Positions 1-64,000 of a stretch of DNA of 64,000 nucleotides are shown piece after piece. Origin of the DNA: Chloroflexota bacterium (lineage in GTDB: Bacteria; Chloroflexota; Limnocylindria; Limnocylindrales; CSP1-4); contig JADMIG010000002.1 in the NCBI GenBank assembly GCA_015478725.1, forward strand, positions 121,254-185,253, given 5' to 3'. The stretch's first letter is position 1; every line of letters starts with the position of its first letter. The position numbers and the translations under genes were made by a program. The notes beneath the pieces are model-generated. The model saw only the letters and a program-made list of their open reading frames with translations, did no database searches and had not been told where the DNA came from.

Positions 1-609
1 CGGATGCCAGCGGCCGCTGGCCATGTCCCAGCGGGCGATCGGGCGGACCGCGGACGGACCCTCGAGACGCGCCTGCCGATCGCGAGCGGTGGCGACCCGC
101 TCGCTCCAGTCCGGCGGCACGAGCCCCGGCGCGACGTCGGCGAGCGGGGCGAGGACGAACAGCCGCTCGCGCGCGAGGGGATGCGGGACCGTCAGCGGCA
201 GGCCGGACTTCGATGGGTCGGCGGATCGCCCCTCAGGCGGACGCGCGACCGAGAGCCGGGCACGGCCGAAGATGAGCAGATCGAGGTCGAGCTCCCGCGG
301 ACCCCACCGTGCGCGGGCCTGCCGGCCGAAGCCTCGTTCGAGGTCCTTGAGCGCGACAAGCAGCTCCATCGCCCCGGTCCCCGGATCCGGACCGGCCGGC
401 ACGTCGAGCGCCACAACCGCGTTCCGGAACTCCGGCTGGTCCGCGACACCCCACGGCTCCGTCGCGTAGAGGCGTGACACCGCACGAACGGACGCTCCGG
501 GAAGGCCAGCGAGCGACGCGGCGGCGGCGGCGAGCGTCGACCCCGCGTCGCCGAGGTTCGCACCGAGGCCGACATAGGCGCGCACGCGCCGTGCTCGCCG
601 CGCATTCAC
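1..609 (-). CDS. folK: 2-amino-4-hydroxy-6-hydroxymethyldihydropteridine pyrophosphokinase (FolK), partial
   Basis: FolK transfers pyrophosphate from ATP to 6-hydroxymethyl-7,8-dihydropterin in cytosolic folate synthesis. Translating the minus strand from a GTG at 609 gives the family pattern: N-terminal YVGLGANLGD (about residue 10), then the RLYATEPWG and QPEFRNAV segments, and the signature RWGPRELDLDLLIFG near residues 104-118, followed by PHPLARERLFVLAPLAD. The frame is open to base 1, so the C-terminus is missing. At 203 or more codons it is longer than the usual 160-180 residues. A purine-rich GGAGCACGG lies upstream of the start. It diverges from the gene at 648, so the two share a short promoter region. 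No start other than GTG fits the conserved N-terminus. Confidence 0.88.
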   Translation of the reverse strand, partial: MNARRARRVRAYVGLGANLGDAGSTLAAAAASLAGLPGASVRAVSRLYATEPWGVADQPEFRNAVVALDVPAGPDPGTGAMELLVALKDLERGFGRQARARWGPRELDLDLLIFGRARLSVARPPEGRSADPSKSGLPLTVPHPLARERLFVLAPLADVAPGLVPPDWSERVATARDRQARLEGPSAVRPIARWDMASGRWHP

Positions 610-635
610 CGTCGCGATCGTCCGTGCTCCCTCGC

Positions 636-641
636 TAGACT
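636..641 (+). promoter_or_regulatory. Candidate -10 element of a leaderless promoter
   Basis: TAGACT ends only 6 bases before the ATG at 648, and there is no Shine-Dalgarno sequence between them. A transcript starting about 7 bases after this hexamer would begin at the start codon. The same arrangement recurs at several other lead genes in the window. No convincing -35 element is seen. Confidence 0.4.
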
Positions 642-647
642 CGATCG

Positions 648-1775
648 ATGGCTCGGGTCATCGTCCGCATCCTCCATCCGCCGCTCGCTCCGTCCGCCGC
701 GCCACTCGAGCACAGACTCGCGGAGGCCCGCCTCTCTGGCGCCGAACGGCACGTCGCGAGCTTCAGGCGCGCTGGTGCCGAGGACGTCGCGATGCTCAGC
801 GAGCCGGCCGACGATACACCGTTCGGCGCGCGCCTCCGCCGTCTCGTGGCGACTGCGTCCGAGTGCGAAGCGGGCCTCGTCGTGGTCGGCTCCGGTTCGA
901 TGCCGCTGGCCACGCTGGCGGATCGGCGCCGGTTCGTCGAGGTCGCCGCAGGCCTCCAGGGCCCTCGGACGGCTCTCGCCAACAATCGCTACTCGGCCGA
1001 TGCGATCGCGATCGCCGATCCTTCGGCGCTCCCTCCCATCCCCGACCTCCCGAACGACAACGCCCTGCCGCGCTGGCTTGCCGAGCGGGCGGGGTGGACT
1101 GTCACCGACCTCGGCCGGAGCTGGCGCCTGCGGGTCGACCTCGACAGCCCGCTCGACGTCGAGCTCACCTTCCCCGGGCGCGACGCCGATCCGGAACTCG
1201 ACCTCGTCCGGGCGCGACTCGCCGCGCTTCAGGCCGTCGCCGCGGATCGGCGGGCGGAGCTCCTCGTCGCGGGCCGCACGTCGGCCGCGACCGTCCGCTG
1301 GCTTGAATCGAACACCCGGTGCCGAGTCCGGGCGTTCATCGAGGAGCGCGGTCTGCGGGCGAGCAGCCGGCTCGCGCTCGGTGGCGACGAAGACGGCGCC
1401 CGATCACGGCCCGATCGACCACCTGGCCGACCGCCGCGCTCGATCCTCGGCCTCGCCCTCGACCGCGACGGGCCGGAGACGCTCGGGGTCCTCCTCTCCG
1501 TACTCGCCGACGGGGCGCTCGTCGATACCCGGGTCCTGCTCGCCCACCGGCTCGGCGCGGACGAACACTCCTGGCCGTCCGCAGAAGATCGGTTCGCGTC
1601 CGATCTCCTGCTCGCGGATCGGATCGGAGACCCGTGGCTGCGCGCCCTGACGGCGGCCGCCGCGACGGCCGAGATCCCCATCGCGCTCGGTGGGCACAGC
1701 CTCGTCGGACCCGGCGTCCGGCTCGCCCTCCGCCACCGTGGCGCCCGTGCAGCCGGAAGCGCGCCGAGGGGATGA
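648..1775 (+). CDS. Conserved hypothetical protein beside a MidA-type methyltransferase
   Basis: A 375-residue soluble protein that I do not recognise. The N-terminal half has alternating hydrophobic strands, including GLVVVGSGSMPLATLADRR near residues 75-93 and RTALANNRYSADAIAIAD near 107-124. These are loosely reminiscent of the nucleotide-binding sheet of nucleotidyltransferases, but I see no diagnostic catalytic motif. The middle is rich in Arg and Asp, and the C-terminal third has GVLLSVLADGALVDTRVLL. No signal peptide or membrane span is visible. Its TGA overlaps the ATG of the next gene by 4 bases, so the two are probably co-translated. Codon use looks typical of the window, so I regard it as real. 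Function unknown. Confidence 0.7.
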   Translation: MARVIVRILHPPLAPSAAPLEHRLAEARLSGAERHVASFRRAGAEDVAMLSEPADDTPFGARLRRLVATASECEAGLVVVGSGSMPLATLADRRRFVEVAAGLQGPRTALANNRYSADAIAIADPSALPPIPDLPNDNALPRWLAERAGWTVTDLGRSWRLRVDLDSPLDVELTFPGRDADPELDLVRARLAALQAVAADRRAELLVAGRTSAATVRWLESNTRCRVRAFIEERGLRASSRLALGGDEDGARSRPDRPPGRPPRSILGLALDRDGPETLGVLLSVLADGALVDTRVLLAHRLGADEHSWPSAEDRFASDLLLADRIGDPWLRALTAAAATAEIPIALGGHSLVGPGVRLALRHRGARAAGSAPRG

Positions 1776-2980
1776 CCTTCGAGCCCGGTATCCGCAGGAC
1801 GCCGCCCGACGATGGACCGCTGCCTGACAGCGACCCGGTCCTCGTGGCGCGACTGCGCGCGGAGATCGCTACCGGCGGGCCGCTGACGTTCGCCCGCTTC
1901 ATGGAGCTCGCCCTCACCGATCGCGAACGCGGCTACTACGCGACGTCCCACGATCGACCGACGCGATCCGGTGACTTCCTCACCGCGCCGGAGCTCCATC
2001 CGATCTTCGGGGCGACCATCGCGCGATCGCTCGAGGAGCAGTGGCGGCTCCTCGGACGACCCGACCCATACCTCCTCCGCGAGTACGGAGCGGGTTCAGG
2101 AACGCTCGCCGAGGACATCCTTCGCGCGCTGGAACGGGACGGCTCGCACCTGCTCGAGGCGATCGCCTACACCCCGATCGAACTCTTCCCGGATCGCGAA
2201 GCGCGGATCCGAGACCGGCTTGCGACCGCCGGCTTCGCTCGAGCCGTGGCAGGCGACAGTCGCGGCGATGGCGGCCGTGGCGATCGGGCCGGCACGATCC
2301 TCGCCAACGAATTCCTCGACGCCCTGCCGGTCCATCGAGTGGAGTGGCGGGACGGGCGACTCCTCGAGCTGTACGTCGACTGGTCGGCGGAAGGCGGCGG
2401 ACGGTTCGTCGAGGCGCCGGCCCCGCCATCCACCCCACTTCTCGCACAGCGACTCGCCGCCGAGGACATCGACCTCGCGAACGGCCACCGCGCGGAGGTG
2501 AACCTCGCGATCGACACGTGGGCGCTCGAGGCGCTGCCCACCCTGGAGCGCGGCTTCGCGGTCGTCATCGACTACGGATCCGAGGCTGCCGCGCTCCATG
2601 CCCCGAACCGCATGGACGGCACGCTCCGCGCCTACAGCGGTCATCGAGCCCACGGCGACCCGTTCGTCGCGATCGGCCGGCAGGATCTCACCGCCCACGT
2701 CGACTTCACGGCGGTCGAGCGGGCGGCGACGGCCGCCGGCTGGCGGACATTCGGTCTGACATCGCAGGCGGAGTTCCTCGTCGGATCCGGCCTCGGGGAG
2801 ATCGTCGCCGCACGGATGGCTGCGCCGGACCTTGAGCTCGCGGGGGGGCTCGCCGTGCGGGCGGCCGTCGCACGCCTCCTCGACCCAAACGCTCTCGGCG
2901 GCTTCCGCGTGCTCGTCCTGGGCCGCGGACTGCCTGAAGAGGCGACGCTTACCGGGCTCGGCTACCGCGTCCGTCGCTGA
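1772..2980 (+). CDS. MidA/NDUFAF7-family class I SAM-dependent methyltransferase
   Basis: A 402-residue protein of the family once called DUF185. In eukaryotes NDUFAF7 methylates an arginine of a complex I subunit during assembly. Bacterial roles are mostly untested, but a large nuo operon lies 7 kb away. Seen in the sequence: PLTFARFMELALTDRERGYY near residues 31-50, the family hallmark GDFLTAPELHPIFG near 65-78, a SAM-binding glycine motif EYGAGSGTLAEDIL near 103-116, and ILANEFLDALPVHR near 178-191. The ATG at 1772 overlaps the upstream stop; the frame is open much further upstream but without homology, so this start is preferred. The length agrees with the family. Confidence 0.9.
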   Translation: MTFEPGIRRTPPDDGPLPDSDPVLVARLRAEIATGGPLTFARFMELALTDRERGYYATSHDRPTRSGDFLTAPELHPIFGATIARSLEEQWRLLGRPDPYLLREYGAGSGTLAEDILRALERDGSHLLEAIAYTPIELFPDREARIRDRLATAGFARAVAGDSRGDGGRGDRAGTILANEFLDALPVHRVEWRDGRLLELYVDWSAEGGGRFVEAPAPPSTPLLAQRLAAEDIDLANGHRAEVNLAIDTWALEALPTLERGFAVVIDYGSEAAALHAPNRMDGTLRAYSGHRAHGDPFVAIGRQDLTAHVDFTAVERAATAAGWRTFGLTSQAEFLVGSGLGEIVAARMAAPDLELAGGLAVRAAVARLLDPNALGGFRVLVLGRGLPEEATLTGLGYRVRR

Positions 2981-3016
2981 GACGCGGGTTCGCAAAGGGA
3001 GCGCGGTGCGTGAAGG

Positions 3017-3070
3017 GTCGGGGAGCGGCCGCGCCGAGCGCGCGTGCAGGTCCGCGGACCGCTCCCCGAC
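3017..3070 (+). terminator. Long inverted repeat, possible terminator, in an otherwise empty spacer
   Basis: GTCGGGGAGCGG at 3017-3028 is repeated exactly in inverted form at 3059-3070. The 30-base loop can itself pair CCGCG with CGCGG. The repeat starts 36 bases after the methyltransferase stop, in the 2981-3283 spacer between convergent genes, so a termination role is plausible. There is no T tract. I see no gene or RNA motif in the rest of this spacer. Confidence 0.4.
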
Positions 3071-3283
3071 GGTGCTGTGCCCAGCCCACGCAGCGTGCCC
3101 GTCAGCCGGCGGCCTCGACAATAGGACGTTGTCCGTATGGCCCGTCAGTGCGGGCAGCTGCACGGTTCGGACCCCGTCTGATCCCTGCGGGAAGCAGCCC
3201 GTCGCCGAGCCATCCGAGCGACACGCACGCATGCAGAAGGTCGTGTCACCGCGATTCAACGACGGAGCTCGTGAGATCCCTCG

Positions 3284-3676
3284 TTACACCTTGGACTCCA
3301 GATGAACCGTGAGCAGAACCTGGCTCTGCACGGCGGCGTAGAGATCGTGGACGACTCCTGGCGAGAGCACGAGCAGCGTGCCTGCGCCCAGCTCGTGGCG
3401 GCCCTCACGGGTCGTTACCTGGATGTGACCGGCCAGGGTGTGGATCGTGACGAGGCCATCAGCCACGTGGTCGACGAGTCGGCCGTCCTGCTCGAAGTCG
3501 AAGAGCACGAGCGCCACCGGGCCGCGATGGACGATCGTCACCTGCCGATGACCGTCCTTTGCCGGGTGGGGCTCGAGTCGGAGCTGGGCGGCACTGTCGG
3601 CGAGGTTATAGACGTGCTCGGCGCCAGCGAACCGTTCGGCCGGCGGCCGACGCAACCGTGCCGGCGGCTGTTCCAT
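3284..3676 (-). CDS. Small single-domain cupin protein
   Basis: A 130-residue protein with one cupin barrel. Characteristic strands are TLAGHIQVTTREGRHELGAG followed by LLVLSPGVVHDLYA, which match cupin motifs 1 and 2; the final motif keeps one histidine (VVHDL). It probably binds a small ligand or metal in the cytosol. Substrate unknown. The ATG at 3676 is preceded by GGGAGG at a good distance, so the longer open frame upstream (to 4006) is rejected as start region. A TATGAT hexamer on the minus strand (plus 3713-3718) could be its -10. It is transcribed alone. Confidence 0.8.
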   Translation of the reverse strand: MEQPPARLRRPPAERFAGAEHVYNLADSAAQLRLEPHPAKDGHRQVTIVHRGPVALVLFDFEQDGRLVDHVADGLVTIHTLAGHIQVTTREGRHELGAGTLLVLSPGVVHDLYAAVQSQVLLTVHLESKV

Positions 3677-3905
3677 CGCTTGAACCTCCCGATGCCGTGC
3701 GGGTTTCCGCCCATCATAGGTGCGTGCGCTCCCGACGATGCCTGGCGCCGCGCGGCGAACGACGTTTTCACGACGTACATGATCGCTTCCGGAAGCATGT
3801 TCGCCCAGATGCGCGGGCACCTCGCGAGCAGGATCCCGGTCCCCGGGTCGGCCTGTTCGCTCCCGCGCTTCGAACGCCGCCGCAGGCCGGTCGCGCCTCG
3901 CTCTG

Positions 3906-4535
3906 TCAGTCCGGCCCGGCGGGCACCGACGCCGGAGGCGGCTGCCCATCGTCCGTGGACGAGGCCGCCGAGAACGGCGGTGGATAGAGCCTCTGGTACC
4001 CACCAATCCGCGGGTAGAGTTCGCTCTCGATCGCGGCCAGGAGCTGGCGGAGATGGTCGAGGTCGTGATAGGCCCACTCGTCGATCTGCTCGCGGGCGGT
4101 GATCCGTCCGAAACGCGGGCTCACGCTCGCCCGCTCGAGTTCGGCTGGCCCGAGCGTGGGCAGCCAGGCGAGGGTCTCGCCGCGCTCCCGGCGCCACTCC
4201 GCCAGCGACGCGATCGGTGCGGGCGCCGGCGGCGCCGGCGCGCCCTTTGGCATGGGGGTTTCCTGGGCGTCCGCCACCATGGTCGCCGTCCGCTCCCGGA
4301 GCAGCCGCTCGACATAGAGCAGGTGACCGAGCACCTCTCGCGGGGACCACTCATCGGGCGCCGGCCGCCGCTCGAGGAAGTCGGCGGGGGCCGATCGCAC
4401 CAGTGCATCGAGCACCGTCAGCATCGCGCGCATCGTGGCCAGCGCAGTTGGCTCTCGGTCGGTGCCCGCGGCACTGAGCTGGGCCCCCACGGAGGGGTCG
4501 CGAGGATCCCAGTCGGGTACGGTCCGCTCGGTCAT
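3906..4535 (-). CDS. DinB-superfamily protein
   Basis: A 209-residue four-helix-bundle protein of the DinB/DfsB superfamily. It shows the typical early helix ending in RRPAPDEWSPREVLGHLLYVE (about residues 56-76), with the histidine of GHL, and a later helix WAYHDLDHLRQLLAAIES near 153-170 carrying the HDLDH metal-ligand histidines. Such proteins are often metal-dependent transferases in thiol or detoxification pathways; the specific reaction here is unknown. It is last in the minus-strand operon headed by hemerythrin, and its ATG overlaps the DUF488 stop codon by 4 bases. Confidence 0.85.
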   Translation of the reverse strand: MTERTVPDWDPRDPSVGAQLSAAGTDREPTALATMRAMLTVLDALVRSAPADFLERRPAPDEWSPREVLGHLLYVERLLRERTATMVADAQETPMPKGAPAPPAPAPIASLAEWRRERGETLAWLPTLGPAELERASVSPRFGRITAREQIDEWAYHDLDHLRQLLAAIESELYPRIGGYQRLYPPPFSAASSTDDGQPPPASVPAGPD

Positions 4536-4924
4536 GATCGTTCCGCCACCCCCAAGCGTCGCTCCAGCTCGTCGGCGATCACCAGCGCCTGGTTGCGCTC
4601 CGGATCGCGCGCACCGAAGACGAGGGTCACCGGACCCTGACGCGCCCGCTCAGCGAGAACGTCGAGCGCCTGCGCCTGGTCTGGCTCGGCGAGCTCCGCG
4701 TGGTACCGAGCCTGGAACTCCGCCCAGCGCGCCGGATCGTGTCCGAACCACGTGCGGAGCTGCGTGCTCGGACCGAGATCGCGTGCCCAGGCGTCGAGCC
4801 TGAGCTGTTCCTTCGTCCGTCCACGCGGCCAGACACGGTCCACGAGGACGCGGTACCCGTCGTCCGGGGTCGGTTCGTCATAGGCCCGCTGCAGTCGGAC
4901 GTTGCGGGTGTTCGAGGCAGTCAT
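4532..4924 (-). CDS. DUF488-family protein
   Basis: A 130-residue DUF488 protein. Family hallmarks: RVLVDRVWPRGRTKEQLRLD near residues 23-42, WARDLGPSTQLRTWFGHDP near 44-62, and a C-terminal VTLVFGARDPERNQALVIADEL. The arginine-rich VDRVWPRG segment is the most conserved part of the family. The function of DUF488 is not established; members often sit next to redox or stress genes, as here. The ATG at 4924 overlaps the stop of the AhpD-like gene by one base, and its own stop overlaps the DinB start, so it is tightly coupled within the operon. The open frame continues upstream but is non-homologous. Confidence 0.85.
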   Translation of the reverse strand: MTASNTRNVRLQRAYDEPTPDDGYRVLVDRVWPRGRTKEQLRLDAWARDLGPSTQLRTWFGHDPARWAEFQARYHAELAEPDQAQALDVLAERARQGPVTLVFGARDPERNQALVIADELERRLGVAERS

Positions 4925-5400
4925 CAACCTGCCGCTGGCTCCTGATGGCGGTGGGAGACGTACGATCCGACGGGCCGCCGAAAGCCGACCGCCAGCCGGT
5001 TCCAGCCGTTGATGGCCACGATGGCCAGGGTCAGCGCGACCTGCTCGGCCGGGTCGAACGCGGCGGCCATCGCCTCGTAGACCTCGTCGGGAGCACCGGT
5101 CTCGGGCAACAGGGTGAGCGTCTCGGTCCAGGCCAGGGCAGCCCGCTCGCGGGGCGTGAAGAACGGCGCCTCGCGCCACACAGTGACGAGGTGGAGCCGC
5201 TGCTCATCCTCTCCGATGGCCCGGGCATCCTTGGTGTGCATGTCGAGGCAATACGCGCAGCCGTTGATCTGGGAGGCACGAACCTTCACGAGCTCAAGCA
5301 GGAGAGGCTCGAGCGTGCTCGACTCGACGACCTGCTCGAGTCCACTCATGGCCCCGATGGCAGCGGGCAGCTCCGCCCTGTAATCCAGTCGGGCGGTCAT
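4924..5400 (-). CDS. Carboxymuconolactone decarboxylase/AhpD-like protein
   Basis: A 158-residue all-helical protein of the AhpD/CMD family. The active-site motif is visible as NGCAYCLDMHTKDAR (about residues 46-60), containing CxxC plus the downstream histidine used in alkylhydroperoxidase-type disulfide chemistry. The rest (WREAPFFTPRERAALAWTE, ALTLAIVAINGWNRLAVGF) matches stand-alone AhpD-like proteins. It probably reduces organic peroxides or works in a related thiol relay in the cytosol. It lies between DUF2249 and DUF488 in the hemerythrin operon, with only a few bases between genes, which supports an oxidative or nitrosative stress role. Confidence 0.88.
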   Translation of the reverse strand: MTARLDYRAELPAAIGAMSGLEQVVESSTLEPLLLELVKVRASQINGCAYCLDMHTKDARAIGEDEQRLHLVTVWREAPFFTPRERAALAWTETLTLLPETGAPDEVYEAMAAAFDPAEQVALTLAIVAINGWNRLAVGFRRPVGSYVSHRHQEPAAG

Positions 5401-5403
5401 CGA

Positions 5404-5667
5404 TCAAGCTCCCGCGGCCGCAGTCACGTTCGGCACGGTGGGCCGCCCGATGCGGACGCGCCAGACCTCCGGGCCCTCCTCGAGGTAGTCCCAGGTGAAC
5501 GTTCCCGGCCGCTCCGCTGCGAACTGGTAGTAGAGGGGCTTGGGGTCGTGGTCGTTCACGAGCTCGAAGCCCACGCCTGCGTCCAGCGCCTCGAACGCCT
5601 CGAAGATCACAGTGTGGCGGCGGCTCGGCGGCTCGGCGCGAACGTCAAGGATGCGCTCGACAGTCAT
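5404..5667 (-). CDS. DUF2249-domain protein
   Basis: An 87-residue single-domain protein. DUF2249 proteins start with a short strand RILDVRAEPPSRRH and carry a TusA-like alpha/beta fold; here FEAFEALDAGVGFELVNDHDP (residues about 22-42) and PLYYQFAAERPGTFTWDYLE follow, matching the usual HDPKPLYYQ region. The domain is commonly encoded beside hemerythrin and NnrS genes in denitrification or NO-stress loci; its biochemical role is not settled. It is the second gene of the minus-strand operon, 45 bases after the hemerythrin gene. A related N-terminal piece occurs again at 6500-6886. Confidence 0.88.
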   Translation of the reverse strand: MTVERILDVRAEPPSRRHTVIFEAFEALDAGVGFELVNDHDPKPLYYQFAAERPGTFTWDYLEEGPEVWRVRIGRPTVPNVTAAAGA

Positions 5668-5712
5668 GGTGTCGCTCCTTTTCGGATGTCGTGGTGGCCA
5701 GGACCGGCGACC

Positions 5713-6171
5713 TCAGCCGACCAGCTCGTGGAGACCGCTCAGCAGCTCGCCGAGCGATACGCTCGGGTCGGCCACGAGGGCCGGGATGAGCAGCTCGTTC
5801 TCCTTCCACAGATGCGCCTCGAACAGGGCGAGGATGGCGCTCGCGGTCGCCACCGCCTCCAGTCCGTCGGCGGCCCCGCGGAGGCGCTCGACATGGGCGA
5901 TGATTCCCTTGTGCTCCTCGCGCATGGCCCGGACGAGGAGGGCTGTCAGGCCGGTGTCGCCGGCCGGGTAGAGCGCTGCCTCCTCGGCGGCGGCGTGCGG
6001 CAGCAGGTCGCCCTCCAGATAGCCGAGGACCGCGCGCTCCGAAACCCCGCGCGGTCGACCGGCCCGGACCGCATCGCGCAGATCACCGACGCGTGCGCGG
6101 AGGGTGTCCCGCAGCTCGTCGTGGTGCGCCCGGATCGCCGCGGCGGCCTCCGCGTCCTGCTGGATCGGCAT
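5713..6171 (-). CDS. Hemerythrin HHE-domain protein
   Basis: A 152-residue cytosolic HHE-type hemerythrin-like protein, expected to bind a di-iron site and sense or carry O2 or NO. Ligand residues are visible: HHDELRD near residues 15-21, the LLPHAAAEEAALYP stretch near 57-70 (HxxxE), the AMREEHKGIIAHVERL helix near 83-98, and a final FEAHLWKENELLIPAL helix near 119-134 (HxxxE). ATG 6171 has GGAGG eight bases upstream, so the longer reading to 6258, which crosses the promoter, is rejected. It heads the five-gene minus-strand operon and diverges from a truncated regulator. A decayed second copy lies near 7.1 kb. Confidence 0.9.
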   Translation of the reverse strand: MPIQQDAEAAAAIRAHHDELRDTLRARVGDLRDAVRAGRPRGVSERAVLGYLEGDLLPHAAAEEAALYPAGDTGLTALLVRAMREEHKGIIAHVERLRGAADGLEAVATASAILALFEAHLWKENELLIPALVADPSVSLGELLSGLHELVG

Positions 6172-6200
6172 CTGATGGGTCCTCCTGGGGCGCGTTGGGA

Positions 6201-6236
6201 TTGATACCTGATATTTTACGGGTATCTCCGTGCAAA
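6201..6236. promoter_or_regulatory. Divergent promoter-operator, copy A
   Basis: A perfect inverted repeat GATACC (6203-6208) and GGTATC (6221-6226) flanks an AT-rich core. On the minus strand TTGCAT and TAAAAT, 18 bases apart, form a good promoter for the hemerythrin operon. On the plus strand TTGATA and TATCTC could serve the regulator. The same layout recurs at 7160-7193, so the palindrome is probably the regulator's binding site. Confidence 0.6.
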
Positions 6237-6509
6237 ATGCAAGCGGTGACTGCAGCACACCATTGCCATCGCCTCCTCGCCGGGCTGACCCGGCCCCGGC
6301 TGCTCGCCGTCCTGCGCGACTCGGGGGGATCGATGGGCGTCCGGGAGCTCGCCGGTGCGGTCGGTCTCCACGCGAAACAGACCGGGCAGTTCGGGTGCGC
6401 TGGCCCGCCTATCTCTGGCAGGCTGGCCCTCCCCGACCATGATTGCAGGCGACGTGATGGCCGACCCGCCGGTAGCGCTCGTCCACCTCGGCCTGCTCCT
6501 CAGGCGTGA
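6237..6509 (+). pseudogene. Truncated duplicate of the SufR-like regulator
   Basis: The first 45 or so residues (LLAGLTRPRLLAVLR, then MGVRELAGAVGLH) closely match the intact regulator at 7194, including the promoter-proximal sequence. After GLH the match stops inside what should be the recognition helix. The frame then runs on through unrelated sequence to a stop at 6507-6509. The linker, the second half of the winged helix and the cysteine-rich sensor domain are all missing. It cannot make a working regulator. I interpret it as one half of a duplicated divergon that lost its regulator but kept its hemerythrin gene. Confidence 0.75.
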
Positions 6510-6886
6510 GATCGTCCGCTCCAGCCGCAGGAGGGGCAGGGGCGGCTGTCCTCGTAAAAGGTGAGCGCATCCTTCAGGCCACGCGCCCGGGCGGGATCGT
6601 GGGCGATGATCCTGGCGATGTCGTCAACCGTCGCCTTGGCCAGAACTTGCGCAAGTTCTCGGCGGAGCCTGGCCCGCCCGTTGGCTGCCTCCCGTTTCTC
6701 GGCCTTGTCGGCCGCGATCACGGATCGGGTCTTCTCGACCCCCTCGGCGGCGAGGGCCTCAGCGCGGGCCTGTTCGGGATCTGATGCGGTAACCATGTCA
6801 CCGAGGGCGTCGAACGTCTCGACGCTCCGGGCATGGTGCCGGATCGACGGCTCCTCGCGCACGTCGAGAAGACGATCATCGGTCAT
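6500..6886 (-). CDS. Small hypothetical protein with a DUF2249-like N-terminus
   Basis: A 128-residue protein starting at ATG 6886, preceded by a good GGAG. The first 29 residues (DRLLDVREEPSIRHHARSVE, then TFDALG) match the start of the DUF2249 protein at 5404. The rest does not: it is helical and charged, with RRELAQVLAKATVDDIARI near residues 76-94, and ends PCPSCGWSGRSHA. Another frame stays open and coding-like past this stop (to about 6410, ending in VACNHGRGGPACQR), so a frameshift near 6530 is possible. It looks like a chimera left by the duplication. Function unknown; it may or may not be expressed. Confidence 0.55.
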   Translation of the reverse strand: MTDDRLLDVREEPSIRHHARSVETFDALGDMVTASDPEQARAEALAAEGVEKTRSVIAADKAEKREAANGRARLRRELAQVLAKATVDDIARIIAHDPARARGLKDALTFYEDSRPCPSCGWSGRSHA

Positions 6887-6994
6887 CGGATGGCTCCTTC
6901 CAGTGGTCCTCCCGGCTGCCTCGAGCCGGGCCGGGTACTGCGTTGACGCCGTCCAGCCGTTGAAGGTCTCACCTGCCGCGCGCCGACGCGTGGC

Positions 6995-7123
6995 CTCGCC
7001 GGCCAGCCGCGGGTGAGCGACACTGCCAAGGTTCGCGACGAGAGCGGGGATCAGGAGATTGTCGTTGAGCTCCGCGTGGTCAGCTCGGATGGCCGCTGCG
7101 GCTTCCTCGTTGCCCAGTTCGAC
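6995..7123 (-). pseudogene. Internally deleted hemerythrin remnant
   Basis: Read on the minus strand, NEEAAAAIRADHAELND (about 7111-7061) matches the start of the hemerythrin at 6171, then continues directly into NLLIPALVANLGSVAHPRLA, which matches its end. The central roughly 90 residues, with most iron ligands, are deleted. The junction lies near 7060. The reading frame stays open into the small ORF starting at 6886, but no ribosome site precedes the remnant. Together with 6237-6509 this shows that the whole hemerythrin/regulator divergon was duplicated. The rest of 6887-7193 holds no other gene that I can see. Confidence 0.7.
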
Positions 7124-7159
7124 ACCCGCGGCTTCTCCTTCAAGCAACGACCAGATGGT

Positions 7160-7193
7160 TGGTACTTGATATTTACGTCCATATCCGTGCAAA
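7160..7193. promoter_or_regulatory. Divergent promoter-operator, copy B
   Basis: This stretch aligns with 6201-6236: TTGATATTTACG and TCCGTGCAAAATGCAAG are shared almost base for base. The arms of the palindrome are degenerate here (GGTACT and CATATC instead of GATACC and GGTATC). TATCCG ends 6 bases before the regulator ATG. It probably still drives the intact regulator. Confidence 0.5.
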
Positions 7194-7877
7194 ATGCAAG
7201 CCATGTCATCGCCACAGCACCGCCACCGTGTCCTCGCCGGGCTCACCCGCTCGAGACTCCTCGCCGTCCTCCGCCAGGCCGACGGTCCGGTTGGGGTGCG
7301 CGAGCTCGCCGAGACGGTCGGCCTCCACCCGAACTCCGTACGCGAGCAGCTCGACCAGCTCGTGGACGCGGGGCTCGTCGCCCGGAGCATCGCCCCATCC
7401 GCGGGCCGCGGGCGACCGAGCCTCCGGTATGTTGCCGAACCGGAGGATGGAGATCCCGACCCCAGCGCCTATCGCGAACTCGCCCGGGTCCTCGCGGACC
7501 AGCTCGCCCTCCAGCCCGACCCGGCCGGTTCCGCGACCCGCGCCGGGGACCGCTGGGGCCGCACGATGGCCGCCGACGCAGCACCCACGCCCAACGCCAG
7601 CGACGCCGTCGACCGCCTCGTCACGCTGCTCGACCACGCGGGCTTCGCTCCAGAGCGGCCGGCAGGCGCCAGTGACCCGATCCGCCTTCGCCACTGCCCG
7701 TTCGGGCCTCTTGCGCGGGAGCACCAAGACGTCGTCTGTGGGGTCCATCTCGGCCTGATGCGGGGAGCGCTCCGGGAGCTGGGGGCACCGCTCGATGCCG
7801 TCCGCCTCGAACCCTTCGTCGCCCCGGACCTGTGCGTCGCACATCTCGGGCCTCGAGAGGGTTCGGCCGATGGCTGA
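7194..7877 (+). CDS. SufR-like winged-helix regulator with C-terminal cysteine motif
   Basis: A 227-residue transcription regulator. Residues about 5-75 form an ArsR/SufR-type winged helix: LAGLTRSRLLAVLRQADGPV, then VRELAETVGLHPNSVREQLD as recognition helix, and the wing GRGRPSLRYV. The C-terminal part has HCPFGPLAREHQDVVCGVHL followed by a later LCVAHL. These three cysteines, the first two 14 residues apart, resemble the Fe-S ligands of SufR-type repressors, so an NO- or O2-sensitive cluster is likely. This is inferred from spacing. The start may be ATG 7194 or ATG 7203; no Shine-Dalgarno is visible. It overlaps the MIP18 gene by 8 bases and probably autoregulates through the site at 7160-7193. 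Confidence 0.82.
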   Translation: MQAMSSPQHRHRVLAGLTRSRLLAVLRQADGPVGVRELAETVGLHPNSVREQLDQLVDAGLVARSIAPSAGRGRPSLRYVAEPEDGDPDPSAYRELARVLADQLALQPDPAGSATRAGDRWGRTMAADAAPTPNASDAVDRLVTLLDHAGFAPERPAGASDPIRLRHCPFGPLAREHQDVVCGVHLGLMRGALRELGAPLDAVRLEPFVAPDLCVAHLGPREGSADG

Positions 7878-8214
7878 CCAGCCCCTTCGCCTGGCCCGCC
7901 TGCTCGGCCCGGAGGTCGACGCCGGGCGGCTCGTCGAGGAGCTCCGCGCGGTCATCGACCCCGAGCTCGGGGTCAACATCGTCGACCTCGGGCTCGTCTA
8001 CGGTGCGGAGATGGTCGATGGCGTCGCGCACATCCTGATGACGACGACGACGCCGGCGTGTCCGATCGGGTCATACCTCCGTGACGAGATCCGCTGGGCG
8101 CTGCTTCGGGTCGATCGGGTCCTCGACGTCGAGGTCGAGCTGACCCACGAACCGCCGTGGTCGCCGGACCGGATGAGCGACGCGGCCAAGGCCCAGCTCG
8201 GGTGGGACCGGTGA
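7870..8214 (+). CDS. MIP18/DUF59-family iron-sulfur assembly-type protein
   Basis: A 114-residue protein of the MIP18 (SufT/PaaD-like) family. The core ELRAVIDPELGVNIVDLGLV (residues about 24-43) is the family signature, and TTTTPACPIGSYLRDEIRWA near 59-78 has the conserved reactive cysteine. It ends with the usual ELTHEPPWSPDRMSD region. Such proteins help assemble or transfer Fe-S clusters in the cytosol. It starts at ATG 7870 inside the regulator's 3' end, and its stop overlaps the NnrS-like gene's GTG. This links Fe-S repair with the putative Fe-S regulator and the NO-related membrane protein. Confidence 0.88.
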   Translation: MADQPLRLARLLGPEVDAGRLVEELRAVIDPELGVNIVDLGLVYGAEMVDGVAHILMTTTTPACPIGSYLRDEIRWALLRVDRVLDVEVELTHEPPWSPDRMSDAAKAQLGWDR

Positions 8215-9326
8215 GGGCGATCGGGATCGCGAGCGGATCATGGCGGTTGGCGATGCTCGTGCTCGGGGCGGCGGCGCTGCTGGTGGGCCTGACAGGTGCA
8301 CTCGTCCTGCTCGGGCTGCCACTGGCGCCCGGTACGGTGCGACTGGCCGCGGACCACGGCCTGTTGATGACCCTCGGGTTCCTCGGCACGCTGATCTCGC
8401 TCGAGCGGGCGGTCGCACTCGGCCGGCCGTGGGGATACCTCGCGCCGCTGGCGACCGGTCTCGGCGGGCTCGCGCTGATCGTCGGGCTGCCGATGGCCGT
8501 CGGGACCGTCCTCTTCACGATCGGCGGAGCCCTGTTCATCGCGATCTATGGCGCATTCGACCGGATCGAAGTCGCGCTGCACACCCGCGTCGAGGCGGTC
8601 GGCGCGTTCGCCTGGCTCGTCGCGGCACTCCTCCTCGTCGCGGGCCGGCCGGTGAGTGCCGTCGTCCCGTGGCTCGCCGGGTTCCTCGTCCTGACGATCG
8701 CCGGCGAGCGACTCGAGCTCGCCCGGCTCGGTCGTCTGTCGGGCCCGAAACGTACCGCCTTCATCCTCGTTGCGGCGGTCTTCGTCGGCGGGATCGTCGC
8801 GACCCTCGTCGTTCCGGATGCCGGCGTCCGGCTGGCGGGTGTCGGCCTCCTCGGCCTCGCGGCCTGGCTGGCTCGAAACGACCTCGCCCGTCAGACCGTC
8901 CGGATGCCGGGGGTGACACGGTTCATCGCCCTCTGCCTGCTGATCGGCTATGCCTGGCTGGCCGTCGCCGGCGGTGCCTGGCTCGCGTTCGGAGCGGTGA
9001 TCGCCGGCCGCCCCTATGACACGATGCTCCATGCCCTCTTCCTCGGGTTCGTCATGTCGATGATCTTCGGCCACGCGCCCGTGATCCTTCCGGCGATCCT
9101 CGGCCTCCCACTCCCGTACCGGCCGTGGTTCTATGGTCACCTCGTCCTGCTCCACGCGGGCCTGCTGATCCGGATCGTCATCGGCGACGTCATGGGCCGG
9201 AGCGCGGGCTGGCAGCTGGGCGGCGTCCTGAACGTCGTGGCTGTGCTGCTTTTCCTCGGCGGGTCGGTCGTCACGTCGGTCGTCGAGACACGACGCCGAG
9301 CGAGCCTGTTCAGGACTGTGCGATGA
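8211..9326 (+). CDS. NnrS-like multi-pass membrane protein
   Basis: A 371-residue integral membrane protein with about 12 hydrophobic segments from residue 12 to 365. Histidines lie inside membrane helices in the NnrS manner: RLAADHGLLMTLGFLGTLIS near residues 44-63 and MLHALFLGFVMSMIFGHAPV near 272-291, then YGHLVLLHAGLLIRI. NnrS is a heme-copper protein that protects against nitric oxide, although this protein is divergent from proteobacterial NnrS. GTG 8211 overlaps the upstream stop (GTGA), so it is co-translated with the MIP18 gene. A hairpin at 9445-9473 may end the operon. Confidence 0.75.
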   Translation: MRAIGIASGSWRLAMLVLGAAALLVGLTGALVLLGLPLAPGTVRLAADHGLLMTLGFLGTLISLERAVALGRPWGYLAPLATGLGGLALIVGLPMAVGTVLFTIGGALFIAIYGAFDRIEVALHTRVEAVGAFAWLVAALLLVAGRPVSAVVPWLAGFLVLTIAGERLELARLGRLSGPKRTAFILVAAVFVGGIVATLVVPDAGVRLAGVGLLGLAAWLARNDLARQTVRMPGVTRFIALCLLIGYAWLAVAGGAWLAFGAVIAGRPYDTMLHALFLGFVMSMIFGHAPVILPAILGLPLPYRPWFYGHLVLLHAGLLIRIVIGDVMGRSAGWQLGGVLNVVAVLLFLGGSVVTSVVETRRRASLFRTVR

Positions 9327-9444
9327 GGCGACACCCGAGACCACGGATCCGGGGAGGTCAATCCTCCACCACCTCTGTGAGAGGGCACTCGGTGCCTCCT
9401 TCGTGATCCGTGCTCGGGACACGCTGAGAATCACACCGGTGGCC

Positions 9445-9473
9445 CCTGACTGTCCGGCTCAGCCGGCGTCAGG
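9445..9473 (+). terminator. Hairpin downstream of the NnrS-like gene
   Basis: CCTGAC-TGT-CCGGC-TCA-GCCGG-C-GTCAGG can fold into a two-part stem. It lacks a T tract. It lies about 120 bases after the NnrS stop and before the nuo promoter. The remainder of the 9327-9815 spacer has no gene or RNA family that I recognise. Confidence 0.4.
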
Positions 9474-9711
9474 AGCCGCGATCAAATCCCACCACTCGGG
9501 GGGACACCGCTTCCGCGCCGCCTCGCGAGCGCGTGCGCAGGCTGACGAGGTTCGGGTGAGGATCTCGACAGACCCACGCTCGATGCCGCTCCCAGCCGGT
9601 CGTGGTGCGTCGCCTGCATCGCGGGGGCGGGCTGGCACCGTAGCCGTTGGCATTGACGCAGTCGCGTGCACCCAAGCCGTCGGACCTCGACCGCTGCCGG
9701 AACGGCTCCGC

Positions 9712-9720
9712 TGCTAGAAT
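9712..9720 (+). promoter_or_regulatory. Candidate extended -10 of the nuo operon
   Basis: TGCTAGAAT is an extended -10 (TGnTAGAAT). The nuoA start lies 45 bases (ATG) or 96 bases (TTG) further on, so a real 5' leader is expected here. There is no strong -35. The next promoter-like sequence is far downstream, so this may drive the whole nuo cluster. Confidence 0.4.
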
Positions 9721-9815
9721 TCCGGCGCGGGCCGCCGTCCTTTGGGCGCCCGCGCCCGAAGCCCATGAGCCGCACGGCGGCCGGCGGTGCCGGACGCGCC
9801 CGGAGTGAGGTTCCG

Positions 9816-10172
9816 TTGACTGCCCTCTGGTACATCGTCGGTTTCGCCTTCGCCGGTGTGTCGTTCGTCTTCCTCACGATCGGCATGGCGTGGCTCATCT
9901 CCCATCGGAATCGCGGCGACGTCCACAAGGGCCTGCCGTACGAGAGCGGCATCGACACCTACGGCGACACCCACGCCCGGTTCGGCCTGAGCTTCTACAT
10001 CTACGCCCTGCTGTTCGTCGCCTTCGACATCGAGGTGATCTTCATCTACCTCTGGGCGCTCGTGTTCCGCGACCTGCTCCTCGGCGGCTTCGTCAGCATG
10101 CTCATCTTCGTGGCGATCCTCCTCCTCGGCCTCGGCTATGCGTGGCGCAAGGGGGTGCTCACGTGGCAGTGA
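9816..10172 (+). CDS. nuoA: NADH-quinone oxidoreductase subunit A
   Basis: NuoA is a small membrane subunit at the junction of the peripheral and membrane arms of complex I. Three membrane helices are visible (residues about 2-27, 63-85 and 88-110), with the conserved [19 protein letters not shown] loop near 38-56 and the acidic [14 protein letters not shown] helix. The TTG at 9816 is preceded by GGAGTGAGG and gives the usual 118 residues. An ATG at 9765 would add a 17-residue Ala/Gly/Arg tail and has no good ribosome site. It is the first gene of the nuo cluster, and its stop overlaps the nuoB GTG. Confidence 0.92.
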
Positions 10173-10879
10173 CAGACCCGCGCCGCGGCCTCGCCGGCCC
10201 CGGCGCTGCCCTCGTCGCGGCCGAGGGAACGGATGCCCCCAGCGCGCCGATCGTGGTCCCGAACACCCTGTGGCAGTCGAGCGACCCGCTCGCCTACGAC
10301 GGTGGGCGACCGTCGGACATCACCCACCTCGCGGAGTTCGAGGCGTCCGGCGTCGGCGCCCGGGACGACGCCCGCTGGGGCGGCGCCCTCGAGGTCATCC
10401 CGACGAAGGCGGACTATGTGCTCGACCTCCTCCGGGCGAACAGCCTCTGGCCGCTCCTGTCCGGCCTCGCCTGCTGTGCGATCGAGATGATGTCGGCGGC
10501 GACGAGCGTCAACGACATGGACCGCTGGGGGATGTTCCCGTTCCGCGCGAGCCCGCGCCAGGCGGACGTCCTCATCGTCGCCGGGACGTGCACGACGAAG
10601 ATGGCCGGCCCCCTCGTCCGCCTGTGGGAGCAGATGCCGGAGCCCAAGTGGTGCGTCGCGATGGGCGACTGCACGTGTTCGGGCGGCCGCTACAAGCGGA
10701 GCTACTCGACGATCCAGGGGATCGACCGGATCATGCCCGTCGACGTCTACGTCCCCGGCTGCCCGCCGCGGCCGGAGGGGCTCATCTACGGGATGATGAA
10801 GCTCCAGCAGATCGTCAAGGACCGCCGCGGCCACTGGCCGGAGCGAGCCATCGGCCCGACCGTGCCGGACGGCGTCTAG
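10169..10879 (+). CDS. nuoB: NADH-quinone oxidoreductase subunit B
   Basis: NuoB carries the terminal 4Fe-4S cluster N2, which hands electrons to quinone. The ligands are all present: [11 protein letters not shown] near residues 94-104 (the tandem cysteine pair), [10 protein letters not shown] near 139-148, and [10 protein letters not shown] near 194-203. At 236 residues it has an N-terminal extension of about 50 residues (Ala/Pro-rich, then [14 protein letters not shown]) relative to short NuoB proteins; its role is unclear. GTG 10169 overlaps the nuoA stop. The quinone-side chemistry of this complex I therefore looks normal, in contrast to its electron-input side. Confidence 0.95.
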
Positions 10880-10882
10880 GCG

Positions 10883-11434
10883 ATGGACCGAGCGCTCAAG
10901 CGCCGCCTCGAGGTGCGGTTCGGCGATCTGCTCGGTGGCCCGGTCCACCAGCGCCACGACGAGACGGAGATCCGGATCCCACCGGCGGAGGTCCCGGCCG
11001 TCCTCCGGGCGCTCCACGACGAGCCGGAGTTCCGATTCACGTTCCTCGGCGACCTGTGCGGGGTGGACACGGGCACGGAGATGCAGGCGGTCTATCACCT
11101 CTGGAGCGAGACCTCGCCGGACTGGCTCCGCGTCGTCGCCGTCGGCCTGTCGCGGGACGATCCGCGCGTCCCGTCGGTCACCTTCCTGTGGAAGGGTGCC
11201 GAGTGGCAGGAACGCGAGGCCTATGACATGTTCGGCATCACGTTCGAGGGGAACCGGGACCTCCGGCGGATCTACATGCCGCCCGACTACACGAGCTTCC
11301 CGCTCCGCAAGGACTTCTTCCTGCCTGACGATGCGTCACGCTCGCCGGGCGGCGGCGTCCGCCACATGGAGCAGGTCCACGCGCCGGTGAACGCCACCCC
11401 GGGAGCGGTCGTCCGCCGCTCGACGGCCGGCTGA
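10883..11434 (+). CDS. nuoC: NADH-quinone oxidoreductase subunit C
   Basis: A 183-residue 30-kDa-type subunit of the complex I peripheral arm; it has no cofactor. The signature WKGAEWQEREAYDMFGITFE (about residues 104-123) is intact, followed by RDLRRIYMPPDYTSFPLRKD. LGDLCGVDTG near 54-63 is the usual start of the fold. It is a separate gene rather than a NuoCD fusion. It begins three bases after the nuoB stop and ends nine bases before nuoD. The last 25 residues are poorly conserved. Confidence 0.95.
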   Translation: MDRALKRRLEVRFGDLLGGPVHQRHDETEIRIPPAEVPAVLRALHDEPEFRFTFLGDLCGVDTGTEMQAVYHLWSETSPDWLRVVAVGLSRDDPRVPSVTFLWKGAEWQEREAYDMFGITFEGNRDLRRIYMPPDYTSFPLRKDFFLPDDASRSPGGGVRHMEQVHAPVNATPGAVVRRSTAG

Positions 11435-11443
11435 CCCAGCGCC

Positions 11444-12682
11444 ATGACGACGACCGCAGACGACCGTCGCACGCCGCGCCACGCCTCGGCCGACGATCCG
11501 CGAGTCATGCTCGACGAGCAGATCGGCGTCTTCGAGCCGGTCCCGCCGTATCCGCCACGCACCGAGCGGGAGGCGGAGTTCTACACCCTCGGCGACGGCG
11601 AGATGTTCATCAACATCGGACCACAGCACCCGTCGACGCACGGCGTCCTGCGGATCGTCCTCAAGATCGACGGGGAGCAGGTCGTGGATCTCGACCCGGT
11701 CCTCGGCTACCTCCACCGCGGAGTGGAGAAGCTCTGCGAGAACGCCGACTACCACCAGGCGATCTGCTACACGGACCCGCTCGAATATGTGAGCTCGCTC
11801 TTCATGGAGTGGGCGCCGGTCATGGCCTTCGAGAAGCTCCTCGACGTCGAGGTTCCGCGACGAGCCGAGTACATCCGGGTCCTCACCGGCGAGCTCAACC
11901 GGGTGATGAGCCACATCATGTTCGTCGGCTGGATGGCCCTCGACCTCGGCGGTCTCACCCCGATCCTGTGGGGCTTCATCGAACGCGACGAGATCGTCGA
12001 GATGCTGGCGAGCATCGCCGGTCAGCGGATGCTCTTCAACTACTTCCGGATCGGCGGGGTCAACGGCGACCTGAACCACGACTTCATGAGCCGTCTCGGG
12101 CGCTGGATGAGTCACGCGACGAGCCAGCTCGACACGGAGCTCGCCCTCCTCAACGAGAACGAGATCTTCGTCCGCCGGATGCGCGGCCTCGGCGTCGTCG
12201 ATCGGGAGACGGCGATGCGGATGTGCCTGAGCGGCCCGAACCTGCGCTCCACCGGCGTCCCGTTCGACGTCCGCCGGGCTCATCCGTACAGCGTCTACCC
12301 GGAGCTCGACTTCGACGTGCCGACCCGGAGCGAGGGCGACTGCCTGGCGCGGTACCTGCTCCGGATGGACGAGGTGCGCCAGAGTCTCCGCATCATCGAC
12401 CAGTGTCTCCATGAGATGCCGGACGGGCCGATCATGGCGAAGCTCCCCCGGCTTCTCCGCCCGCGACCCGGTCGGGCCTACGCGGCGGTCGAGGGACCGC
12501 GCGGCCAGCTCGCGACGTATGCGATGAGCGACGGAACGGATCAGCCGTTCCGGATGCGGATCCACGACCCGAGCTTCGTCAATCTCCAGACCGTGGGCCT
12601 CGTCATGCCGGGCCACCTCATCGCCGACACGATGGCGGTCATGGCCTCCCTCGATCCGATCATGGGCGGGGTGGACAAGTGA
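11444..12682 (+). CDS. nuoD: NADH-quinone oxidoreductase subunit D
   Basis: A 412-residue 49-kDa-type subunit that lines the quinone pocket with NuoB. The conserved NIGPQHPSTHGVLRIVLKID motif starts near residue 55 and includes the histidine that contacts the quinone head group. LGYLHRGVEKLCENADYHQA and FNYFRIGGVNGDLNHDF follow. The hydrogenase-like C-terminus lacks the Ni cysteines, as expected for NuoD, and it ends MASLDPIMGGVDK. Length is normal. Its stop overlaps the GTG start of nuoH. Confidence 0.96.
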   Translation: MTTTADDRRTPRHASADDPRVMLDEQIGVFEPVPPYPPRTEREAEFYTLGDGEMFINIGPQHPSTHGVLRIVLKIDGEQVVDLDPVLGYLHRGVEKLCENADYHQAICYTDPLEYVSSLFMEWAPVMAFEKLLDVEVPRRAEYIRVLTGELNRVMSHIMFVGWMALDLGGLTPILWGFIERDEIVEMLASIAGQRMLFNYFRIGGVNGDLNHDFMSRLGRWMSHATSQLDTELALLNENEIFVRRMRGLGVVDRETAMRMCLSGPNLRSTGVPFDVRRAHPYSVYPELDFDVPTRSEGDCLARYLLRMDEVRQSLRIIDQCLHEMPDGPIMAKLPRLLRPRPGRAYAAVEGPRGQLATYAMSDGTDQPFRMRIHDPSFVNLQTVGLVMPGHLIADTMAVMASLDPIMGGVDK

Positions 12683-14025
12683 CCGCCGCCGTCGGCCGCA
12701 CCTGGACGAGGCTGACGATCGCCGGCAAGGTGGTCTTCGTCGCGGTCCCGCTGCTCCTCGCCCTGCTTGTGCCGCTCGGTATCGCCATCGTCCTGTGGGG
12801 CGGCGCGATCGTCGACTTCCTCGCCGCGAATCTCCCGCTCGTCCGGTTCGCCGTGGCCGCGACGGCCGTCCTCCTCATGACCGTCCCGACGGCCTTCCTC
12901 ATCATCTACATGGAGATGAAGGTCATCGCCCTCATGAACCTGCGGGTCGGTCCGGATCGCGTGGGTCCGTTCGGATCCGCCCTGTCCGTCGTCCACGGGC
13001 TCAAGGTCCTCATGAAGGAGGACTTCACGCCGACCGGGGTGGACCCACTCGTCTTCACGTGGGCGCCGGTGGTCGTCTACCTCGCGAGCGTCATGGCCCT
13101 CCTCGTCATCCCCTTCGGGCCGGGGCTGTTCGGGCAGGGCGACATCAACCTCGCCCTCCTCTACTTCTTCGCGATCGGCGGGCTGTCCGTCGTCGGCCTG
13201 CTCATGGCCGGCTGGTCGAGCTTCAACAAGTACTCGCTCCTCGGCGGACTCCGGTCGGCAGCCCAGGTCGTGAGCTACGAGATCCCGCTCACGCTCTCGG
13301 TCGTCGGGCTCATCCTCCTCGCCGGGACGATGAGCCTCAACCGGATCGTCCTCATGCAATCCGGCTCGGTCCTCGACTGGAACATCTTCCGCCAGCCGCT
13401 CGGGGCGCTCATCTTCCTCATCGCGGCTGCAGCCGAGGCGAACCGGACACCGTTCGACCTCACCGAGGCGGACAGCGAGATCGTCGCGGGCTACGCGACC
13501 GAGTACAGCGGCATGCGGTTCGGCTTCTTCTTCTTCGCCGAATACGTCAACGTCTTCATCATCTCCGCCCTCACCGTGACCCTCTTCTTCGGCGGCTGGA
13601 CGGCACCGCTCGACTGGCCGTGGCCGATCGTCTCCTCGCTCGACCCGGGCAGCCTCGGAATCGGCCTGCTCATCCTCATCGCGATCGTGCCGCTGATCGG
13701 GACCCTCCTCCTGGCCGCTCCGTTCTTCGTCGCCCGAAGCTCGATGCCCGCCTGGCAGGCCCTCGTCATCGGGTTCATCCTCTTCAATCTCCTCGCGGTC
13801 GTCGCGGTGGCCGGCTGGGCGTTTCTCACCTTCGACTGGGTCGCCGGGCTCCTCTGGTTCCTCGGCAAGACGTACGTCTTCGTGTTCACGTTCGTCTGGC
13901 TCCGGGGGACCCTGCCACGGGTCCGCATCGATCAGCTCATGGGTTTCGCCTGGAAGTGGCTCCTGCCTGCCTCGCTCCTCAACCTGTTCGTCACGGCCGC
14001 CGCGATCGTCGTGGTGGGTCGGTGA
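12679..14025 (+). CDS. nuoH: NADH-quinone oxidoreductase subunit H
   Basis: A 448-residue membrane subunit linking the quinone pocket to the proton pumps. It has eight or more hydrophobic segments plus a hydrophobic N-terminal extension (residues 10-45). Conserved loops are visible: MNLRVGPDRVGPFGSALSVV near residues 89-108, EANRTPFDLTEADSEIVAGY (residues about 254-273) carrying the key acidic cluster, and YSGMRFGFFFFAEY. It ends in WLRGTLPRVRIDQLMGFAWK, typical of the family. GTG start overlaps nuoD. It is followed by the NuoI-NuoE fusion gene after 22 bases. Confidence 0.95.
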   Translation: MTAAVGRTWTRLTIAGKVVFVAVPLLLALLVPLGIAIVLWGGAIVDFLAANLPLVRFAVAATAVLLMTVPTAFLIIYMEMKVIALMNLRVGPDRVGPFGSALSVVHGLKVLMKEDFTPTGVDPLVFTWAPVVVYLASVMALLVIPFGPGLFGQGDINLALLYFFAIGGLSVVGLLMAGWSSFNKYSLLGGLRSAAQVVSYEIPLTLSVVGLILLAGTMSLNRIVLMQSGSVLDWNIFRQPLGALIFLIAAAAEANRTPFDLTEADSEIVAGYATEYSGMRFGFFFFAEYVNVFIISALTVTLFFGGWTAPLDWPWPIVSSLDPGSLGIGLLILIAIVPLIGTLLLAAPFFVARSSMPAWQALVIGFILFNLLAVVAVAGWAFLTFDWVAGLLWFLGKTYVFVFTFVWLRGTLPRVRIDQLMGFAWKWLLPASLLNLFVTAAAIVVVGR

Positions 14026-14047
14026 GCGCATCCGTGAGGGTCGTCCG

Positions 14048-14710
14048 GTGAGCCAGCTGCCCGGCCTCGGCATCGTCAAGGGGATGGCGATCACGCTTCG
14101 GCGCTTCTTCGAGCCGAAGGCCACCATCCGCTACCCGGAAGTCGCGGCGACGATCACGCCGAAGTTCCGGGGGCGGCTGCAGCTCCTCTATGACGAATGG
14201 GGCACGCTCAAGTGCGAGACCTGCTTCCAGTGCGCCCAGGCCTGCCCGATCGAATGCATCGACATGGGCGGGACGGACACGAAGGGCCGCTACCACGTCC
14301 ACTGGGGAGCGCCGGAGACGTATGGCGAGCGGCGCGAGGAGTCAGCACTCCGCCGATCCGGGCGGACGGTGCCGGACGAGGCGTACGCCCACTTCGACAC
14401 ACCGGACGGCCTCGCCGCCGTCGACGCGATCCTCGATGCGCACGACCGCGACCCGGCCCGCATGCTCGCGATCCTCGAGGCGACGCAGGCCCGGTTCGGC
14501 TATCTCCCGGTGGCGGCGCTCAAGCGGATCTCCCACGCGACGGGGGCGTGGTACGCGATGATCTACGGCACCGCCTCGTACTACCGTCATCTCCGCTTCG
14601 AGGCACCCGAGGCGGTCGAGCAGGCCGCGGCCGTCGCCCACCACCGGCCGTCGGAGGAGGCGTTCATCGCGGCGCTCGACACCGCGCTCGGACGCCCGGG
14701 ACGGGCCTGA
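14048..14710 (+). CDS. NuoI-NuoE fusion with reduced cofactor sites
   Basis: A 220-residue protein. Residues about 10-80 resemble NuoI (FFEPKATIRYPE, then KFRGRLQLLYDEWGTLK) with one ferredoxin motif, CETCFQCAQACPIEC near 56-70. The second CxxCxxCxxxCP motif of a true NuoI is absent. Residues about 118-185 resemble the helical N-terminal half of NuoE (ILDAHDRDPARMLAILEA, FGYLPVAALKRISHATG, MIYGTASYYRHLRFE). The thioredoxin-like half of NuoE, with its four 2Fe-2S cysteines, is missing. So one protein appears to replace two subunits while keeping at most one cluster. Start GTG 14048 fits the conserved N-terminus. It is part of the nuo cluster, directly upstream of the NuoF-like gene. The fusion is seen in the sequence; its role is inferred. 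Confidence 0.8.
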   Translation: MSQLPGLGIVKGMAITLRRFFEPKATIRYPEVAATITPKFRGRLQLLYDEWGTLKCETCFQCAQACPIECIDMGGTDTKGRYHVHWGAPETYGERREESALRRSGRTVPDEAYAHFDTPDGLAAVDAILDAHDRDPARMLAILEATQARFGYLPVAALKRISHATGAWYAMIYGTASYYRHLRFEAPEAVEQAAAVAHHRPSEEAFIAALDTALGRPGRA

Positions 14711-14714
14711 CCCG

Positions 14715-16046
14715 ATGACCGAGATCCTCGCGACGCCGGCCACCTGGCCGGCGATCCTCCTTCCGCGCAGTGGAGCGGACGCCGGCGGCGGCACGACCGG
14801 GACGGACGGCGCGGTCGGATCGTTCGCCGGCCTCCGGCGGGCGATCGCCGAGCTCGGTCCGGCCGGGACGATCGCCGCGGTCGTCGCGTCGGGGCTTCGG
14901 GGTCGCGGCGGTGGCGGCTTCCCGACCGGTGAGAAGTGGCGCGCGGCGGCGGCGATGGACACCGGACGGCGCTATGTCGTCGCCAACGGGTACGGGGCGG
15001 ACCCGGCGGTCTCGACGGATCGGACGCTCCTGGAGCGCGCCCCGTCCGCGGTCGTCGAGGGAGCGGCGATCGCCGCCTTCGCGATCGGCGCGGCAGAGGC
15101 GATCATCGCCGTCCGCGCCGAAGCGACCGCCGCGATCTCGGCCCTCGAAGCGTCTATCGCCGCGGCCGAGGCGGCGGGTCACCTCGGCCCCGATGCGATC
15201 GCTCCCGGCCGCGACCTCACGGTCCACGTCCGGACCGTCCAGGGCGCGTACATGCTCGGCGAGGAGACGGTCCTCCTCAAGGCCCTCGAGGGCAAGCGCG
15301 GCCAGCCGGAACAACGCCCGCCCCACCCGACGGAGCGCGGCCTGTTCGGCGCGCCGACCGTCGTCCAGAACGTCCAGACGCTCGCCGCGGTGCCGTGGAT
15401 CGTCCGCCACGGCGCGGAGGCCTTCGCCGCGCTCGGCGGGTCCGCGAGTCCTGGCACGATCCTCGTCCAGGTCCGCGGAGCGGAGCGGTCCGCCATCGCC
15501 GAGATCCCGCTCGGGACCCGGCTCGGCGAGATCGTCGCCCTCGGCGGGCCGGTCACGGCGGGCCACCGACTCAAAGCCGTCCTCGTCGGCGGCCCGTCCG
15601 GTGGACTCCTGCCGGCCGACGCCCTCGACACGCTCTACGACTTCGATCCCCTCCGGCTCGCGGGGGCGCACATCGGTTCGGGGAGCGTCGTCGCGGTCGA
15701 CGATCGGACCTGCGTCGTCGATCTCGCTCGAGTCCTCACCCGGTTCTGCGCCGACGAGGCGTGCGGCAAGACGATCCCGTGCCGGATCGGGACGCGACGC
15801 CTGACGGAGATCGGCGATCGGGTCGTCGGCGGTCGGCCGCGCCCGACGGACCTCCAGCTCCTCGCCGACCTGTCCCACGACATGGTCGAGAGCGCCCTGT
15901 GCGACCACGAGCGCCTGACGACCCTCCCGTACACGAGCGGGATGCGATACTTCCGGGCGGAGCTCGACGACCACATCCTCCGCAGCTCATGCCCCGCCGG
16001 CGTATGCCACCCGATCGCGGTGATCGCCGGCGCCGGGGCCCAGTGA
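14715..16046 (+). CDS. nuoF: Divergent NuoF-like FMN subunit
   Basis: A 443-residue protein of normal NuoF length. The FMN loop GRGGGGFPTGEKW (residues about 62-74), GAYMLGEETVLLKALEGKRG near 181-200 and PTVVQNVQTLA are conserved. Two key sites differ. The acidic NADH/FMN segment, usually NADEGEPGTFKDR, is NGYGADPAVSTDR. The N3-cluster motif, usually SCGKCxPCR, is ACGKTIPCR with the second cysteine replaced by Thr, although an extra Cys lies four residues before the first. The fourth ligand (ALCDHE) is kept, and the C-terminus ends SSCPAGVCHP. It probably binds FMN but may use a different electron donor or cluster geometry. Neighbours are the NuoI-NuoE fusion and the GltD-like gene. Confidence 0.85.
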   Translation: MTEILATPATWPAILLPRSGADAGGGTTGTDGAVGSFAGLRRAIAELGPAGTIAAVVASGLRGRGGGGFPTGEKWRAAAAMDTGRRYVVANGYGADPAVSTDRTLLERAPSAVVEGAAIAAFAIGAAEAIIAVRAEATAAISALEASIAAAEAAGHLGPDAIAPGRDLTVHVRTVQGAYMLGEETVLLKALEGKRGQPEQRPPHPTERGLFGAPTVVQNVQTLAAVPWIVRHGAEAFAALGGSASPGTILVQVRGAERSAIAEIPLGTRLGEIVALGGPVTAGHRLKAVLVGGPSGGLLPADALDTLYDFDPLRLAGAHIGSGSVVAVDDRTCVVDLARVLTRFCADEACGKTIPCRIGTRRLTEIGDRVVGGRPRPTDLQLLADLSHDMVESALCDHERLTTLPYTSGMRYFRAELDDHILRSSCPAGVCHPIAVIAGAGAQ

Positions 16047-16062
16047 GGCAGACCGCGACCCG

Positions 16063-18759
16063 ATGACCGACCTCATCGTCCGCCCCCACGAAGCCCCCGG
16101 CCTGCTCGCCGTCGTGGACACGGTCACGCCTCGCGACGACTCGCTCGCCGAGCGCCTCATCACGACCCAGTCACCGCAGCGACCGCAGTCCGCCCCGGCG
16201 ATCCGTCTCGAGGTGGACGGCCGCCTCATCGAGGGGCGCGAGGGCCAGACGATCCTCGAGGTCTGTCGGGACAACGGGATCGAGATCCCCACCCTCTGCT
16301 ACGAGCCGAAGCTCCCGGGCTTCGGCGCCTGCCGGATGTGCGTCGTGGAGGTCGAGGGCGAGGAGCACCCGCCGATCAGCTGCTCGCAGCGGGCGACGGC
16401 CGGAATGGTCGTCCAGACGCAGACCGAGATGGTCCGCCAGCTGCGGGCGACGAACCTCGAGCTCATCTTCAGCGACCACAACGCGTACTGCCTTCCCCCG
16501 TGCCAGAACAAGTGCCCGAGCCACATCGACATCCCCGGCTTCCTCAAGGCGAACGCAGAGGCGAACTGGCGCGAGTCGACCCGCATCTTCAAGCGGACGA
16601 TCCCATTCCCGTCGGTCCTCGGCCGGGTCTGCCCGGCACCGTGCGAGGAGCACTGCCGGCGCGACGAGGTTGACGAGGCGATCGCCATCCGGGACAGCCA
16701 CCGCTATGCCGGGGACCAGGTGCTCCGGGCGATGCTCGACGAGGGCGTCGATCCGCCGATCCCGTTCGAGCAGCAGCCGAGGTCCGGCCGCCGTGCTGCG
16801 GTCATCGGCTCCGGGCCGGCCGGGATGGCGGCGGCCTATTACCTCCTCCTCGCCGGCCACGACGTGACGGTCTTCGAGCGCGACCCGGCTCCCGGGGGGA
16901 TGCTCCGCTACGGCATCCCGCAGTACCGCCTGCCCAAGGTGGAGGTCCTGGAGGCCGAATACGAGAGCGTCACCCGCCTCGGCGGCGAGATCCGCTGCGG
17001 CCAGGGACTGGGCCGCGACTTCTCGCTCGACGACCTCCAGAACCAGGGCTACGATGCGGTCCTCATCGCCATCGGCTGTTACGACACGAACAAGCTCGGG
17101 ATCCCCGGCGAGGACGCCGACGGCGTCATCGACGGACTCGAATACCTCCAGACGGCAACCCTCGGGCTCGAATACCCCGGCCACCGGGGCACGAAGGTCA
17201 TCGTCATCGGCGGCGGCTTCACCTCGATGGATTGCACCCGGACGTCGATCCGCCAGGGCGCGGCCGAGGTGACCCTCGTCTACCGCCGGGACATGAAGGA
17301 CATGCCGGCCTCCGGCGAGGTCCACGAGGCGATCGAGGAAGGCGCGACGGCGATCTTCCAGGCCGCACCGGTGCGGGTCATCACGGACGCGAAGAACCGG
17401 GTCACCGGGGTCGAGTTCATCCGCAACAAGCTCGGCGAGCCGGACGCCTCGGGACGGCGTCGCCCCGAGCCCGCCCCGGGAACGGAGTTCACCCTGCCGG
17501 CCGACCGGGTCCTCCTCGCCATCGGCCAGGGACCGGATCTCAGCTGGTTCGGACCCGGAAACGAAGGCCTGACCGCGACCAGGCAGCGCCGTCTCAAGGC
17601 CGACGCGGTGACGTTCGAGACCGGGCGATCTGGCGTGTTCGGGACGGGCGACGTGCGGATCGGCGCAGCGACGGTCGTCGCCGCCGTGGCCGAGGGACGT
17701 CGCGCCTCGTACGCCGCAGACGCGTACCTCAAGGGGCTCGACCTCGGGGCAATCAGGACCCGCCAGCAGCTCGCCGAGCCGCAGCCCGAGTTCCTCTCGA
17801 TCGTCCCGTTCACGAGCGAGGTCAAGGAGTCGCGCCACCGCCTCACGGCGATGCCGGCCGAGGCTCGGAACCGCAGCTATGTCGAGTACGAGATCCCGTA
17901 CAGCCCGGCCGAGGCGGTCGCCGAGTCGAGCCGCTGCCTCCAGTGCACGTGCGAGGCCATCGGATTCTGCGACCTCCGTCGCCTCGGCATCGAGTACGGG
18001 ACGACACTCCAAACGCTCGAGCCGGCGTACCACCAGGGAGCCGGCTACCGGAGCGTGACCGAGAACCGCTTCACGGGCTCCAACCACGACTACATCCGCG
18101 ACGACTCGCACGCGTTCATCCTGCGCGAGCCATCACGTTGCATCGACTGCGGCCGCTGCGCCCAGGTCTGCTCGGAGGTGGTCGGGGCGGCCTGCTACGA
18201 CTTCATGCGGATCGGCTTCGACACCCTGGTCACGACGCCGCTCGACATGAGCCTCAACGACACGCCCTGCGTCTCGTGCGGCCGATGCGCAGAGACGTGC
18301 CCGACCGGTGCCCTCATGCCGAAGCCGCGGGTGCTCGAGAAGTACGAGGTTGACGAGAGCCGCTGCATCCTCTGCGGGATCTGCGTGGACGCCTGCCCGT
18401 ACGACGCTCTCCGCGATGGAGCGGACTTCGAGCTCGCCCACACGAGCCGGGCGGACCCGCAGATCGATCTCCTCGCCCTCGCCGCCGTCGACCGCGAGAC
18501 AGAGGTGACGTACATCCGTCGCGAGCGTGACTGGGCCACCCGGGCCCTCGCCGAAGGCCGCTCGACGGCGCCGCGGCTCCTCCCGATGCTGCCGGCAGCG
18601 ATCGCCGCCGGCGGCGTGCCCAACGGCAACGGCCACGCTCACGGCAACGGCCACGCTCACGGCACCGGTCATGGCGCGCCTCTACCCGCCCTCGGCGCGG
18701 GCGCCGTCCCCGGCCCGGCGGCAGACCACGGCGTCGGCACGGCCGGCGGGCACGGCTGA
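16063..18759 (+). CDS. NuoG-like 2Fe-2S / GltD-like flavoprotein / ferredoxin fusion
   Basis: An 898-residue protein in the position of nuoG but lacking the molybdopterin-type domain. Domains in order: a 2Fe-2S ferredoxin domain like the start of NuoG (CYEPKLPGFGACRMCVVEVE, residues about 85-104); a GltD-type Fer4_20 region (CLPPCQNKCPSHIDIPGF near 144-161, CPAPCEEHCRRDE near 189-201); an FAD site (GSGPAGMAAAYYLLLAGHDV near 247-266); an NAD(P)H site (VIGGGFTSMDC near 384-394); and three C-terminal 4Fe-4S motifs (CIDCGRCAQVC, CVSCGRCAETCP, CILCGICVDACP). The tail has GNGHAHGNGHAHG. The GltD/NfnB part normally handles NADPH. With the neighbouring NuoF-like subunit this resembles the Sporomusa-type Nfn (StnBC) pair. 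Function inferred. Confidence 0.85.
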   Translation: MTDLIVRPHEAPGLLAVVDTVTPRDDSLAERLITTQSPQRPQSAPAIRLEVDGRLIEGREGQTILEVCRDNGIEIPTLCYEPKLPGFGACRMCVVEVEGEEHPPISCSQRATAGMVVQTQTEMVRQLRATNLELIFSDHNAYCLPPCQNKCPSHIDIPGFLKANAEANWRESTRIFKRTIPFPSVLGRVCPAPCEEHCRRDEVDEAIAIRDSHRYAGDQVLRAMLDEGVDPPIPFEQQPRSGRRAAVIGSGPAGMAAAYYLLLAGHDVTVFERDPAPGGMLRYGIPQYRLPKVEVLEAEYESVTRLGGEIRCGQGLGRDFSLDDLQNQGYDAVLIAIGCYDTNKLGIPGEDADGVIDGLEYLQTATLGLEYPGHRGTKVIVIGGGFTSMDCTRTSIRQGAAEVTLVYRRDMKDMPASGEVHEAIEEGATAIFQAAPVRVITDAKNRVTGVEFIRNKLGEPDASGRRRPEPAPGTEFTLPADRVLLAIGQGPDLSWFGPGNEGLTATRQRRLKADAVTFETGRSGVFGTGDVRIGAATVVAAVAEGRRASYAADAYLKGLDLGAIRTRQQLAEPQPEFLSIVPFTSEVKESRHRLTAMPAEARNRSYVEYEIPYSPAEAVAESSRCLQCTCEAIGFCDLRRLGIEYGTTLQTLEPAYHQGAGYRSVTENRFTGSNHDYIRDDSHAFILREPSRCIDCGRCAQVCSEVVGAACYDFMRIGFDTLVTTPLDMSLNDTPCVSCGRCAETCPTGALMPKPRVLEKYEVDESRCILCGICVDACPYDALRDGADFELAHTSRADPQIDLLALAAVDRETEVTYIRRERDWATRALAEGRSTAPRLLPMLPAAIAAGGVPNGNGHAHGNGHAHGTGHGAPLPALGAGAVPGPAADHGVGTAGGHG

Positions 18760-18766
18760 GACACGG

Positions 18767-19303
18767 ATGCCCATCCCGAGCACGATCCCGATCATCGGCG
18801 GCACCTGGGACGACCTCCTCTTCGTCCTTTTCGCCGCCATCCTCCTCGTCGCCGGACTGCTCGTGGTGACGATGCGCGACATCATCCGCTGCGGCCTGGC
18901 GATGATCGTCTGCTTCGGCGCCCTCGCCGGGATCTATGTCGTCCTCGGCGCGCCGCTCGTCGCCGGAGCCCAGGTGCTCGTCTACATCGGGGCGATCAGC
19001 GTCCTCGTGCTCTTCGCGATCATGCTCACGGAGAACAAGGCCGCGCCCGCGCGGCTCGTCTTCCAGACCCAGGCCCGGCCGGCCGCGATCGCCTCGATCG
19101 TCCTCGCCGCGATCATCGCCCTGACGGTGTCCGCCACGGACTGGGGGAGCCTCGCGACGCGGGTCCGGAGCGCGACCGAGGACGTCGCGCGAGCGCTCTT
19201 CGCCTCGTTCACCCTGCCGTTCGAGATCGTCAGCGTCCTCCTGCTCGCGGCCGTCATCGGTGGCATCTTCCTCGCCAGGCGCGAGGGCGGCGAGCGCCCG
19301 TGA
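18767..19303 (+). CDS. nuoJ: NADH-quinone oxidoreductase subunit J
   Basis: A 178-residue membrane subunit with five hydrophobic segments. The conserved third helix region [20 protein letters not shown], followed by [13 protein letters not shown] (residues about 51-83), is typical of NuoJ; its pi-bulge couples quinone chemistry to pumping. The ATG at 18767 lies 8 bases after the upstream stop; the open frame continues further back inside the previous gene without homology. The C-terminus is short, ending EGGERP, and its stop overlaps the nuoK GTG. Confidence 0.93.
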
Positions 19304-19611
19304 GCGACAACCTGGACAGCTACCTCATCGTGTCCGGCATCCTCTTCGCGATCGGGACATTCGGCTTCCTCGCCCGGCGGAACGCGATCAGCATGCTCAT
19401 GTCCATCGAACTCATGATCAACGCCGTGAACCTCACGATCGTCGCGTTCGGGTCGTTCATCGAGCCGTTCAGGTCGAACGCTTCGGTCATCGCCATCATC
19501 GTCATGGCGGTCGCGGCCGCCGAGGCGACGGTCGGACTCGCCCTCGTCATCGCGATCTACCGGAACCGGAAGACGCCCCTCGTCGACGAGTACGACTCGA
19601 TGCGGCAATAG
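19300..19611 (+). CDS. nuoK: NADH-quinone oxidoreductase subunit K
   Basis: A 103-residue three-helix proton-channel subunit. The middle helix keeps the two buried glutamates: [20 protein letters not shown] near residues 27-46 and [18 protein letters not shown] near 68-85. Length is normal. It starts with GTG inside the nuoJ stop and ends 22 bases before nuoL. An alternative reading as an MnhC-type antiporter subunit is unlikely given the operon. Confidence 0.95.
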
Positions 19612-19633
19612 CCGGACGCCGCCGGACCGACCG

Positions 19634-21595
19634 ATGAACCAGCTCATCCCGCTCATCCCGCTCATCCCGATCATCGGCTTCGCGTTCAGCGCGCTCTTCG
19701 GCCGGCGCCTCCAGGCGCGCTACGGGAAGCCCGCCGCGAGCCTCGTGCCGGTCGGGCTCATCGTGCTCACCTGGCTCATCTCGATGGCGGTCGCGGCGAC
19801 GGCCCTGACCGGCGGCTTCGGCGAGACGGGCGCGAACGTGACGCTCTGGCAGTGGATCCACGCCGGGACCTTCACCGTCGACATCGGGTTCACGGTGGAC
19901 CAGCTGACCGCAGTCCTCCTCATCGTGGTCACGACGATCGGGATGCTCGTCCACATCTACTCGATCGGCTACATGAGTCACGACGGCGGCTACTGGCGGT
20001 TCTTCGCCTACCTCAACCTGTTCATGTTCTCGATGCTCCTCCTCGTCCTCGCCGACAACTTCCTCCTCGTCTTCGCGGGCTGGGAGCTCGTCGGCCTGTC
20101 GAGCTACGCCCTCATCGGCTTCTGGTATCGCCGGCCGAGCGCCGGCCTGGCGGCGAAGAAGGCGTTCATCGTCAACCGCGTCGGGGACGTCGGCTTCGCG
20201 CTCGGGATCATGGCGATCTGGGTGAACACCGGGACGCTCAACATCCGCGTCGCGCTCGAGCGGCTCGGCGCGCTCGACGCGCAGAACCACGGCCTCGTCG
20301 TCGTCATCGCCCTGCTCGTCTTCTGCGGGGCGGTGGGCAAGAGCGCCCAGTTCCCGCTCCACGTCTGGCTGCCCGATGCGATGGAGGGCCCGACGCCCGT
20401 CTCCGCCCTCATCCACGCGGCGACGATGGTGAACGCCGGCGTCTACCTCGTCGCCCGCGTGAATCCGCTGTTCGGCCACGCCCAGGAGGCGATGGTCGTC
20501 GTCGCCGCGATCGGCATCTTCACCGCGATCCTCGCCGCTTCCATCGCGACGACCCAGACGGATATCAAGCGGGTCCTCGCCTATTCGACGCTCAGTCAGC
20601 TCGGTTACATGTTCGCCGCGCTCGGCGTCGGGGCGTGGGCGGCGGCGATCTTCCACCTCATGGCCCATGGCTTCTTCAAGGGACTCCTCTTCCTCGACTC
20701 GGGCTCGGTCATCCACTCCGTGGGCGGCGAGCAGGACATGCGCCGGATGGGCGGCCTGTCGAAGAAGATCCCGGTGACGTACTGGACGATGCTCATCGGC
20801 GCGGTCGCGATCTCCGGCATCCCGCCGCTCGCCGGGTTCTTCAGCAAGGACGAGATCCTCGCCTCCGCGTTCAAGAACGGCTTCCTGTGGGTCTGGGCGG
20901 TCGGCTTCATCGTCGCCGGGATGACCGCGTTCTACATGTTCCGGCTCATCGCCCTCACCTTCTGGGGCGAGAGCCGGGTGGATCCGGCCGTCGAGCCGAC
21001 GATCCACGAGTCGCCGCGCTCGATGACGGTGCCGTTGATCCTCCTCGCGATCCCGAGCGCGCTGCTCGGGATCGCGATCGGCCTGCCGCCCGAGAACGGC
21101 CTCCTCGCGAACTGGCTCCGGCCCGTCTTCGAGAGTACGGTCCGGCTGTCAGGCCGAACCGAAAGCTACTCACTCTTCGGCATCGACGGCGCGCTCCTCC
21201 TCGCGAGCGTCACCGTGGCGGTCGTCGGCATCGCCATCGCCTGGCGGCTCTTCGGCGTCGAGCTCGGCGGCCTCCGCCGGCGGGCCGATCCGGCGCGCGT
21301 CCGGGCGTTAAGCGCCCGTGTCCCGTTCCTCTATCGGGCCTCGCTCAACAAGTGGTGGTTCGACGACCTCTACGACCTGCTGTTCATCCGGATCGGCGGC
21401 CGCGTCGCGGCGGCGATGTGGTGGTTCGACCGGAATGTCGTCGACGGGGCGGTGAACGGCATCGGCACGCTCACGATCGGCGGCGGGCGCGAGCTCCGCC
21501 GGGTCCAGACCGGGCACGTCCAGAACTACGCCCTCGGCATCGCCGTGGGCCTCATCGTCATGGCTGGCTCGTACCTCCTCATCGTCGGCCACTGA
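19634..21595 (+). CDS. nuoL: NADH-quinone oxidoreductase subunit L
   Basis: A 653-residue antiporter-like proton-pumping subunit at the far end of the membrane arm. It has about 16 membrane helices and the lateral helix at the C-terminus. Conserved segments include FVDQ-type FTVDQLTAVLLIVVTTIGML near residues 92-111, the pumping lysine region FCGAVGKSAQFPLHVWLPDA near 231-250, EGPTPVSALIHAATMVNAGV near 252-271, and a KRVLAYSTLSQLGYMFAALG helix. The amphipathic lateral part after residue 560 includes FLYRASLNKWWFDDLYD. The stop overlaps nuoM by one base. Confidence 0.96.
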   Translation: MNQLIPLIPLIPIIGFAFSALFGRRLQARYGKPAASLVPVGLIVLTWLISMAVAATALTGGFGETGANVTLWQWIHAGTFTVDIGFTVDQLTAVLLIVVTTIGMLVHIYSIGYMSHDGGYWRFFAYLNLFMFSMLLLVLADNFLLVFAGWELVGLSSYALIGFWYRRPSAGLAAKKAFIVNRVGDVGFALGIMAIWVNTGTLNIRVALERLGALDAQNHGLVVVIALLVFCGAVGKSAQFPLHVWLPDAMEGPTPVSALIHAATMVNAGVYLVARVNPLFGHAQEAMVVVAAIGIFTAILAASIATTQTDIKRVLAYSTLSQLGYMFAALGVGAWAAAIFHLMAHGFFKGLLFLDSGSVIHSVGGEQDMRRMGGLSKKIPVTYWTMLIGAVAISGIPPLAGFFSKDEILASAFKNGFLWVWAVGFIVAGMTAFYMFRLIALTFWGESRVDPAVEPTIHESPRSMTVPLILLAIPSALLGIAIGLPPENGLLANWLRPVFESTVRLSGRTESYSLFGIDGALLLASVTVAVVGIAIAWRLFGVELGGLRRRADPARVRALSARVPFLYRASLNKWWFDDLYDLLFIRIGGRVAAAMWWFDRNVVDGAVNGIGTLTIGGGRELRRVQTGHVQNYALGIAVGLIVMAGSYLLIVGH

Positions 21596-23151
21596 TGTCG
21601 ATCGCCGCGTTCCCCATCCTCTCGATCGTCACGTTCCTCCCGCTCGCCGGGGCGATCGTCATCGGCTTCCTCCCCCGGAACCGCCCGGATCTCGCCCGCT
21701 GGACGGCGCTCGGCACGTCCGGCCTGGCCTGGCTGTTCAGCCTCCTCCTCCTCGTCGGCTTCCTCCCCGGCCGCCCGGGCGGCGGGTTCCAGTTCGTCGA
21801 GCAGGCGGACTGGATCCCCGCCTTCGGGATCCAGTACAAGCTCGGGGCGGACGGCCTGTCCCTCATCCTCGTCCTGCTCACGACGACCCTGTCGTGGATC
21901 AGCATCCTCGCGAGCTTCGGGCCGATCAAGGAGCGGGTGAAGGAGTACATGATCTCCTTCCTCATCCTCGAGGTCGGGATGATCGGGGTGTTCCTCTCGC
22001 TCGACCTCTTCCTCTTCTACATCTTCTGGGAGGTCGTCCTCGTCCCGATGTACCTCATCATCGGGATCTGGGGCGGGCCGCGCCGGATCTACGCGACGAT
22101 CAAGTTCGTCCTCTACACCCTCGTCGGGTCGCTCCTCATGCTCGTCGCCATCCTCGCCACCGCGTTCACCTACGCGCAGGGTCACGGGGGCTCGTTCGTG
22201 GGGGCGTTCGACTTCATCCACCTCCGCGACTACGCCGCTACCGCCGGCTTCTCGAACACGCTCCAGATGTTCGCCTTCGCCGCGTTCTTCCTCGCCTTCG
22301 CCATCAAGATCCCGATGTTCCCCTTTCACACCTGGTTGCCGGACGCCCACGTGGAGGCGCCCACGGCGGGCTCGGTCATCCTCGCCGGTGTGCTCCTCAA
22401 GCTCGGCGGCTACGGGTTCATCCGGTTCGCCCTGCCGTTGTTCCCTGAGGCCGCCCGGACGTACGGGCCGTGGATCATCGCCCTGAGCCTCATCGCCATC
22501 ATCTACGGAGCGATCGTGGCCCTCGTGCAACCGGACCTCAAGAAGCTCGTCGCGTACAGCTCGGTGAGCCACATGGGGTTCGTCACCCTCGGGATCTTCA
22601 TCTTCCAGCCGCAGGGGATGAACGGCGCGATCCTCCAGATGGTGAACCACGGGCTCATCACCGGCGCCCTGTTCCTCCTCGTCGGCGTCATCTACGAACG
22701 GACCCACGACCGGACGATCGCGAAGATGGGCGGCCTCGCATCGCTCACTCCGGTCTACGCGGCGACCTTCGGGTTCTTCGTGTTCGCCTCCGTCGGCCTG
22801 CCCGGCCTGTCCGGATTCGTCGGCGAATTCCTCGTCTTCGTCGGGGCGTGGGCATACAGCCCGGTCGTCGCGGCGATCGCCGCGTTCGTGATGATCTTCG
22901 CGGCCGGATACCTCCTCTGGATGTTCCAGCGCATGTTCACCGGCGACGTGTCCGAATTCTTCGCCGGCCTCGGCCACCACATCACGGACCTTCGGCCGGT
23001 CGAGATCGTGACGCTGGTCCCGCTCGGGACCCTCGTCGTCGTCTTCGGCCTCTTCCCGGGCCTCATCCTCGACCTCGTCTCGGGCACGGTGAACTCCGTG
23101 CTCGGCAGCGTCGGGGCGGCGACCGCGATCCACCTCCTCCCCTGGCAGTAG
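21595..23151 (+). CDS. nuoM: NADH-quinone oxidoreductase subunit M
   Basis: A 518-residue antiporter-like pump with about 14 membrane helices. Signature stretches are LGADGLSLILVLLTTTLSWI near residues 82-101, FAIKIPMFPFHTWLPDAHVE near 238-257 (pumping lysine) and APTAGSVILAGVLLKLGGYG next to it, then KLVAYSSVSHMGFVTLGIF. The ATG at 21595 shares a base with the nuoL stop. The long open frame upstream is simply the other frame of nuoL. Length and motifs are normal. Confidence 0.96.
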   Translation: MSIAAFPILSIVTFLPLAGAIVIGFLPRNRPDLARWTALGTSGLAWLFSLLLLVGFLPGRPGGGFQFVEQADWIPAFGIQYKLGADGLSLILVLLTTTLSWISILASFGPIKERVKEYMISFLILEVGMIGVFLSLDLFLFYIFWEVVLVPMYLIIGIWGGPRRIYATIKFVLYTLVGSLLMLVAILATAFTYAQGHGGSFVGAFDFIHLRDYAATAGFSNTLQMFAFAAFFLAFAIKIPMFPFHTWLPDAHVEAPTAGSVILAGVLLKLGGYGFIRFALPLFPEAARTYGPWIIALSLIAIIYGAIVALVQPDLKKLVAYSSVSHMGFVTLGIFIFQPQGMNGAILQMVNHGLITGALFLLVGVIYERTHDRTIAKMGGLASLTPVYAATFGFFVFASVGLPGLSGFVGEFLVFVGAWAYSPVVAAIAAFVMIFAAGYLLWMFQRMFTGDVSEFFAGLGHHITDLRPVEIVTLVPLGTLVVVFGLFPGLILDLVSGTVNSVLGSVGAATAIHLLPWQ

Positions 23152-23168
23152 CGGAGCACGCGAGCACG

Positions 23169-24632
23169 ATGGCCTGGGCCGACCTCGTCACCATCGCCCC
23201 GCTGGCCGGCGCGATCCTCGTCGCCGCCGCGATCGTCGTCGCCGATATGATCCGGCCCGGTGACCGGACGGCAGCGCTCATCGTCAGCTTCGCCGGCCTC
23301 GCCATCGTCGCCGCGCTCACACTGCTGACGGGGCGGACGCCGGCAGACGCCTTCGCGGGTGCCTACCGGGTCGACGCCCTCACCACCTTCCTCGACCTCC
23401 TGTTCGTCTCGATCGTCGCGTTGACGATCCTCTTCGCCCCGGACTACCTCGAGCCGCGTGGCCTGCCGGTCGCCGAGTTCGCCGCGGTCCTCGTCTTCGC
23501 GATGACGGGCGCGATGCTCATCTCCGCCTCGGCCGACCTCCTCGTCCTCTTCCTCGGCCTCGAGCTCATGGTCCTGCCGGGCTACCTCCTCGCCGGGTAC
23601 GCGAAACACGACGCCCTGTCCACCGAAGGGGCGATCAAGTACTTCCTCCTCGGCTCGTTCAGCTCGGCGATCTTCCTCTTCGGACTCGCCTTCATCTGGG
23701 GTCTCAGCGGGTCGACCCGGATCGCGGACGTGGCCGCCCATCTGTCGTCCATGGTGAGCGGCTCGGCGCCATTCTCACCGGGCCTCGCGATGGGCCTCGC
23801 CTTCCTCACGACCGGCGTTGCCTTCAAGATCGCCGCGGTCCCGTTCCATTACTGGACGCCGGACGCGTACCAGGGTTCGCCGACCCCCATCACGGGCTAC
23901 CTCTCGGTGGGCCCCAAGGTGGGAGCCTTCGCCCTCATCCTCCGGCTCTTCGTCGGCGCGCTCGATCCGGTGAAGGCGGACTGGCTCGTCGTCATCGTCG
24001 TCCTCGCCGCCCTCACGATGACGCTCGGCAACCTCGTGGCCCTCACCCAGGACAACGTGAAACGGATGCTCGCCTACAGCTCGATCGCCCACACCGGGTA
24101 CATGCTCGTCGGCCTCGCCGCGTACGCCGCCGGCCGGATCGAAGGGATCGAGGGGCTGCTCTACTACGCGGCCGCCTACACGTTCATGAACCTCGGCGCG
24201 TTCGCCGTCGTCGCCGCTCTCCAGCGACGGCCCGGCGTGACGAGCCAGCTCGACACGTTCGCCGGCCTCGGGCGGCGGGAGCCCATCCTCGGGATCCTCA
24301 TGACCCTGTTCATGCTGTCCCTCACCGGGATCCCTCCCACGGCGGGCTTCTTCGCCAAGTTCAGCGTGATCCTGCCCGCCATCCAGGCCGGTGGCTGGCT
24401 CACGGCGCTCGCGGTCCTCGCCGTCCTCAATGCCGCCGCGGCGGCGTTCTACTACCTCCGCGTCGTCGTGTACATGTTCATGCGCGAACCGGCCGGCGAG
24501 GCGGACCGGTCGCCCCACAGCTCGCTCGTCTGGACGGGCCTGTGGGCGACGACCGTGCTCACGATCGTGCTCGGACTCTTCCCCGGCCCGCTGCTCGCGA
24601 TCGTCGGCGACGCCGCACGCGCCTTGCCATAG
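23169..24632 (+). CDS. nuoN: NADH-quinone oxidoreductase subunit N
   Basis: A 487-residue antiporter-like pump and the last gene of the nuo cluster. It has 14 hydrophobic helices. Conserved stretches include ELMVLPGYLLAGYAKHDALS near residues 138-157, FKIAAVPFHYWTPDAYQGSP near 219-238 with the pumping lysine, KRMLAYSSIAHTGYMLVGLA near 298-317, and SLTGIPPTAGFFAKF near 382-396. Length is typical. It is transcribed towards the TlpA-like gene, whose stop lies about 50 bases away, so a bidirectional terminator may lie in 24633-24685, although I see no strong hairpin. Confidence 0.95.
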   Translation: MAWADLVTIAPLAGAILVAAAIVVADMIRPGDRTAALIVSFAGLAIVAALTLLTGRTPADAFAGAYRVDALTTFLDLLFVSIVALTILFAPDYLEPRGLPVAEFAAVLVFAMTGAMLISASADLLVLFLGLELMVLPGYLLAGYAKHDALSTEGAIKYFLLGSFSSAIFLFGLAFIWGLSGSTRIADVAAHLSSMVSGSAPFSPGLAMGLAFLTTGVAFKIAAVPFHYWTPDAYQGSPTPITGYLSVGPKVGAFALILRLFVGALDPVKADWLVVIVVLAALTMTLGNLVALTQDNVKRMLAYSSIAHTGYMLVGLAAYAAGRIEGIEGLLYYAAAYTFMNLGAFAVVAALQRRPGVTSQLDTFAGLGRREPILGILMTLFMLSLTGIPPTAGFFAKFSVILPAIQAGGWLTALAVLAVLNAAAAAFYYLRVVVYMFMREPAGEADRSPHSSLVWTGLWATTVLTIVLGLFPGPLLAIVGDAARALP

Positions 24633-24685
24633 CGGTCGCGGACGCGGTCTCCCGCGGTACCGTCCGACTCGGCTGAGCCAGGCCG

Positions 24686-25417
24686 TCAGGGCGTGACAGA
24701 CGTCGTCGGCAGGATCTGCTGAAGGTTCGCCGCCATACCGGCGGCGGTGAGACCACCGTACGCGGCGGCTCGGATGATGCCGTCCGCGCCGATCCAGTAA
24801 TGGAGCGGGAGAACGACCGCGCCCCACGCCCGCTGGGCGGTGCCGTCCGGGTCGAGCCCGATCGGGAACGTCGTCCCGAGCGACTTCGCGAAGGCGGCGA
24901 TCGTCGCCTCACTCTCGGCCACGTCGACGGCGACGACCGTGAGCCCGGTCGGCGCATAGCGCGTCGCGAACCCCTCCATGAGCGCGAACTCGGCTCGGGC
25001 GGCGGGGCAGTACGTCCCCATGAAGTCGAGCCAGACCGGCGTGCCGCGCAGCTTCGAGAGGTCGATCGTCCCGCCACCGAGCCTGGCGACCATGAGCGAT
25101 GGCGCAGGCTGGCCGAGATGGAACTGGCCGGCGAGCTGGTCGACGGATGGCGAGGCGCCGGCCGAGGCCGAGGCCGTCCCGACGGACGGCGAGGCGGGCG
25201 GGGCCGACCCGGCGGGCGTGGACGTCGATGGGATCGGGCTGGAGGCCGGGGAGGCGGAGGGCGCGCTCGGGGCGGCGTTCGGAGGGCCGCCGGGAGCCGG
25301 GACCGTCGGCTCCGGATGGACCACCGGTGGCGCCACCGCGATGACGACCGCGAGCGCGCCTGTCATCGTCACCGCACCGGCGAGCACCGCGAGGAGGATG
25401 ACGAGGCGGCGATGCAC
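24686..25417 (-). CDS. Membrane-anchored TlpA/ResA-like protein with a single active-site cysteine
   Basis: A 243-residue exported protein. Residues about 5-30 form a signal anchor (LVILLAVLAGAVTMTGALAV). A Pro/Ala/Ser linker of about 60 residues follows, then a thioredoxin-like AhpC/TSA-Redoxin domain: LGQPAPSLMVARLGGGTIDL, WLDFMGTYCPAARAEFALME (residues about 129-148) and VVAVDVAESEATIAAFAKSL. The usual WCxPC is TYCPAA, so only the first cysteine remains. It may be a one-cysteine peroxidase or a thiol-binding protein rather than a disulfide reductase. The GTG start at 25417 follows a TACGCT hexamer by 6 bases, suggesting a leaderless transcript. It diverges from the sortase-like gene. Confidence 0.82.
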   Translation of the reverse strand: MHRRLVILLAVLAGAVTMTGALAVVIAVAPPVVHPEPTVPAPGGPPNAAPSAPSASPASSPIPSTSTPAGSAPPASPSVGTASASAGASPSVDQLAGQFHLGQPAPSLMVARLGGGTIDLSKLRGTPVWLDFMGTYCPAARAEFALMEGFATRYAPTGLTVVAVDVAESEATIAAFAKSLGTTFPIGLDPDGTAQRAWGAVVLPLHYWIGADGIIRAAAYGGLTAAGMAANLQQILPTTSVTP

Positions 25418-25423
25418 CTTCGG

Positions 25424-25429
25424 AGCGTA
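25424..25429 (-). promoter_or_regulatory. Candidate -10 of the TlpA-like gene
   Basis: On the minus strand TACGCT stands 6 bases before the GTG start at 25417, with no Shine-Dalgarno between. It fits the leaderless pattern seen elsewhere. TGG precedes it, giving a partial extended -10. Confidence 0.35.
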
Positions 25430-25469
25430 CCAGTACGACCGTTCGAGGGCAGTCCCGAAGGACCGCTGC

Positions 25470-25475
25470 TAGCAT
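25470..25475 (+). promoter_or_regulatory. Candidate extended -10 of the sortase-like gene
   Basis: TGC-TAGCAT forms an extended -10 that ends 9 bases before the ATG at 25485. Nothing resembling a Shine-Dalgarno sequence fits in the gap, so the transcript is probably leaderless or nearly so. Confidence 0.4.
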
Positions 25476-25484
25476 GGCCGACCC

Positions 25485-26204
25485 ATGGACCTCCTGCGCG
25501 GCCATCTCCGGTCCCGGATCCTCCCGGCCGTCCTCACTGCGACCGGGATCGCCCTCGTGACAGCCGGCCTGCTCACCTACTCGACACCCGTCGATGCCGG
25601 GCCGGTCGTCCTGACGAGCGGCGCGGCGAGCGCGCCGTCGTCGAGCGCGCCCACGTCGGTCCCGCCGAGCTTCAGCCTGCTCACCCTGCCTCCATTCCCC
25701 ACGCCGAGCGACGGGCCGTCGTCCTCGCCCACGACGAGGGTCACCACGCGGGTCGTCGTGCCCGCCCTCGGCATCGACCTTCCGGTGGTCAAGCCACCGG
25801 CCGGGTTCCCCTTCTGCAACGTCGCGATGTACCTCGACCTCTTCTCGCAGCCGGGCGAGCCGGGCCCGACGTACCTCTTCGCCCATGCCCGGACTGGCAT
25901 GTTCCTGCCGCTCCTCACCCGCTCCCAGGTGAGCGACGGCGCATCGATGATCGGGATGCTCGTCGAGCTGTACACGAGCGATGACCAGCTGTTCCTCTAC
26001 CGGGTGGTCGAGGTACGGCGGCACTATCCGGCCGACCGCAGTCTCTCGACGCTCCAGACGAAGGACGATCAGGTGTGGCTCCAGACGTCGGAGGGACCGT
26101 ACGCGGGCTCGCCGAAGCTGCAGGTCGTCGCCGACCTCCTCTCGAGCGGGCCGGCGGATGCCGCCCAGGCCCACCCCACCCCGCACCCGATCGTCTGCGC
26201 CTGA
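25485..26204 (+). CDS. Sortase-like protein lacking the catalytic cysteine
   Basis: A 239-residue protein with an N-terminal membrane segment (ILPAVLTATGIALVTAGLLT, residues about 12-31), a Ser/Pro/Thr linker, then a sortase-like barrel from about residue 85: RVVVPALGIDLPVVKPP, YLFAHARTGMFLPLL (histidine at the usual TGH position), and near the end VWLQTSEGPYAGSPKLQVVA. In sortases that last segment is TLxTC followed by a conserved arginine; here Cys is Ser and Arg is replaced by Lys. The histidine is kept. Classical transpeptidation is therefore unlikely. It may have a different hydrolytic or structural role. No LPxTG-type substrate is seen nearby. It ends one base before the stop of the convergent MFS gene. 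Confidence 0.75.
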   Translation: MDLLRGHLRSRILPAVLTATGIALVTAGLLTYSTPVDAGPVVLTSGAASAPSSSAPTSVPPSFSLLTLPPFPTPSDGPSSSPTTRVTTRVVVPALGIDLPVVKPPAGFPFCNVAMYLDLFSQPGEPGPTYLFAHARTGMFLPLLTRSQVSDGASMIGMLVELYTSDDQLFLYRVVEVRRHYPADRSLSTLQTKDDQVWLQTSEGPYAGSPKLQVVADLLSSGPADAAQAHPTPHPIVCA

Positions 26205-27812
26205 TCACACCTGGAGGCGAGGCTCGGGCGCGACCTCGTTTCGCGACCGGCCAGGGCCGCCGCCGAGGACGAGTGCCGCCGGGATCGCCACCGCAGTCAC
26301 CCCGGCGGCGACGGCGAAGAGACCGACCATGACCGATGTCGCCTCCATGGCGGCCCAGGACTCGAGGGCGCCGACGACGAGGCCGTCCTTGAGCGGCCGA
26401 TCGCGAAGATCCGCCGGGATGAACGCCTTGTAGCCGCCCGGGGTCCGATAGACCTCGTCGTACAGATGGGTGATGACGGTCGAGCCGTAGGCGGCGAGGA
26501 CGGCGAGGCCGATCGCCATGCCCACCATCCGGGCGACGGTCACGGTCGAGGAGGCCGCGCCGTACGAGCTCGCGGGCACCGCCCCCAGGGCAGCGGTCGA
26601 GCGCGGCGTCACCGTCAGCCCGAATCCGAGCCCGAAGATCGCCAGCACGCCGGCGACCGTCCCGAGGTCGACGCTCGGCGCCCAGCGGCTCATGACCACG
26701 AGCGCGCCGATGGCGAGACCGAGGCCCACGGCGGAGACTGCCCGGAGGCTGAGCGTGCGGATGAGCCAGCCGGCCCCGAGCGCGCCGATCGCGGTCGCGA
26801 GGGCGAGCGCGCCGAGCACGAGACGCTGGTCGTCAGGTCCGCCGTACAGGACCCGGTCCACGAAGAGCGCGCCGCCGACGATCGCGGTGGCGAAGGCATA
26901 GCCGGTGAGGAGCGAGACGATCGTCGCGGCGCTGAAGACCCTGTCCCGGAAGAGCCGCGGGTCGATGAACGGATCGTCGCGCCGAAGGGCGCCACGGACG
27001 TAGCCGGCGATCGCGGCCACGGCGACGACCGTGAGGAACCCGGCGAGGACGGTCGGATCGAACCCGCCGGCGGTCGGTCCGGCGCTGCCGATCAGGCTCA
27101 CCGACCCGAGCGCCGCGGCGAGCCCGAGCGAGAAGAGGACCGCTCCGCGGAGGTCGATCCGGCTCGCCCGGCGGGGCGTGTCCCAGCCGTCGCTCGCCGC
27201 CCAGGCGAGGGCAAGGGCGACGATGCCGATCGGGACGTCGACGTAGAAGACCCACCGCCAGGCCGGGTCGAGGGCATGGAGTATCGGACCGCTCGTGATC
27301 CCGATGCCGGCAAGTGCCGAGGCCGGGTGGAGCGCTCCGAGGATCGTCGCTCCGACGAATGGTCCGGCCGCCATCCCGAGGAACGTGAGGCCGCCGATGA
27401 TGCCGAGTGCCCGAGCTCGCCGGTGACCCTCGAAGAGGTGCGCGGCCGCGGCGGTCCCGACCGGGATGAGGATCCCTCCCCCCACCGCCTGGACGAGCCG
27501 GGCGGCGATGAGCGCGTCGATCGTCGGCGCGGCGCCGGCGAGCGCAGAGCCGACGGTGAACGCGACGAGCCCGCCGAGGAACAGGCGTCGGACGCCCCAC
27601 AGATCGGCGAGGCGACCGGCGAGCGGCATGGTCACGATCGAGACGAGGAGATACCCAGTGACGATCCACGCCGCGTGCCGCAGATCCGTGATATCCGACA
27701 GGTCGCGGAGGATGGACGGAAGGGCGACCGCCGTGATCATGAGCTCGAGGCCGGAAAGGAAGACGCCGACGCCGAGGACCGCCAGGATGATCGATGCGTC
27801 GCGGCGTCCCAT
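26205..27812 (-). CDS. MFS multidrug-type exporter (DHA2-like, 14 helices)
   Basis: A 535-residue major facilitator with about 14 hydrophobic helices. Motif A is visible as GRLADLWGVRRLFLGGL near residues 66-82, and motif C-like glycines as GGLTFLGMAAGPFVGATILG near 140-159, followed by WRWVFYVDVPIGIVALALAW, typical of DHA2 drug:H+ antiporters such as EmrB. It probably exports lipophilic compounds across the plasma membrane; the substrate is unknown. The start ATG 27812 is in frame with the first helix. A truncated SnoaL-like gene lies 15 bases upstream on the same strand and may have shared its transcript. Confidence 0.9.
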   Translation of the reverse strand: MGRRDASIILAVLGVGVFLSGLELMITAVALPSILRDLSDITDLRHAAWIVTGYLLVSIVTMPLAGRLADLWGVRRLFLGGLVAFTVGSALAGAAPTIDALIAARLVQAVGGGILIPVGTAAAAHLFEGHRRARALGIIGGLTFLGMAAGPFVGATILGALHPASALAGIGITSGPILHALDPAWRWVFYVDVPIGIVALALAWAASDGWDTPRRASRIDLRGAVLFSLGLAAALGSVSLIGSAGPTAGGFDPTVLAGFLTVVAVAAIAGYVRGALRRDDPFIDPRLFRDRVFSAATIVSLLTGYAFATAIVGGALFVDRVLYGGPDDQRLVLGALALATAIGALGAGWLIRTLSLRAVSAVGLGLAIGALVVMSRWAPSVDLGTVAGVLAIFGLGFGLTVTPRSTAALGAVPASSYGAASSTVTVARMVGMAIGLAVLAAYGSTVITHLYDEVYRTPGGYKAFIPADLRDRPLKDGLVVGALESWAAMEATSVMVGLFAVAAGVTAVAIPAALVLGGGPGRSRNEVAPEPRLQV

Positions 27813-27826
27813 CGTCGGCCGAGTGA

Positions 27827-28036
27827 TCAGCCGCCCGGCGCCGGGAAGAGCGGTCGCGCACCCTCCGCGGCCTCCCGAAGGTGGGTCGGCCCATGGATCG
27901 CTGCCGGCTCGGCACGGCCGAACGGCGCGGAGGCCGGCTCGACGTGCGCCTCGGCAACGATGGCTTCGCAGATGCCGGCATCGTGCATGTCAGAGACGTC
28001 GATCCAGCGGCGCACCAGTTCACGGCTCGCGTCCAA
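27827..28036 (-). pseudogene. Truncated SnoaL/NTF2-like gene
   Basis: A 69-codon frame beginning ELVRRWIDVSDMHDAGICEA (residues about 6-25), then VEPASAPFGRAEPAAIHGPT, HLREAAEGARPLFPAPGG and a stop. This matches the N-terminal half of SnoaL-type NTF2-fold proteins (helix, VRRWID, GP..LR, FP), which are normally 130-140 residues long. The C-terminal half is absent. The start is a TTG at 28036 with AGGAG about 10 bases upstream. It is probably a remnant, though a short expressed protein cannot be excluded. The 28037-28311 stretch up to the insertion sequence has no recognisable gene. Confidence 0.45.
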
Positions 28037-28311
28037 CGGTCCTCATCTCCTCGCGGTGCCTCAGTGTACGGGGGACGCGACGACCGGTTCCCGTCGGGTC
28101 AGGCCGATTCTCATCGGCCCATTCCCGGAACGTTGGATACGCGATCCGGGGTTCGGAGGGACCGATCCATCTCATCCCTGCATCCAGGGACCGCGTGAGA
28201 CGTGGTCGGTGGAAGACGCGACTCCAACGTTCCCCCTGTGAACGCATGAGAGCAGCAGGCCGTCCGGACATCCGGGGACATCTCCCGGGCGACGGCCTCC
28301 GTGTTGTCGCC

Positions 28312-28335
28312 GGGTGTGCGACAGATTTGTAGGTG
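28312..28335 (+). repeat. Left terminal inverted repeat of the insertion sequence
   Basis: GGGTGTGCGAC, then ACAGATTT-like variable bases, then GTAGGTG. It pairs with 30179-30202 read on the other strand; 18 or more of 24 positions agree. It lies just outside the transposase stop codon. Confidence 0.75.
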
Positions 28336-28342
28336 CTGACGG

Positions 28343-29581
28343 TCAGGCCGCGGTCGTCTGGTTGTGGATGCGCCCCCAGACTTCCTCCCAGCGGCCGCTC
28401 GCCTCCTGGCAGCGCAGGCTGACGATGCCGGCCGCGCCGCGCACGCTCCAGCGCATGCCGGAGAGCTTCAGCCGCTGGCCGATGACGGCCTTGCAGCCGG
28501 CCTCGACCGCGCCGGACCCGGCGAAGTGGCCGAGTGCCCGGAAGTGCGCGTAGCGCATCCGCTCGGCGTTGGTCTCGAAGTAGCCGAGTGCCTTCTCGAC
28601 CTCGCGGGTCTGCGCGTCGGGGAGGGAGAGGTTCCTGGTGGTGGCGAGCAGCGCCGGAACGTCACCGCGGTCGAGGTCGGCCAGCCGCTCGGCGAGCCAG
28701 CCCGGAGCGTCGTCGCCGAGGGTGGGCGCGACCAGCGCGCCCAGCGCGTGGACGTGCTCGCGGGCGTGGTAGAGGTCGACGATCTGGGTCGCGCCCGGGA
28801 AGTGCAGGTCGGCGAGACGCCAGATCCAGGGCGCCCCGTCGCCGAGCACGACGAGTTGCTTCGCCGTCTCCGAGCCGCGCCGGCGCGCCTCGGCGTAGAC
28901 GAGGGCACCGAAGTGCTCGACGGGCTCCAGGGTGGCGAGGTAGCTCGAGGAGCCCGGGTCGCGGATCGGCTGGCCGGCCTCGTCCAGGCCGGCCTGGGTG
29001 AACAGCACCCCGAGTTTCGCCTCGCGGGTGCGGGCCCGCCCGTCGGGGTACTTGCCGGCCCGCCCCGCGGTGTCGGCGGGCACGGTGGGGACGCCGGTGC
29101 CGTCGATCGCCAGGTAGAGCTTGGCCACCGGGGGGGCCGGAGCGAACGGGACCAGCCGACCGGCGAGCACCGCGGCCGCCTCCCGGTCAGCAATCGTGAC
29201 GAGGACCTGTCCGTCGGCCTCCGCGCTGCGCTCCACCCGTTTCGTGGTCAGCTCGACCCCAGCCAACTCGGCCAACAGCTCGCTGGCCTGGGCGAACGGC
29301 GCCGCCGCACCCACCCGGGCCACCATCCTGGCCAGCCCCGGGGACAGCGAGGCCCCGGTGACGCCGAGCTCGGTGTCCCTCGGCACCACCCCGTGGCCGC
29401 ACGCGGTGCAGTGGTAGTAGGCGCGCCGCAGCTCGACCGGCCCGAGCACCGTGTCGAGGGCCTTGGTCCGATAGGCGACGAACGTGGCCTGATGGCCCGA
29501 CCCGCAGTCGATGCGCGTCCCGCGGTGGCCGGTATCGAGGGCCAGCAGCTGCTCGAGCAGCGAGCCGCCGAGCCTGGTCAT
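28343..29581 (-). CDS. ISKra4-family transposase
   Basis: A 412-residue transposase. Family features: a zinc-finger-like RAYYHCTACGHGVVPRDTEL near residues 53-72, catalytic-core segments KLYLAIDGTGVPTVPADTAG near 152-171 (first Asp), VVLGDGAPWIWRLADLHFPG near 253-272 (second Asp) and QIVDLYHAREHVHAL, and the C-terminal GSGAVEAGCKAVIGQRLKLS (Glu) near 367-386. The ATG at 29581 follows a stretch AALELAIRTA that is also conserved in relatives. Reading further back meets a TAG at about 29669, where an indel seems to have broken the normal N-terminus. It may be translated from the internal start or be inactive. Confidence 0.85.
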   Translation of the reverse strand: MTRLGGSLLEQLLALDTGHRGTRIDCGSGHQATFVAYRTKALDTVLGPVELRRAYYHCTACGHGVVPRDTELGVTGASLSPGLARMVARVGAAAPFAQASELLAELAGVELTTKRVERSAEADGQVLVTIADREAAAVLAGRLVPFAPAPPVAKLYLAIDGTGVPTVPADTAGRAGKYPDGRARTREAKLGVLFTQAGLDEAGQPIRDPGSSSYLATLEPVEHFGALVYAEARRRGSETAKQLVVLGDGAPWIWRLADLHFPGATQIVDLYHAREHVHALGALVAPTLGDDAPGWLAERLADLDRGDVPALLATTRNLSLPDAQTREVEKALGYFETNAERMRYAHFRALGHFAGSGAVEAGCKAVIGQRLKLSGMRWSVRGAAGIVSLRCQEASGRWEEVWGRIHNQTTAA

Positions 29582-29668
29582 CGCGGTCCGGATCGCCAGC
29601 TCCAGCGCGGCCAGGCCCTCGGCGTCGCCGGCGGCGAGCGAGCTTGCGGCCAGGGCGGCCAGCCGGTG

Positions 29669-30103
29669 CTACCTCGGCGGCGAAGTCCGCCCCGAGGCCC
29701 GCGTAGAGCCCCCTTTTTCGGGCCCCATCGCGCCGTTCCTCGCCGGCTCGCCCGCGGCCAGCGGGGAGATCGGCCGGGCATCGCAGATCGCCTCGTTGAC
29801 CGCCACGATCTGGTGGCTGAGCGCGACGAACTCCTGGTAGTGAGCCAGCTCCCGGCGCACCTTGTCCACCTCCGGGCCCGCCGAGAGCTGACGCCCCTTC
29901 GTCGGGCCACCGGCCACCGAACGGGTCCACAGGTGCCGTGGCCCGTGGCCGGGATGCGCAGGCGCCGCGCAGGCGCAGTTCGGCTTGCCGCAGCGGCGGT
30001 AGTTCTCGGTGAGCGAACCGCGCCGGAAGTCGCCGACGTCGGCGAGCTCGGCGTGGAGCCGGGCCCGCTGCTGCTCGAGGTCTGGGAGCGAGCGCTGTGC
30101 CAC
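29669..30103 (-). CDS. DUF6788-type accessory protein of the insertion sequence
   Basis: A 144-residue protein starting at GTG 30103, with AGGAG eight bases upstream. It has the recognisable SLTENYRRCGKPNCACAAPA region (residues about 29-48), then HPGHGPRHLWTRSVAG and a helix-rich end QEFVALSHQIVAVNEAI. Similar small proteins precede ISKra4 transposases; their role in transposition is not established. The last 19 residues (MGPEKGGSTRASGRTSPPR) look out of frame: the -1 frame after the AAAAAGGGGG run reads GLYAGLGADFAAEV, which resembles the expected transposase N-terminus. Confidence 0.7.
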   Translation of the reverse strand: MAQRSLPDLEQQRARLHAELADVGDFRRGSLTENYRRCGKPNCACAAPAHPGHGPRHLWTRSVAGGPTKGRQLSAGPEVDKVRRELAHYQEFVALSHQIVAVNEAICDARPISPLAAGEPARNGAMGPEKGGSTRASGRTSPPR

Positions 30104-30178
30104 GGTGCGGTCTCCTGTCCGGGGTCTGGTTGCGGCATCAACAACCAGACTACCACAGACTACGCTCGCCTCTCGAGA

Positions 30179-30202
30179 CACCTACGTTTTCGTCGCACAC
30201 CC
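30179..30202 (-). repeat. Right terminal inverted repeat of the insertion sequence
   Basis: Read on the minus strand it begins GGGTGTGCGACG and ends GTAGGTG, matching 28312-28335. The accessory gene starts 76 bases inside it. Confidence 0.75.
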
Positions 30203-30218
30203 CCCGGGAGGCGTGTCC

Positions 30219-30277
30219 TTGACTCACCCGCGCCGCATCGCTAGCATCAACGACGCTTTATATCAATGGCCGTTGAT
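30219..30277 (+). promoter_or_regulatory. Promoter and ArsR-type operator
   Basis: TTGACT (30219-30224) and TAGCAT (30242-30247) are 17 bases apart and make a good promoter. ATCAA (30262-30266) and TTGAT (30273-30277) form a dyad with a 6-base centre overlapping the arsR start codon. A further ATCAA half-site (30246-30250) lies over the -10; CATCAACG there is an exact inverted match to CGTTGATG at 30271-30278. ATCAA-N6-TTGAT is a common form of ArsR/SmtB operator, so autoregulation is likely. Confidence 0.6.
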
Positions 30278-30641
30278 GTTCGAGGCCTCCGCCCTGTCCC
30301 CCTCACCCGCCCGGATCCGCTCCACGCTCGCGACGATCGTCGATCAACCCGACGACCTCCGCGAGTTGCGCCGATTCCACAAGGCGCTCGCGGACGTGAA
30401 TCGATTGCGTATCGTGCGCCGGCTGGCCGGCGGGCCGGCCACCGTCATGGAGCTCGTCGACCACGTCGGTCTCTCGCAGCCGCTCGTGAGCTGGCACATC
30501 GGCCGGCTGCGCGCCGCGGGGCTCGTCGTGACACGACGCGCCGGCCGCGGGACCGTCTGCTCGCTCCGCGACGAGTCGTTTGCCGAGAACGTCGATCGCG
30601 AGCGGCTGATCCTCGGGCTCCCGTCGGGCGGGGTCCCATGA
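30276..30641 (+). CDS. ArsR-family winged-helix regulator
   Basis: A 121-residue regulator. The winged helix spans about residues 25-100: FHKALADVNRLRIVRRLAGG, PATVMELVDHVGLSQPLVSW as the helix-turn-helix, HIGRLRAAGLVVTRRAGRGT and the wing. No CxC metal motif typical of metal-sensing ArsR proteins is visible in the DNA-binding helix, so the inducer is unclear. It is first in the operon leading into phosphatidylinositol synthesis, and its stop overlaps the next ATG by 4 bases. The palindrome over its start codon suggests negative autoregulation. A link between this sensor and inositol lipid synthesis would be unusual. Confidence 0.85.
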   Translation: MFEASALSPSPARIRSTLATIVDQPDDLRELRRFHKALADVNRLRIVRRLAGGPATVMELVDHVGLSQPLVSWHIGRLRAAGLVVTRRAGRGTVCSLRDESFAENVDRERLILGLPSGGVP

Positions 30642-31393
30642 GCGGCGCGCGGCGCGCCGATGGACGCCGACACGGCGAGCCCGGCGGACATGGCGGCTCA
30701 TTCGTATCGCCGGCCACCCGGGCCCGCCTGCGGGCGGTCGCCGTCCCGATCGCCCTCGTCCTCGGCCGGCTGGGCCTGACGCCGAACTCCATCACGATCG
30801 TCGGCTTCCTCGGCACTTGCGTCGCGGCGGTGGCGGCGGCGCAGCAGGCCTGGGTCCTCGCCGGCGTGCTCGTCATCGCCTTCGGGATCTTCGACCTGTT
30901 CGACGGCGCGCTCGCACGGGCGACCGGCACCGCGTCGGCCTTCGGGGCGTTCCTCGACTCGACGCTCGACCGGACCGGCGAGAACCTCGTCCTCGCGGGC
31001 GTGGCCTTCGGTTCCGCCATCGGCGGCTTCCCCGAGGGCGCCGGCCTGGCCGCGCTCGCCATGGCGACCTCGTCGATCGTCACCTATACCCGGGCGCGGG
31101 CGGAGGCGGTCGGCCTGACTGCCGAGGTCGGGATCGCTCCGCGACCGGAGCGTCTCATCGTCCTCGCGGCGGGGCTCGTCATCGCCGGAGCACTCGGCGG
31201 AGTGGGCTACCCGGTGCCGACCGCCGGAGCGCTCGGCGTGGTGGGTTACCCGGTGCCGGGTGCCGGGAATCCCGGCCATCTGGCGGGAGCGACCGCCCTG
31301 GCCGTCGCCCTCGGGATCGTCGTCCTCACCTGCGCCATCACGATCGCCCAGCGCATCGTCCATGTCCACGATCAGTCGAATGGTCACCGATAG
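30638..31393 (+). CDS. CDP-alcohol phosphatidyltransferase, probable phosphatidylinositol-phosphate synthase
   Basis: A 251-residue membrane enzyme with about six hydrophobic helices. The CDP-alcohol motif is complete: [20 protein letters not shown] followed by TLDR (residues about 89-112), giving DGxxAR...G...D...[18 protein letters not shown] near residues 39-55 is the usual first helix. The next gene makes inositol phosphate, so the acceptor is probably myo-inositol-1-phosphate, as in actinobacterial PgsA1-type enzymes; an archaetidylinositol- or glycerophosphate-type specificity cannot be excluded. A 39-base tandem duplication (31184-31261) repeats a GALGxVGYPVP segment in a loop between the last helices. 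Confidence 0.85.
31184..31261 (+). repeat. Tandem 39-base repeat inside the phosphatidyltransferase gene
   Basis: Two adjacent 39-base units (31184-31222 and 31223-31261) differ at only a few positions and keep the frame. They encode [13 protein letters not shown] and [13 protein letters not shown] in a loop near the C-terminal helices. It looks like a recent in-frame duplication. Confidence 0.85.
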
Positions 31394-31409
31394 CAGCACG
31401 GAGAGACGC

Positions 31410-32657
31410 GTGAGCAAGAACGGCAAGAACGGCAGTGCGGCCACGAACGGCGTGGCCCCCGACCCCACGCACGCCGGCGCTCCCCGTCGCGGAGACGGCA
31501 GGATCCGGGTCGCCATCGTCGGCGTCGGCAACTGCGCGAGCAGTCTCGTCCAGGGACGCCACTACTACGAGAACGCGAAGAAGGACGACTTCGTCCCCGG
31601 ACTGATGCACGTCGACCTCGGTGGCTACCACGTCCGCGACATCGAGTTCGTGGCCGCCTTCGACATCGACCGGAACAAGGTCGGCAAGGACCTCTCCGAG
31701 GCGATCTACACGAAGCCGAACAATACGTACGTCTTTCAGCAGGTCCCTCATCTCGGCGTTCCGGTCGAGCGCGGGATGACCCACGACGGTCTCGGCAAGT
31801 ACCTGAGCCAGATCATTGAGAAGGCGCCCGGGCCCACCGCGGACATCGTCGGGATCCTCCGCGAGCGGCAGGTCGACGTGATGGTGAGCTACCTGCCGGT
31901 CGGCTCCGAGCAGGCGACGAAGTGGTACGTCGAACAGGCGCTCCAGGCCGGCGTCGCCTTCGTCAATGCGATCCCCGTCTTCATCGGCCGCGAGCCGTAC
32001 TGGCAGCGGCGCTTCGCCGAGCGCAACCTGCCGCTCATCGGCGACGACATCAAGAGCCAGGTCGGCGCGACGATCACCCATCGCGTCCTCACTCGCCTCT
32101 TCATGGACCGCGGCGTCCGGCTCGATCGCACGTACCAGCTCAACTTCGGCGGCAACACGGACTTCCTCAACATGCTCGAGCGGGAACGGCTCGAGAGCAA
32201 GAAGATCAGCAAGACGAACGCCGTGACGTCGATGCTCGACTACGAGATCGACCCCGACGACATCCACGTCGGCCCGTCGGACCACGTTCCCTGGCTCCTC
32301 GACCGCAAGTGGTGCTACATCCGGATGGAGGGCACGACGTTCGGCGACGTCCCACTCAACGCCGAGCTCAAGCTCGAGGTCTGGGACAGCCCGAACAGTG
32401 CCGGCGTCATCACCGACGCGATCCGCTGCATCAAGCTCGGTCTCGATCGTGGGCTCAAGGGAACCCTCGTGGCGCCGGCGAGCTACTTCATGAAGAGCCC
32501 GCCGCGCCAGATCCACGACGACATCGCCTTCAACCGGGTCGAGGCATTCATCCGCGGCGAGGACGCCGAGACGCTCGTCGGCACGGAGGCCGCGCCGACG
32601 CCGAAGCTCAAGCGGCTCGCCGGGGCGAAGGCGCGGGTCGCCGCCGCGGCCCGGTGA
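31410..32657 (+). CDS. ino1: Inositol-1-phosphate synthase
   Basis: A 415-residue NAD-dependent enzyme that converts glucose-6-phosphate to myo-inositol-3-phosphate (1L numbering). The Rossmann motif [20 protein letters not shown] is near residues 34-53, then [17 protein letters not shown], the core [20 protein letters not shown] near 209-228, [20 protein letters not shown] near 246-265 and [10 protein letters not shown]. This is the short bacterial/archaeal-type form. GTG 31410 has GGAGAG just upstream; an ATG at 31380 lies in the previous gene and lacks a ribosome site. It supplies the head group for the adjacent phosphatidyltransferase. Confidence 0.93.
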
Positions 32658-33697
32658 CGGAGCCCGGGACGAGCGACATCGCCGGTCGAGAGGCCGCACG
32701 GGAGACGCGGGACCGGCCGGCGGGACCGCGGATCGGGCTCGAGGCGCCGCACCGTCGGCTCGAGGAACGCTTCCGACCGCTGGAGCGGGTGACCGTCCGA
32801 GCGTACCGGACCGCAGCGTGGCTCCTCGCCCACCTCCCGCCGCGGCCGGCCTGGACCGTCATCGGCTGGTTCAGCCAGGCCGGCTACCTGCTCTGGCCAA
32901 AGAAGCGACACTGGGTGGACGCGAACTTCGGTCACGTCCTCGGCCGCGAGCCGTCCCATCGTTCCGTGCGGCGCCTCGCCCTCCGCGCCTACGGCCACTA
33001 CGCTCGCTACCTCGTGGAGCTCATGCGCCTGCCGTCGCTTCCTCCGGCCGCCGTGGGCGGGCTCGTCGAGCCTGAGGGCATCGAGGATCTCGAACGCTAC
33101 TGGCGCGAGTCGGACGGGGTCATCCTCGTGGCGGGCCACGTCGGGAACAACGAGGCCTGCGCGGCCGGCGTCGCGTCCCGGGGCTGGCCGATCAGCGTCG
33201 TCGCCGACGATTCGTCGTTCCCGGAGATGTTCGAGCTCCTCCGCCGGCAGCGCGAGTCGTGGGGCGTCTCCGTCATCCCGTGGCGGAACCTCCGGGCCGT
33301 CTATGCGGTCCTCCGACGGAAGGAGTTGCTCGCGCTCCTCATCGATTGGGGCTACCGCGCCGACGGGATCCCGGTCCGCCTGTTCGGAGCGTGGACGACA
33401 CTTCCGGCAGGCCCGGCGGCGCTCGCCGCGAAGACCGGCTCGACGATCGTCCCGGTGACGATCCGCCGTCTCGCCGACGGGCGGTTCCGGGCGACCCTCG
33501 ACATGCCGATCCGGGTCGCGTCGAACGCTCCCGCCGAGCTCCAGCGCGCGACCCAGGCGGTCGCGGACGCGCTTGAGCGGACCATCGCGGCCGCGCCGGA
33601 GCAGTGGTACTCATTCAAGCCGATGTGGCCCCCGACCGCGGAAGAGTCGGCGGAGCTCGAGGCGCGGGCCGCGGCGATGCTCGCCTCCGGGGCGTGA
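32654..33697 (+). CDS. LpxL/PatA-type lipid acyltransferase, first copy
   Basis: A 347-residue acyltransferase of the LpxL/HtrB/PatA superfamily. The catalytic HxxxxE motif is visible in [17 protein letters not shown] (about residues 157-173). [20 protein letters not shown] near 221-240 and [20 protein letters not shown] near 248-267 match substrate-binding blocks 2-3, and it ends [11 protein letters not shown]. There is one membrane-associating segment near residue 65-85. The position between inositol lipid genes and a PimA-like glycosyltransferase suggests acylation of phosphatidylinositol mannosides, as by mycobacterial PatA (Rv2611c). This is inferred from context. GTG overlaps the ino1 stop. 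Confidence 0.85.
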
Positions 33698-34704
33698 CCC
33701 GGGTGATCGGGGGCCGGATGGCGGCTGCTGGGCTCGGCTTCGTCTCCTGGCTCGCCGGCCGCCTGCCGGATCGGCTCCTCAGCGGGATCGCCGATCTCGT
33801 CGGCGAGCTGTGGTACCGGCTCGCTCCCGAGCGCGCCGGCCGGGCCCGCCGCAATCTCCGGCGCGTCTGCGGGTGGCTCGCGGCCGAGGGTATGGGCCCG
33901 GCCCGGGCCCGGCGCGCGGCGACGGATCCGGCAGTCCTCGAGCGCCTCGTCCGGGCCTCGTTCCGCCATGCCGCCCGGTACTATCTGGAAGTCGCCCAGG
34001 TCCCATCGTGGACGCCGGCGTTCATCCGGGACCGGCTCGCCATCGACTCGCCGGAGGTGGTCGATCGCGCTTTCGCCACAGCGGGCCCGATCATCTTCAT
34101 CGCGCCGCACTTCGGGTCCGTGGAGCTGCCCGGCCTCTACCTCGCGTCACGGAGTGGCCGGACGCCGGTCGCCCCGATGGAGACGCTCCGCGATCCGGCC
34201 CTCCAGCGATACTTCGTGCGGACGCGCGGCGCGATGGGGATCCGGATCGTCAGCGTCCGGGAAGCACGGCGCGAGCTGCTCGCGGCGCTCCGGGCCGGTG
34301 ACCCGGTCGGGCTCGTCGCGGATCGCGACCTCACCGGCGGCGGCATCGCGACGACCCTGTTCGGGGCGCCGGCTCCGCTGCCAGCCGGGCCGGCCCTCCT
34401 CGCCATCGAGAGCGGCGCACGGCTCTACGCGACGGCCGTTCGAAGGCTCGCTCCGGGACGCTTCGCCGGCCGCCTCGAGGAGATCCCCGTCCCGACCGGA
34501 GGCACGCGCCGGGAACGGGTGACGGCGATCCTGGCGGACGAGGCTCGGGCGTTCGAGCGGGCGATCGCCGACGCTCCCGAACAGTGGTGGGCGATCTTCT
34601 TTCCGATCTGGCCGGACCTCGAGGCCGCCGCCGCGCCGACGGCCGAACCGAATCCTGCGCCGACCGCCGAGTCGCGGCCCGACGCCGTGCTCGAACGACG
34701 ATGA
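33694..34704 (+). CDS. LpxL/PatA-type lipid acyltransferase, second copy
   Basis: A 336-residue paralogue of the previous gene. The catalytic motif is IIFIAPHFGSVELPGLYLAS near residues 128-147 (HFGSVE). GDPVGLVADRDLTGGGIATT near 205-224 and PLPAGPALLAIESGARLYAT near 229-248 follow, ending EQWWAIFFPIWPDLE. It is a little more similar to LpxL/PatA than the first copy. Having two acyltransferases in tandem suggests that two acyl chains are added to one glycolipid. It starts with GTG overlapping the previous stop and ends with an ATGA overlap with the PHP gene. Confidence 0.85.
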   Translation: MTRVIGGRMAAAGLGFVSWLAGRLPDRLLSGIADLVGELWYRLAPERAGRARRNLRRVCGWLAAEGMGPARARRAATDPAVLERLVRASFRHAARYYLEVAQVPSWTPAFIRDRLAIDSPEVVDRAFATAGPIIFIAPHFGSVELPGLYLASRSGRTPVAPMETLRDPALQRYFVRTRGAMGIRIVSVREARRELLAALRAGDPVGLVADRDLTGGGIATTLFGAPAPLPAGPALLAIESGARLYATAVRRLAPGRFAGRLEEIPVPTGGTRRERVTAILADEARAFERAIADAPEQWWAIFFPIWPDLEAAAAPTAEPNPAPTAESRPDAVLERR

Positions 34705-35522
34705 CCGATCGCCTCGGTCGGGCGGATCTCCACATCCACACCCTCGCCTCGGACGGAACGTCCGGCCTCGAGGAGATCCTCGCCCATGCGGTCGAGGTCG
34801 CCGAGCTCGACGTCATCGCGATCACGGACCACGAGCGGATCGACGCCGCCGTCGCGGCCCGGGCGATGGCGTTCGACCGGGGCCTCCCGCTCGAGGTAGT
34901 CGTCGGGGAGGAGGTCACGACCCTCGGCGGACACCTGCTCGCCCTCTACATCGAGGCACCCGTCCGCTCCCTTCGCTCCCTCCGCTCGACGATCGCGGCG
35001 GTCCACGAACAGGGCGGCCTGGCGATCCCCGCCCATCCACTCGTTCCGTACCCGCTCTGCGCCCAGGCGTTCGCGCTCCGGCGGCTGCTCGCAGACCCGG
35101 ATCCGCGGGTCCATCCGGACGGACTCGAGACGTTCAATCCGACGGCCCTCGGCCGGCCGTTCCACGACCGGGCCGTCCGGTTCGCGACCGAATACGAACT
35201 CGCCGCCGTCGGCAACAGCGACGCCCACTCGGCTGACGCGGTCGGGATCGGCCATACGACCTTCCCGGGCCGGACCGCGACGGAGCTCCGCACGGCGATC
35301 GTCGAACGCCGGACCCATGCTCACGGCTCGTTCCACGGCTCGCTCGGTCAGCTCGGCACATTCGCGAAGCAGCTCCGCAAGTACGGTCGCGACGCCCGCG
35401 ACGAGGTCGGCGGTCGCCTTCGCCGCGACGGCACCGGGCGAGACCATGGGTACCCCGGGGGCCGCCGGCGCCCGCCACGCTTCGACAGCGACCGGCCGGC
35501 CGGGGCGGAGATCGAGCGATGA
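34701..35522 (+). CDS. PHP-domain phosphoesterase
   Basis: A 273-residue PHP-superfamily protein. Metal-binding motifs are clear: ADLHIHTLASDGTSGLEEIL near residues 8-27 (HxH and Asp), IAITDHERID near 42-51, GEEVTT near 70-75, GLAIPAHPLVPYP near 104-116, and AAVGNSDAHSADAVGIGHTT near 171-190. This is the YciV/TrpH-like type, acting on nucleoside or inositol phosphates or nucleic-acid 5' ends. In this operon, dephosphorylation of a phosphatidylinositol phosphate intermediate is a possible role, but only by context. The C-terminal 40 residues are Gly/Arg-rich and poorly conserved. Confidence 0.85.
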   Translation: MTDRLGRADLHIHTLASDGTSGLEEILAHAVEVAELDVIAITDHERIDAAVAARAMAFDRGLPLEVVVGEEVTTLGGHLLALYIEAPVRSLRSLRSTIAAVHEQGGLAIPAHPLVPYPLCAQAFALRRLLADPDPRVHPDGLETFNPTALGRPFHDRAVRFATEYELAAVGNSDAHSADAVGIGHTTFPGRTATELRTAIVERRTHAHGSFHGSLGQLGTFAKQLRKYGRDARDEVGGRLRRDGTGRDHGYPGGRRRPPRFDSDRPAGAEIER

Positions 35523-36715
35523 AGATCGGCCTCGTCACGCCGTACGTCTACCCGCTCCCGGGTGGCGTCAACGAGCACGTCCGCTACCTGTACGAGGGCC
35601 TCCGGGCGCGGGGCCACGACGTCCGGATCATCAGCTCGAGCCACGGCCTCCAGCGAGCGAGCGAGGGCGACGTGATCCGCCTCGGCAAGGGCTTCAGCAT
35701 GCCGGCGAACGGCTCCGTCGGGACCATCACGCTCTCGCCCCGCTACCTCTCCCAGGTGGCGGCGATGCTCGACCGCGAGCGCTTCGACCTCCTCCACCTC
35801 CACGAGCCGTTCGTGCCCTTCCTTTCGCCGATCGTCCTGCGCCGGTCGCGGAGCGTGAACATCGCGACGTTCCACGCCTTCGGCGGCTGGTCGCCGGCGT
35901 ACGAGTTCGGGCGCCGGGTCATGGGCGGGTATGCCGCCCGGTTGCACGGCAGGATCGCCGTCAGTGCCGCCGCTCGCCACTTCATCGATCGCTACTTCGA
36001 GGGCGACTACAAGGTCATCCCGAACGGGGTCGACGTCGCCCGCTTCCGGCGCGCGGTCCCCGTCGCGCGGTGGCAGGACGGCACATCCAACCTCCTGTTC
36101 GTCGGCCGTCACGAACCCCGCAAGGGGCTGCTCGACCTGCTCAAGGCGTACCGCATCCTCCGCAAGACGGGTTGCCACTGCCGGCTCCTCGTCGTCGGGA
36201 CCGGGCCGCAGGAGCGCGAGGCCCGCCGGTATGTCCTCACCCATCGCCTCAGCGGCGTCGAGTTCCTCGGTCGGGTGAGCGACGAGGAGAAGGCCCGGCT
36301 CTTCCGGACGGCGGACCTCTTCATCGCACCCGCCACCGGCAAGGAATCGTTCGGCATCGTCCTCCTCGAGGCGATGGCGTCCGGCGCGCCCATCGTGGCG
36401 AGCGACATCCACGGCTACAAGGGCGTCCTCCGACGCGGCGAGCAGGGGCTGCTCGTGCCGCCCCGCCAACCGAAGGCGCTCGCCGCGGCGACCGCCCGGC
36501 TCCTCGCCGATCCGGGGCTGCGGGCCGAGATGAGTGCGAGCGGTCGGGCTCGGGCGGAGGAGTTCTCGTGGGATCGGGTGACGGCCAAGGTGGAGTCGTA
36601 TTACGGCTTCGTCATCCGGCGCCTCGCCGCCGCCGACGCGCTTCCCCCGGACTTCCATGCCGAGGTGCCGCCTGCGTCACGCGTCAGCGGCCGCGCCGAG
36701 GCCGGACCGACCTGA
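35519..36715 (+). CDS. PimA-like GT4 glycosyltransferase
   Basis: A 398-residue GT-B glycosyltransferase. The N-terminal KIGLVTPYVYPLPGGVNEHV (residues 2-21) is very close to the PimA acceptor loop (YSFDVPGGVQSHV-type). The donor domain has LLFVGRHEPRKGLLDLLKAY near 197-216 and the GT4 signature TGKESFGIVLLEAMASGAPI near 274-293 (E...E). PimA transfers the first mannose from GDP-mannose to phosphatidylinositol at the inner membrane face. Gene order (PI synthase, acyltransferase, PimA) parallels that of mycobacteria, which supports a PIM-like role. Substrate specificity cannot be read from sequence. It is the last gene of the plus-strand operon. Confidence 0.87.
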   Translation: MKIGLVTPYVYPLPGGVNEHVRYLYEGLRARGHDVRIISSSHGLQRASEGDVIRLGKGFSMPANGSVGTITLSPRYLSQVAAMLDRERFDLLHLHEPFVPFLSPIVLRRSRSVNIATFHAFGGWSPAYEFGRRVMGGYAARLHGRIAVSAAARHFIDRYFEGDYKVIPNGVDVARFRRAVPVARWQDGTSNLLFVGRHEPRKGLLDLLKAYRILRKTGCHCRLLVVGTGPQEREARRYVLTHRLSGVEFLGRVSDEEKARLFRTADLFIAPATGKESFGIVLLEAMASGAPIVASDIHGYKGVLRRGEQGLLVPPRQPKALAAATARLLADPGLRAEMSASGRARAEEFSWDRVTAKVESYYGFVIRRLAAADALPPDFHAEVPPASRVSGRAEAGPT

Positions 36716-36742
36716 GGGACGAGCCCGTCGAGGATCCGAGCG

Positions 36743-39700
36743 TCAACCGCTGCGGGCGGGCGTGTCCGCCTCGTCCGTCGCTGCGGCGGACCGCTCGGCC
36801 AGCGCGATCCGCCACGTCCAGGCGCTGTACGCGACGACGAGACAGGCGATCGTGAGGAAAAGGAGCAGGACCGGGCCGGGGGGCAACCCGAGGAAGCTCC
36901 TGTCGGGCGCGAAGAGGCTCGGCGCGGTCGCCGGCGGGTCCGTGTTCGTCGGGAACTGGAACGGATACAGGTACGTGGGCAGGATGCCCTGGTACGCGTT
37001 GAAGATCGTCGACGGGAGCGGCAGCGCGGCGATGTTCGGATAGACGACGAGGAACTCAGCGACCCCCGCGATCACCGCTCCGACGACGAATCGGCGGGGA
37101 TCGCGCGCCCCCGCGATGAACCAGGCGACGCAGGCGAGGACCACGAGCGCGCCGATGGCGAGCGGAGCGGTCGAGAACGCCTGGAGGTTGACGAGAACGG
37201 CGTTGCCGAAGGTCGCACCGACGACGACCAGGGCGACGGTCGCGCCGACGGCCGTCAGGAGCAGCGAGCCGACACCGCCGCGCCGCCGAGGCCGGGCCCG
37301 CCCGTCGTCGACCGCCTCGAGGTGGGCGAGCTGATAGGCGAGGGCGACGAGTCCGATCCCGACCACGAGGAGGAGTCCCGCGGTCCGGGCGGTGACGACG
37401 ATCGTCGCCGGGTCGCCGGTGCACGCCTGCGAGCCCGGGTTCGCCCGGTCCACGCCGACGAAGGCGCACAGTGGCGCCTTGAGGACCCAGAGCAATCCCG
37501 GCCCCATGATCGCGACCGCCGCGGAAACGCGCGCGAGGAGCCACGTCCGCGACGAGGCCCCGTGCCACAGCTCGGCGAGCAGGTACGCGAGGGCGACGAT
37601 CACGAACGGGACGCTCGTGTAGTAGTGGTACTCGAACGTCGCCCGATCGATCCGCGCCCACGAGAGCCACTGGAAGGCGAAGGCGATCGCGATGAGTGCG
37701 AGCCCGGGGCTCCGCCGCTTGAACGACTGCCACACGACGAACGCCATGGCCGGCACGCCGAGCCACCAGGTGACGAGGTTGCCGGCGTCGTAGATCGCCG
37801 CCGAGGTGTTGCCCGCGAAGCCGCCCTGATAGAACCAGACGGGCTTGAGGTCGAACGGCCAGGCCCACCACGGAGATGACGCCGGGTGGGTCGCCCGAAG
37901 ATCGTTGTGGTAGGCGTACATCGACTTGGTCAGGTCGACGAGCGTCTGGCCCGTGTGACCCGGCGGCCAGGCTCCGACGAGCGGTGTGCCGGCCGGAAAG
38001 ATGACCGGGGATCCCGCCGGCCCGCCGCTGTTCAACGCCCACGGGATGTACGACACGACATACACCGCGATCGGCAGCACGAGGATGCAGAGGAGCATCC
38101 ACACGACCGGCAGCCCGTACGCCGAGCCCGGTCGGAGCCAGCCGAGGGGTGCCGGCGCCGGTGGCTCGAGGAAGCGGGCCGGATCGTCCGGAGCGGGCGG
38201 CTCCGCGAGCGGCCCGAAGCCGTATCGACCCGCGAACCGGAAGGCGACGACGATGAGCCCGGCGAGGAGGAGCGCGGCGATCCCCGCCTCGATCGCCCGG
38301 CCCGCCAGGCCGGTCTCGAAGCCCACTGCCGAGGGCGCCGTCGAGGACGGTCCGCCGCGCGCCGCGAGGGCGATCCCGCCGAGGCCGAGGGCGACTCCGG
38401 CCACCGTGGGGGCGCCCACCGCGAACCACATCTCCTCGCGTGACCAGGCGATCGGGTGGAGGATCGCCACGACCACCGCGATGAGGGTGAGGCCCATCAT
38501 GAGGAACATGAACAGGAAGTTCGCGCCGCTCGACGCGGTCTGGCCGGCCTCCGGGACCGAGGTCGCGAGGCCCATGTAGCCGAGGACGATCGTCACCGCG
38601 ACCATGCCGACGATCGCGAGGACTCGCCCGAGGGCGGACCGGAGGAGCACGAGGAGCCCGACCGCGGCGATCGCATACGCGGCGACCCACTTGCTCGCGA
38701 GGCCGAGGCCGAGGAGCACCCCGATCGCCGGCATGGCGACCCAGAACGCCCAGCGGCGACGCCAGATTCCGAGCCACAGCCCCGCGAACACCACGTAGGC
38801 GGCCATGAGGAACAGGCCCACGTACACATCGTTCATGGCGATCCGGGACTGGACGAAGAACATCCCGTCGACGAGCGAGAAGATCGCGACGAGGACGCCG
38901 ACCGTCCGGCGGCGGAAGAGGATGCGGGTCAGAAGGAAGAGCAGGCCGGCGGTGAGGGAGCCGGCGATGACGCCCGGCACCCGCCAGCTGAACTCATGGT
39001 TCCCGATGTCGACGCTCGCGACGGCGCCGGACGCGTCGAGGGCGAGGATCGCCTGGCGGTCCGTCGATGGATAGAGCGGCTCGACGTCCGTCGCCCAGGC
39101 GACCGGCGCGAACGGGAGATGCGCGTCCGCGTAGACCGCATTCCCATGCGGCTCGATCACGTAGATCGTGTTCGTCGTCCGGTCCGGCGTCAGGCCGAGC
39201 ACGTGGACCATGACGGACGCCGGGTCGAACGTCACCCGCGAGACCGGTCCCGGCATCGGGATGGACGTCTCGACGACCGGCTGGCCGCTCGCGTCGGAGG
39301 AGGCAGGCAGCTTGATGACGGTGACCGACGATCCTGCGGCGACGTACAGTCGCGGCGCGTCGAGGCCGGCGGTGAGGGCGAGGCCGGTCGCGCCCCCGGC
39401 GATCGGCACCTCGGCGTCGACGCTCGCGTCGGCGGGCGAGACGATCGTCACGCCCTGCGTGTCGGCGACCGCGACCTCGGCGAGCTGGCTGAACGAGAAT
39501 CCGGCGAGGCGGCCGTCGGTGATCGCCGCCTGGACCTTCGCCTGCACGGTCGGGTCGAACGAGCCGCCGAGGACGACACGGCCCGTGTGGCCGACGAGCC
39601 GCGAGCGGAGTGTCGCCGCGTCCGAGCCGAGCAGTGCGGCGAGCGTGGTCGCGGCCGCGGACGGATCCGGGACGGCACCCAGGTCCGCCACCAGGCCCTG

Positions 39701-42025
39701 GGAGGTCCCGGCCGAGGCGATGTCGACGGCGCCGGGGGCGGCGACGCTGCCGAGGATCGCTCCGCTCCCGCCGTCCATCGAGACGACATCGCCGGCCGTC
39801 GAGAGGGCGACCACGAACGCGCCGTCGTCCGTCGCGACCAGGCGCCGGATGGACGTCCCGAAGGAGCCGAACGCGATCGGCGGCCCGATCGATCGGATGT
39901 CCGCGCCGCGGCGGACCGCGTCGAACGCCGGACTCGTGTCGATCTCCGTCAGCGAGCCGTCGGTCGAACCGATGAACAGCCGGTGACCGGCCTGGTCCAC
40001 GGCGAGGAGGGACGCTCCGGGCGACGGGATCGTCGCGACGACGGCCCGCGTCTGGAGGTCGTACACGCGGACGGCGGACCCGGTCGCGACGTACAGCCGA
40101 TCTCCGGCACGATGATCGGGCAGAAGCGGATCGTCCCAGCGCGTCTCGATCGCGACGTCGCGGACGGGGACGCCGAGGTCGCTCGCGGCGGTCGTCCGGT
40201 CGTCGCCCCAGGCGATGATACCGAGCGCGATCGCGTATTTCGCGAGATGCGGATGGGTGAACTCGTAGATCGCGTGCGGCTCGCCATACCGCCAGTCCTG
40301 GAGGAACTCCGTCGCCGTCCGCGCGTGGTAGACCTCATCGAAGTGCATCGAGGTGGGTTCGCCGAGCCGCCACATCCGGAAGACGGTCGCGGCGACGACG
40401 AGCACGACCACGAGCCACAGGTCGAGCCGGTCGAGGCGACCGCCGATCTCCCCGGCGAGCGCACGCGAACGATCGGCGCGGAGGGATGGCGCGCCGAGCC
40501 TCCCCCGGAGAGCGCCCAGCGGCCCGAACCAGGACGACCGGGCCGGGTCCACGCCCCGCGGCGTCTGACCTGCAGCCGACGAGTTCGCAGAGGTCCGGGG
40601 CGACGATCCCGCGACGGCCGGGAGCAGCTGCCCGGCGGCGACCGGTCGCGCGACGGGGCGCTCGACCGGACCGTCGATCCCTGCGTCGAGCTCGCGTTCG
40701 AGGGCCCGCCGGCCTCCGGGTCGGAGCTGGATGGCGACCCAGACGAAGGCGAGGCTGAAGACGGCGGCGATCGCGGCGACCCCTGACCAGCTCCGGATCG
40801 CGGGGCCGATGCCGAACCAGTCCGAGATACCCGGGTTGTTCTGGTAGAGCGTCGTGAGGACGACATAGAGGTTGAGGAACGTCGCCGCGCCGACGACGAG
40901 GTACGTGACTCGCCAGCGCGTGGAGAAGGCCGCGAGGATCGCCGCGAGGGCGAAGAACGGGAACAGGTAGCGTTCATGGACGCGGGTCGGGAGGACAAAG
41001 AACGCCACCGCGAGGACGGTGAGGCCGACCAGCATCGTGAGGCGATCGGGTCGCCACATGACGATCCCGACGACGATCGTGACGACGATGAGGAAGATCG
41101 CCGTGCCGACGACGACGGCAGGCAGCGGCCCGATGAGCGTCTCGGAGCCGGGCGGGCACGGAGTGTTCGCCCCGCTGCCCGTCACCGCGTCGCACAGCCA
41201 CTGGCCGCTCTGGGCGAGGCCGCTGCCGGCGGCGGACGTCACGAGCGCCCACGGGTTGTACGCGTTGAGGGTCAGGTACGGGTATCCGCCGGCGGTCTTC
41301 TGGACCTGGGCGATGAGGTCGAGGATCGAGAACCGGAACGGCGCACAGAGGAGGACGGCGGTCGTCAGCCCTGCCGCGCCGGACGAGAGGAGGCGGGCCG
41401 GGCCTCGCCGGAGGTCCCGGAGAGGCGGACGATCCACGAGGTAGCGCCGGAGGAGGACGGCGGCCGCGATCGGGACGAGGATCCCGAGCTGTGGCTTGAC
41501 GATCGCCGCCACGACGGCGAGCGCGGTCGCTCGCTCCGGCCGGTCGCGCCACAGCTCCCGGAGACCGAGGAGCAGGAAGACGAGGCCGACCGAGTCGACC
41601 TGGCCCCAGACGACGCTGTCGAACCAGGTGACGGGGATGAAGAGGTAGAGCGCCGCGCCGAGGACGGCCTTCCGCCGGCTCGCCCCGAGCTCGAGCGCCA
41701 TGGACCAGATGAGCCATCCGACCGCGAGGTCCGCGAGGATCGCCGGCACCTTGATGAGATCGAGCGTCGGCAGGACGCGCTCCACCGTGCCGACGAGCCA
41801 CAGGACGTAGAGGTAGCCGGGCGTGTAGTCGTGGAAGAACGGCCGATCATAGAAGCCCCACGGACCGTTCTGGGCGAGGTCGCTCGCCCAGAACCGGAAC
41901 GCGTTGAGGTCGACGCCGAAGCCGGACCCGGGCAGGATGTATGCGATGATGAATCGCAGGCCGAACGCGAGCGCCAGGATGACCGCGATCGCGCCGACCG
42001 CGTCACGGGCCCCGGTGGTCCGCAT
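36743..42025 (-). CDS. Giant double GT-C mannosyltransferase-like protein with a beta-propeller-like insert
   Basis: A roughly 1760-residue membrane protein. The first half (residues about 10-440) is a multi-helix GT-C-like unit, with DLNAFRFWASDLAQNGPWGF and LFIPVTWFDSVVWGQVDSVG. A Pro/Ala/Arg linker follows. A second GT-C unit begins at TVFRMWRLGEPTSMHFDEVY (about residue 545), matching the acidic first loop of protein O-mannosyltransferases. That unit is interrupted by about 400 residues of repeated beta strands (VRVYDLQTRAVVATIPSPGA, DRLYVATGSAVRV) that look like a propeller. It then resumes at GNHEFSWRVPGVIAGSLTAG, with the Mn-loop-like MFFVQSRIAMNDVYVGLFLM. Predicted use: polyprenol-linked mannose transfer outside the membrane. 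ATG 42025 is chosen; TTG 42073 with AGGAG upstream is an alternative. Confidence 0.82.
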   Translation of the reverse strand: MRTTGARDAVGAIAVILALAFGLRFIIAYILPGSGFGVDLNAFRFWASDLAQNGPWGFYDRPFFHDYTPGYLYVLWLVGTVERVLPTLDLIKVPAILADLAVGWLIWSMALELGASRRKAVLGAALYLFIPVTWFDSVVWGQVDSVGLVFLLLGLRELWRDRPERATALAVVAAIVKPQLGILVPIAAAVLLRRYLVDRPPLRDLRRGPARLLSSGAAGLTTAVLLCAPFRFSILDLIAQVQKTAGGYPYLTLNAYNPWALVTSAAGSGLAQSGQWLCDAVTGSGANTPCPPGSETLIGPLPAVVVGTAIFLIVVTIVVGIVMWRPDRLTMLVGLTVLAVAFFVLPTRVHERYLFPFFALAAILAAFSTRWRVTYLVVGAATFLNLYVVLTTLYQNNPGISDWFGIGPAIRSWSGVAAIAAVFSLAFVWVAIQLRPGGRRALERELDAGIDGPVERPVARPVAAGQLLPAVAGSSPRTSANSSAAGQTPRGVDPARSSWFGPLGALRGRLGAPSLRADRSRALAGEIGGRLDRLDLWLVVVLVVAATVFRMWRLGEPTSMHFDEVYHARTATEFLQDWRYGEPHAIYEFTHPHLAKYAIALGIIAWGDDRTTAASDLGVPVRDVAIETRWDDPLLPDHRAGDRLYVATGSAVRVYDLQTRAVVATIPSPGASLLAVDQAGHRLFIGSTDGSLTEIDTSPAFDAVRRGADIRSIGPPIAFGSFGTSIRRLVATDDGAFVVALSTAGDVVSMDGGSGAILGSVAAPGAVDIASAGTSQGLVADLGAVPDPSAAATTLAALLGSDAATLRSRLVGHTGRVVLGGSFDPTVQAKVQAAITDGRLAGFSFSQLAEVAVADTQGVTIVSPADASVDAEVPIAGGATGLALTAGLDAPRLYVAAGSSVTVIKLPASSDASGQPVVETSIPMPGPVSRVTFDPASVMVHVLGLTPDRTTNTIYVIEPHGNAVYADAHLPFAPVAWATDVEPLYPSTDRQAILALDASGAVASVDIGNHEFSWRVPGVIAGSLTAGLLFLLTRILFRRRTVGVLVAIFSLVDGMFFVQSRIAMNDVYVGLFLMAAYVVFAGLWLGIWRRRWAFWVAMPAIGVLLGLGLASKWVAAYAIAAVGLLVLLRSALGRVLAIVGMVAVTIVLGYMGLATSVPEAGQTASSGANFLFMFLMMGLTLIAVVVAILHPIAWSREEMWFAVGAPTVAGVALGLGGIALAARGGPSSTAPSAVGFETGLAGRAIEAGIAALLLAGLIVVAFRFAGRYGFGPLAEPPAPDDPARFLEPPAPAPLGWLRPGSAYGLPVVWMLLCILVLPIAVYVVSYIPWALNSGGPAGSPVIFPAGTPLVGAWPPGHTGQTLVDLTKSMYAYHNDLRATHPASSPWWAWPFDLKPVWFYQGGFAGNTSAAIYDAGNLVTWWLGVPAMAFVVWQSFKRRSPGLALIAIAFAFQWLSWARIDRATFEYHYYTSVPFVIVALAYLLAELWHGASSRTWLLARVSAAVAIMGPGLLWVLKAPLCAFVGVDRANPGSQACTGDPATIVVTARTAGLLLVVGIGLVALAYQLAHLEAVDDGRARPRRRGGVGSLLLTAVGATVALVVVGATFGNAVLVNLQAFSTAPLAIGALVVLACVAWFIAGARDPRRFVVGAVIAGVAEFLVVYPNIAALPLPSTIFNAYQGILPTYLYPFQFPTNTDPPATAPSLFAPDRSFLGLPPGPVLLLFLTIACLVVAYSAWTWRIALAERSAAATDEADTPARSG

Positions 42026-42159
42026 CGGGGCGGCGGTGCTCCGATCGGGCTCACCCGTGGCGGCGCCAGTCAAGCGGGTCGGACTCCTGCACGGGCGCTG
42101 AGGTGGATCGGAGGATAGCACAGGGTCCGTCGGCGACCGACCGGTGGATCGACGGGACC

Positions 42160-43563
42160 ATGGCCGACGACGATCGACCCCGCTCCGCCAGCCTGCGTTT
42201 CGCCCCATCGACGGACGCTGCCATCACCGTCGCCGTCGGGCTCGCGATCGTCGCGATCGCGCTCGTCGTCTACGTCGCATCCGATCTCGAGCGCCCGAAC
42301 TTCTACAACCACTTCGTCTGGCAGGCTGCCGCCTGGCTCGACGGGAAGACCTCGATCGCCTTTCCCGTCGTCGGTGGCGGCGGCGCACCCGGCAACGACT
42401 ACTTCAACGACGTCGAGGCGATCCTCAGCTCGAACGGCATGCCGACCGGGCGCGGCCTCCTCCCGTTCCCGCCCCTCCCGGCCGTCGTCCTCCTGCCGTT
42501 CGTCGCCGTCTACGGACTCGCGACGAATGAGCAGCTCCTCGCCGCCGTCCTCGGCGCGTTCGACGTGGGCCTCGCGTTCTGGATGCTCGGCCGGCTCCCG
42601 GTCGGACGTGGAGTCCGAGTCGCCGTCACGATGTTCTTCGGTTTCGGCACCGTGTTCTGGTTCGCCGCCGAAAAGGGGACGACGTGGTATTTCGCCCATG
42701 TCGTCGCGGTGGGCCTGTGCCTCGCCGCTGTCGGGCTCGCGCTCGGCGGGGAGCTGACCCGGCCGGGCCGAGGACGCCGATTCTCGCTCGACGGTCGGCA
42801 GTTCGTCGCCGGCATGCTGTTCGGGCTCGCCTGCACCGCGCGCCTCACGATCGTCTTCGGCGCCCCGTTCTTCCTCCTCGTCGGCTCGGGCGGGACGTGG
42901 CTCCGGCGCGGGGCCTCGGCCGGCCTCGGCGCGGCGCTGCCGCTCGCTGCACTCGCGGCGTACAACCTCGCAGCGAGCGGGCATGTCTTCAATCCCGTCT
43001 ACGATTTCCTCTACCGCCAGGAGGCCGTCGGCTACGCGTTCCTCGGCTACCACCCGGACTGGGCGATCGAGGATCTCCGCTACGTGCCGCAGAATCTCGC
43101 CCTGGCACTCGTCGGGCCGCCGGACATCGCGCCGACGACCCTCGATTTCGGAGCCCGCCTGTGCACGGCCGCTGGGGCGGTCCGCGGCTGGTTCGACCCG
43201 GCCTGCCCGATCGTCGCGCCGAATTCGGTCGGGATGGGCCTCCTCCTGACGAGCCCCGCCTACCTCCTTGCGACGCCGGCGATCCTCACGCGGCGTCCGG
43301 GCCGGATCGTCGTCGCGGCCATCGTCGCGATCGTCGCGATCGGATTCATCGATCTCATGCACTTCAGCCAGGGGTGGGTCCAGTTCGGATACCGCTTCAG
43401 CCTCGACTGGGCTCCGTTCGCCCTCGTCCTCGTGGCGCTCGGTCTCGCCCGGCTGTCCCGCTCGGCGCCTGGCCGGGCGATCGTCATCGGTGGCGGCCTC
43501 ATCGCCGTCTCGATCGCGGTCAACCTGTGGGGGGTCTGGTGGGCGGCCGCCTATGGCTGGTAG
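42160..43563 (+). CDS. Multi-pass membrane protein, GT-C glycosyltransferase-like
   Basis: A 467-residue integral membrane protein with about ten hydrophobic segments. After the first helix, LERPNFYNHFVWQAAAWLDG (residues about 43-62) is followed by a loop with YFNDVEAILSSNG; such acidic loops after helix 1 are typical of GT-C enzymes, but the DxD or ExD pair is not clean. GLLPFPPLPAVVLLPFVAVY and YNLAASGHVFNPVYDFLYRQ are also seen. I cannot assign a family. ATG 42160 is preceded by a weak purine stretch; earlier in-frame GTG 42103 is possible. It is divergent from the giant GT-C gene and overlaps the DUF2723 gene by 11 bases. Confidence 0.7.
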   Translation: MADDDRPRSASLRFAPSTDAAITVAVGLAIVAIALVVYVASDLERPNFYNHFVWQAAAWLDGKTSIAFPVVGGGGAPGNDYFNDVEAILSSNGMPTGRGLLPFPPLPAVVLLPFVAVYGLATNEQLLAAVLGAFDVGLAFWMLGRLPVGRGVRVAVTMFFGFGTVFWFAAEKGTTWYFAHVVAVGLCLAAVGLALGGELTRPGRGRRFSLDGRQFVAGMLFGLACTARLTIVFGAPFFLLVGSGGTWLRRGASAGLGAALPLAALAAYNLAASGHVFNPVYDFLYRQEAVGYAFLGYHPDWAIEDLRYVPQNLALALVGPPDIAPTTLDFGARLCTAAGAVRGWFDPACPIVAPNSVGMGLLLTSPAYLLATPAILTRRPGRIVVAAIVAIVAIGFIDLMHFSQGWVQFGYRFSLDWAPFALVLVALGLARLSRSAPGRAIVIGGGLIAVSIAVNLWGVWWAAAYGW

Positions 43564-45187
43564 CGAACTGCTGACAGACCCTCGCTCGGCCGCGGGTGCG
43601 CCGGCGGGCGGAGCGGCGACCCGGGCCATCACGTCGATCGGTCGCGTCGTCGGCATCGGCGGTCCCGTCGGCGCGGCGTTCGTCGCCCTGTGGCTCGCCC
43701 GGGGGACGCTCCTGCCAGGCGTGGCGTTCTGGGACACCGCGGAGTTCCAGACCGTGCCGCCCCTGCTGGGCACGCTTCACCCGACGGGGTTCCCGGCCTA
43801 CGCGATCCTCGGCTGGGTCGCCTCAATCGTCCTCCAGCCGTTCGGCGAGCCGGCATTCCGGATGGATCTCTTCGCGGCCCTGTGCGTCGCGGCGGCGGTC
43901 GGGCTCACCGTCGTGCTGGTCCGCCAGCTCACCGGACGGCCATTCCTCGCGTTCGCCGCCGGGATCGTCCTGTTCCTCACCCGGATCACGTGGGACATCT
44001 CCTCGCACGCGGACGCCCACAGCCTCCACCTCGTGCTGCTCGCGCTGCTCCTCGTCCTCCTCGTCGGCTGGGAGGAGCGGGTGCGGGCAGCCGCTGGGTC
44101 GCACCAGGCCGCCGATCGGTGGCTCATCGCGGCGGCCGCGACGTACGCCGTCGCCGTCGCGAACCACCCGCTCGCGCTCCTCGTGGCCCCGGGCATCGCG
44201 CTCTTCGTCCTCGCCGTCGAACCCGGGGTCCTTCACCGGCCGCGGCTCGTGGGCAGCTGCATCGGCGTCTTCGGTGCGCTCGTCGCCGCGCTCTATCTCG
44301 AGCTTCCGCTGCGGGCCGGTCCGTTCCGAGCGCCGCTCGTCTATGGTCACCCCGAGACGCCCGCCGGCTTCGCCTACGTGGTCCTCGCCGAGCAGTTCCG
44401 CGGCGCCCTCGGCACTCCCCTCGCCGACCTGGGGCGGAAGCTCCACGATCTCATCGACCTGACGACGACCCAGCTCGGATCCCTCGCCCCGCTCGTCCCG
44501 CTCGGACTGGCGGCCACGATCGTGCGCCGGCCGCGGTATGCGCTCCTCACGGTCCCGACGCTCGCCATCACCTGCTTCTTCGCGGTCTCGTATCGGAACG
44601 CCGACATCGACCGCTACTACCTCGGGCCGCTGCTCATCGCGATCACCTGGGGCGCCATCGCCGTCGCCATCGCCATTACCGGCGCCGCCGAAGCCGCCCG
44701 GGCGATGCTCGGGAGATCCGGTCGATCGCGGGCGACGACGGCCGCGGTCCTCGGCCTCGTCGGGGAGCTGGTCGGCGCCGGCCTGTTTGCAGTCCCGGCC
44801 GTGACCGCGGCGCCGGCGGTGAGCGTCCTCGCGGACCGCCACCTCGACACGGCCGCCGCCGATTGGCTCGACCTCGTCCTCGCGGAGCTCAAGCCGAACG
44901 CCGTCGTGATCAGCTGGTGGAGCTACTCCACTCCGCTATGGTATGCGCGCGACGTCGAGGGGCGGCGGCCCGATATCACGATCATCGACGATCGCACCCG
45001 GCTCGATGAGAACCTCGGAGACGTACCGACCGTGATCGACTCGTATCTCGGCCGTCGCCCTGTCTACATCATCCGCCTCCCGGCGGAGACCGCGATGCTC
45101 GGCCGGCGATATCAGCTCGCCATGCTCCCCGACCCGCCGCGGTCGGGACTCGCCGAGGTCGTCGGCCGGCGTTCGACGGGGTTCTGA
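43553..45187 (+). CDS. DUF2723-family membrane protein (putative O-mannosyltransferase)
   Basis: A 544-residue membrane protein of the DUF2723 family, related to TMTC/PMT GT-C enzymes. The family signature FWDTAEFQTVPPLLGTLHPT, then GFPAYAILGW (residues about 62-91), supplies the acidic D and E of the catalytic first loop. DISSHADAHSLHLVLLALLL near 147-166 is also typical. It has about ten membrane helices, with a soluble C-terminal region of about 100 residues (WLDLVLAELKPNAVVISWWS). It probably glycosylates proteins or lipids outside the cell using a polyprenol-linked sugar. It is followed directly by a polyprenol-phosphate mannose synthase-like gene, which could supply that donor. Confidence 0.82.
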   Translation: MAGSELLTDPRSAAGAPAGGAATRAITSIGRVVGIGGPVGAAFVALWLARGTLLPGVAFWDTAEFQTVPPLLGTLHPTGFPAYAILGWVASIVLQPFGEPAFRMDLFAALCVAAAVGLTVVLVRQLTGRPFLAFAAGIVLFLTRITWDISSHADAHSLHLVLLALLLVLLVGWEERVRAAAGSHQAADRWLIAAAATYAVAVANHPLALLVAPGIALFVLAVEPGVLHRPRLVGSCIGVFGALVAALYLELPLRAGPFRAPLVYGHPETPAGFAYVVLAEQFRGALGTPLADLGRKLHDLIDLTTTQLGSLAPLVPLGLAATIVRRPRYALLTVPTLAITCFFAVSYRNADIDRYYLGPLLIAITWGAIAVAIAITGAAEAARAMLGRSGRSRATTAAVLGLVGELVGAGLFAVPAVTAAPAVSVLADRHLDTAAADWLDLVLAELKPNAVVISWWSYSTPLWYARDVEGRRPDITIIDDRTRLDENLGDVPTVIDSYLGRRPVYIIRLPAETAMLGRRYQLAMLPDPPRSGLAEVVGRRSTGF

Positions 45188-46005
45188 TGAGCGAGACTTT
45201 CCCGCCGGACGCCTCGGCGAGCCAGTCCCAGGGCGAGACCGCGAGCGCGCCGCCGCTCGAGCGCCTCTCGTACTTCTTCCCGGCACACAACGAGGAGGCG
45301 AACCTCGAGGGGCTCGTGGCCGAGGCACTCGAGACGCTCCCATCGATCGCCCGCGAATTCGAGATCGTCATCGTGGATGACGGCTCGCGTGACGCGACGT
45401 CGGCGATCGCCGATCGGCTCGCCGGAGCGCACCCGGGAATCGTCAGGGCGATCCATCACCCGACGAACCGCGGCTACGGGGCCGCCCTGCGCTCAGGCTT
45501 CCGGGCCTCGCGCCACGAGCTCATCGCGTTCACGGATGGCGACCGCCAGTTCCGCGTCGTCGACCTCGGCCGGCTCGCCGCCCGGCTCGTCGATGCTGAC
45601 CATCCCGACGTCGTCGTCGGCTTCCGCCTCCAGCGGGCGGACCCTCCCATCCGCGCCCTGTACGCTCGCGCCTACCGCCTCGCGAACCGTCTCTTCTTCG
45701 GACTCCGCGTCCGCGACGTCGACTGCGCATGCAAGCTGTTTCGCCGCGAGGCGCTCGGCGGCCTCAGGGTCGAGTCCGGCGGGGCGTTCTTCTCGGCCGA
45801 ACTGCTCATCAAGCTCCTGGCGGACGGTCGCCGCGTGACGGAGGTCGGCGTGCCGCATCACCCGCGCACGGCCGGTTCGCCGACCGGCGCGAGGCCGTCC
45901 GTCGTCCTTCGCGCGGTCCGCGACTTCTGGTGGCTCAGGCTCCGTCTCTGGGCCGATCCCCGAAGTGCGCTCACCCGCGGCGAGCGGATGATCGACGCCG
46001 GCTGA
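45187..46005 (+). CDS. GT2 glycosyltransferase, polyprenol-phosphate mannose synthase-like
   Basis: A 272-residue GT2 enzyme resembling Dpm1/Ppm1. YFFPAHNEEANLEGLVAEAL near residues 29-48, FEIVIVDDGSRDATSAIADR near 58-77, NRGYGAALRSGF near 93-104 and the acidic ELIAFTDGDRQFRVVDLGRL near 110-129 are all conserved. DCACKLFRREAL near 179-190 is the usual acceptor-side motif. It has no C-terminal membrane helices, so it is the soluble form. It probably transfers mannose (or another hexose) from GDP-sugar to polyprenyl phosphate, feeding the GT-C proteins next door. The start shares a base with the DUF2723 stop. Confidence 0.88.
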   Translation: MSETFPPDASASQSQGETASAPPLERLSYFFPAHNEEANLEGLVAEALETLPSIAREFEIVIVDDGSRDATSAIADRLAGAHPGIVRAIHHPTNRGYGAALRSGFRASRHELIAFTDGDRQFRVVDLGRLAARLVDADHPDVVVGFRLQRADPPIRALYARAYRLANRLFFGLRVRDVDCACKLFRREALGGLRVESGGAFFSAELLIKLLADGRRVTEVGVPHHPRTAGSPTGARPSVVLRAVRDFWWLRLRLWADPRSALTRGERMIDAG

Positions 46006-46046
46006 GGGGCTCCCGCCGGCTGACCGGACCTCGCGCGCCCGGGCGG

Positions 46047-46619
46047 TCAGCCGCGCTGCGGTCCCTCCCGCTGTCCACCCTCCGGGTCCGCGCCGAGGGA
46101 GTTGATGAAGTCGCGAAAGACGTCGAGGCGGGGGTCTACCGTACGATCGCCGACCGGCCGGCGATCGAGCAGCGAGCCAGCCAGATCGTCCGCCGACCCC
46201 TCGTCCGACCCGGGCGTGATCCCCGCCGCCTCGAGGACCTCGGGCTCAGCGTAGATCGGGGCGCCTGCCCGGAGGGCGAGGGCGAGGGCATCGCTCGGTC
46301 GGGCGTCGACGTCGACGATCCGATCGCCGATGGCGACGGCGATCCGGGCATGGAACGTGTCGTCGGCGAGCTCGGAGATGACGATCCGCCGGACCTCGGC
46401 GCCGAGCTCGGTGAGCGTCGTCGCGAGGAGATCGTGGGTGAGCGGGCGGTCCGGGGAGACCCCCTGGAGGCGCATCGCGATGGCGCTCGCCTCCCACTGG
46501 CCGATCCAGATCGGCAGGTATCGCTCCCCATCGCTCGACTTGAGGATGACGACGTGGTTGCTCGACAGCATGTGGACCCGGACGCTCTCGACGACCATCT
46601 CGACCAGCGGACCGGACAT
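46047..46619 (-). CDS. Bifunctional nuclease family protein (DUF151)
   Basis: A 190-residue DUF151/BFN protein. The core VVESVRVHMLSSNHVVILKS near residues 9-28, RYLPIWIGQWEASAIAMRLQ near 33-52, RPLTHDLLATTLTELGAEV near 57-75 and VDVDARPSDALALALRAGAP near 102-121 match the family throughout. In plants and some bacteria these proteins have DNase and RNase activity, but the bacterial role is not settled. The C-terminal 50 residues are acidic and variable. The start has GATAAT six bases upstream and no Shine-Dalgarno, suggesting leaderless expression. It is convergent with the GT2 gene. Confidence 0.9.
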   Translation of the reverse strand: MSGPLVEMVVESVRVHMLSSNHVVILKSSDGERYLPIWIGQWEASAIAMRLQGVSPDRPLTHDLLATTLTELGAEVRRIVISELADDTFHARIAVAIGDRIVDVDARPSDALALALRAGAPIYAEPEVLEAAGITPGSDEGSADDLAGSLLDRRPVGDRTVDPRLDVFRDFINSLGADPEGGQREGPQRG

Positions 46620-46625
46620 GGCCAG

Positions 46626-46631
46626 ATTATC
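46626..46631 (-). promoter_or_regulatory. Candidate -10 of the bifunctional nuclease gene
   Basis: GATAAT on the minus strand ends 6 bases before the ATG at 46619. There is no Shine-Dalgarno in the gap. It is one of the clearest examples of the leaderless pattern in this window. Confidence 0.45.
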
Positions 46632-46670
46632 CCACCCCGCCGACGACGAGCTGGCCGATGCCGCCCGCGG

Positions 46671-48971
46671 TCACGGATGCACGCTCGAGGTCGCGCCGGG
46701 GCGGACGGTCGGGCGCGCCGTCGCCTTCGGCTTCGTCGTCGGCGCGGCCGGCGAGGCAGGGGCGAGCGAGGGGCCCGGCGATGCCGTCGCCCCGCCGGTC
46801 AGCGTATCGGGGACCGGGCTGAGGGGCGCCATCGATACATCGCGGGCGGAGATCCATATGACCGTCGGCGGCGTCGAGGCCGTCCCCGGGACCACGTAGA
46901 ACGAGCGCAGATCGCTCCAGCCAGGCGCTCCGTCGGCGAGGCGGAACTGCTGGCGATACGCGCCGGTCCCCTTGTCGTAGGCGACGATCCGGGAGTTGAG
47001 GGCATCGAACGCATAGAGGATCCCCGTCCGCCGGTCGGCGTAGGAGGCGAGCGCCACGAAATGGCTCGTCGGGCGGAGGGCGGTGTCGCCGATCGGCCCG
47101 GGCGTCCAGGCGCCCGCCGGCACGACCCGCTTCACCAGCCCGGCCTCGGCGAAGTAAATGTCGCCGTCGATGAGCATCGCGTCGACGTCGCCGACCGGCT
47201 GGGCGGTGGGCAGCCGGCCGGTCGGCGATCCCGGATAGCCGGACCCGTCGGCCGCCGGCGTGTAGAGGAGGAGTTGCTGCGAGGAGGGGTCGATGACGTA
47301 GAGGTTGTACTGGCCGCTCGCCGAGTCGCCGCGGAGGAATGTCCCGAAGCCGCGGATGTCGGCCCCCCAGCTCGCCGACCCATTGATCGCGATCCGGGTC
47401 AGGGTACCCCTTCCCTTGGAATCGGCGGGCCTCCACCGCCACAGGACGTTGCGGGCGTCGAGGACCAGCACGTCCCGGCCGCCCACCGCGAGGTAGCGGG
47501 GGGCCGCGGCGACGAGCCCCGCAGCGGCCTGGCCGGCCCTGATGACGATCGTCGCCTTCTTCGTCCCAGGGTCGACCCGATAGACGGTCTGGGTGGCGCG
47601 ATCGAGGATGTACGGCACCCCGTCCGGACCGAGGACGATCGTCCCGAGATCCGCGGCCGTCGTGGTCGGGAAGCTGAAGACGACGGTCGAGGCGACCGGC
47701 ACGACCGAGTAGATCGCGTCGAGACCGCGGAGGACCTCCGCTCGGAGCGGGCCCAGCGTCGCCGGTGGGACACCCGCCGCCTGCGCCTCCGCGAGCTTCC
47801 CGTACGCGTCGAGGAGCAGGCCCTCGGCCTGGCGCGGGTCGTCGCGGATGAGGTTGATGCCGGGGCCGGAGATCTTCGCCAGATCGTCGCGGATGTCCTG
47901 GACCGCCGTCGAGGCCGTCGTGATCGATGCGCGCGGACTGCTCGCCCCGCCTCCCACGAACCAGATGCCCGCACCGAGCAGCGAGGCCATGATGACGAGG
48001 ACGAGGATCGCGACGGCCGCCCGCCGCTGCGCCTCCACACGCGACGAGGCCGGGGTGACCCGCCGGTACGGCGAGCCCCGCGCCGGGAGCACCTCCTGGA
48101 ACCGTCGGAGCGTGCGGGTCATCGCGCCGCCGGCAGCGGTCCTCGCCCGGGCCGCCGACGCGGAGACGGCCGCCACGCCGTCGCCCACCGAGTCGGCGAG
48201 CGGGATCGGGGAGCGATCGGGTGCTCCGGCGAGCGGCTCCAGCGGTCGGACCGGGACGAGTGCCCGGTGCCTCGCCGTCGAGGCGACCTCCGTCGCCTCG
48301 ACGGCGATCGCCCCGTCGCTACCGCTGCCCGTGGCCGCGATGAAGCGATGGTGGAGGTGCTCCATCGCCGACTGCGGATGGAGGGTGGTGATGGCGTCCT
48401 TCAGCTCGTCCGGCCCGAGCCGGGCGACGAGGTTGGACGAAGCGAGGATGAGCGAGTCGCCGACCGCGATCTCGCCACGCCACACCTCCGGATCGATGGC
48501 GCCGGTCGGCAGCCCGCGTTCCCGATGCGGATCCGGCAGGGTCGAGAGTCGGGCCTGCCGGACGAGGTATGCCTCGGCCGGACCGATCGTCGAGACGTAC
48601 AGCTCCCCGCCGCGGATCACCGCGACGGCGACGCCGATCGGCCCGTTCTCGGCCTCCGCGCGCCCGAGGCCGAACTTGTCGCCGGCATGGGCGAGGCGGC
48701 GGTTCGCGTTCCGGATCGCCTTCTCGAGGCAGACGCGGATGCCTGCCGATTCGTCGTAGTAGTAGTCGTGCTCGATCGTGTCCGCGACGAGCCTCGTGGC
48801 GTCCCGGACCTTCGGACCGCTCGCGCGCGACGTGGCGAGGAGGTACAGCGCTCCCTTCGAACGGACGACGGCCCCGACCGCGGGCTCGTGCGTTCGGATC
48901 GTGTCCGGGGAGTCGGCGAGACGGTCCGTCTCGGGCACGAAGCCGAGCTTCATGTGGAGCCGTACGGCCAT
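46671..48971 (-). CDS. PP2C-like domain, membrane helix and extracellular propeller-like domain protein
   Basis: A 766-residue single-pass protein. Residues about 1-230 resemble a PP2C/SpoIIE-type phosphatase fold (IRTHEPAVGAVVRSKGALYL, GPIGVAVAVIRGGELYVSTI, IAVGDSLILASSNLVARLGP), but the metal-binding aspartates of active PP2C enzymes are not in place. One helix near 325-347 (AVAILVLVIMASLLGAGIWF) leads to an external part with repeated strands (YILDRATQTVYRVDPGTKKA, YLAVGGRDVLVLDARNVLWR), probably a beta-propeller, ending in a Pro/Thr/Ala tail. It could be an inactive phosphatase-like sensor. ATG 48971 has GAGGGG upstream. It lies next to the replication genes, but a link is not evident. 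Confidence 0.75.
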   Translation of the reverse strand: MAVRLHMKLGFVPETDRLADSPDTIRTHEPAVGAVVRSKGALYLLATSRASGPKVRDATRLVADTIEHDYYYDESAGIRVCLEKAIRNANRRLAHAGDKFGLGRAEAENGPIGVAVAVIRGGELYVSTIGPAEAYLVRQARLSTLPDPHRERGLPTGAIDPEVWRGEIAVGDSLILASSNLVARLGPDELKDAITTLHPQSAMEHLHHRFIAATGSGSDGAIAVEATEVASTARHRALVPVRPLEPLAGAPDRSPIPLADSVGDGVAAVSASAARARTAAGGAMTRTLRRFQEVLPARGSPYRRVTPASSRVEAQRRAAVAILVLVIMASLLGAGIWFVGGGASSPRASITTASTAVQDIRDDLAKISGPGINLIRDDPRQAEGLLLDAYGKLAEAQAAGVPPATLGPLRAEVLRGLDAIYSVVPVASTVVFSFPTTTAADLGTIVLGPDGVPYILDRATQTVYRVDPGTKKATIVIRAGQAAAGLVAAAPRYLAVGGRDVLVLDARNVLWRWRPADSKGRGTLTRIAINGSASWGADIRGFGTFLRGDSASGQYNLYVIDPSSQQLLLYTPAADGSGYPGSPTGRLPTAQPVGDVDAMLIDGDIYFAEAGLVKRVVPAGAWTPGPIGDTALRPTSHFVALASYADRRTGILYAFDALNSRIVAYDKGTGAYRQQFRLADGAPGWSDLRSFYVVPGTASTPPTVIWISARDVSMAPLSPVPDTLTGGATASPGPSLAPASPAAPTTKPKATARPTVRPGATSSVHP

Positions 48972-48997
48972 GCGTGCCCCTCGTTGTGTGGCGGCGA

Positions 48998-49312
48998 TTA
49001 TACGCGGCGGACGACGACACGAAGGTCGGCCGCCGGAAGGCCTCCCGGCGCCGTTCGGAAGGCGGTGAGCAGCTCGGCCGAGCGAAGGCGGATCTCCTGG
49101 GCGGCGAGCGCTTCCGTTACCTCGACGACGAGAGCGGAGCCGTCGAGCCTGACGAGACGGCTCGTTCCGACCGCCGCAGGAACCCGCTCGCCGACGATCG
49201 CCTCCCAGGTCGCGATCGCCCGCGCCAGCCGGAGCTCCTCCTCGAGACCCAGGTGCCGGGCGGCGGCCGGGATGAGGTCGCCGACACGCTCCATCCGGCG
49301 CCGGCCGCTCAT
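48998..49312 (-). CDS. dciA: DUF721/DciA-type protein
   Basis: A 104-residue DUF721 protein. DciA-type proteins help load the replicative helicase DnaB in bacteria that lack DnaC or DnaI. Typical features are RLARAIATWEAIVGERVPAA near residues 28-47 and the strand-rich VRLDGSALVVEVTEALAAQE near 54-73, followed by RLRSAELLTAF. The start ATG overlaps the recF stop by 4 bases, so it is translated with recF. The dnaA-dnaN-recF-DUF721 order is common in high-GC Gram-positive relatives. The helicase-loading role is from family knowledge. Confidence 0.85.
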   Translation of the reverse strand: MSGRRRMERVGDLIPAAARHLGLEEELRLARAIATWEAIVGERVPAAVGTSRLVRLDGSALVVEVTEALAAQEIRLRSAELLTAFRTAPGGLPAADLRVVVRRV

Positions 49313-50523
49313 CGCGTGACGGCCGGGCCAAGGAGCCGCGCCCCGACCGCGAACGGCTCGTCCGTCGCAGCGGCCCGGACCTCCCAGCTCGTGGCGTGCG
49401 CCCGGAGGACCGGGTCGAGGTCGTCGAGGGTCGTCGTCGTCACGAAGGCCTGGGGCAACTCCGAGATGCGCCGGACGAGATGGGCGCGCCGCTCCGGGTC
49501 GAGCTCGCTGAAGACATCGTCGAGCAGCAGGAGCGGTGGTCGTCCGTCGAGCTCGGTGAGGAGATCGAGCTCGGCGAGCTTGACCGCGAGGATCGCCGTC
49601 CGCTGCTGGCCGCGCGAGGCGAACGAGGCCAGGTCGCGGCCGGACTGCTCGAACACGAGGTCGTCGCGGTGAGGACCGACGAGCGTGGTGCCGCTCCACA
49701 GCTCCTTGTCCGCCGTCTCGGTGAGTCGCCGCGCAAGCGCGTCGCGGGGCGACTCACCAGCGGCTGCGGTCGCGTTCGTGCCGTAGCGGAGGTGGAGCGG
49801 CGCGGTGGCCGCCTCGTCCGGTGCGATCTCGGCGTGCGCCCGGGCGAGCGGAACAGCGAGGTCCCCGAGCAGCGCGAGGCGCGCCGCGACGAGCGCTCCG
49901 CCGGCTTCGACGAACGCGGTGTCCCAGAAGCGCAGCTCAGCGCGACTCGCCCCGTCGTCGCGGATCGCCCGGAGGAGGGAGTTGCGCTGCTGGAGCGCCC
50001 GGCCGTACGTGACCAGATCTCGAGCATAGACCGGCGAGCGCTGGGTCGCGAGGCCGTCGATCGCCGCGCGACGGAGGGCGGGCGGCCCGGCGACGAGCAG
50101 CATCTCCTCAGGCGCGAAGACGACGACACGGAGCAGGTCGGCCAGCACGTTCGAGCGCCTTGGAACGCCGTTGACCCGGATCCGCCTGCGTCCGCCGGAC
50201 GGTCCGCTGCGGACGATCGCGACCTCGATCGTCTCGGACGACGGTCCGCCATCCGGCTCGGTCGCCGGCCCGACGGATCCTTCGACGCGGGCGAGGTCGG
50301 CGCCCCACCGGATGAGCTCGGAATCGGTCGTCGTCCGGTGGGAGCGACCCCAGGCGAGGAGGACGATCGCCTCGAGCAGGCTTGTCTTGCCGGCGGCATT
50401 CGGACCCCAGACGAGCTGGGGGCCCGGTCCGAATGCCGCGTGGAGAGCGCCGTACCCGCGGAGGTCGGCGACGGTGATCGAGTGGAGCAGCTGACCGGGC
50501 GGGCGGATGCCCCAGTCCCTCAG
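49309..50523 (-). CDS. recF: RecF recombination/repair ATPase with probable CTG start
   Basis: RecF is an SMC-like ATPase that loads RecA at gaps. Walker A is LVWGPNAAGKTSLLEAIVLL near residues 36-55, the signature is DLASFASRGQQRTAILAVKL, and Walker B is PPLLLLDDVFSELDPERR near 332-349. Length would be 404 residues. In this frame there is no ATG, GTG or TTG between a TGA inside dnaN and the conserved N-terminus (SITVADLRGYGALHAAFGPG). The best start is CTG at 50523, overlapping the dnaN stop as CTGA, exactly like the ATGA/GTGA overlaps elsewhere. A second CTG eleven codons later (before LHSITVADL) is possible. Starting at the internal ATG (50148) would remove Walker A. Confidence 0.88.
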   Translation of the reverse strand: MRDWGIRPPGQLLHSITVADLRGYGALHAAFGPGPQLVWGPNAAGKTSLLEAIVLLAWGRSHRTTTDSELIRWGADLARVEGSVGPATEPDGGPSSETIEVAIVRSGPSGGRRRIRVNGVPRRSNVLADLLRVVVFAPEEMLLVAGPPALRRAAIDGLATQRSPVYARDLVTYGRALQQRNSLLRAIRDDGASRAELRFWDTAFVEAGGALVAARLALLGDLAVPLARAHAEIAPDEAATAPLHLRYGTNATAAAGESPRDALARRLTETADKELWSGTTLVGPHRDDLVFEQSGRDLASFASRGQQRTAILAVKLAELDLLTELDGRPPLLLLDDVFSELDPERRAHLVRRISELPQAFVTTTTLDDLDPVLRAHATSWEVRAAATDEPFAVGARLLGPAVTR

Positions 50524-51638
50524 CTCGTCGTCCGGACGGGCATCACCACGTGGACGTACGCATCATCGCCGATCGGCTTGAACACGCCGGGCGACAGCGG
50601 GCCGTTGAGCTCGATGGCGAAGCGTTCGGCCGCGACGTTCTGGAGCACGTCGGCGAGGTACCGGGCGTTGAATGCGATCGTCGTCCCGTCGCCCTCGACG
50701 ATCGCCTCCACGTGGCCCTCGTTGTCGCCGACCTCCGCGTTGGCGCTCACGACGATGCCGGCATCCCCGTCGACGCCGACCTGGAGCTTGACGATGTTGG
50801 CCGATTCGTGGGCGATGAGCCCGGCGACGCGGACCGCCTTGAGGAGCTCCTCCCGGTCCGCGATCGCCCGCGTGGTGTGGGCGGCCGGGACGACCTGCTG
50901 GTAGTTCGGGAACTGGCCATCAATGAGCCGGCTCACGAGCTCGATACCGTCGAGGTGGAAGAGAACCTGGTTCCGGGCGGGAGAGATGACGAGGTCGACC
51001 GCGTCGTCCGTGTCCGCGAGGACACGCGTCAGCTCGGCGAGCGACCGGGCGGGGATGACGAGACTCGTGTCCTCCACGGGGTCGAGGATCGGGATGGTCT
51101 TGACGGCGATCCGGTAGTTGTCTGCCGCTGCGAGCGTGAGCCGGTCACCCTCGAATCTCGCGAGGACGCCGGTGAGGATCGGTCGTGCCTCGTCGCTCGC
51201 GGCGGCGAACGTCGTCTCGGAGAGCGCCTGGCGGAGCACGTTCTGGGCGATTCTCGTCGTCGGCCGCTCGCCAGCGCTCGGGATCGCCGGGAACTCCTCA
51301 GCGTCGATCCCCTTGACATGGGTGGCGAACCGCCCGGCCCGGATGTGCAGCGTGTCGGCCGCCTGCAGTTCGAGGTCCACGCGCTCGGATCCCGGGAGCG
51401 ACGCGACGAGGTCCGTGAACAATCGGGCCGGCACGGTGATGGCACCGTCCGTCTCGATCTTGCCCGGCACCCAGTACGTGATGCCGATCTCAAGGTTCGT
51501 CGCGGTGAGCTTGAGACCGGCGTCCTCCGTCTTGAGATGGACGTTCGCGAGGACCGGGAGCGTGCTCCTCGATGAGACGGCCCGGCTGGCGACGGCGAGG
51601 CCGCGGGCGAGGTTCTCCTGCATGACGGACAGCTTCAC
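50520..51638 (-). CDS. dnaN: DNA polymerase III beta sliding clamp
   Basis: A 372-residue clamp of normal length with three repeated domains. SVMQENLARGLAVASRAVSS, then RSTLPVLANVHLKTED opens domain 1; RPILTGVLARFEGDRLTLAA, then DNYRIAVKTI lies in domain 2 near 150-180; LIDGQFPNYQQVVPAAHTTR near 242-261 is at the domain 2-3 link; and the C-terminus VMPVR closes the protein as in other clamps. GTG 51638 has GGAG upstream. It lies downstream of oriC, with its own transcript start likely in the origin spacer. recF follows with an overlap. Confidence 0.96.
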   Translation of the reverse strand: MKLSVMQENLARGLAVASRAVSSRSTLPVLANVHLKTEDAGLKLTATNLEIGITYWVPGKIETDGAITVPARLFTDLVASLPGSERVDLELQAADTLHIRAGRFATHVKGIDAEEFPAIPSAGERPTTRIAQNVLRQALSETTFAAASDEARPILTGVLARFEGDRLTLAAADNYRIAVKTIPILDPVEDTSLVIPARSLAELTRVLADTDDAVDLVISPARNQVLFHLDGIELVSRLIDGQFPNYQQVVPAAHTTRAIADREELLKAVRVAGLIAHESANIVKLQVGVDGDAGIVVSANAEVGDNEGHVEAIVEGDGTTIAFNARYLADVLQNVAAERFAIELNGPLSPGVFKPIGDDAYVHVVMPVRTTS

Positions 51639-51980
51639 GATTCGGTGCTCCAGGATGCGACGGTTTGGGCCGGGTTCCGCGTCCCGGTCACGCGAAGCCC
51701 CACCGGTGAACGTGATGTAGACCGACCTATCTTCTCACCTCATCATCATCACCATAAGGGCGTGGATGGCGTGGACGAACCCTCGTGGCCCCGCGAGCCC
51801 GCGTCGTGGACGACCAGGCGCTCGTCGTGGACGAGCGGGCGTCGGGTGGGGATGGCTCCGTGGACGCCCGGTTGACAGCGTGCCCGCGGCCGTGGCCGAG
51901 GTACGCCAGACCGCCAGGACGGCTCGCCCGTCCCCTGAAGAACCCTCGCAGGGCCTCTGCCTGTCCACACGACGAGGCGG

Positions 51981-51989
51981 TTATCCACT
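51981..51989 (+). promoter_or_regulatory. DnaA box 1
   Basis: TTATCCACT differs from the TTATCCACA consensus only at the last base. It is followed 21 bases later by a second identical box in the same direction. Confidence 0.75.
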
Positions 51990-52001
51990 GATTCCGCCCG
52001 G

Positions 52002-52010
52002 TTATCCACT
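52002..52010 (+). promoter_or_regulatory. DnaA box 2
   Basis: TTATCCACT, same orientation as the box at 51981, two helical turns away. Tandem same-strand boxes at this spacing suit cooperative DnaA binding. Confidence 0.75.
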
Positions 52011-52078
52011 GATCGGGAGCCCCGCGGGCGGTTGGCGTGGTCGCTCGAAGCCCTGCCGTGGCCTCGGGCACCGGGACG

Positions 52079-53458
52079 TCAGTCGGCGTAGATCAACTCG
52101 CGAACGGCGGCGATCTCGCGGCGCAGCTCGTCGTTCACCGAGGACTCGCGCGTGATCTTGTCGCAGGCGTGAAGGACCGTCGAGTGGTCGCGGCCACCGA
52201 GCTCTGCCCCGATCCGCAGCAGGGAGACGTCCGTCTCGGCCCGCATGAGGAACATCGCGATCTGGCGGGGGACGACGATCGCCTTGTCGCGCTTCTGTCC
52301 CTGAAGCACGTCCATCGGGACGCCGTAGTACTCGGCGACCGCGCGGGCGATCCGCTCCGGCGTCACCTGGCGCTTCTTCGGGTTGTAGAGCACGTTCGAG
52401 AGGACGGCCTGGGCGAGCTCGATGCTGATGGGCAGCGCCCCCATCGACGCGTAGGCCACGATCCTGTTGAGCGCGCCCTCGAGCTCCCGGATGTTGCTCA
52501 CGACCTTGCGGGCGATGAACTCCATCACGTCGGAGGTCATGGGGACCGACCCCTCCTCCGCCTTGGCCCGGAGGATCGCGATCCGTGTCTCGAGGTCAGG
52601 CGCGGTGAGATCGGCGATGAGCCCCCACTCAAAGCGGCTGCGCAGTCGCTCCTCGAGCGTCACGATCTGCTTGGGCGGCCGATCGGAACTGAGGACGATC
52701 TGCTTGCCGTCCTCGTGGATCGTGTTGAACGTGTGGAAGAACTCCTCTTGCGTGCGCTCCTTGTCCGCGATGAACTGGATGTCGTCAATGAGCAGGAGAT
52801 CGATCCGCCGATAGCGGGCTCGGAACTCGTCGATCTTGCCCTGCTGGATGCTCGTGATGAACTCGTTCGTGAACTTCTCGCTCGTCGCGTAGAGGACCCG
52901 CTTGCGCGGGAACTTGGCGATCACCTGGTTGCCGATGGCGTGCATGAGGTGGGTCTTGCCGAGACCGACGCCGCCGTAGAGGAAGAGCGGGTTGTAGGCG
53001 TGGCCGGGACGTTCGGCGACGGACAGGCTCGCGGCGTGGGCGAGCCGGTTGGCGGACCCGACGATGAAGTTCGCGAAGGTGTATCGCGGGTTGAGGTTCG
53101 TCGTGCCACCCTCGCCACCGACCCGGGTCGGCTCGAGGCGGACGGGCTGTGGCGCGACGCTCGGCCCGTGGACGCCGCGGAGGCTGTCCGCCGGGGCGTC
53201 CACGGGGGCGCTCGGGGCGGACGTGACGAACTCGACGACCGTGCTGTAACCGACGATCCGGGCGAGTGTCTGTGAGATGAGCGAACGGTAGCGGGACTCG
53301 AGCCAGTCCTTCGCGAAGCCGTTGGGGACCGCGATCCGGAACCGGTTGTCCTCGACGTCGACCAGCGCCGTGTCGCGGAGCCAGGTCTCGAAGTTGGCCG
53401 GGGAGAGAGAGACCTGGAGCTCGCCGAGAGCGGCACGCCAGACTTGTCGAGTATCCAT
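52079..53458 (-). CDS. dnaA: Chromosomal replication initiator DnaA
   Basis: A 459-residue initiator. Domain I is near residues 1-85 ([20 protein letters not shown], then WLRDT). After a short linker, the AAA+ core starts with [20 protein letters not shown]. Walker A is [20 protein letters not shown] near 154-173 and Walker B is [20 protein letters not shown] near 218-237. Domain IV carries the DNA-binding signature [20 protein letters not shown] near 421-440. ATG 53458 follows a GAGCGA purine stretch. It reads into oriC, and the clamp gene follows on the other side. Confidence 0.97.
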
Positions 53459-53980
53459 ATTCGCTCGATCCGGATCCTGATCGTGTCGGTGGATGGATGT
53501 TGGGTGGCGTCGGGCAGGGCGAGCCGGACCGCTCCGGGCACGGGAAACCCGAGATGTGAACGCCGCAGACGCCGGATGAGGGGTCTCGGGGGCCGCGCTG
53601 GGGCTTGGCCGGTGGTCTCCGAACACTCCCGATCGAGCGTCCCGGCGCCGCTGGGAGGCCGAAGGATAGCACCGCTGCGGACGCCGCCGCAAGGCGATGG
53701 AGTCCCGTTTCCGCCATACCCCCAGGGAGTATCGGAGCGTGACGATCGCCGCACCGTGCGAGGATCGCCGGCCACGCCGCTGCGGGCGCCCTGAATCGAT
53801 CGCGGGCACATCGTCCAGGCCATCCCGGCGACCCGCTGGTTTGACACCCTCTTTCGGGCGGGCATATCATCCGCCGGACGACGACGCGCCAGGCGCTCCC
53901 GTGCGCACGGCGCGTTCGTGTGCCTTCAGGGGTCGGAACAGCCATCCCCGAGGCCATGGAGAGGATCGCGCGCCAGCCCG
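53459..53980. other. Divergent promoter region between dnaA and rpmH
   Basis: A 520-base spacer without a gene that I can support. It holds a strong plus-strand promoter at 53841-53870 for the rpmH operon. On the dnaA side, GGTGGATGG near 53488 resembles a degenerate DnaA box, which could allow autoregulation of dnaA, but no consensus box is present. The 110-base leader of rpmH shows no riboswitch that I recognise. Open frames crossing it are high-GC noise. Confidence 0.55.
53841..53870 (+). promoter_or_regulatory. Promoter of the rpmH-rnpA-yidD-yidC-jag operon
   Basis: TTGACA (53841-53846) and TATCAT (53865-53870) are 18 bases apart. This is the best match to a housekeeping promoter in the window. 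Transcription would start about 105 bases before rpmH. Confidence 0.7.
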
Positions 53981-54115
53981 ATGAAGCAGACCTACCAGCC
54001 CAAGAAGCGCCATCGCGCGAAGGAGCATGGCTTCCGGTCCCGGATGAAGACGACCGGGGGACGACGAGTGCTCGCCGCGCGGCGTGTCCGCGGTCGGAAG
54101 CGGCTGACGGTCTGA
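53981..54115 (+). CDS. rpmH: 50S ribosomal protein L34
   Basis: The complete 44-residue L34: [20 protein letters not shown], then [20 protein letters not shown], ending RLTV. The sequence is unmistakable (TYQPK, HGFR.RM.T..GR.VL..RR.KGRK). It is the first gene of the classic origin-proximal operon and lies 110 bases from its promoter. The open frame extends upstream, but the L34 start is fixed by homology. Confidence 0.97.
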
Positions 54116-54147
54116 CGGACGGACGCGGCAGCTCCGCGCCGCGGCTC

Positions 54148-54483
54148 GTGACGATCTCCCGCCCTCAGGACTTCGCGGCGCTGCAGCGTCTCGGGACCTC
54201 GCGGTCCCACCCGCTCCTCCACGCGCGATTCCTGCGGACGGACCTCGAGATGACCCGCTTCGGGCTGTCGACCGGGCGAAAGCTCGGCGGCGCGGTGGTC
54301 CGGAACCGGGTTCGGCGGCGGCTCCGCGAGGTGCTCAGGGTGATGGTGCCCGCGTTCCAGCCGGGCTGGGACGTCCTCATCATCGCCCGGCCGGCGATCG
54401 TCGCTGCCGACCATGACGCAGTCGTCGGAGCCATCCGGCGGCTGCTCCAGCGGGGAGGAGTCCTCGATGGGCCCACAACGTAG
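54148..54483 (+). CDS. rnpA: Ribonuclease P protein component
   Basis: A 111-residue basic protein that assists RNase P RNA in tRNA 5' processing. The RNR motif is intact within GLSTGRKLGGAVVRNRVRRR, then LREVLR (residues about 43-68), and FAALQRLGTSRSHPLLHARF is the usual N-terminal fold. GTG 54148 gives the normal length. The frame is open upstream through rpmH but without homology there. It is directly followed by yidD with no intergenic bases. Confidence 0.93.
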   Translation: MTISRPQDFAALQRLGTSRSHPLLHARFLRTDLEMTRFGLSTGRKLGGAVVRNRVRRRLREVLRVMVPAFQPGWDVLIIARPAIVAADHDAVVGAIRRLLQRGGVLDGPTT

Positions 54484-54702
54484 GTGAGGCGCTTTGGCAG
54501 TCGGATCGGGGTCGGCACGATCAAGCTCTACCGTGTCCTGTTCGCCTGGCTGCCGGGCGGATGCCGATACGAGCCGACCTGTTCACGGTATACGGAACAG
54601 GCGATCGAGAAGTACGGGCTCATCCGCGGAAGCTGGATGGGCGCCCGTCGGATCGCCCGCTGTCATCCATGGCATCCCGGCGGCTACGACCCCGTCCGCT
54701 GA
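54484..54702 (+). CDS. yidD: YidD membrane protein insertion efficiency factor
   Basis: A 72-residue YidD protein. Hallmarks: [20 protein letters not shown] (residues about 12-31), then [20 protein letters not shown] and [14 protein letters not shown]. It acts with YidC and SecYEG at the inner membrane face to help insert membrane proteins. It starts with GTG immediately after the rnpA stop. The short length and cysteine/histidine pattern are normal. Confidence 0.95.
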
Positions 54703-54722
54703 CACGAAGGACGACTGACCAC

Positions 54723-55913
54723 GTGAGACCTTCCCGACCGAACCGCTCGTGGGCCGGGCCCCTCCTGCTCATGGCGATCGTCGCCCTGGTGCTGGCCGCC
54801 TGTGCCGTGGCGCCTGGCGCGTCGCCTGCCGCTTCCCTTGCGGCCGGCACCTCGGCCGGGGCGTCCGCGGCGGCGACGGCGACGCCACAGCCGACCCCGC
54901 TCCGGCCGGCCTCGCTCGGCGCGGACCCGTTCAGCCTCCTCGCCTTCGCCTTCACGCCAATCTTCCAGCTGCTCTTCATCATCCTCGTCGCCTTCTACCG
55001 GGTCGTGGGGGACATCGGGATCGCCATCCTCCTCCTCACCATCGTCATCCGCATCCCGCTCATCCCGCTCTTCCGGCGGCAGATCGTCTCGATGCGCTCG
55101 ACCCAGCTGCTCGCGCCCCAGGTCAAGGAGATCCAACGGCGCTACAAGGGCGACCGCCAGAAGATCTTCGAGGAGACCCAGGCCATGTACCGGGCGAGCG
55201 GCGTGAGCCAGTTCTCCGGCTGTCTGCCCATCCTCCTCCAGATGCCGCTCCTGTTCGTCATGTACCAGGTGATCCGCGAGGGCCTGACGAGCTACGACAT
55301 CACGCCGATGCTCTCCATCGCGGGTCAGAGGCTCATCGACATCTCGTGCGCGCCGCTGCACGAGGTCAACGGCGTGATCCAGCCGTGCATCAACACCTCG
55401 ATCGCCTGGCTCGGCGGCCTCGACGCGGGCCGGTCCCACATCGACTTCGCGATCTTCGGCGGCTTCGGGATCAGCTTCATCGCGATCCTGTCCGCCGTCC
55501 TCCAGATCTTCCAGTCGCGGATGACGCTGCCGCCGCTCGACAAGAACAACCCGGATCCGAACGCGCGGATCCAGCGGCAGACGATGCTGTTCCTGCCGCT
55601 CATCTTCATCTTCTATGCGAACATCCTCCCGGCCGGGCTCTACATCTACTACATCGCGAGCACGATCATCTCGATCATCCAGCAGTACCTCATCGTCGGC
55701 TGGGGGTCCACCTTCCCGTTCTTCGGCTGGGACCCCGCCTTCGCCAGGGCCCACACCCCGCGCTTCCCGGTCGCCCCTCCGGCACCGCTGTCATCCACGC
55801 GCGCGGCGGGAGCGCCCGCGCGACCCACCGCCCAGGACCGGGCCGCGAGCGCGGCTTCGACCGTCCGGCCCCATGAACGCGGCCGCCAGGGCCGCCGAGG
55901 GAGACGTCGCTAG
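54723..55913 (+). CDS. yidC: YidC/Oxa1-type membrane insertase
   Basis: A 396-residue insertase with a lipoprotein-type signal: hydrophobic LLLMAIVALVLAACA, with lipobox LAAC near residue 24-27, as in Gram-positive SpoIIIJ/YqjG. An Ala/Thr/Pro linker leads to the Oxa1 core: DIGIAILLLTIVIRIPLIPL near residues 99-118, with the conserved arginine in the first core helix, QLLAPQVKEIQRRYKGDRQK near 129-148, SGCLPILLQMPLLFVMYQVI near 166-185, and a last helix pair near 275-325. The C-terminal tail is basic. GTG 54723 is chosen because it keeps the signal peptide. jag follows at once. Confidence 0.94.
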   Translation: MRPSRPNRSWAGPLLLMAIVALVLAACAVAPGASPAASLAAGTSAGASAAATATPQPTPLRPASLGADPFSLLAFAFTPIFQLLFIILVAFYRVVGDIGIAILLLTIVIRIPLIPLFRRQIVSMRSTQLLAPQVKEIQRRYKGDRQKIFEETQAMYRASGVSQFSGCLPILLQMPLLFVMYQVIREGLTSYDITPMLSIAGQRLIDISCAPLHEVNGVIQPCINTSIAWLGGLDAGRSHIDFAIFGGFGISFIAILSAVLQIFQSRMTLPPLDKNNPDPNARIQRQTMLFLPLIFIFYANILPAGLYIYYIASTIISIIQQYLIVGWGSTFPFFGWDPAFARAHTPRFPVAPPAPLSSTRAAGAPARPTAQDRAASAASTVRPHERGRQGRRGRRR

Positions 55914-57062
55914 ATGAGTGCGTACAGGGAGTTCACCGGCAAGTCCGTCGAAGAGGCGCTCCGCACCGCCCGCGAGGAGTTCGGAGCGGGGCTCGAGGAT
56001 CTCGACTTCGAAATCCTCACCCCGGGGAGCCGCGGTGTCCTCGGTATGGGCGCCGAGCCGGCGCGGATCGTGGCGGCTCCTCGTTCCGAGCTCGGCGGAG
56101 CGGCCCCGAAGCGGGAGGCGGCCGCCGCACGACCACTGCCGGCGCCGGTCCGAGACGATCGGCCGGCGTTCGGCGAGCGCGATCGCGCCCCGCGGCGCGA
56201 CGACCGCGGGGGACCCGGCGAACGCGATCGTGGCCCGCGGCGCGACGACCGCGATCACGCACCGCGCCGGCCGGACGATCGTGGACCGCGCCCGGAGCGG
56301 GTCGAACAGACCGCGCCTGCCGAGCGGACAGTGCCCGGCGAGCGGACCGCGTCCACCCCTGCCCCGGCGACCGTGCCGGCAGCCGTGGAGGCCGAACCGG
56401 CGCGAGCTGTGCGCCCGCTGCCGGCGGACCGCGATCGGGGCCCGCGGCGGGATGAGCGGGGTGGCGCTCGCCGACCGGCGGAGCGCGATCGTGGCCCGCA
56501 GTCGTCCGAGGTGAGCGCATCGGAGGCGGCGGAGGTCTCCGCGGCCCGCGGCTCGCTCGCCGCCGAGCGCGCGGACCTCGAGGCGTCCGAAGCGTCGCCC
56601 GAGTCGCTCGCCGCCGGAAAGGCGATTCTCGAGGAGCTCATGCGGCTCATGGACCTCGACGTCCGGGTGGAAGTCGAGACGGGCGACACGAGCCGACTCA
56701 ACGTCGTCGGTGAAGGCGACGCGAAGGAGGCGCTCGGGGCCCTCATCGGTCGCAAGGGCGAGCGGCTCTCGGCCCTCCAGCACCTTGTCAACCTCATGCT
56801 CAGCCGCAAGATGGGCGACTGGACCCGGGTCCTCGTGGATGTCGAGGACTACCGGGGACGCCGAGAGCGTCAGCTCCGCGATCTCGCCCTCCGGGCGGCC
56901 GAGCACGTCGCGACGACGGGGAAGATGCTCCAGCTCGAGACGATGCCCGCGCTCGAACGCCGCTGGGTCCACATCGCCCTTCGTGATCACCCGACCGTCG
57001 CGACGCAATCGATCGGTGAGGAGCCGAACCGTCGGATCGTCGTCCTGCCTCGGGGCGGCTGA
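55914..57062 (+). CDS. jag: Jag/KhpB RNA-binding protein with a long Arg/Asp-rich linker
   Basis: A 382-residue protein with the three Jag parts: Jag_N (EFTGKSVEEALRTAREEFGA near residues 6-25), a KH domain (GDAKEALGALIGRKGERLSA near 267-286) and an R3H domain (LERRWVHIALRDHPTVATQS near 346-365). Between Jag_N and KH is an unusual linker of about 170 residues with repeated RDRGPRRDDR/RDRAPRRDDR units, likely disordered and RNA-interacting. Jag/KhpB binds RNA and influences cell division or translation in Firmicutes. It follows yidC with no gap. Confidence 0.92.
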   Translation: MSAYREFTGKSVEEALRTAREEFGAGLEDLDFEILTPGSRGVLGMGAEPARIVAAPRSELGGAAPKREAAAARPLPAPVRDDRPAFGERDRAPRRDDRGGPGERDRGPRRDDRDHAPRRPDDRGPRPERVEQTAPAERTVPGERTASTPAPATVPAAVEAEPARAVRPLPADRDRGPRRDERGGARRPAERDRGPQSSEVSASEAAEVSAARGSLAAERADLEASEASPESLAAGKAILEELMRLMDLDVRVEVETGDTSRLNVVGEGDAKEALGALIGRKGERLSALQHLVNLMLSRKMGDWTRVLVDVEDYRGRRERQLRDLALRAAEHVATTGKMLQLETMPALERRWVHIALRDHPTVATQSIGEEPNRRIVVLPRGG

Positions 57063-57117
57063 GGCCGTCCTCTCGCGCCACCGCGAACGAAACGTCGGTC
57101 GCGGCTCGCGCGTCCCA

Positions 57118-57143
57118 CCCGTGCGCCCGGGCGGGCGCACGGG
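57118..57143 (+). terminator. Strong hairpin after jag
   Basis: CCCGTGCGCCC and GGGCGCACGGG pair perfectly over 11 bases with a GGGC loop. It lies 55 bases after the jag stop. There is no T tract, but the stem is the strongest in the region and probably ends the rpmH-jag operon. It ends 11 bases before the next -10. Confidence 0.6.
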
Positions 57144-57153
57144 ACCGCCCTGC

Positions 57154-57159
57154 TAGGAT
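57154..57159 (+). promoter_or_regulatory. Candidate extended -10 of the VanW gene
   Basis: TGC-TAGGAT, an extended -10, ends 12 bases before ATG 57172. The transcript would have at most a few leader bases. No Shine-Dalgarno is seen. Confidence 0.4.
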
Positions 57160-57171
57160 GGCACCGATGCC

Positions 57172-59016
57172 ATGACGACGATCGACACCGCGCCATCCGC
57201 CACGGCAACGGCGGCGCGGCGCGTGCCCCGCGTCCGTGCGGTCCTCGTGGCCTTCGGCGCCGGAGTTGTCCTCGCAGCGCTCCTCGCAGCGGCCGGGCTC
57301 TACGCCTACGATCGCGCCTATCTCGGTCGGGTCCTTCCCGGCGTTCGGGTCGGCGGCGTCGACCTCTCCGGCCTCGATCGGACCGCCGCGGCGAGGCGCC
57401 TGGATGAGGCGTTCGCGGCGATGGGCAACGGCACCGTCACGCTCTCGGGCGGCACGGCGAGCGAGACGCTCTCCTACGCCGAGCTCGGGCGACGAGTGGA
57501 TGTCGCGGGCCTCCTCGAGCGGGGATTCGCGGTCGGTCGGAGCGGATCGATCCTCGACCGCGCGCTCGACGACGTTCGGACCGCCGTCAGCGGCGCGGAC
57601 ATCGCCCCGGCCGTCACGGTGGACGTCGGAGCGATCGAGCGTGATGTCGCGGCGGTGGCCGGGCGCGAGGACCGCCCGGCGGTCGATGCGAGCGCCGTCC
57701 CGGCGTCGGCCGGCTTCACGACCACGCCCGCGGTCGCGGGAAGCGCGGTCGATCGAGCCGCGGCGGTCGCCGCGATCGAGGCGGCGCTCGTCGATCCCAA
57801 GGCTCCGCCCGACGTTCACGTCGCGCTCACGATGACCACCGTGTCGCCTGCGGTCACGGACGACGCGGCGAACACTGCCCGTGCGCAGGCCGCCGCGATG
57901 GCCCAGGATCTCGTCGTCGCGGCGGGTTCGGAGACCTGGACGCTGAGCGGGGACACGATCCGGACGTGGATCCGGTTCGCGGGCACGGCCGGGAGTTACG
58001 GACCGATCGTCGACATGCCGGACCTGACGACCGCCCTCGGCCCGTTCGCGACCCGGATCGCCCGGACCCCGAAGGATGCCGCGTTCCTCGTGGGCAAGGG
58101 CGGTCTCGTGGTCGGCGTGACGGCGGCCGTGGTGGGACGGAGGCTCGATGTGAACGGGACCGCTGCGGCGGTGGCGGCGGCACTCGCGGGTCGGGCCGCC
58201 GGGACCCTCCCGCCCAGTGAGACCGTGGCGGCCGCGCTCAGCCTCAGCCAGCCGAAGCTCTCGACGGCGACGGCCGCACAGTCGGCGCCACTCATGAAGC
58301 AGATCTCGACCTGGACGACGTACTACATCCCCGGGGCGCACAACGGGAACAGCGCGAACATCACGATCCCGGCCCTCGCGATCTCCGGCACCGTCGTCGC
58401 GCCCCGCGAGTGGTTCAGCTTCTGGAAGTCCGTCGGCGACGTCACCCTCGCCAAGGGCTATACCCTCGGCGGTGCGATCATCGACGGAAAGTCCGTCGAG
58501 GGAAAGACCATCGGCGGCGGTATCTGCAGCACGTCGACGACGCTGTTCAACGCCGCGCTGCGGGCCGGATTCGAGATGGGGGCGCGCGAGAACCACTACT
58601 ACTACATCAGCCGGTATCCCGTCGGCCTCGACGCGACCGTCTTCATCAACGACGCGGGCGTCGCCCAGGACATGACCTGGCGGAACGACACTCCGTACCC
58701 GGTGCTCATCAAGGCGTCCACTCGACCGGGGGTCGTCACGTTCGTGCTGTACAGCGTCCCGACCGGCCGTCAGGTGACGTTCACCCAGCCGATCATCAAG
58801 AACTATCAGCCGAGCACGACGATCACCCAGGAGACGACCTCGCTGCCGCCCGGCCAGCGTGAGCAGGTCGAGTACGAAGCGGCCGGCTTCGACGCGTGGG
58901 TGACCCGCACCGTCCGCGACGCCTCCGGCGCCGTCGTCCACGACGACACGTTCCAGTCCCACTATGCGAGGGTCGTCGGACTCATCCTCGTCGGGGCGGC
59001 GAAACCGCCGGCCTGA
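57172..59016 (+). CDS. VanW-family exported protein with peptidoglycan-binding-like domains
   Basis: A 614-residue protein with an N-terminal membrane anchor (VLVAFGAGVVLAALLAAAGL, residues about 24-43). It is followed by two PG_binding_4-like repeats (LPGVRVGGVDLSGLDRTAAA near 53-72, and a second near 255-330). The VanW domain spans about 375-540: NITIPALAISGTVVAPREWF, LGGAIIDGKSVEGKTIGGGI, CSTSTTLFNAALRAGFEMGA and RENHYYYISRYPVGLDAT are all typical. The function of VanW domains is not established; they are linked to cell-wall metabolism in Gram-positive and related bacteria. The last part (TSLPPGQREQVEYEAAGF) resembles a G5-like segment. Confidence 0.87.
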   Translation: MTTIDTAPSATATAARRVPRVRAVLVAFGAGVVLAALLAAAGLYAYDRAYLGRVLPGVRVGGVDLSGLDRTAAARRLDEAFAAMGNGTVTLSGGTASETLSYAELGRRVDVAGLLERGFAVGRSGSILDRALDDVRTAVSGADIAPAVTVDVGAIERDVAAVAGREDRPAVDASAVPASAGFTTTPAVAGSAVDRAAAVAAIEAALVDPKAPPDVHVALTMTTVSPAVTDDAANTARAQAAAMAQDLVVAAGSETWTLSGDTIRTWIRFAGTAGSYGPIVDMPDLTTALGPFATRIARTPKDAAFLVGKGGLVVGVTAAVVGRRLDVNGTAAAVAAALAGRAAGTLPPSETVAAALSLSQPKLSTATAAQSAPLMKQISTWTTYYIPGAHNGNSANITIPALAISGTVVAPREWFSFWKSVGDVTLAKGYTLGGAIIDGKSVEGKTIGGGICSTSTTLFNAALRAGFEMGARENHYYYISRYPVGLDATVFINDAGVAQDMTWRNDTPYPVLIKASTRPGVVTFVLYSVPTGRQVTFTQPIIKNYQPSTTITQETTSLPPGQREQVEYEAAGFDAWVTRTVRDASGAVVHDDTFQSHYARVVGLILVGAAKPPA

Positions 59017-59127
59017 TCGGCGCTCGGAGCAGCCTACGGCCGGGCTGGCCTGATGGATGGCGCCCACCCCCGACGCATGCTCGGCCGTGACCGAACGACC
59101 GGTCCGGACCGCGAAAGGAAGCGTCCC

Positions 59128-59844
59128 GTGCGCCCCATTCGACCCATCACCCTTCCCGCTCTTGGGATCCTCGCCGCACTCGCCGTCGGCGCCTGCGCCG
59201 GAAGCGCGCAGCAGGCGCCCACCTGGACCTTCCCGCCGGTCGCCTCCGCGGCACCCGCTTCCGCCGCACCCGCCGCTGGAGCCGGCCGGACGACCCTCGC
59301 GGCCCCGGCCACAGCTCCGAACGCGGCGCTCGCCGCTGCGGGCGGCGGATCGGGGATCGTCACCCGGCTCGACCTGACGATCGTCACCGGCGACATGATC
59401 GCTCACACCGAGTTCCCGGCCTACGACCGTCCAGCTTCACCCTCCCGGCGAACTCGACGGTCGTGTCAAGGGACGATCACGAACTTCGACAACGCGACGC
59501 CGCTCCCGAGGGGTGCCGAGAGCTATGCGAAGGTCAGCGGGACCGTCGGCGGCACGATGACGTCGACGCCGATCAGGTCCGCCTATCCGAACGGTTCGGC
59601 CGGCACGACGCGGACCCTTGCCTCGCTCGATCCGGCGATGGTCTCGCACACGTTCACGATCGCCGCGCTCGGAATCAACGTGCCGATCCCGGCGATGTCG
59701 CGCACGACGTTCACGATCCACACCGGGGCGCCCGGCACGTACGCCTGGCGGTGCATGGATCCGTGCGGCGCCGGGGCGACCGGTTGGGGCACCGCGATGG
59801 CGGCGAAGATGGGCTTCATGGAGGGGACCCTCACGGTCGTCTGA
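59128..59844 (+). CDS. Cupredoxin-like lipoprotein with an internal out-of-frame segment
   Basis: A 238-residue exported protein. Signal: ALGILAALAVGACAGSA with lipobox VGAC, then a Pro/Ala linker and a cupredoxin-like domain from about residue 90: DLTIVTGDMIAHTEFPA, GTITNFDNATPLPRGAE, SHTFTIAALGINVPIPAM, FTIHTGAPGTYAWRCMDPCG. Between 59430 and 59472 the annotated frame reads PASPSRRTRRSCQ, which is unlike the family. The +2 frame of the same bases reads SSFTLPANSTVVSR, which fits a cupredoxin strand. Two compensating indels are therefore likely. The C-terminal copper ligands are unclear. GTG 59128 has AAAGGA upstream and keeps the signal peptide. Confidence 0.7.
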   Translation: MRPIRPITLPALGILAALAVGACAGSAQQAPTWTFPPVASAAPASAAPAAGAGRTTLAAPATAPNAALAAAGGGSGIVTRLDLTIVTGDMIAHTEFPAYDRPASPSRRTRRSCQGTITNFDNATPLPRGAESYAKVSGTVGGTMTSTPIRSAYPNGSAGTTRTLASLDPAMVSHTFTIAALGINVPIPAMSRTTFTIHTGAPGTYAWRCMDPCGAGATGWGTAMAAKMGFMEGTLTVV

Positions 59845-59924
59845 GCCGGAGCCGGAGCCGGAGCCGGGCGCGGGCCTGGATCGCTGCGTGGCGGCCCGAT
59901 CGACGGCCGCCCGGTCGGGCCTCC

Positions 59925-59930
59925 TATGAT
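59925..59930 (+). promoter_or_regulatory. Candidate -10 of the malic enzyme gene
   Basis: TATGAT ends 6 bases before the ATG at 59937, with no room for a Shine-Dalgarno. It fits the leaderless pattern well. Confidence 0.45.
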
Positions 59931-59936
59931 TCGGCC

Positions 59937-61682
59937 ATGCGCGCGCTCCCCGCACCATTCGATCGCATCGCGGCCGGCCTTCCGGCGACGATCCGCGAAC
60001 GTGGCGGCTCCCTCCTCGGCCAGCGACTCCTCACCAAGGATCTCGCGTTCCCGCCGGACGAGCGTGCCGCCCTCGGGCTCCAGGGCCTCCTTCCCGCCAG
60101 CGTCCTGACGATCGACGATCAGCTCGAGCTCGCGCTCGAGCACATCCGGCGGAAGGACGACGCGCTCGAGCAGTACATCGGTTTGGCGGCGCTCCAGGAT
60201 CGGAATGCGACGCTGTACTACCGCCTCATCGCTGAACATCTCGAGGAGTTCCTCCCGGTCGTCTACACCCCGACGGTGGGTCGGGCGTGCCAGGAGTACA
60301 GCCACATCGTTCGTCGGACCCGCGGGGTCTGGATCACCCCGGCCGATGTCGACCGGATCCCCGAGCTCCTCCGGAACAGCCCGTACGAGGACACCCGCCT
60401 CATCGTCGTGACGGACAACGAGCGCATCCTCGGTCTCGGCGACCAGGGGGCGGGAGGCATGGCGATCCCGATCGGCAAGCTGGCCCTCTACACGGGGGCC
60501 GGCGGCATCCATCCGGCGCTCACGCTCCCGGTCTCGCTCGATGTCGGGACGGACAACGAGGGCCTGCTCGACGATCCGCTCTACGTGGGCCACCGCGCCC
60601 GGCGGCTGCGGGGCCCGGCGTACGACACACTCGTCGAAGCGTTCGTCGCGGCGGTCGATCGGGAGCTTCCCGGCTGCGTCATCCAGTGGGAGGATTTCAA
60701 GCAGGCGAACGCACTGAGGATCCTCGATCGATATCGAGACCGGGTGCCGAGCTTCAACGACGACATCCAGGGGACCGCCGCGGTGGTCGTCGGCGGCCTC
60801 CTCGCCGCGATGCGGCAGCGGGGCACGCGCCTCGCCGACGAGCGGATCCTCATCGTGGGGGCGGGCGCGGCCGGGATCGGGATCGCCCGTCTCATCGGGC
60901 TGGCGGTCCAGGAACCCGCCGGAAGCGGCGGCGATTCAATCAGTGGTCACCATCCCGGACCCGGGATCGTCGCCCTCGTCGACTCGCAGGGCCTGGTCCA
61001 CGATGGGCGAGCGGACCTCGATCCGACGAAGCGTCCCTTCGCCGTGCCGGCGGCGATCGCGGCGGACCGCGGGACCGGCGTTCCGCCTGGCCTCCTCGCG
61101 TCGATCCGGGCGATCCGGCCGACCGTCCTGATCGGTGCGACCGGCGTGGCGGGCACCTTCGACGAGGCAGCCGTCCGGACGCTCGACGAGCTCGCCGAAC
61201 GGCCGATCGTCCTGCCGCTCTCGAACCCGACATCCGCCTCGGAGGCGACCCCGGCCGACGTCCTGCGCTGGACGGACGGTCGTGCCCTCGTCGCGACCGG
61301 CTCGCCGTTCGCGCCGGTCGAGGCCGCCGGAGGCCCTCGGATCATCGGGCAGGCGAACAACGTGTTCATCTTCCCGGGTGTCGGCCTGGGGGCGGTGGCC
61401 GCCGAGGCCCGCGTCGTCACGGACCGCATGTTCCTCGCCGCCGCGGCGGCGCTCGCCGGTCACGTGACCGCCGATCGTTTCGCCGGGGGCACGCTCTACC
61501 CGCCCATCGGTCAGCTGCGGGCGGTCGCCCGGTCCGTCGCCATCGCCGTCGCCGGCGAGGCCGTCGCGGCAGGGGCCGCCGGCCTTCCGGACCACGCGGA
61601 CATCGAGGCGGTGGTGGACAGCGCCATCTGGTGGCCGGCCTACGCCCCGTACGTGGCGGGCGGCGGCGGAGGACAGGGATGA
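59937..61682 (+). CDS. NAD-dependent malic enzyme
   Basis: A 581-residue malic enzyme of the large (SfcA/ME2) type, which decarboxylates malate to pyruvate with NAD(P)+. Motifs: FLPVVYTPTVGRACQEYSHI near residues 103-122, LIVVTDNERILGLGDQGAGG near 156-175, the metal-binding IQWEDFKQANALRILDRYRD near 247-266, FNDDIQGTAAVVVGGLLAAM near 272-291, and the nucleotide site RILIVGAGAAGIGIARLI near 303-320. LSNPTSASEATPADVLRWTD and NNVFIFPGVGLGAVA complete the pattern. It could feed pyruvate and NADH to central metabolism. It is monocistronic and convergent with tmRNA. Confidence 0.94.
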   Translation: MRALPAPFDRIAAGLPATIRERGGSLLGQRLLTKDLAFPPDERAALGLQGLLPASVLTIDDQLELALEHIRRKDDALEQYIGLAALQDRNATLYYRLIAEHLEEFLPVVYTPTVGRACQEYSHIVRRTRGVWITPADVDRIPELLRNSPYEDTRLIVVTDNERILGLGDQGAGGMAIPIGKLALYTGAGGIHPALTLPVSLDVGTDNEGLLDDPLYVGHRARRLRGPAYDTLVEAFVAAVDRELPGCVIQWEDFKQANALRILDRYRDRVPSFNDDIQGTAAVVVGGLLAAMRQRGTRLADERILIVGAGAAGIGIARLIGLAVQEPAGSGGDSISGHHPGPGIVALVDSQGLVHDGRADLDPTKRPFAVPAAIAADRGTGVPPGLLASIRAIRPTVLIGATGVAGTFDEAAVRTLDELAERPIVLPLSNPTSASEATPADVLRWTDGRALVATGSPFAPVEAAGGPRIIGQANNVFIFPGVGLGAVAAEARVVTDRMFLAAAAALAGHVTADRFAGGTLYPPIGQLRAVARSVAIAVAGEAVAAGAAGLPDHADIEAVVDSAIWWPAYAPYVAGGGGGQG

Positions 61683-61716
61683 TCGGGGTGCAGAGCGACG
61701 GTCCGCGGAGGCGGAG

Positions 61717-62089
61717 TGGTGGAGATGGGGGAGAGTCGAACTCCCCGTCCAGAACCCTTCGCCAGGATCCACTACGAGCGTGTCCGATGGTTTGTCGTCG
61801 AACGGTCGGACGCCCATCGGCAGGCTGCCGGCCGCTCCAGTCGCGTCTCCCTAGATCGGGCTTGGTCCGTCGCTACGCGACGCTGACGCCGGACGCATCC
61901 CCGCTGAATGACGCTTCCACAGCCCACGGGGAGGAGGCTGCTTCCACGCTCACCTTACTGCCTAAGCAGCGAGGGCGAGAGCAGGCTGGCGGTTGCCAGT
62001 TACTTCGTTTTGCCGCCTTTTAACGAGGCCCGACGGCACCTCGGCTCGCGTTTCCTGGTATCCGGATCCTGTCGAAACCACGCATCCCC
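61717..62089 (-). ncRNA. ssrA: Transfer-messenger RNA (tmRNA), one-piece
   Basis: A 373-base tmRNA on the minus strand. The 5' end GGGGATGCGTGGTTTCGACA and the 3' end GTTCGACTCTCCCCATCTCC followed by ACCA form the tRNA-like domain; GGGGATG pairs with CATCTCC in the acceptor stem, and CCA is encoded. The tag frame ends GCTCTCGCCCTCGCTGCTTAG, giving ...RQPALALAA, preceded by NEVTGN in the same frame; the resume codon cannot be fixed by eye. Together with SmpB it rescues stalled ribosomes. A TAGGCT -10 lies about 30 bases upstream. The gene is convergent with the malic enzyme. Confidence 0.95.
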
Positions 62090-62118
62090 ACAGGCCGAAC
62101 CCTGCGTTCGGATGGCGG

Positions 62119-62148
62119 AGCCTAGCACCGGATCAGGTCTCCTGTCGA
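62119..62148 (-). promoter_or_regulatory. Candidate promoter of tmRNA
   Basis: On the minus strand TCGACA and TAGGCT are 18 bases apart; the -10 is preceded by TGC, making it extended. Transcription would begin about 20 bases before the mature tmRNA 5' end, which is normally made by RNase P. Confidence 0.45.
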
Positions 62149-62263
62149 CCGCCGGGCGGCGGTCCCGCGCCGCAGCCCTCCGCGATGCTCGCTGCATCGA
62201 TCTCGCCCCTGCCCTCGATATCCGCCAGGAGCCGCGAGTGTCCCTCGGGCTATTCCCGACCGC

Positions 62264-62269
62264 TACGAT
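62264..62269 (+). promoter_or_regulatory. Candidate -10 of the urease operon
   Basis: TACGAT ends 7 bases before ATG 62277. There is no Shine-Dalgarno. An in-frame ATG at 62268 would fall inside this hexamer, so 62277 is preferred. Confidence 0.35.
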
Positions 62270-62276
62270 GGCGGCC

Positions 62277-62900
62277 ATGCGCCTGACCGCCTGGGAAGAG
62301 GAGCGCCTCCTCATCTTCGCCGCCGCCGAGCTCGCTCGACGCCACCGCGCGGCGGGCCTCGCGCTCAACCACCCGGAGGCGGTCGCGCTCATCTGCGAGG
62401 CGATGCTCGAGGCGGCCCGGTCCGGCGCGAGCTACGAGGAGGTCGAGGCGGCTGGTCGCGCCGCAGTCGGCCCCCGAGACGTCATGGATGGAGTCCGTTC
62501 GCTGGTGGACGAGGTTCGCCTCGAGGTGCTCATCGGCGACGGGACGCGCCTCGTCGTCCTCGTCGACCCGCTCGGCGGCGGAGCTGACACGCTGCGACCG
62601 GGCGAGATACTGACTTCCCCGCTGTCTCCACCCGAGATGGAACGGGATCGCCGGTCCCTGGGCGTCCGCAACGGCTCCCGCCGAGTCGTCCGCGTGAGCT
62701 CCCACTATCCCTTCGAACGGACGAATCCCCGCCTCGAGTTCGACCGCGACGCCGCGACCGGATTCCGCCTCGACATCCCGGCCGGGGCGAGCATTCGCTG
62801 GGCGCCGGGCGAGACGCGTGAGGTCGAGCTCATCCGGTATGGCGGCCGGATCGGGCGGCCGGCGACCGCAGACGTCACAGATGACCCGGCCGGCAGATGA
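62277..62900 (+). CDS. Urease gamma-beta fusion (UreAB)
   Basis: A 207-residue fusion of the two small urease subunits. Residues 1-100 are gamma: RLTAWEEERLLIFAAAELAR near 2-21, LNHPEAVALICEAMLEAARS and VRLEVLIGDGTRLVVLVDPL. Residues about 108-190 are beta: PGEILTSP, VRNGSRRVVRVSSHYPFERT, FDRDAATGFRLDIPAGASIR and RWAPGETREVELIRYGG. Similar fusions occur in Helicobacter and some actinobacteria. It makes up the structural part of the urea-hydrolysing complex with the next gene, which it overlaps by 4 bases. Nickel-loading genes are not in the window. Confidence 0.92.
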   Translation: MRLTAWEEERLLIFAAAELARRHRAAGLALNHPEAVALICEAMLEAARSGASYEEVEAAGRAAVGPRDVMDGVRSLVDEVRLEVLIGDGTRLVVLVDPLGGGADTLRPGEILTSPLSPPEMERDRRSLGVRNGSRRVVRVSSHYPFERTNPRLEFDRDAATGFRLDIPAGASIRWAPGETREVELIRYGGRIGRPATADVTDDPAGR

Positions 62901-64000
62901 CCCGGCTCTCCCCTGAGGAGCGGCTGGCCCGCCACGGCCCCACGACCGGTGACGCGATCCGCCTCGCGGATACGGACCTCTGGGTCCGCGTGGGCGAAGA
63001 TCGTCAGGCCCCGGGCGACGAGCCGATCTGGGGCTACGCGAAGAATGTTCGGGCGCGGATGACCCAGGCTGGATCGGCCCCGGCGGGGCCGATCGTCGGT
63101 TCTCCGGACGATCATGGTCGAGCCCGTCCCTCAGAGCTCGACGCCGTCATCGCCGGCGCCGTCGTCCTCGATCCGATGCTCGGCGTCGTCAAGGCGGACA
63201 TCGGCATCAAGGACGGCCGGATCGCCGGTGTCGGCCGGGCCGGCAACCCCGATATCGCGGACGGCATCGAGCTCCTCATCGGTCCCCATACCGTCCCGAT
63301 CATGGCCTACGGCCTCATCGCGACCCCGGGCGCGATCGACAGCCACGTCCACACGATCTCCCCGCAGCTCCTGCCGGCCGCGCTGTCCGGCGGCGTCACG
63401 ACCGTCATCACCGCCGGCTTCGAGGAGCCGCCGTGGGCGATGGAGCGGACGCTCGAAGCGTTCGAAGGCTGGCCGCTCAACGTCGGGCTGCAGGCCGGCG
63501 CCCGGTCCGAAGGCCCGGCAGCGGACGGCAGTCTCGATGCGCTCCTCGCCGCGGGCGCGGTCGGCTTCAAGATCCACGAGGATTACGGCGCCTACCCGGA
63601 GCTCATCGACCGCTGCCTCGCCTACGCGGACGTGCACGACGTCTCGGTCGCGCTCCACACGGACGGCCTGCACGAGTCGGCCGAGCTCGAGGATACGGTC
63701 GCGGCGATCGCCGGCCGCACGGTCCACGCGTATCACGTCGAGGGGGCGGGAGGCGGGCACGTGCCGGACCTGCTCGGCCTCGTCCGCGAGCCGAACATCA
63801 TCTGTTCGTCGACGACCCCGACCCTCCCGTTCGGCGTCGCCGCGGCGGCGGAGCACCTCGGGATGATCCTCCTCAACCACGGTGGGTCGTGGGGCGTGCC
63901 GGAGGACGTCGCGCTCGTCCGGGAACGGATCCATCCGGCCTCCATGGCAGCCGAAGGGCCGCTCCACGAGCTCGGAGCGATCGCGATCGTCAACTCGGAC
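62897..64000 (+). CDS. ureC: Urease alpha-subunit-like amidohydrolase, partial and divergent
   Basis: The first 368 codons of a UreC-like protein; it runs off the window end. Conserved: HGPTTGDAIRLADTDLWVRV near residues 13-32, the nickel-ligand IDSHVHTISPQ near 147-157, the carbamylated-lysine site VGFKIHEDYGAYP near 222-234, VALHTDGLHE near 251-260 and VEGAGGGHVPDL near 276-287. Not conserved: the flap, usually MVCHHL, is LLNHGG, so the flap cysteine is Asn, and the GTGPADGTNATT-type loop is missing. It therefore keeps the metal ligands seen so far but has an altered lid and pocket. It could be a divergent urease or act on another amide. Confidence 0.85.
   Translation, partial: MTRLSPEERLARHGPTTGDAIRLADTDLWVRVGEDRQAPGDEPIWGYAKNVRARMTQAGSAPAGPIVGSPDDHGRARPSELDAVIAGAVVLDPMLGVVKADIGIKDGRIAGVGRAGNPDIADGIELLIGPHTVPIMAYGLIATPGAIDSHVHTISPQLLPAALSGGVTTVITAGFEEPPWAMERTLEAFEGWPLNVGLQAGARSEGPAADGSLDALLAAGAVGFKIHEDYGAYPELIDRCLAYADVHDVSVALHTDGLHESAELEDTVAAIAGRTVHAYHVEGAGGGHVPDLLGLVREPNIICSSTTPTLPFGVAAAAEHLGMILLNHGGSWGVPEDVALVRERIHPASMAAEGPLHELGAIAIVNSD

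Follow-up and report, generated by a model that had tools for sequence, protein, structure and literature searches.

A Chloroflexota complex I locus in which NuoI appears to be divided between a NuoE fusion and a StnC/NfnA-like subunit

The complex I locus

The stretch of DNA analysed, referred to here as the window, is 64,000 nucleotides long and carries thirteen complex I genes in one run, in the order A-B-C-D-H-[NuoI half 1 + NuoE half]-F-G-J-K-L-M-N. The genes are listed below with the features found within two of them, the evidence for each being given in brackets.

9666-10172, + strand: nuoA, start uncertain (NF005839, E 7e-26)
10160-10879, + strand: nuoB, start uncertain, subunit of the N2 cluster, with the CC...C...C ligands present (open reading frame, aligned relatives)
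10883-11434, + strand: nuoC (TIGR01961, E 5e-33)
11444-12682, + strand: nuoD, about 26 residues deleted around TIGR01962 positions 290-315 (two-piece match)
12679-14025, + strand: nuoH (NF004741, E 9e-95)
14048-14710, + strand: fusion of NuoI half 1 with the helical half of NuoE (family and PDB matches, homologues, AlphaFold model)
14072-14269, + strand: NuoI half 1 (residues 9-74), with the N-terminal helix, an RFRG-type segment and motif 1 (TIGR01971, PDB matches)
14408-14605, + strand: helical half of NuoE, the thioredoxin [2Fe-2S] domain being lost (PF01257, model confidence, structural matches)
14715-16046, + strand: NuoF/HydB-like subunit with an altered FMN/NADH motif and an incomplete N3 motif (profile match, motif comparison)
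16063-18759, + strand: StnC/NfnA-like (G-type) subunit (PDB and profile matches, invariant motifs, structure fit)
16201-16425, + strand: [2Fe-2S] domain of the G-type subunit, C79, C90, C93 and C107 (PF13510, E 3.5e-21; invariant cysteines)
16480-17736, + strand: GltD-type domain with two [4Fe-4S] sites (C143/147/151 and C190/194/198) and FAD and NAD(P)H motifs (profiles, Z 28-34 to Nfn, Stn, GltD and DPD chains)
18139-18300, + strand: dicluster motifs A (C693-C703) and B (C736-C746), homologous to StnC/NfnA (PDB alignment, conservation)
18328-18456, + strand: NuoI half 2, with motif 2 (C768, C771, C774, C778) and the NuoI tail FELAHTSR (TIGR01971)
18767-19303, + strand: nuoJ, start uncertain (open reading frame, relatives)
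19300-19611, + strand: nuoK (open reading frame, relatives)
19634-21595, + strand: nuoL (TIGR01974, 728 bits)
21595-23151, + strand: nuoM, start approximate (open reading frame, relatives)
23169-24632, + strand: nuoN, start approximate (open reading frame, relatives)

The Q-module and membrane subunits by which the NDH-1 superfamily is recognised (NuoB, C, D, H, J, K, L, M and N) are all present, and NuoB, D, H, L, M and N are intact. In the window and in all split-type sets sampled, the NuoD match to TIGR01962 is broken in two, about 26-30 positions being missed (from 283/289 to 312/316), whereas canonical NuoD gives a one-piece match, and a NuoD tree separated 22 split-type from 9 canonical sequences by a single branch with 98/96 support; no such separation was resolved in a NuoB tree. 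The NuoH of the window (12679-14025) carries some 70 extra residues (near 316-388) compared with its relatives in family f4.

The two halves of NuoI and their distribution

The open reading frame at 14048-14710 begins with GTG at 14048 and encodes 220 amino acids, its stop extending to 14710. A preliminary description had proposed that a NuoI part with one ferredoxin motif is joined here to the helical half of NuoE alone, with the second 4Fe-4S motif and the 2Fe-2S cysteines of NuoE missing, and this is borne out on every point. Residues 9-78 match TIGR01971 positions 1-66 of 121 (E 1.1e-13), the best PDB matches of this part are NuoI chains (E 6e-11), and the protein has one CxxCxxCxxxCP motif (C56, C59, C62, C66). 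NuoE is represented by residues 121-186, which correspond to its N-terminal helices (PF01257 positions 2-62 of 145, E 3e-7), and these are placed at high confidence by the AlphaFold model (pLDDT 84-97); model residues 121-188 superimpose on the HydC, NfnC and StnA chains with Z of 11-13 and an rmsd of 1.0-1.4 A over 64-69 residues, the VIA-align rows for the model spanning the NuoE half only. The second NuoI motif and the NuoE cysteines are absent from this frame, and a hidden second motif was sought in every frame of 14200-14720 and not found. That search, together with the conservation of the fusion, rules out a frameshift or an assembly error; the fusion is taken to be real and free of sequencing error because homologues occur in 138 of 151 genomes of the class.

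For a separate nuoI, the curated cut-off of TIGR01971 (113 bits) was used, a single-chain NuoI being defined by two CxxCxxCxxxCP motifs in one polypeptide. No gene above the cut-off occurs in the genome to which the window belongs, where the best match reaches 51.7 bits and the halves, at 51.7 and 44.6 bits, lie on two proteins; the full nuoI elsewhere that could have overturned the preliminary description was thus looked for and not found. The second-best match, on contig C6 of the same genome, was considered as a full nuoI and rejected, as it adjoins weak NuoD- and NuoL-like genes. The site (G000:C6:45258-51985) falls outside the window and combines NuoD-like (161 bits) and NuoL-like genes with a dicluster protein of weak similarity to NuoI; the set resembles that of a membrane complex of the group-4 hydrogenase type or a relative of it. 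No nuoI above the cut-off was found in 149 of the 151 class genomes; the two that have one are G069 and G079, the latter carrying a canonical set beside the split set. In a sample of the phylum NuoI exceeded the cut-off in 36 of 61 genomes, with none among the seven of the class.

The half of NuoI that the fusion lacks is found on a neighbouring protein. Residues 756-798 of the 16063-18759 protein match TIGR01971 positions 71-114 (E 2.7e-15), the NuoI tail (FELA..SR) is kept behind motif 2, and about 100 residues remain after this stretch. Between them the two proteins account for a single NuoI, interrupted in the linker that separates motif 1 from motif 2. Against a model of canonical NuoI built from 30 Chloroflexota proteins (L161-L190), half 1 scored 65.5 bits (positions 13-80) and half 2 scored 46.2 bits (positions 94-137), and when joined in silico they gave a single-domain match of 117 bits. 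Decoy joins of half 1 reached 71 bits with motif A, 84 with motif B and 76 with half 1 itself, and shuffling half 2 with C, P and G fixed left a mean of 12 bits and a maximum of 26. Identity to one canonical NuoI (L164) was 26/63 for half 1 and 18/44 for half 2. To judge from these matches, it is nearly certain that the last Fe-S motif of the 16063-18759 protein is the second half of NuoI and that NuoI is split, not truncated. It had been supposed that the electron path to NuoB must either be shorter or use clusters in the 16063-18759 protein; the second option is supported, the last Fe-S motif of that protein corresponding to NuoI half 2, and the path therefore need not be shorter.

The genomes with fusion matches in GTDB include Candidatus Limnocylindrales, Limnocylindrus and Aquidulcis, and the class is accordingly described here as Limnocylindria-like. 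Motif 1 with its four cysteines is kept in all of 120 fusion proteins, one motif in each, although some genomes were counted twice and the number of genomes is smaller; within L061-L140 exactly one motif was present in 80 of 80. Wherever at least 4.6 kb of downstream DNA was available half 2 was encoded (49 of 49 loci). The F and G genes and half 2 were found directly in 43 of these, and in four of the other six a scaffold NN gap or a single-base slip breaks the frame ahead of half 2. Gene fission or frameshifting between motif B and half 2, considered for the draft genomes behind L088, L091, L095 and L105, is not proposed, three of the breaks lying at NN gaps and one being likely due to a missing base.

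The same fusion is also present outside the class, and a search of the phylum revealed full-length fusions in five further families (f13, f21, f33, f35 and f38). The f21 genomes span 3-14 Mb, look like Ktedonobacteria and have a separate gene run, nuoB-fusion-nuoF-G; in two genomes (G211 and G232) the remaining genes of the split set lie in an A-C-D-H cluster and a J-K-L-M-N cluster, and a canonical operon with full NuoI is present as well. Two complete complex I sets were seen in the Ktedonobacteria-like loci L142, L155 and L191-L196, the split-type set being spread over three gene clusters. The genes of the split set are distributed over two clusters in family f3, B-D-fusion-F-G and C-H-J-K-L-M-N, the second of which was seen with A in L203. 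No nuoI was found between H and J in the f3 clusters or in the complete second complex I sets of other Chloroflexota. The G-type subunit with NuoI half 2 is present in two tandem copies in L144 (G170), and G187 has two fusion genes (L148 and L149), with no F and G genes adjoining L149 in the DNA read.

The input arm

Residues 47-780 of the G-type subunit align to NfnA of Caldicellulosiruptor (9bov_A, 541 bits) and to StnC of Sporomusa ovata (8oh5_C, 470 bits), and the [2Fe-2S] domain, the GltD-type FAD/NADPH domain and the A/B dicluster that mark this family occur in that order. The GltD-type domain was modelled confidently, with Z of 32-34 to NfnABC/StnC and 28-31 to GltD/DPD chains; the overall rmsd of the model to the multi-domain chains, near 10 A, is a consequence of domain placement. 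Among 37 sequences of the class the FAD- and NAD(P)H-binding glycines, the YRR segment and the Fe-S cysteines, those of motif A included, are invariant. The third motif, half 2, is absent from the solved StnC/NfnA relatives, which have motifs A and B, and the FdhF-like C-terminal domain of StnC is absent from the window protein, the 8oh5_C alignment ending at residue 780 of 898; the position of that domain is taken by NuoI half 2, which follows motif B at a distance of 22 residues. In StnABC, electrons from NADPH pass to FAD in StnC and on to the cluster chain, and the FdhF-like domain has been described as a non-functional electron-transfer branch (PMC10482914). By analogy, a branch that is a dead end in Stn may have been turned into the entrance to the quinone module.

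The subunits at which NADH would conventionally enter are degenerate by comparison. The NuoF of the window has NGYGADP (14985-15005) for the canonical NADESEP and CGKTIPC (15762-15782) for the N3 motif CGKCxPC, the second cysteine being a threonine, so that neither NADESEPG nor the four N3 cysteines of a canonical NADH-fed complex I are found; the glycine-rich FMN part is kept, and FMN may still be bound. NADESEP is altered in some form in all split-type NuoF sampled, whereas the N3 cysteine is lost from most of families f1, f2 and f4 but kept by f3 and the lineages outside the class. As for NuoE, none of the 120 fusion proteins retains all four [2Fe-2S] cysteines, and the cluster ligands of a StnA-type subunit are likewise absent. 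A thioredoxin part carrying the first cysteine pair only persists in 78 of 101 class fusions and has been lost from 23, including that of the window; all 19 fusions from outside the class or from L159 are without NuoE cysteines. The [2Fe-2S] site of NuoE is thus gone everywhere and N3 has been lost in part of the tree, a pattern that would be expected if electrons no longer enter at NuoF. PntB was present in all 15 class genomes tested, and NADH could therefore in principle be exchanged for NADPH.

Electron path, alternatives and significance

Few parts of complex I are as conserved as NuoI, whose two clusters connect the input arm with the quinone site. In 2[4Fe-4S] ferredoxins, NuoI included, each cluster is held by three cysteines of one motif and the fourth of the other. 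The reading favoured here, at odds of about three to one, is that the window encodes a rebuilt but complete complex I with a StnC/GltD-type input, in which NuoI is split over two polypeptides and its clusters are assembled between the chains. Motif 1 and the N-terminal helix would come from the fusion, motif 2 and the NuoI tail from the C-terminal end of the G-type subunit, and the halves would form a single 2[4Fe-4S] domain where the two subunits touch. Because each NuoI cluster draws its ligands from both motifs, N6a and N6b would be expected to be ligated across the chains. Given the kinship of the G-type subunit with StnC/NfnA, electrons would most likely enter as NAD(P)H, probably NADPH, at its GltD-like FAD and would pass through its Fe-S clusters and the split NuoI to N2 in NuoB, quinone being reduced at the end of the wire and protons being pumped by the membrane arm. 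NuoF and the remnant of NuoE may be kept mainly as a scaffold in the lineage of the window. The split at the level of homology, its conservation, the lack of another nuoI and the decay of the NuoE and NuoF sites are observed directly, and cross-chain cluster assembly, the NADPH donor and the scaffold role of NuoF are what we infer from the genes. The strongest argument that sequence offers for the pairing comes from the fourth cysteine, which each half invariably retains although it has no partner there. The feasibility of such an arrangement is supported by designed half-ferredoxins (semidoxins), which are reported to dimerise and bind two [4Fe-4S] clusters (PMC12648291). Single-chain AlphaFold models, in which NuoI half 1 and the entire Fe-S stretch of the G-type subunit (motifs A and B among it) had low confidence, speak neither for nor against the assembly. 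The fuller proposition, that an obligatory natural ferredoxin domain is split between subunits with reciprocal ligation, and that a complex I fed by NADPH has replaced the canonical NADH enzyme in nearly the whole class, is held with rather less assurance and is put only slightly above even chances.

A different view accepts the split of NuoI but has NADH enter at the FMN of NuoF, with the GltD domain serving transhydrogenation or electron confurcation as in Stn and Nfn. NuoF adjoins the fusion in nearly every locus with its glycine-rich FMN loop present, lineages outside the class retain all N3 cysteines, and both sites are used by StnABC (PMC10482914). However, the change of NADESEP in every sampled split-type NuoF, the missing N3 cysteine in most of the lineage of the window and the failure of any NuoE half to retain four cysteines all speak against it, and this view is considered unlikely. 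A slightly less probable alternative holds that half 2 and motif B form an ordinary dicluster ferredoxin within the G-type chain, half 1 being a leftover with one cluster or none that docks to NuoB/NuoH. The 22 residues between motif B and half 2 and their joint match to Fer4_7 are in keeping with this, as is, in relatives outside the class, a joint match of motif B and motif 2 to TIGR01971 positions 41-111. It would, however, orphan motif A, the partner of B in StnC and HydA relatives, despite its invariant cysteines; nor does it account for the four half 1 cysteines kept in 120 of 120 proteins, for the 117 bits of half 1 with half 2 against 84 for half 1 with motif B, or for the retention of the NuoI tail behind motif 2. 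That the fusion is a degenerate or mis-sequenced gene pair, the complex being non-functional or using a separate NuoI, might be suggested by the many NuoE and NuoI ligands missing from the frame, but it is already contradicted by the present data: the fusion recurs through the class and beyond it, the other frames hide no motif, no second nuoI exceeds the cut-off, and NuoB, D, H, L, M and N are intact.

With the divided, NADPH-fed complex I as the preferred reading, its place among known systems can be considered. It shares with the canonical 14-subunit complex I (NuoA-N) the Q-module subunits NuoB, C, D and H, membrane subunits J-N, the NuoI sequence of the halves and the operon context. It differs in that NuoI, a single chain (TIGR01971) in the canonical enzyme, is divided between two chains, NuoE is a helical half only, the FMN and N3 sites of NuoF are altered, a StnC-like protein that has no molybdopterin-enzyme-like domain stands in for NuoG, and NuoD is missing about 26 residues. 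The G-type subunit over residues 47-780, a NuoF like StnB and a NuoE half like StnA are common to it and to StnABC (Sporomusa ovata, 8oh5) and NfnABC (9bov, 9n5u), but the window lacks the FdhF-like domain and a ferredoxin tail on the NuoF-like subunit, its G-type subunit carries a NuoI half, and the module is part of a complex of the kind that sits in the membrane and reduces quinone. With the HydABC bifurcating hydrogenases it has in common the NuoF- and NuoE-like HydB and HydC and the A/B dicluster of HydA, whereas the hydrogenase domain is absent and the NuoE [2Fe-2S] site lost. A 2[4Fe-4S] ferredoxin domain made from two chains is the feature shared with the semidoxins (PMC12648291), but those are designed homodimers of 28 residues, whereas here two different natural complex I subunits would be involved, their assembly being deduced. 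The preliminary description had extended to the fusion itself; the split NuoI, the StnC/GltD-type input module, the degenerate NuoF site and the conservation in the class and further afield go beyond it.

A survey of complex I variants published in 2025 mentions fused C/D and B/C/D subunits, and 'NuoI' and 'Chloroflex' occur nowhere in it (PMC12361115). Searches of the open-access literature yielded no report of a split NuoI, of a NuoI-NuoE fusion or of complex I in Limnocylindria or Ktedonobacteria. The split-NuoI set would appear to be a new variant of complex I, as it falls outside the definitions of single-chain NuoI, of the canonical NADH-fed enzyme and of StnABC, and it probably works like complex I with a Stn-type entry.

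If this is true, the central wire of complex I tolerates interruption, with nothing but subunit assembly to keep it in one piece, and there would be a natural counterpart of the half-ferredoxin stage that has been proposed in ferredoxin evolution. Annotation that demands full-length NuoE and NuoI would call such genomes complex-I-deficient. In the Ktedonobacteria-like lineages, where a split complex I coexists with a canonical one, the two can be compared experimentally. The suggested shift of entry from FMN in NuoF to a GltD-type FAD would alter how NADPH is coupled to respiration in abundant uncultured bacteria of freshwater and soil.
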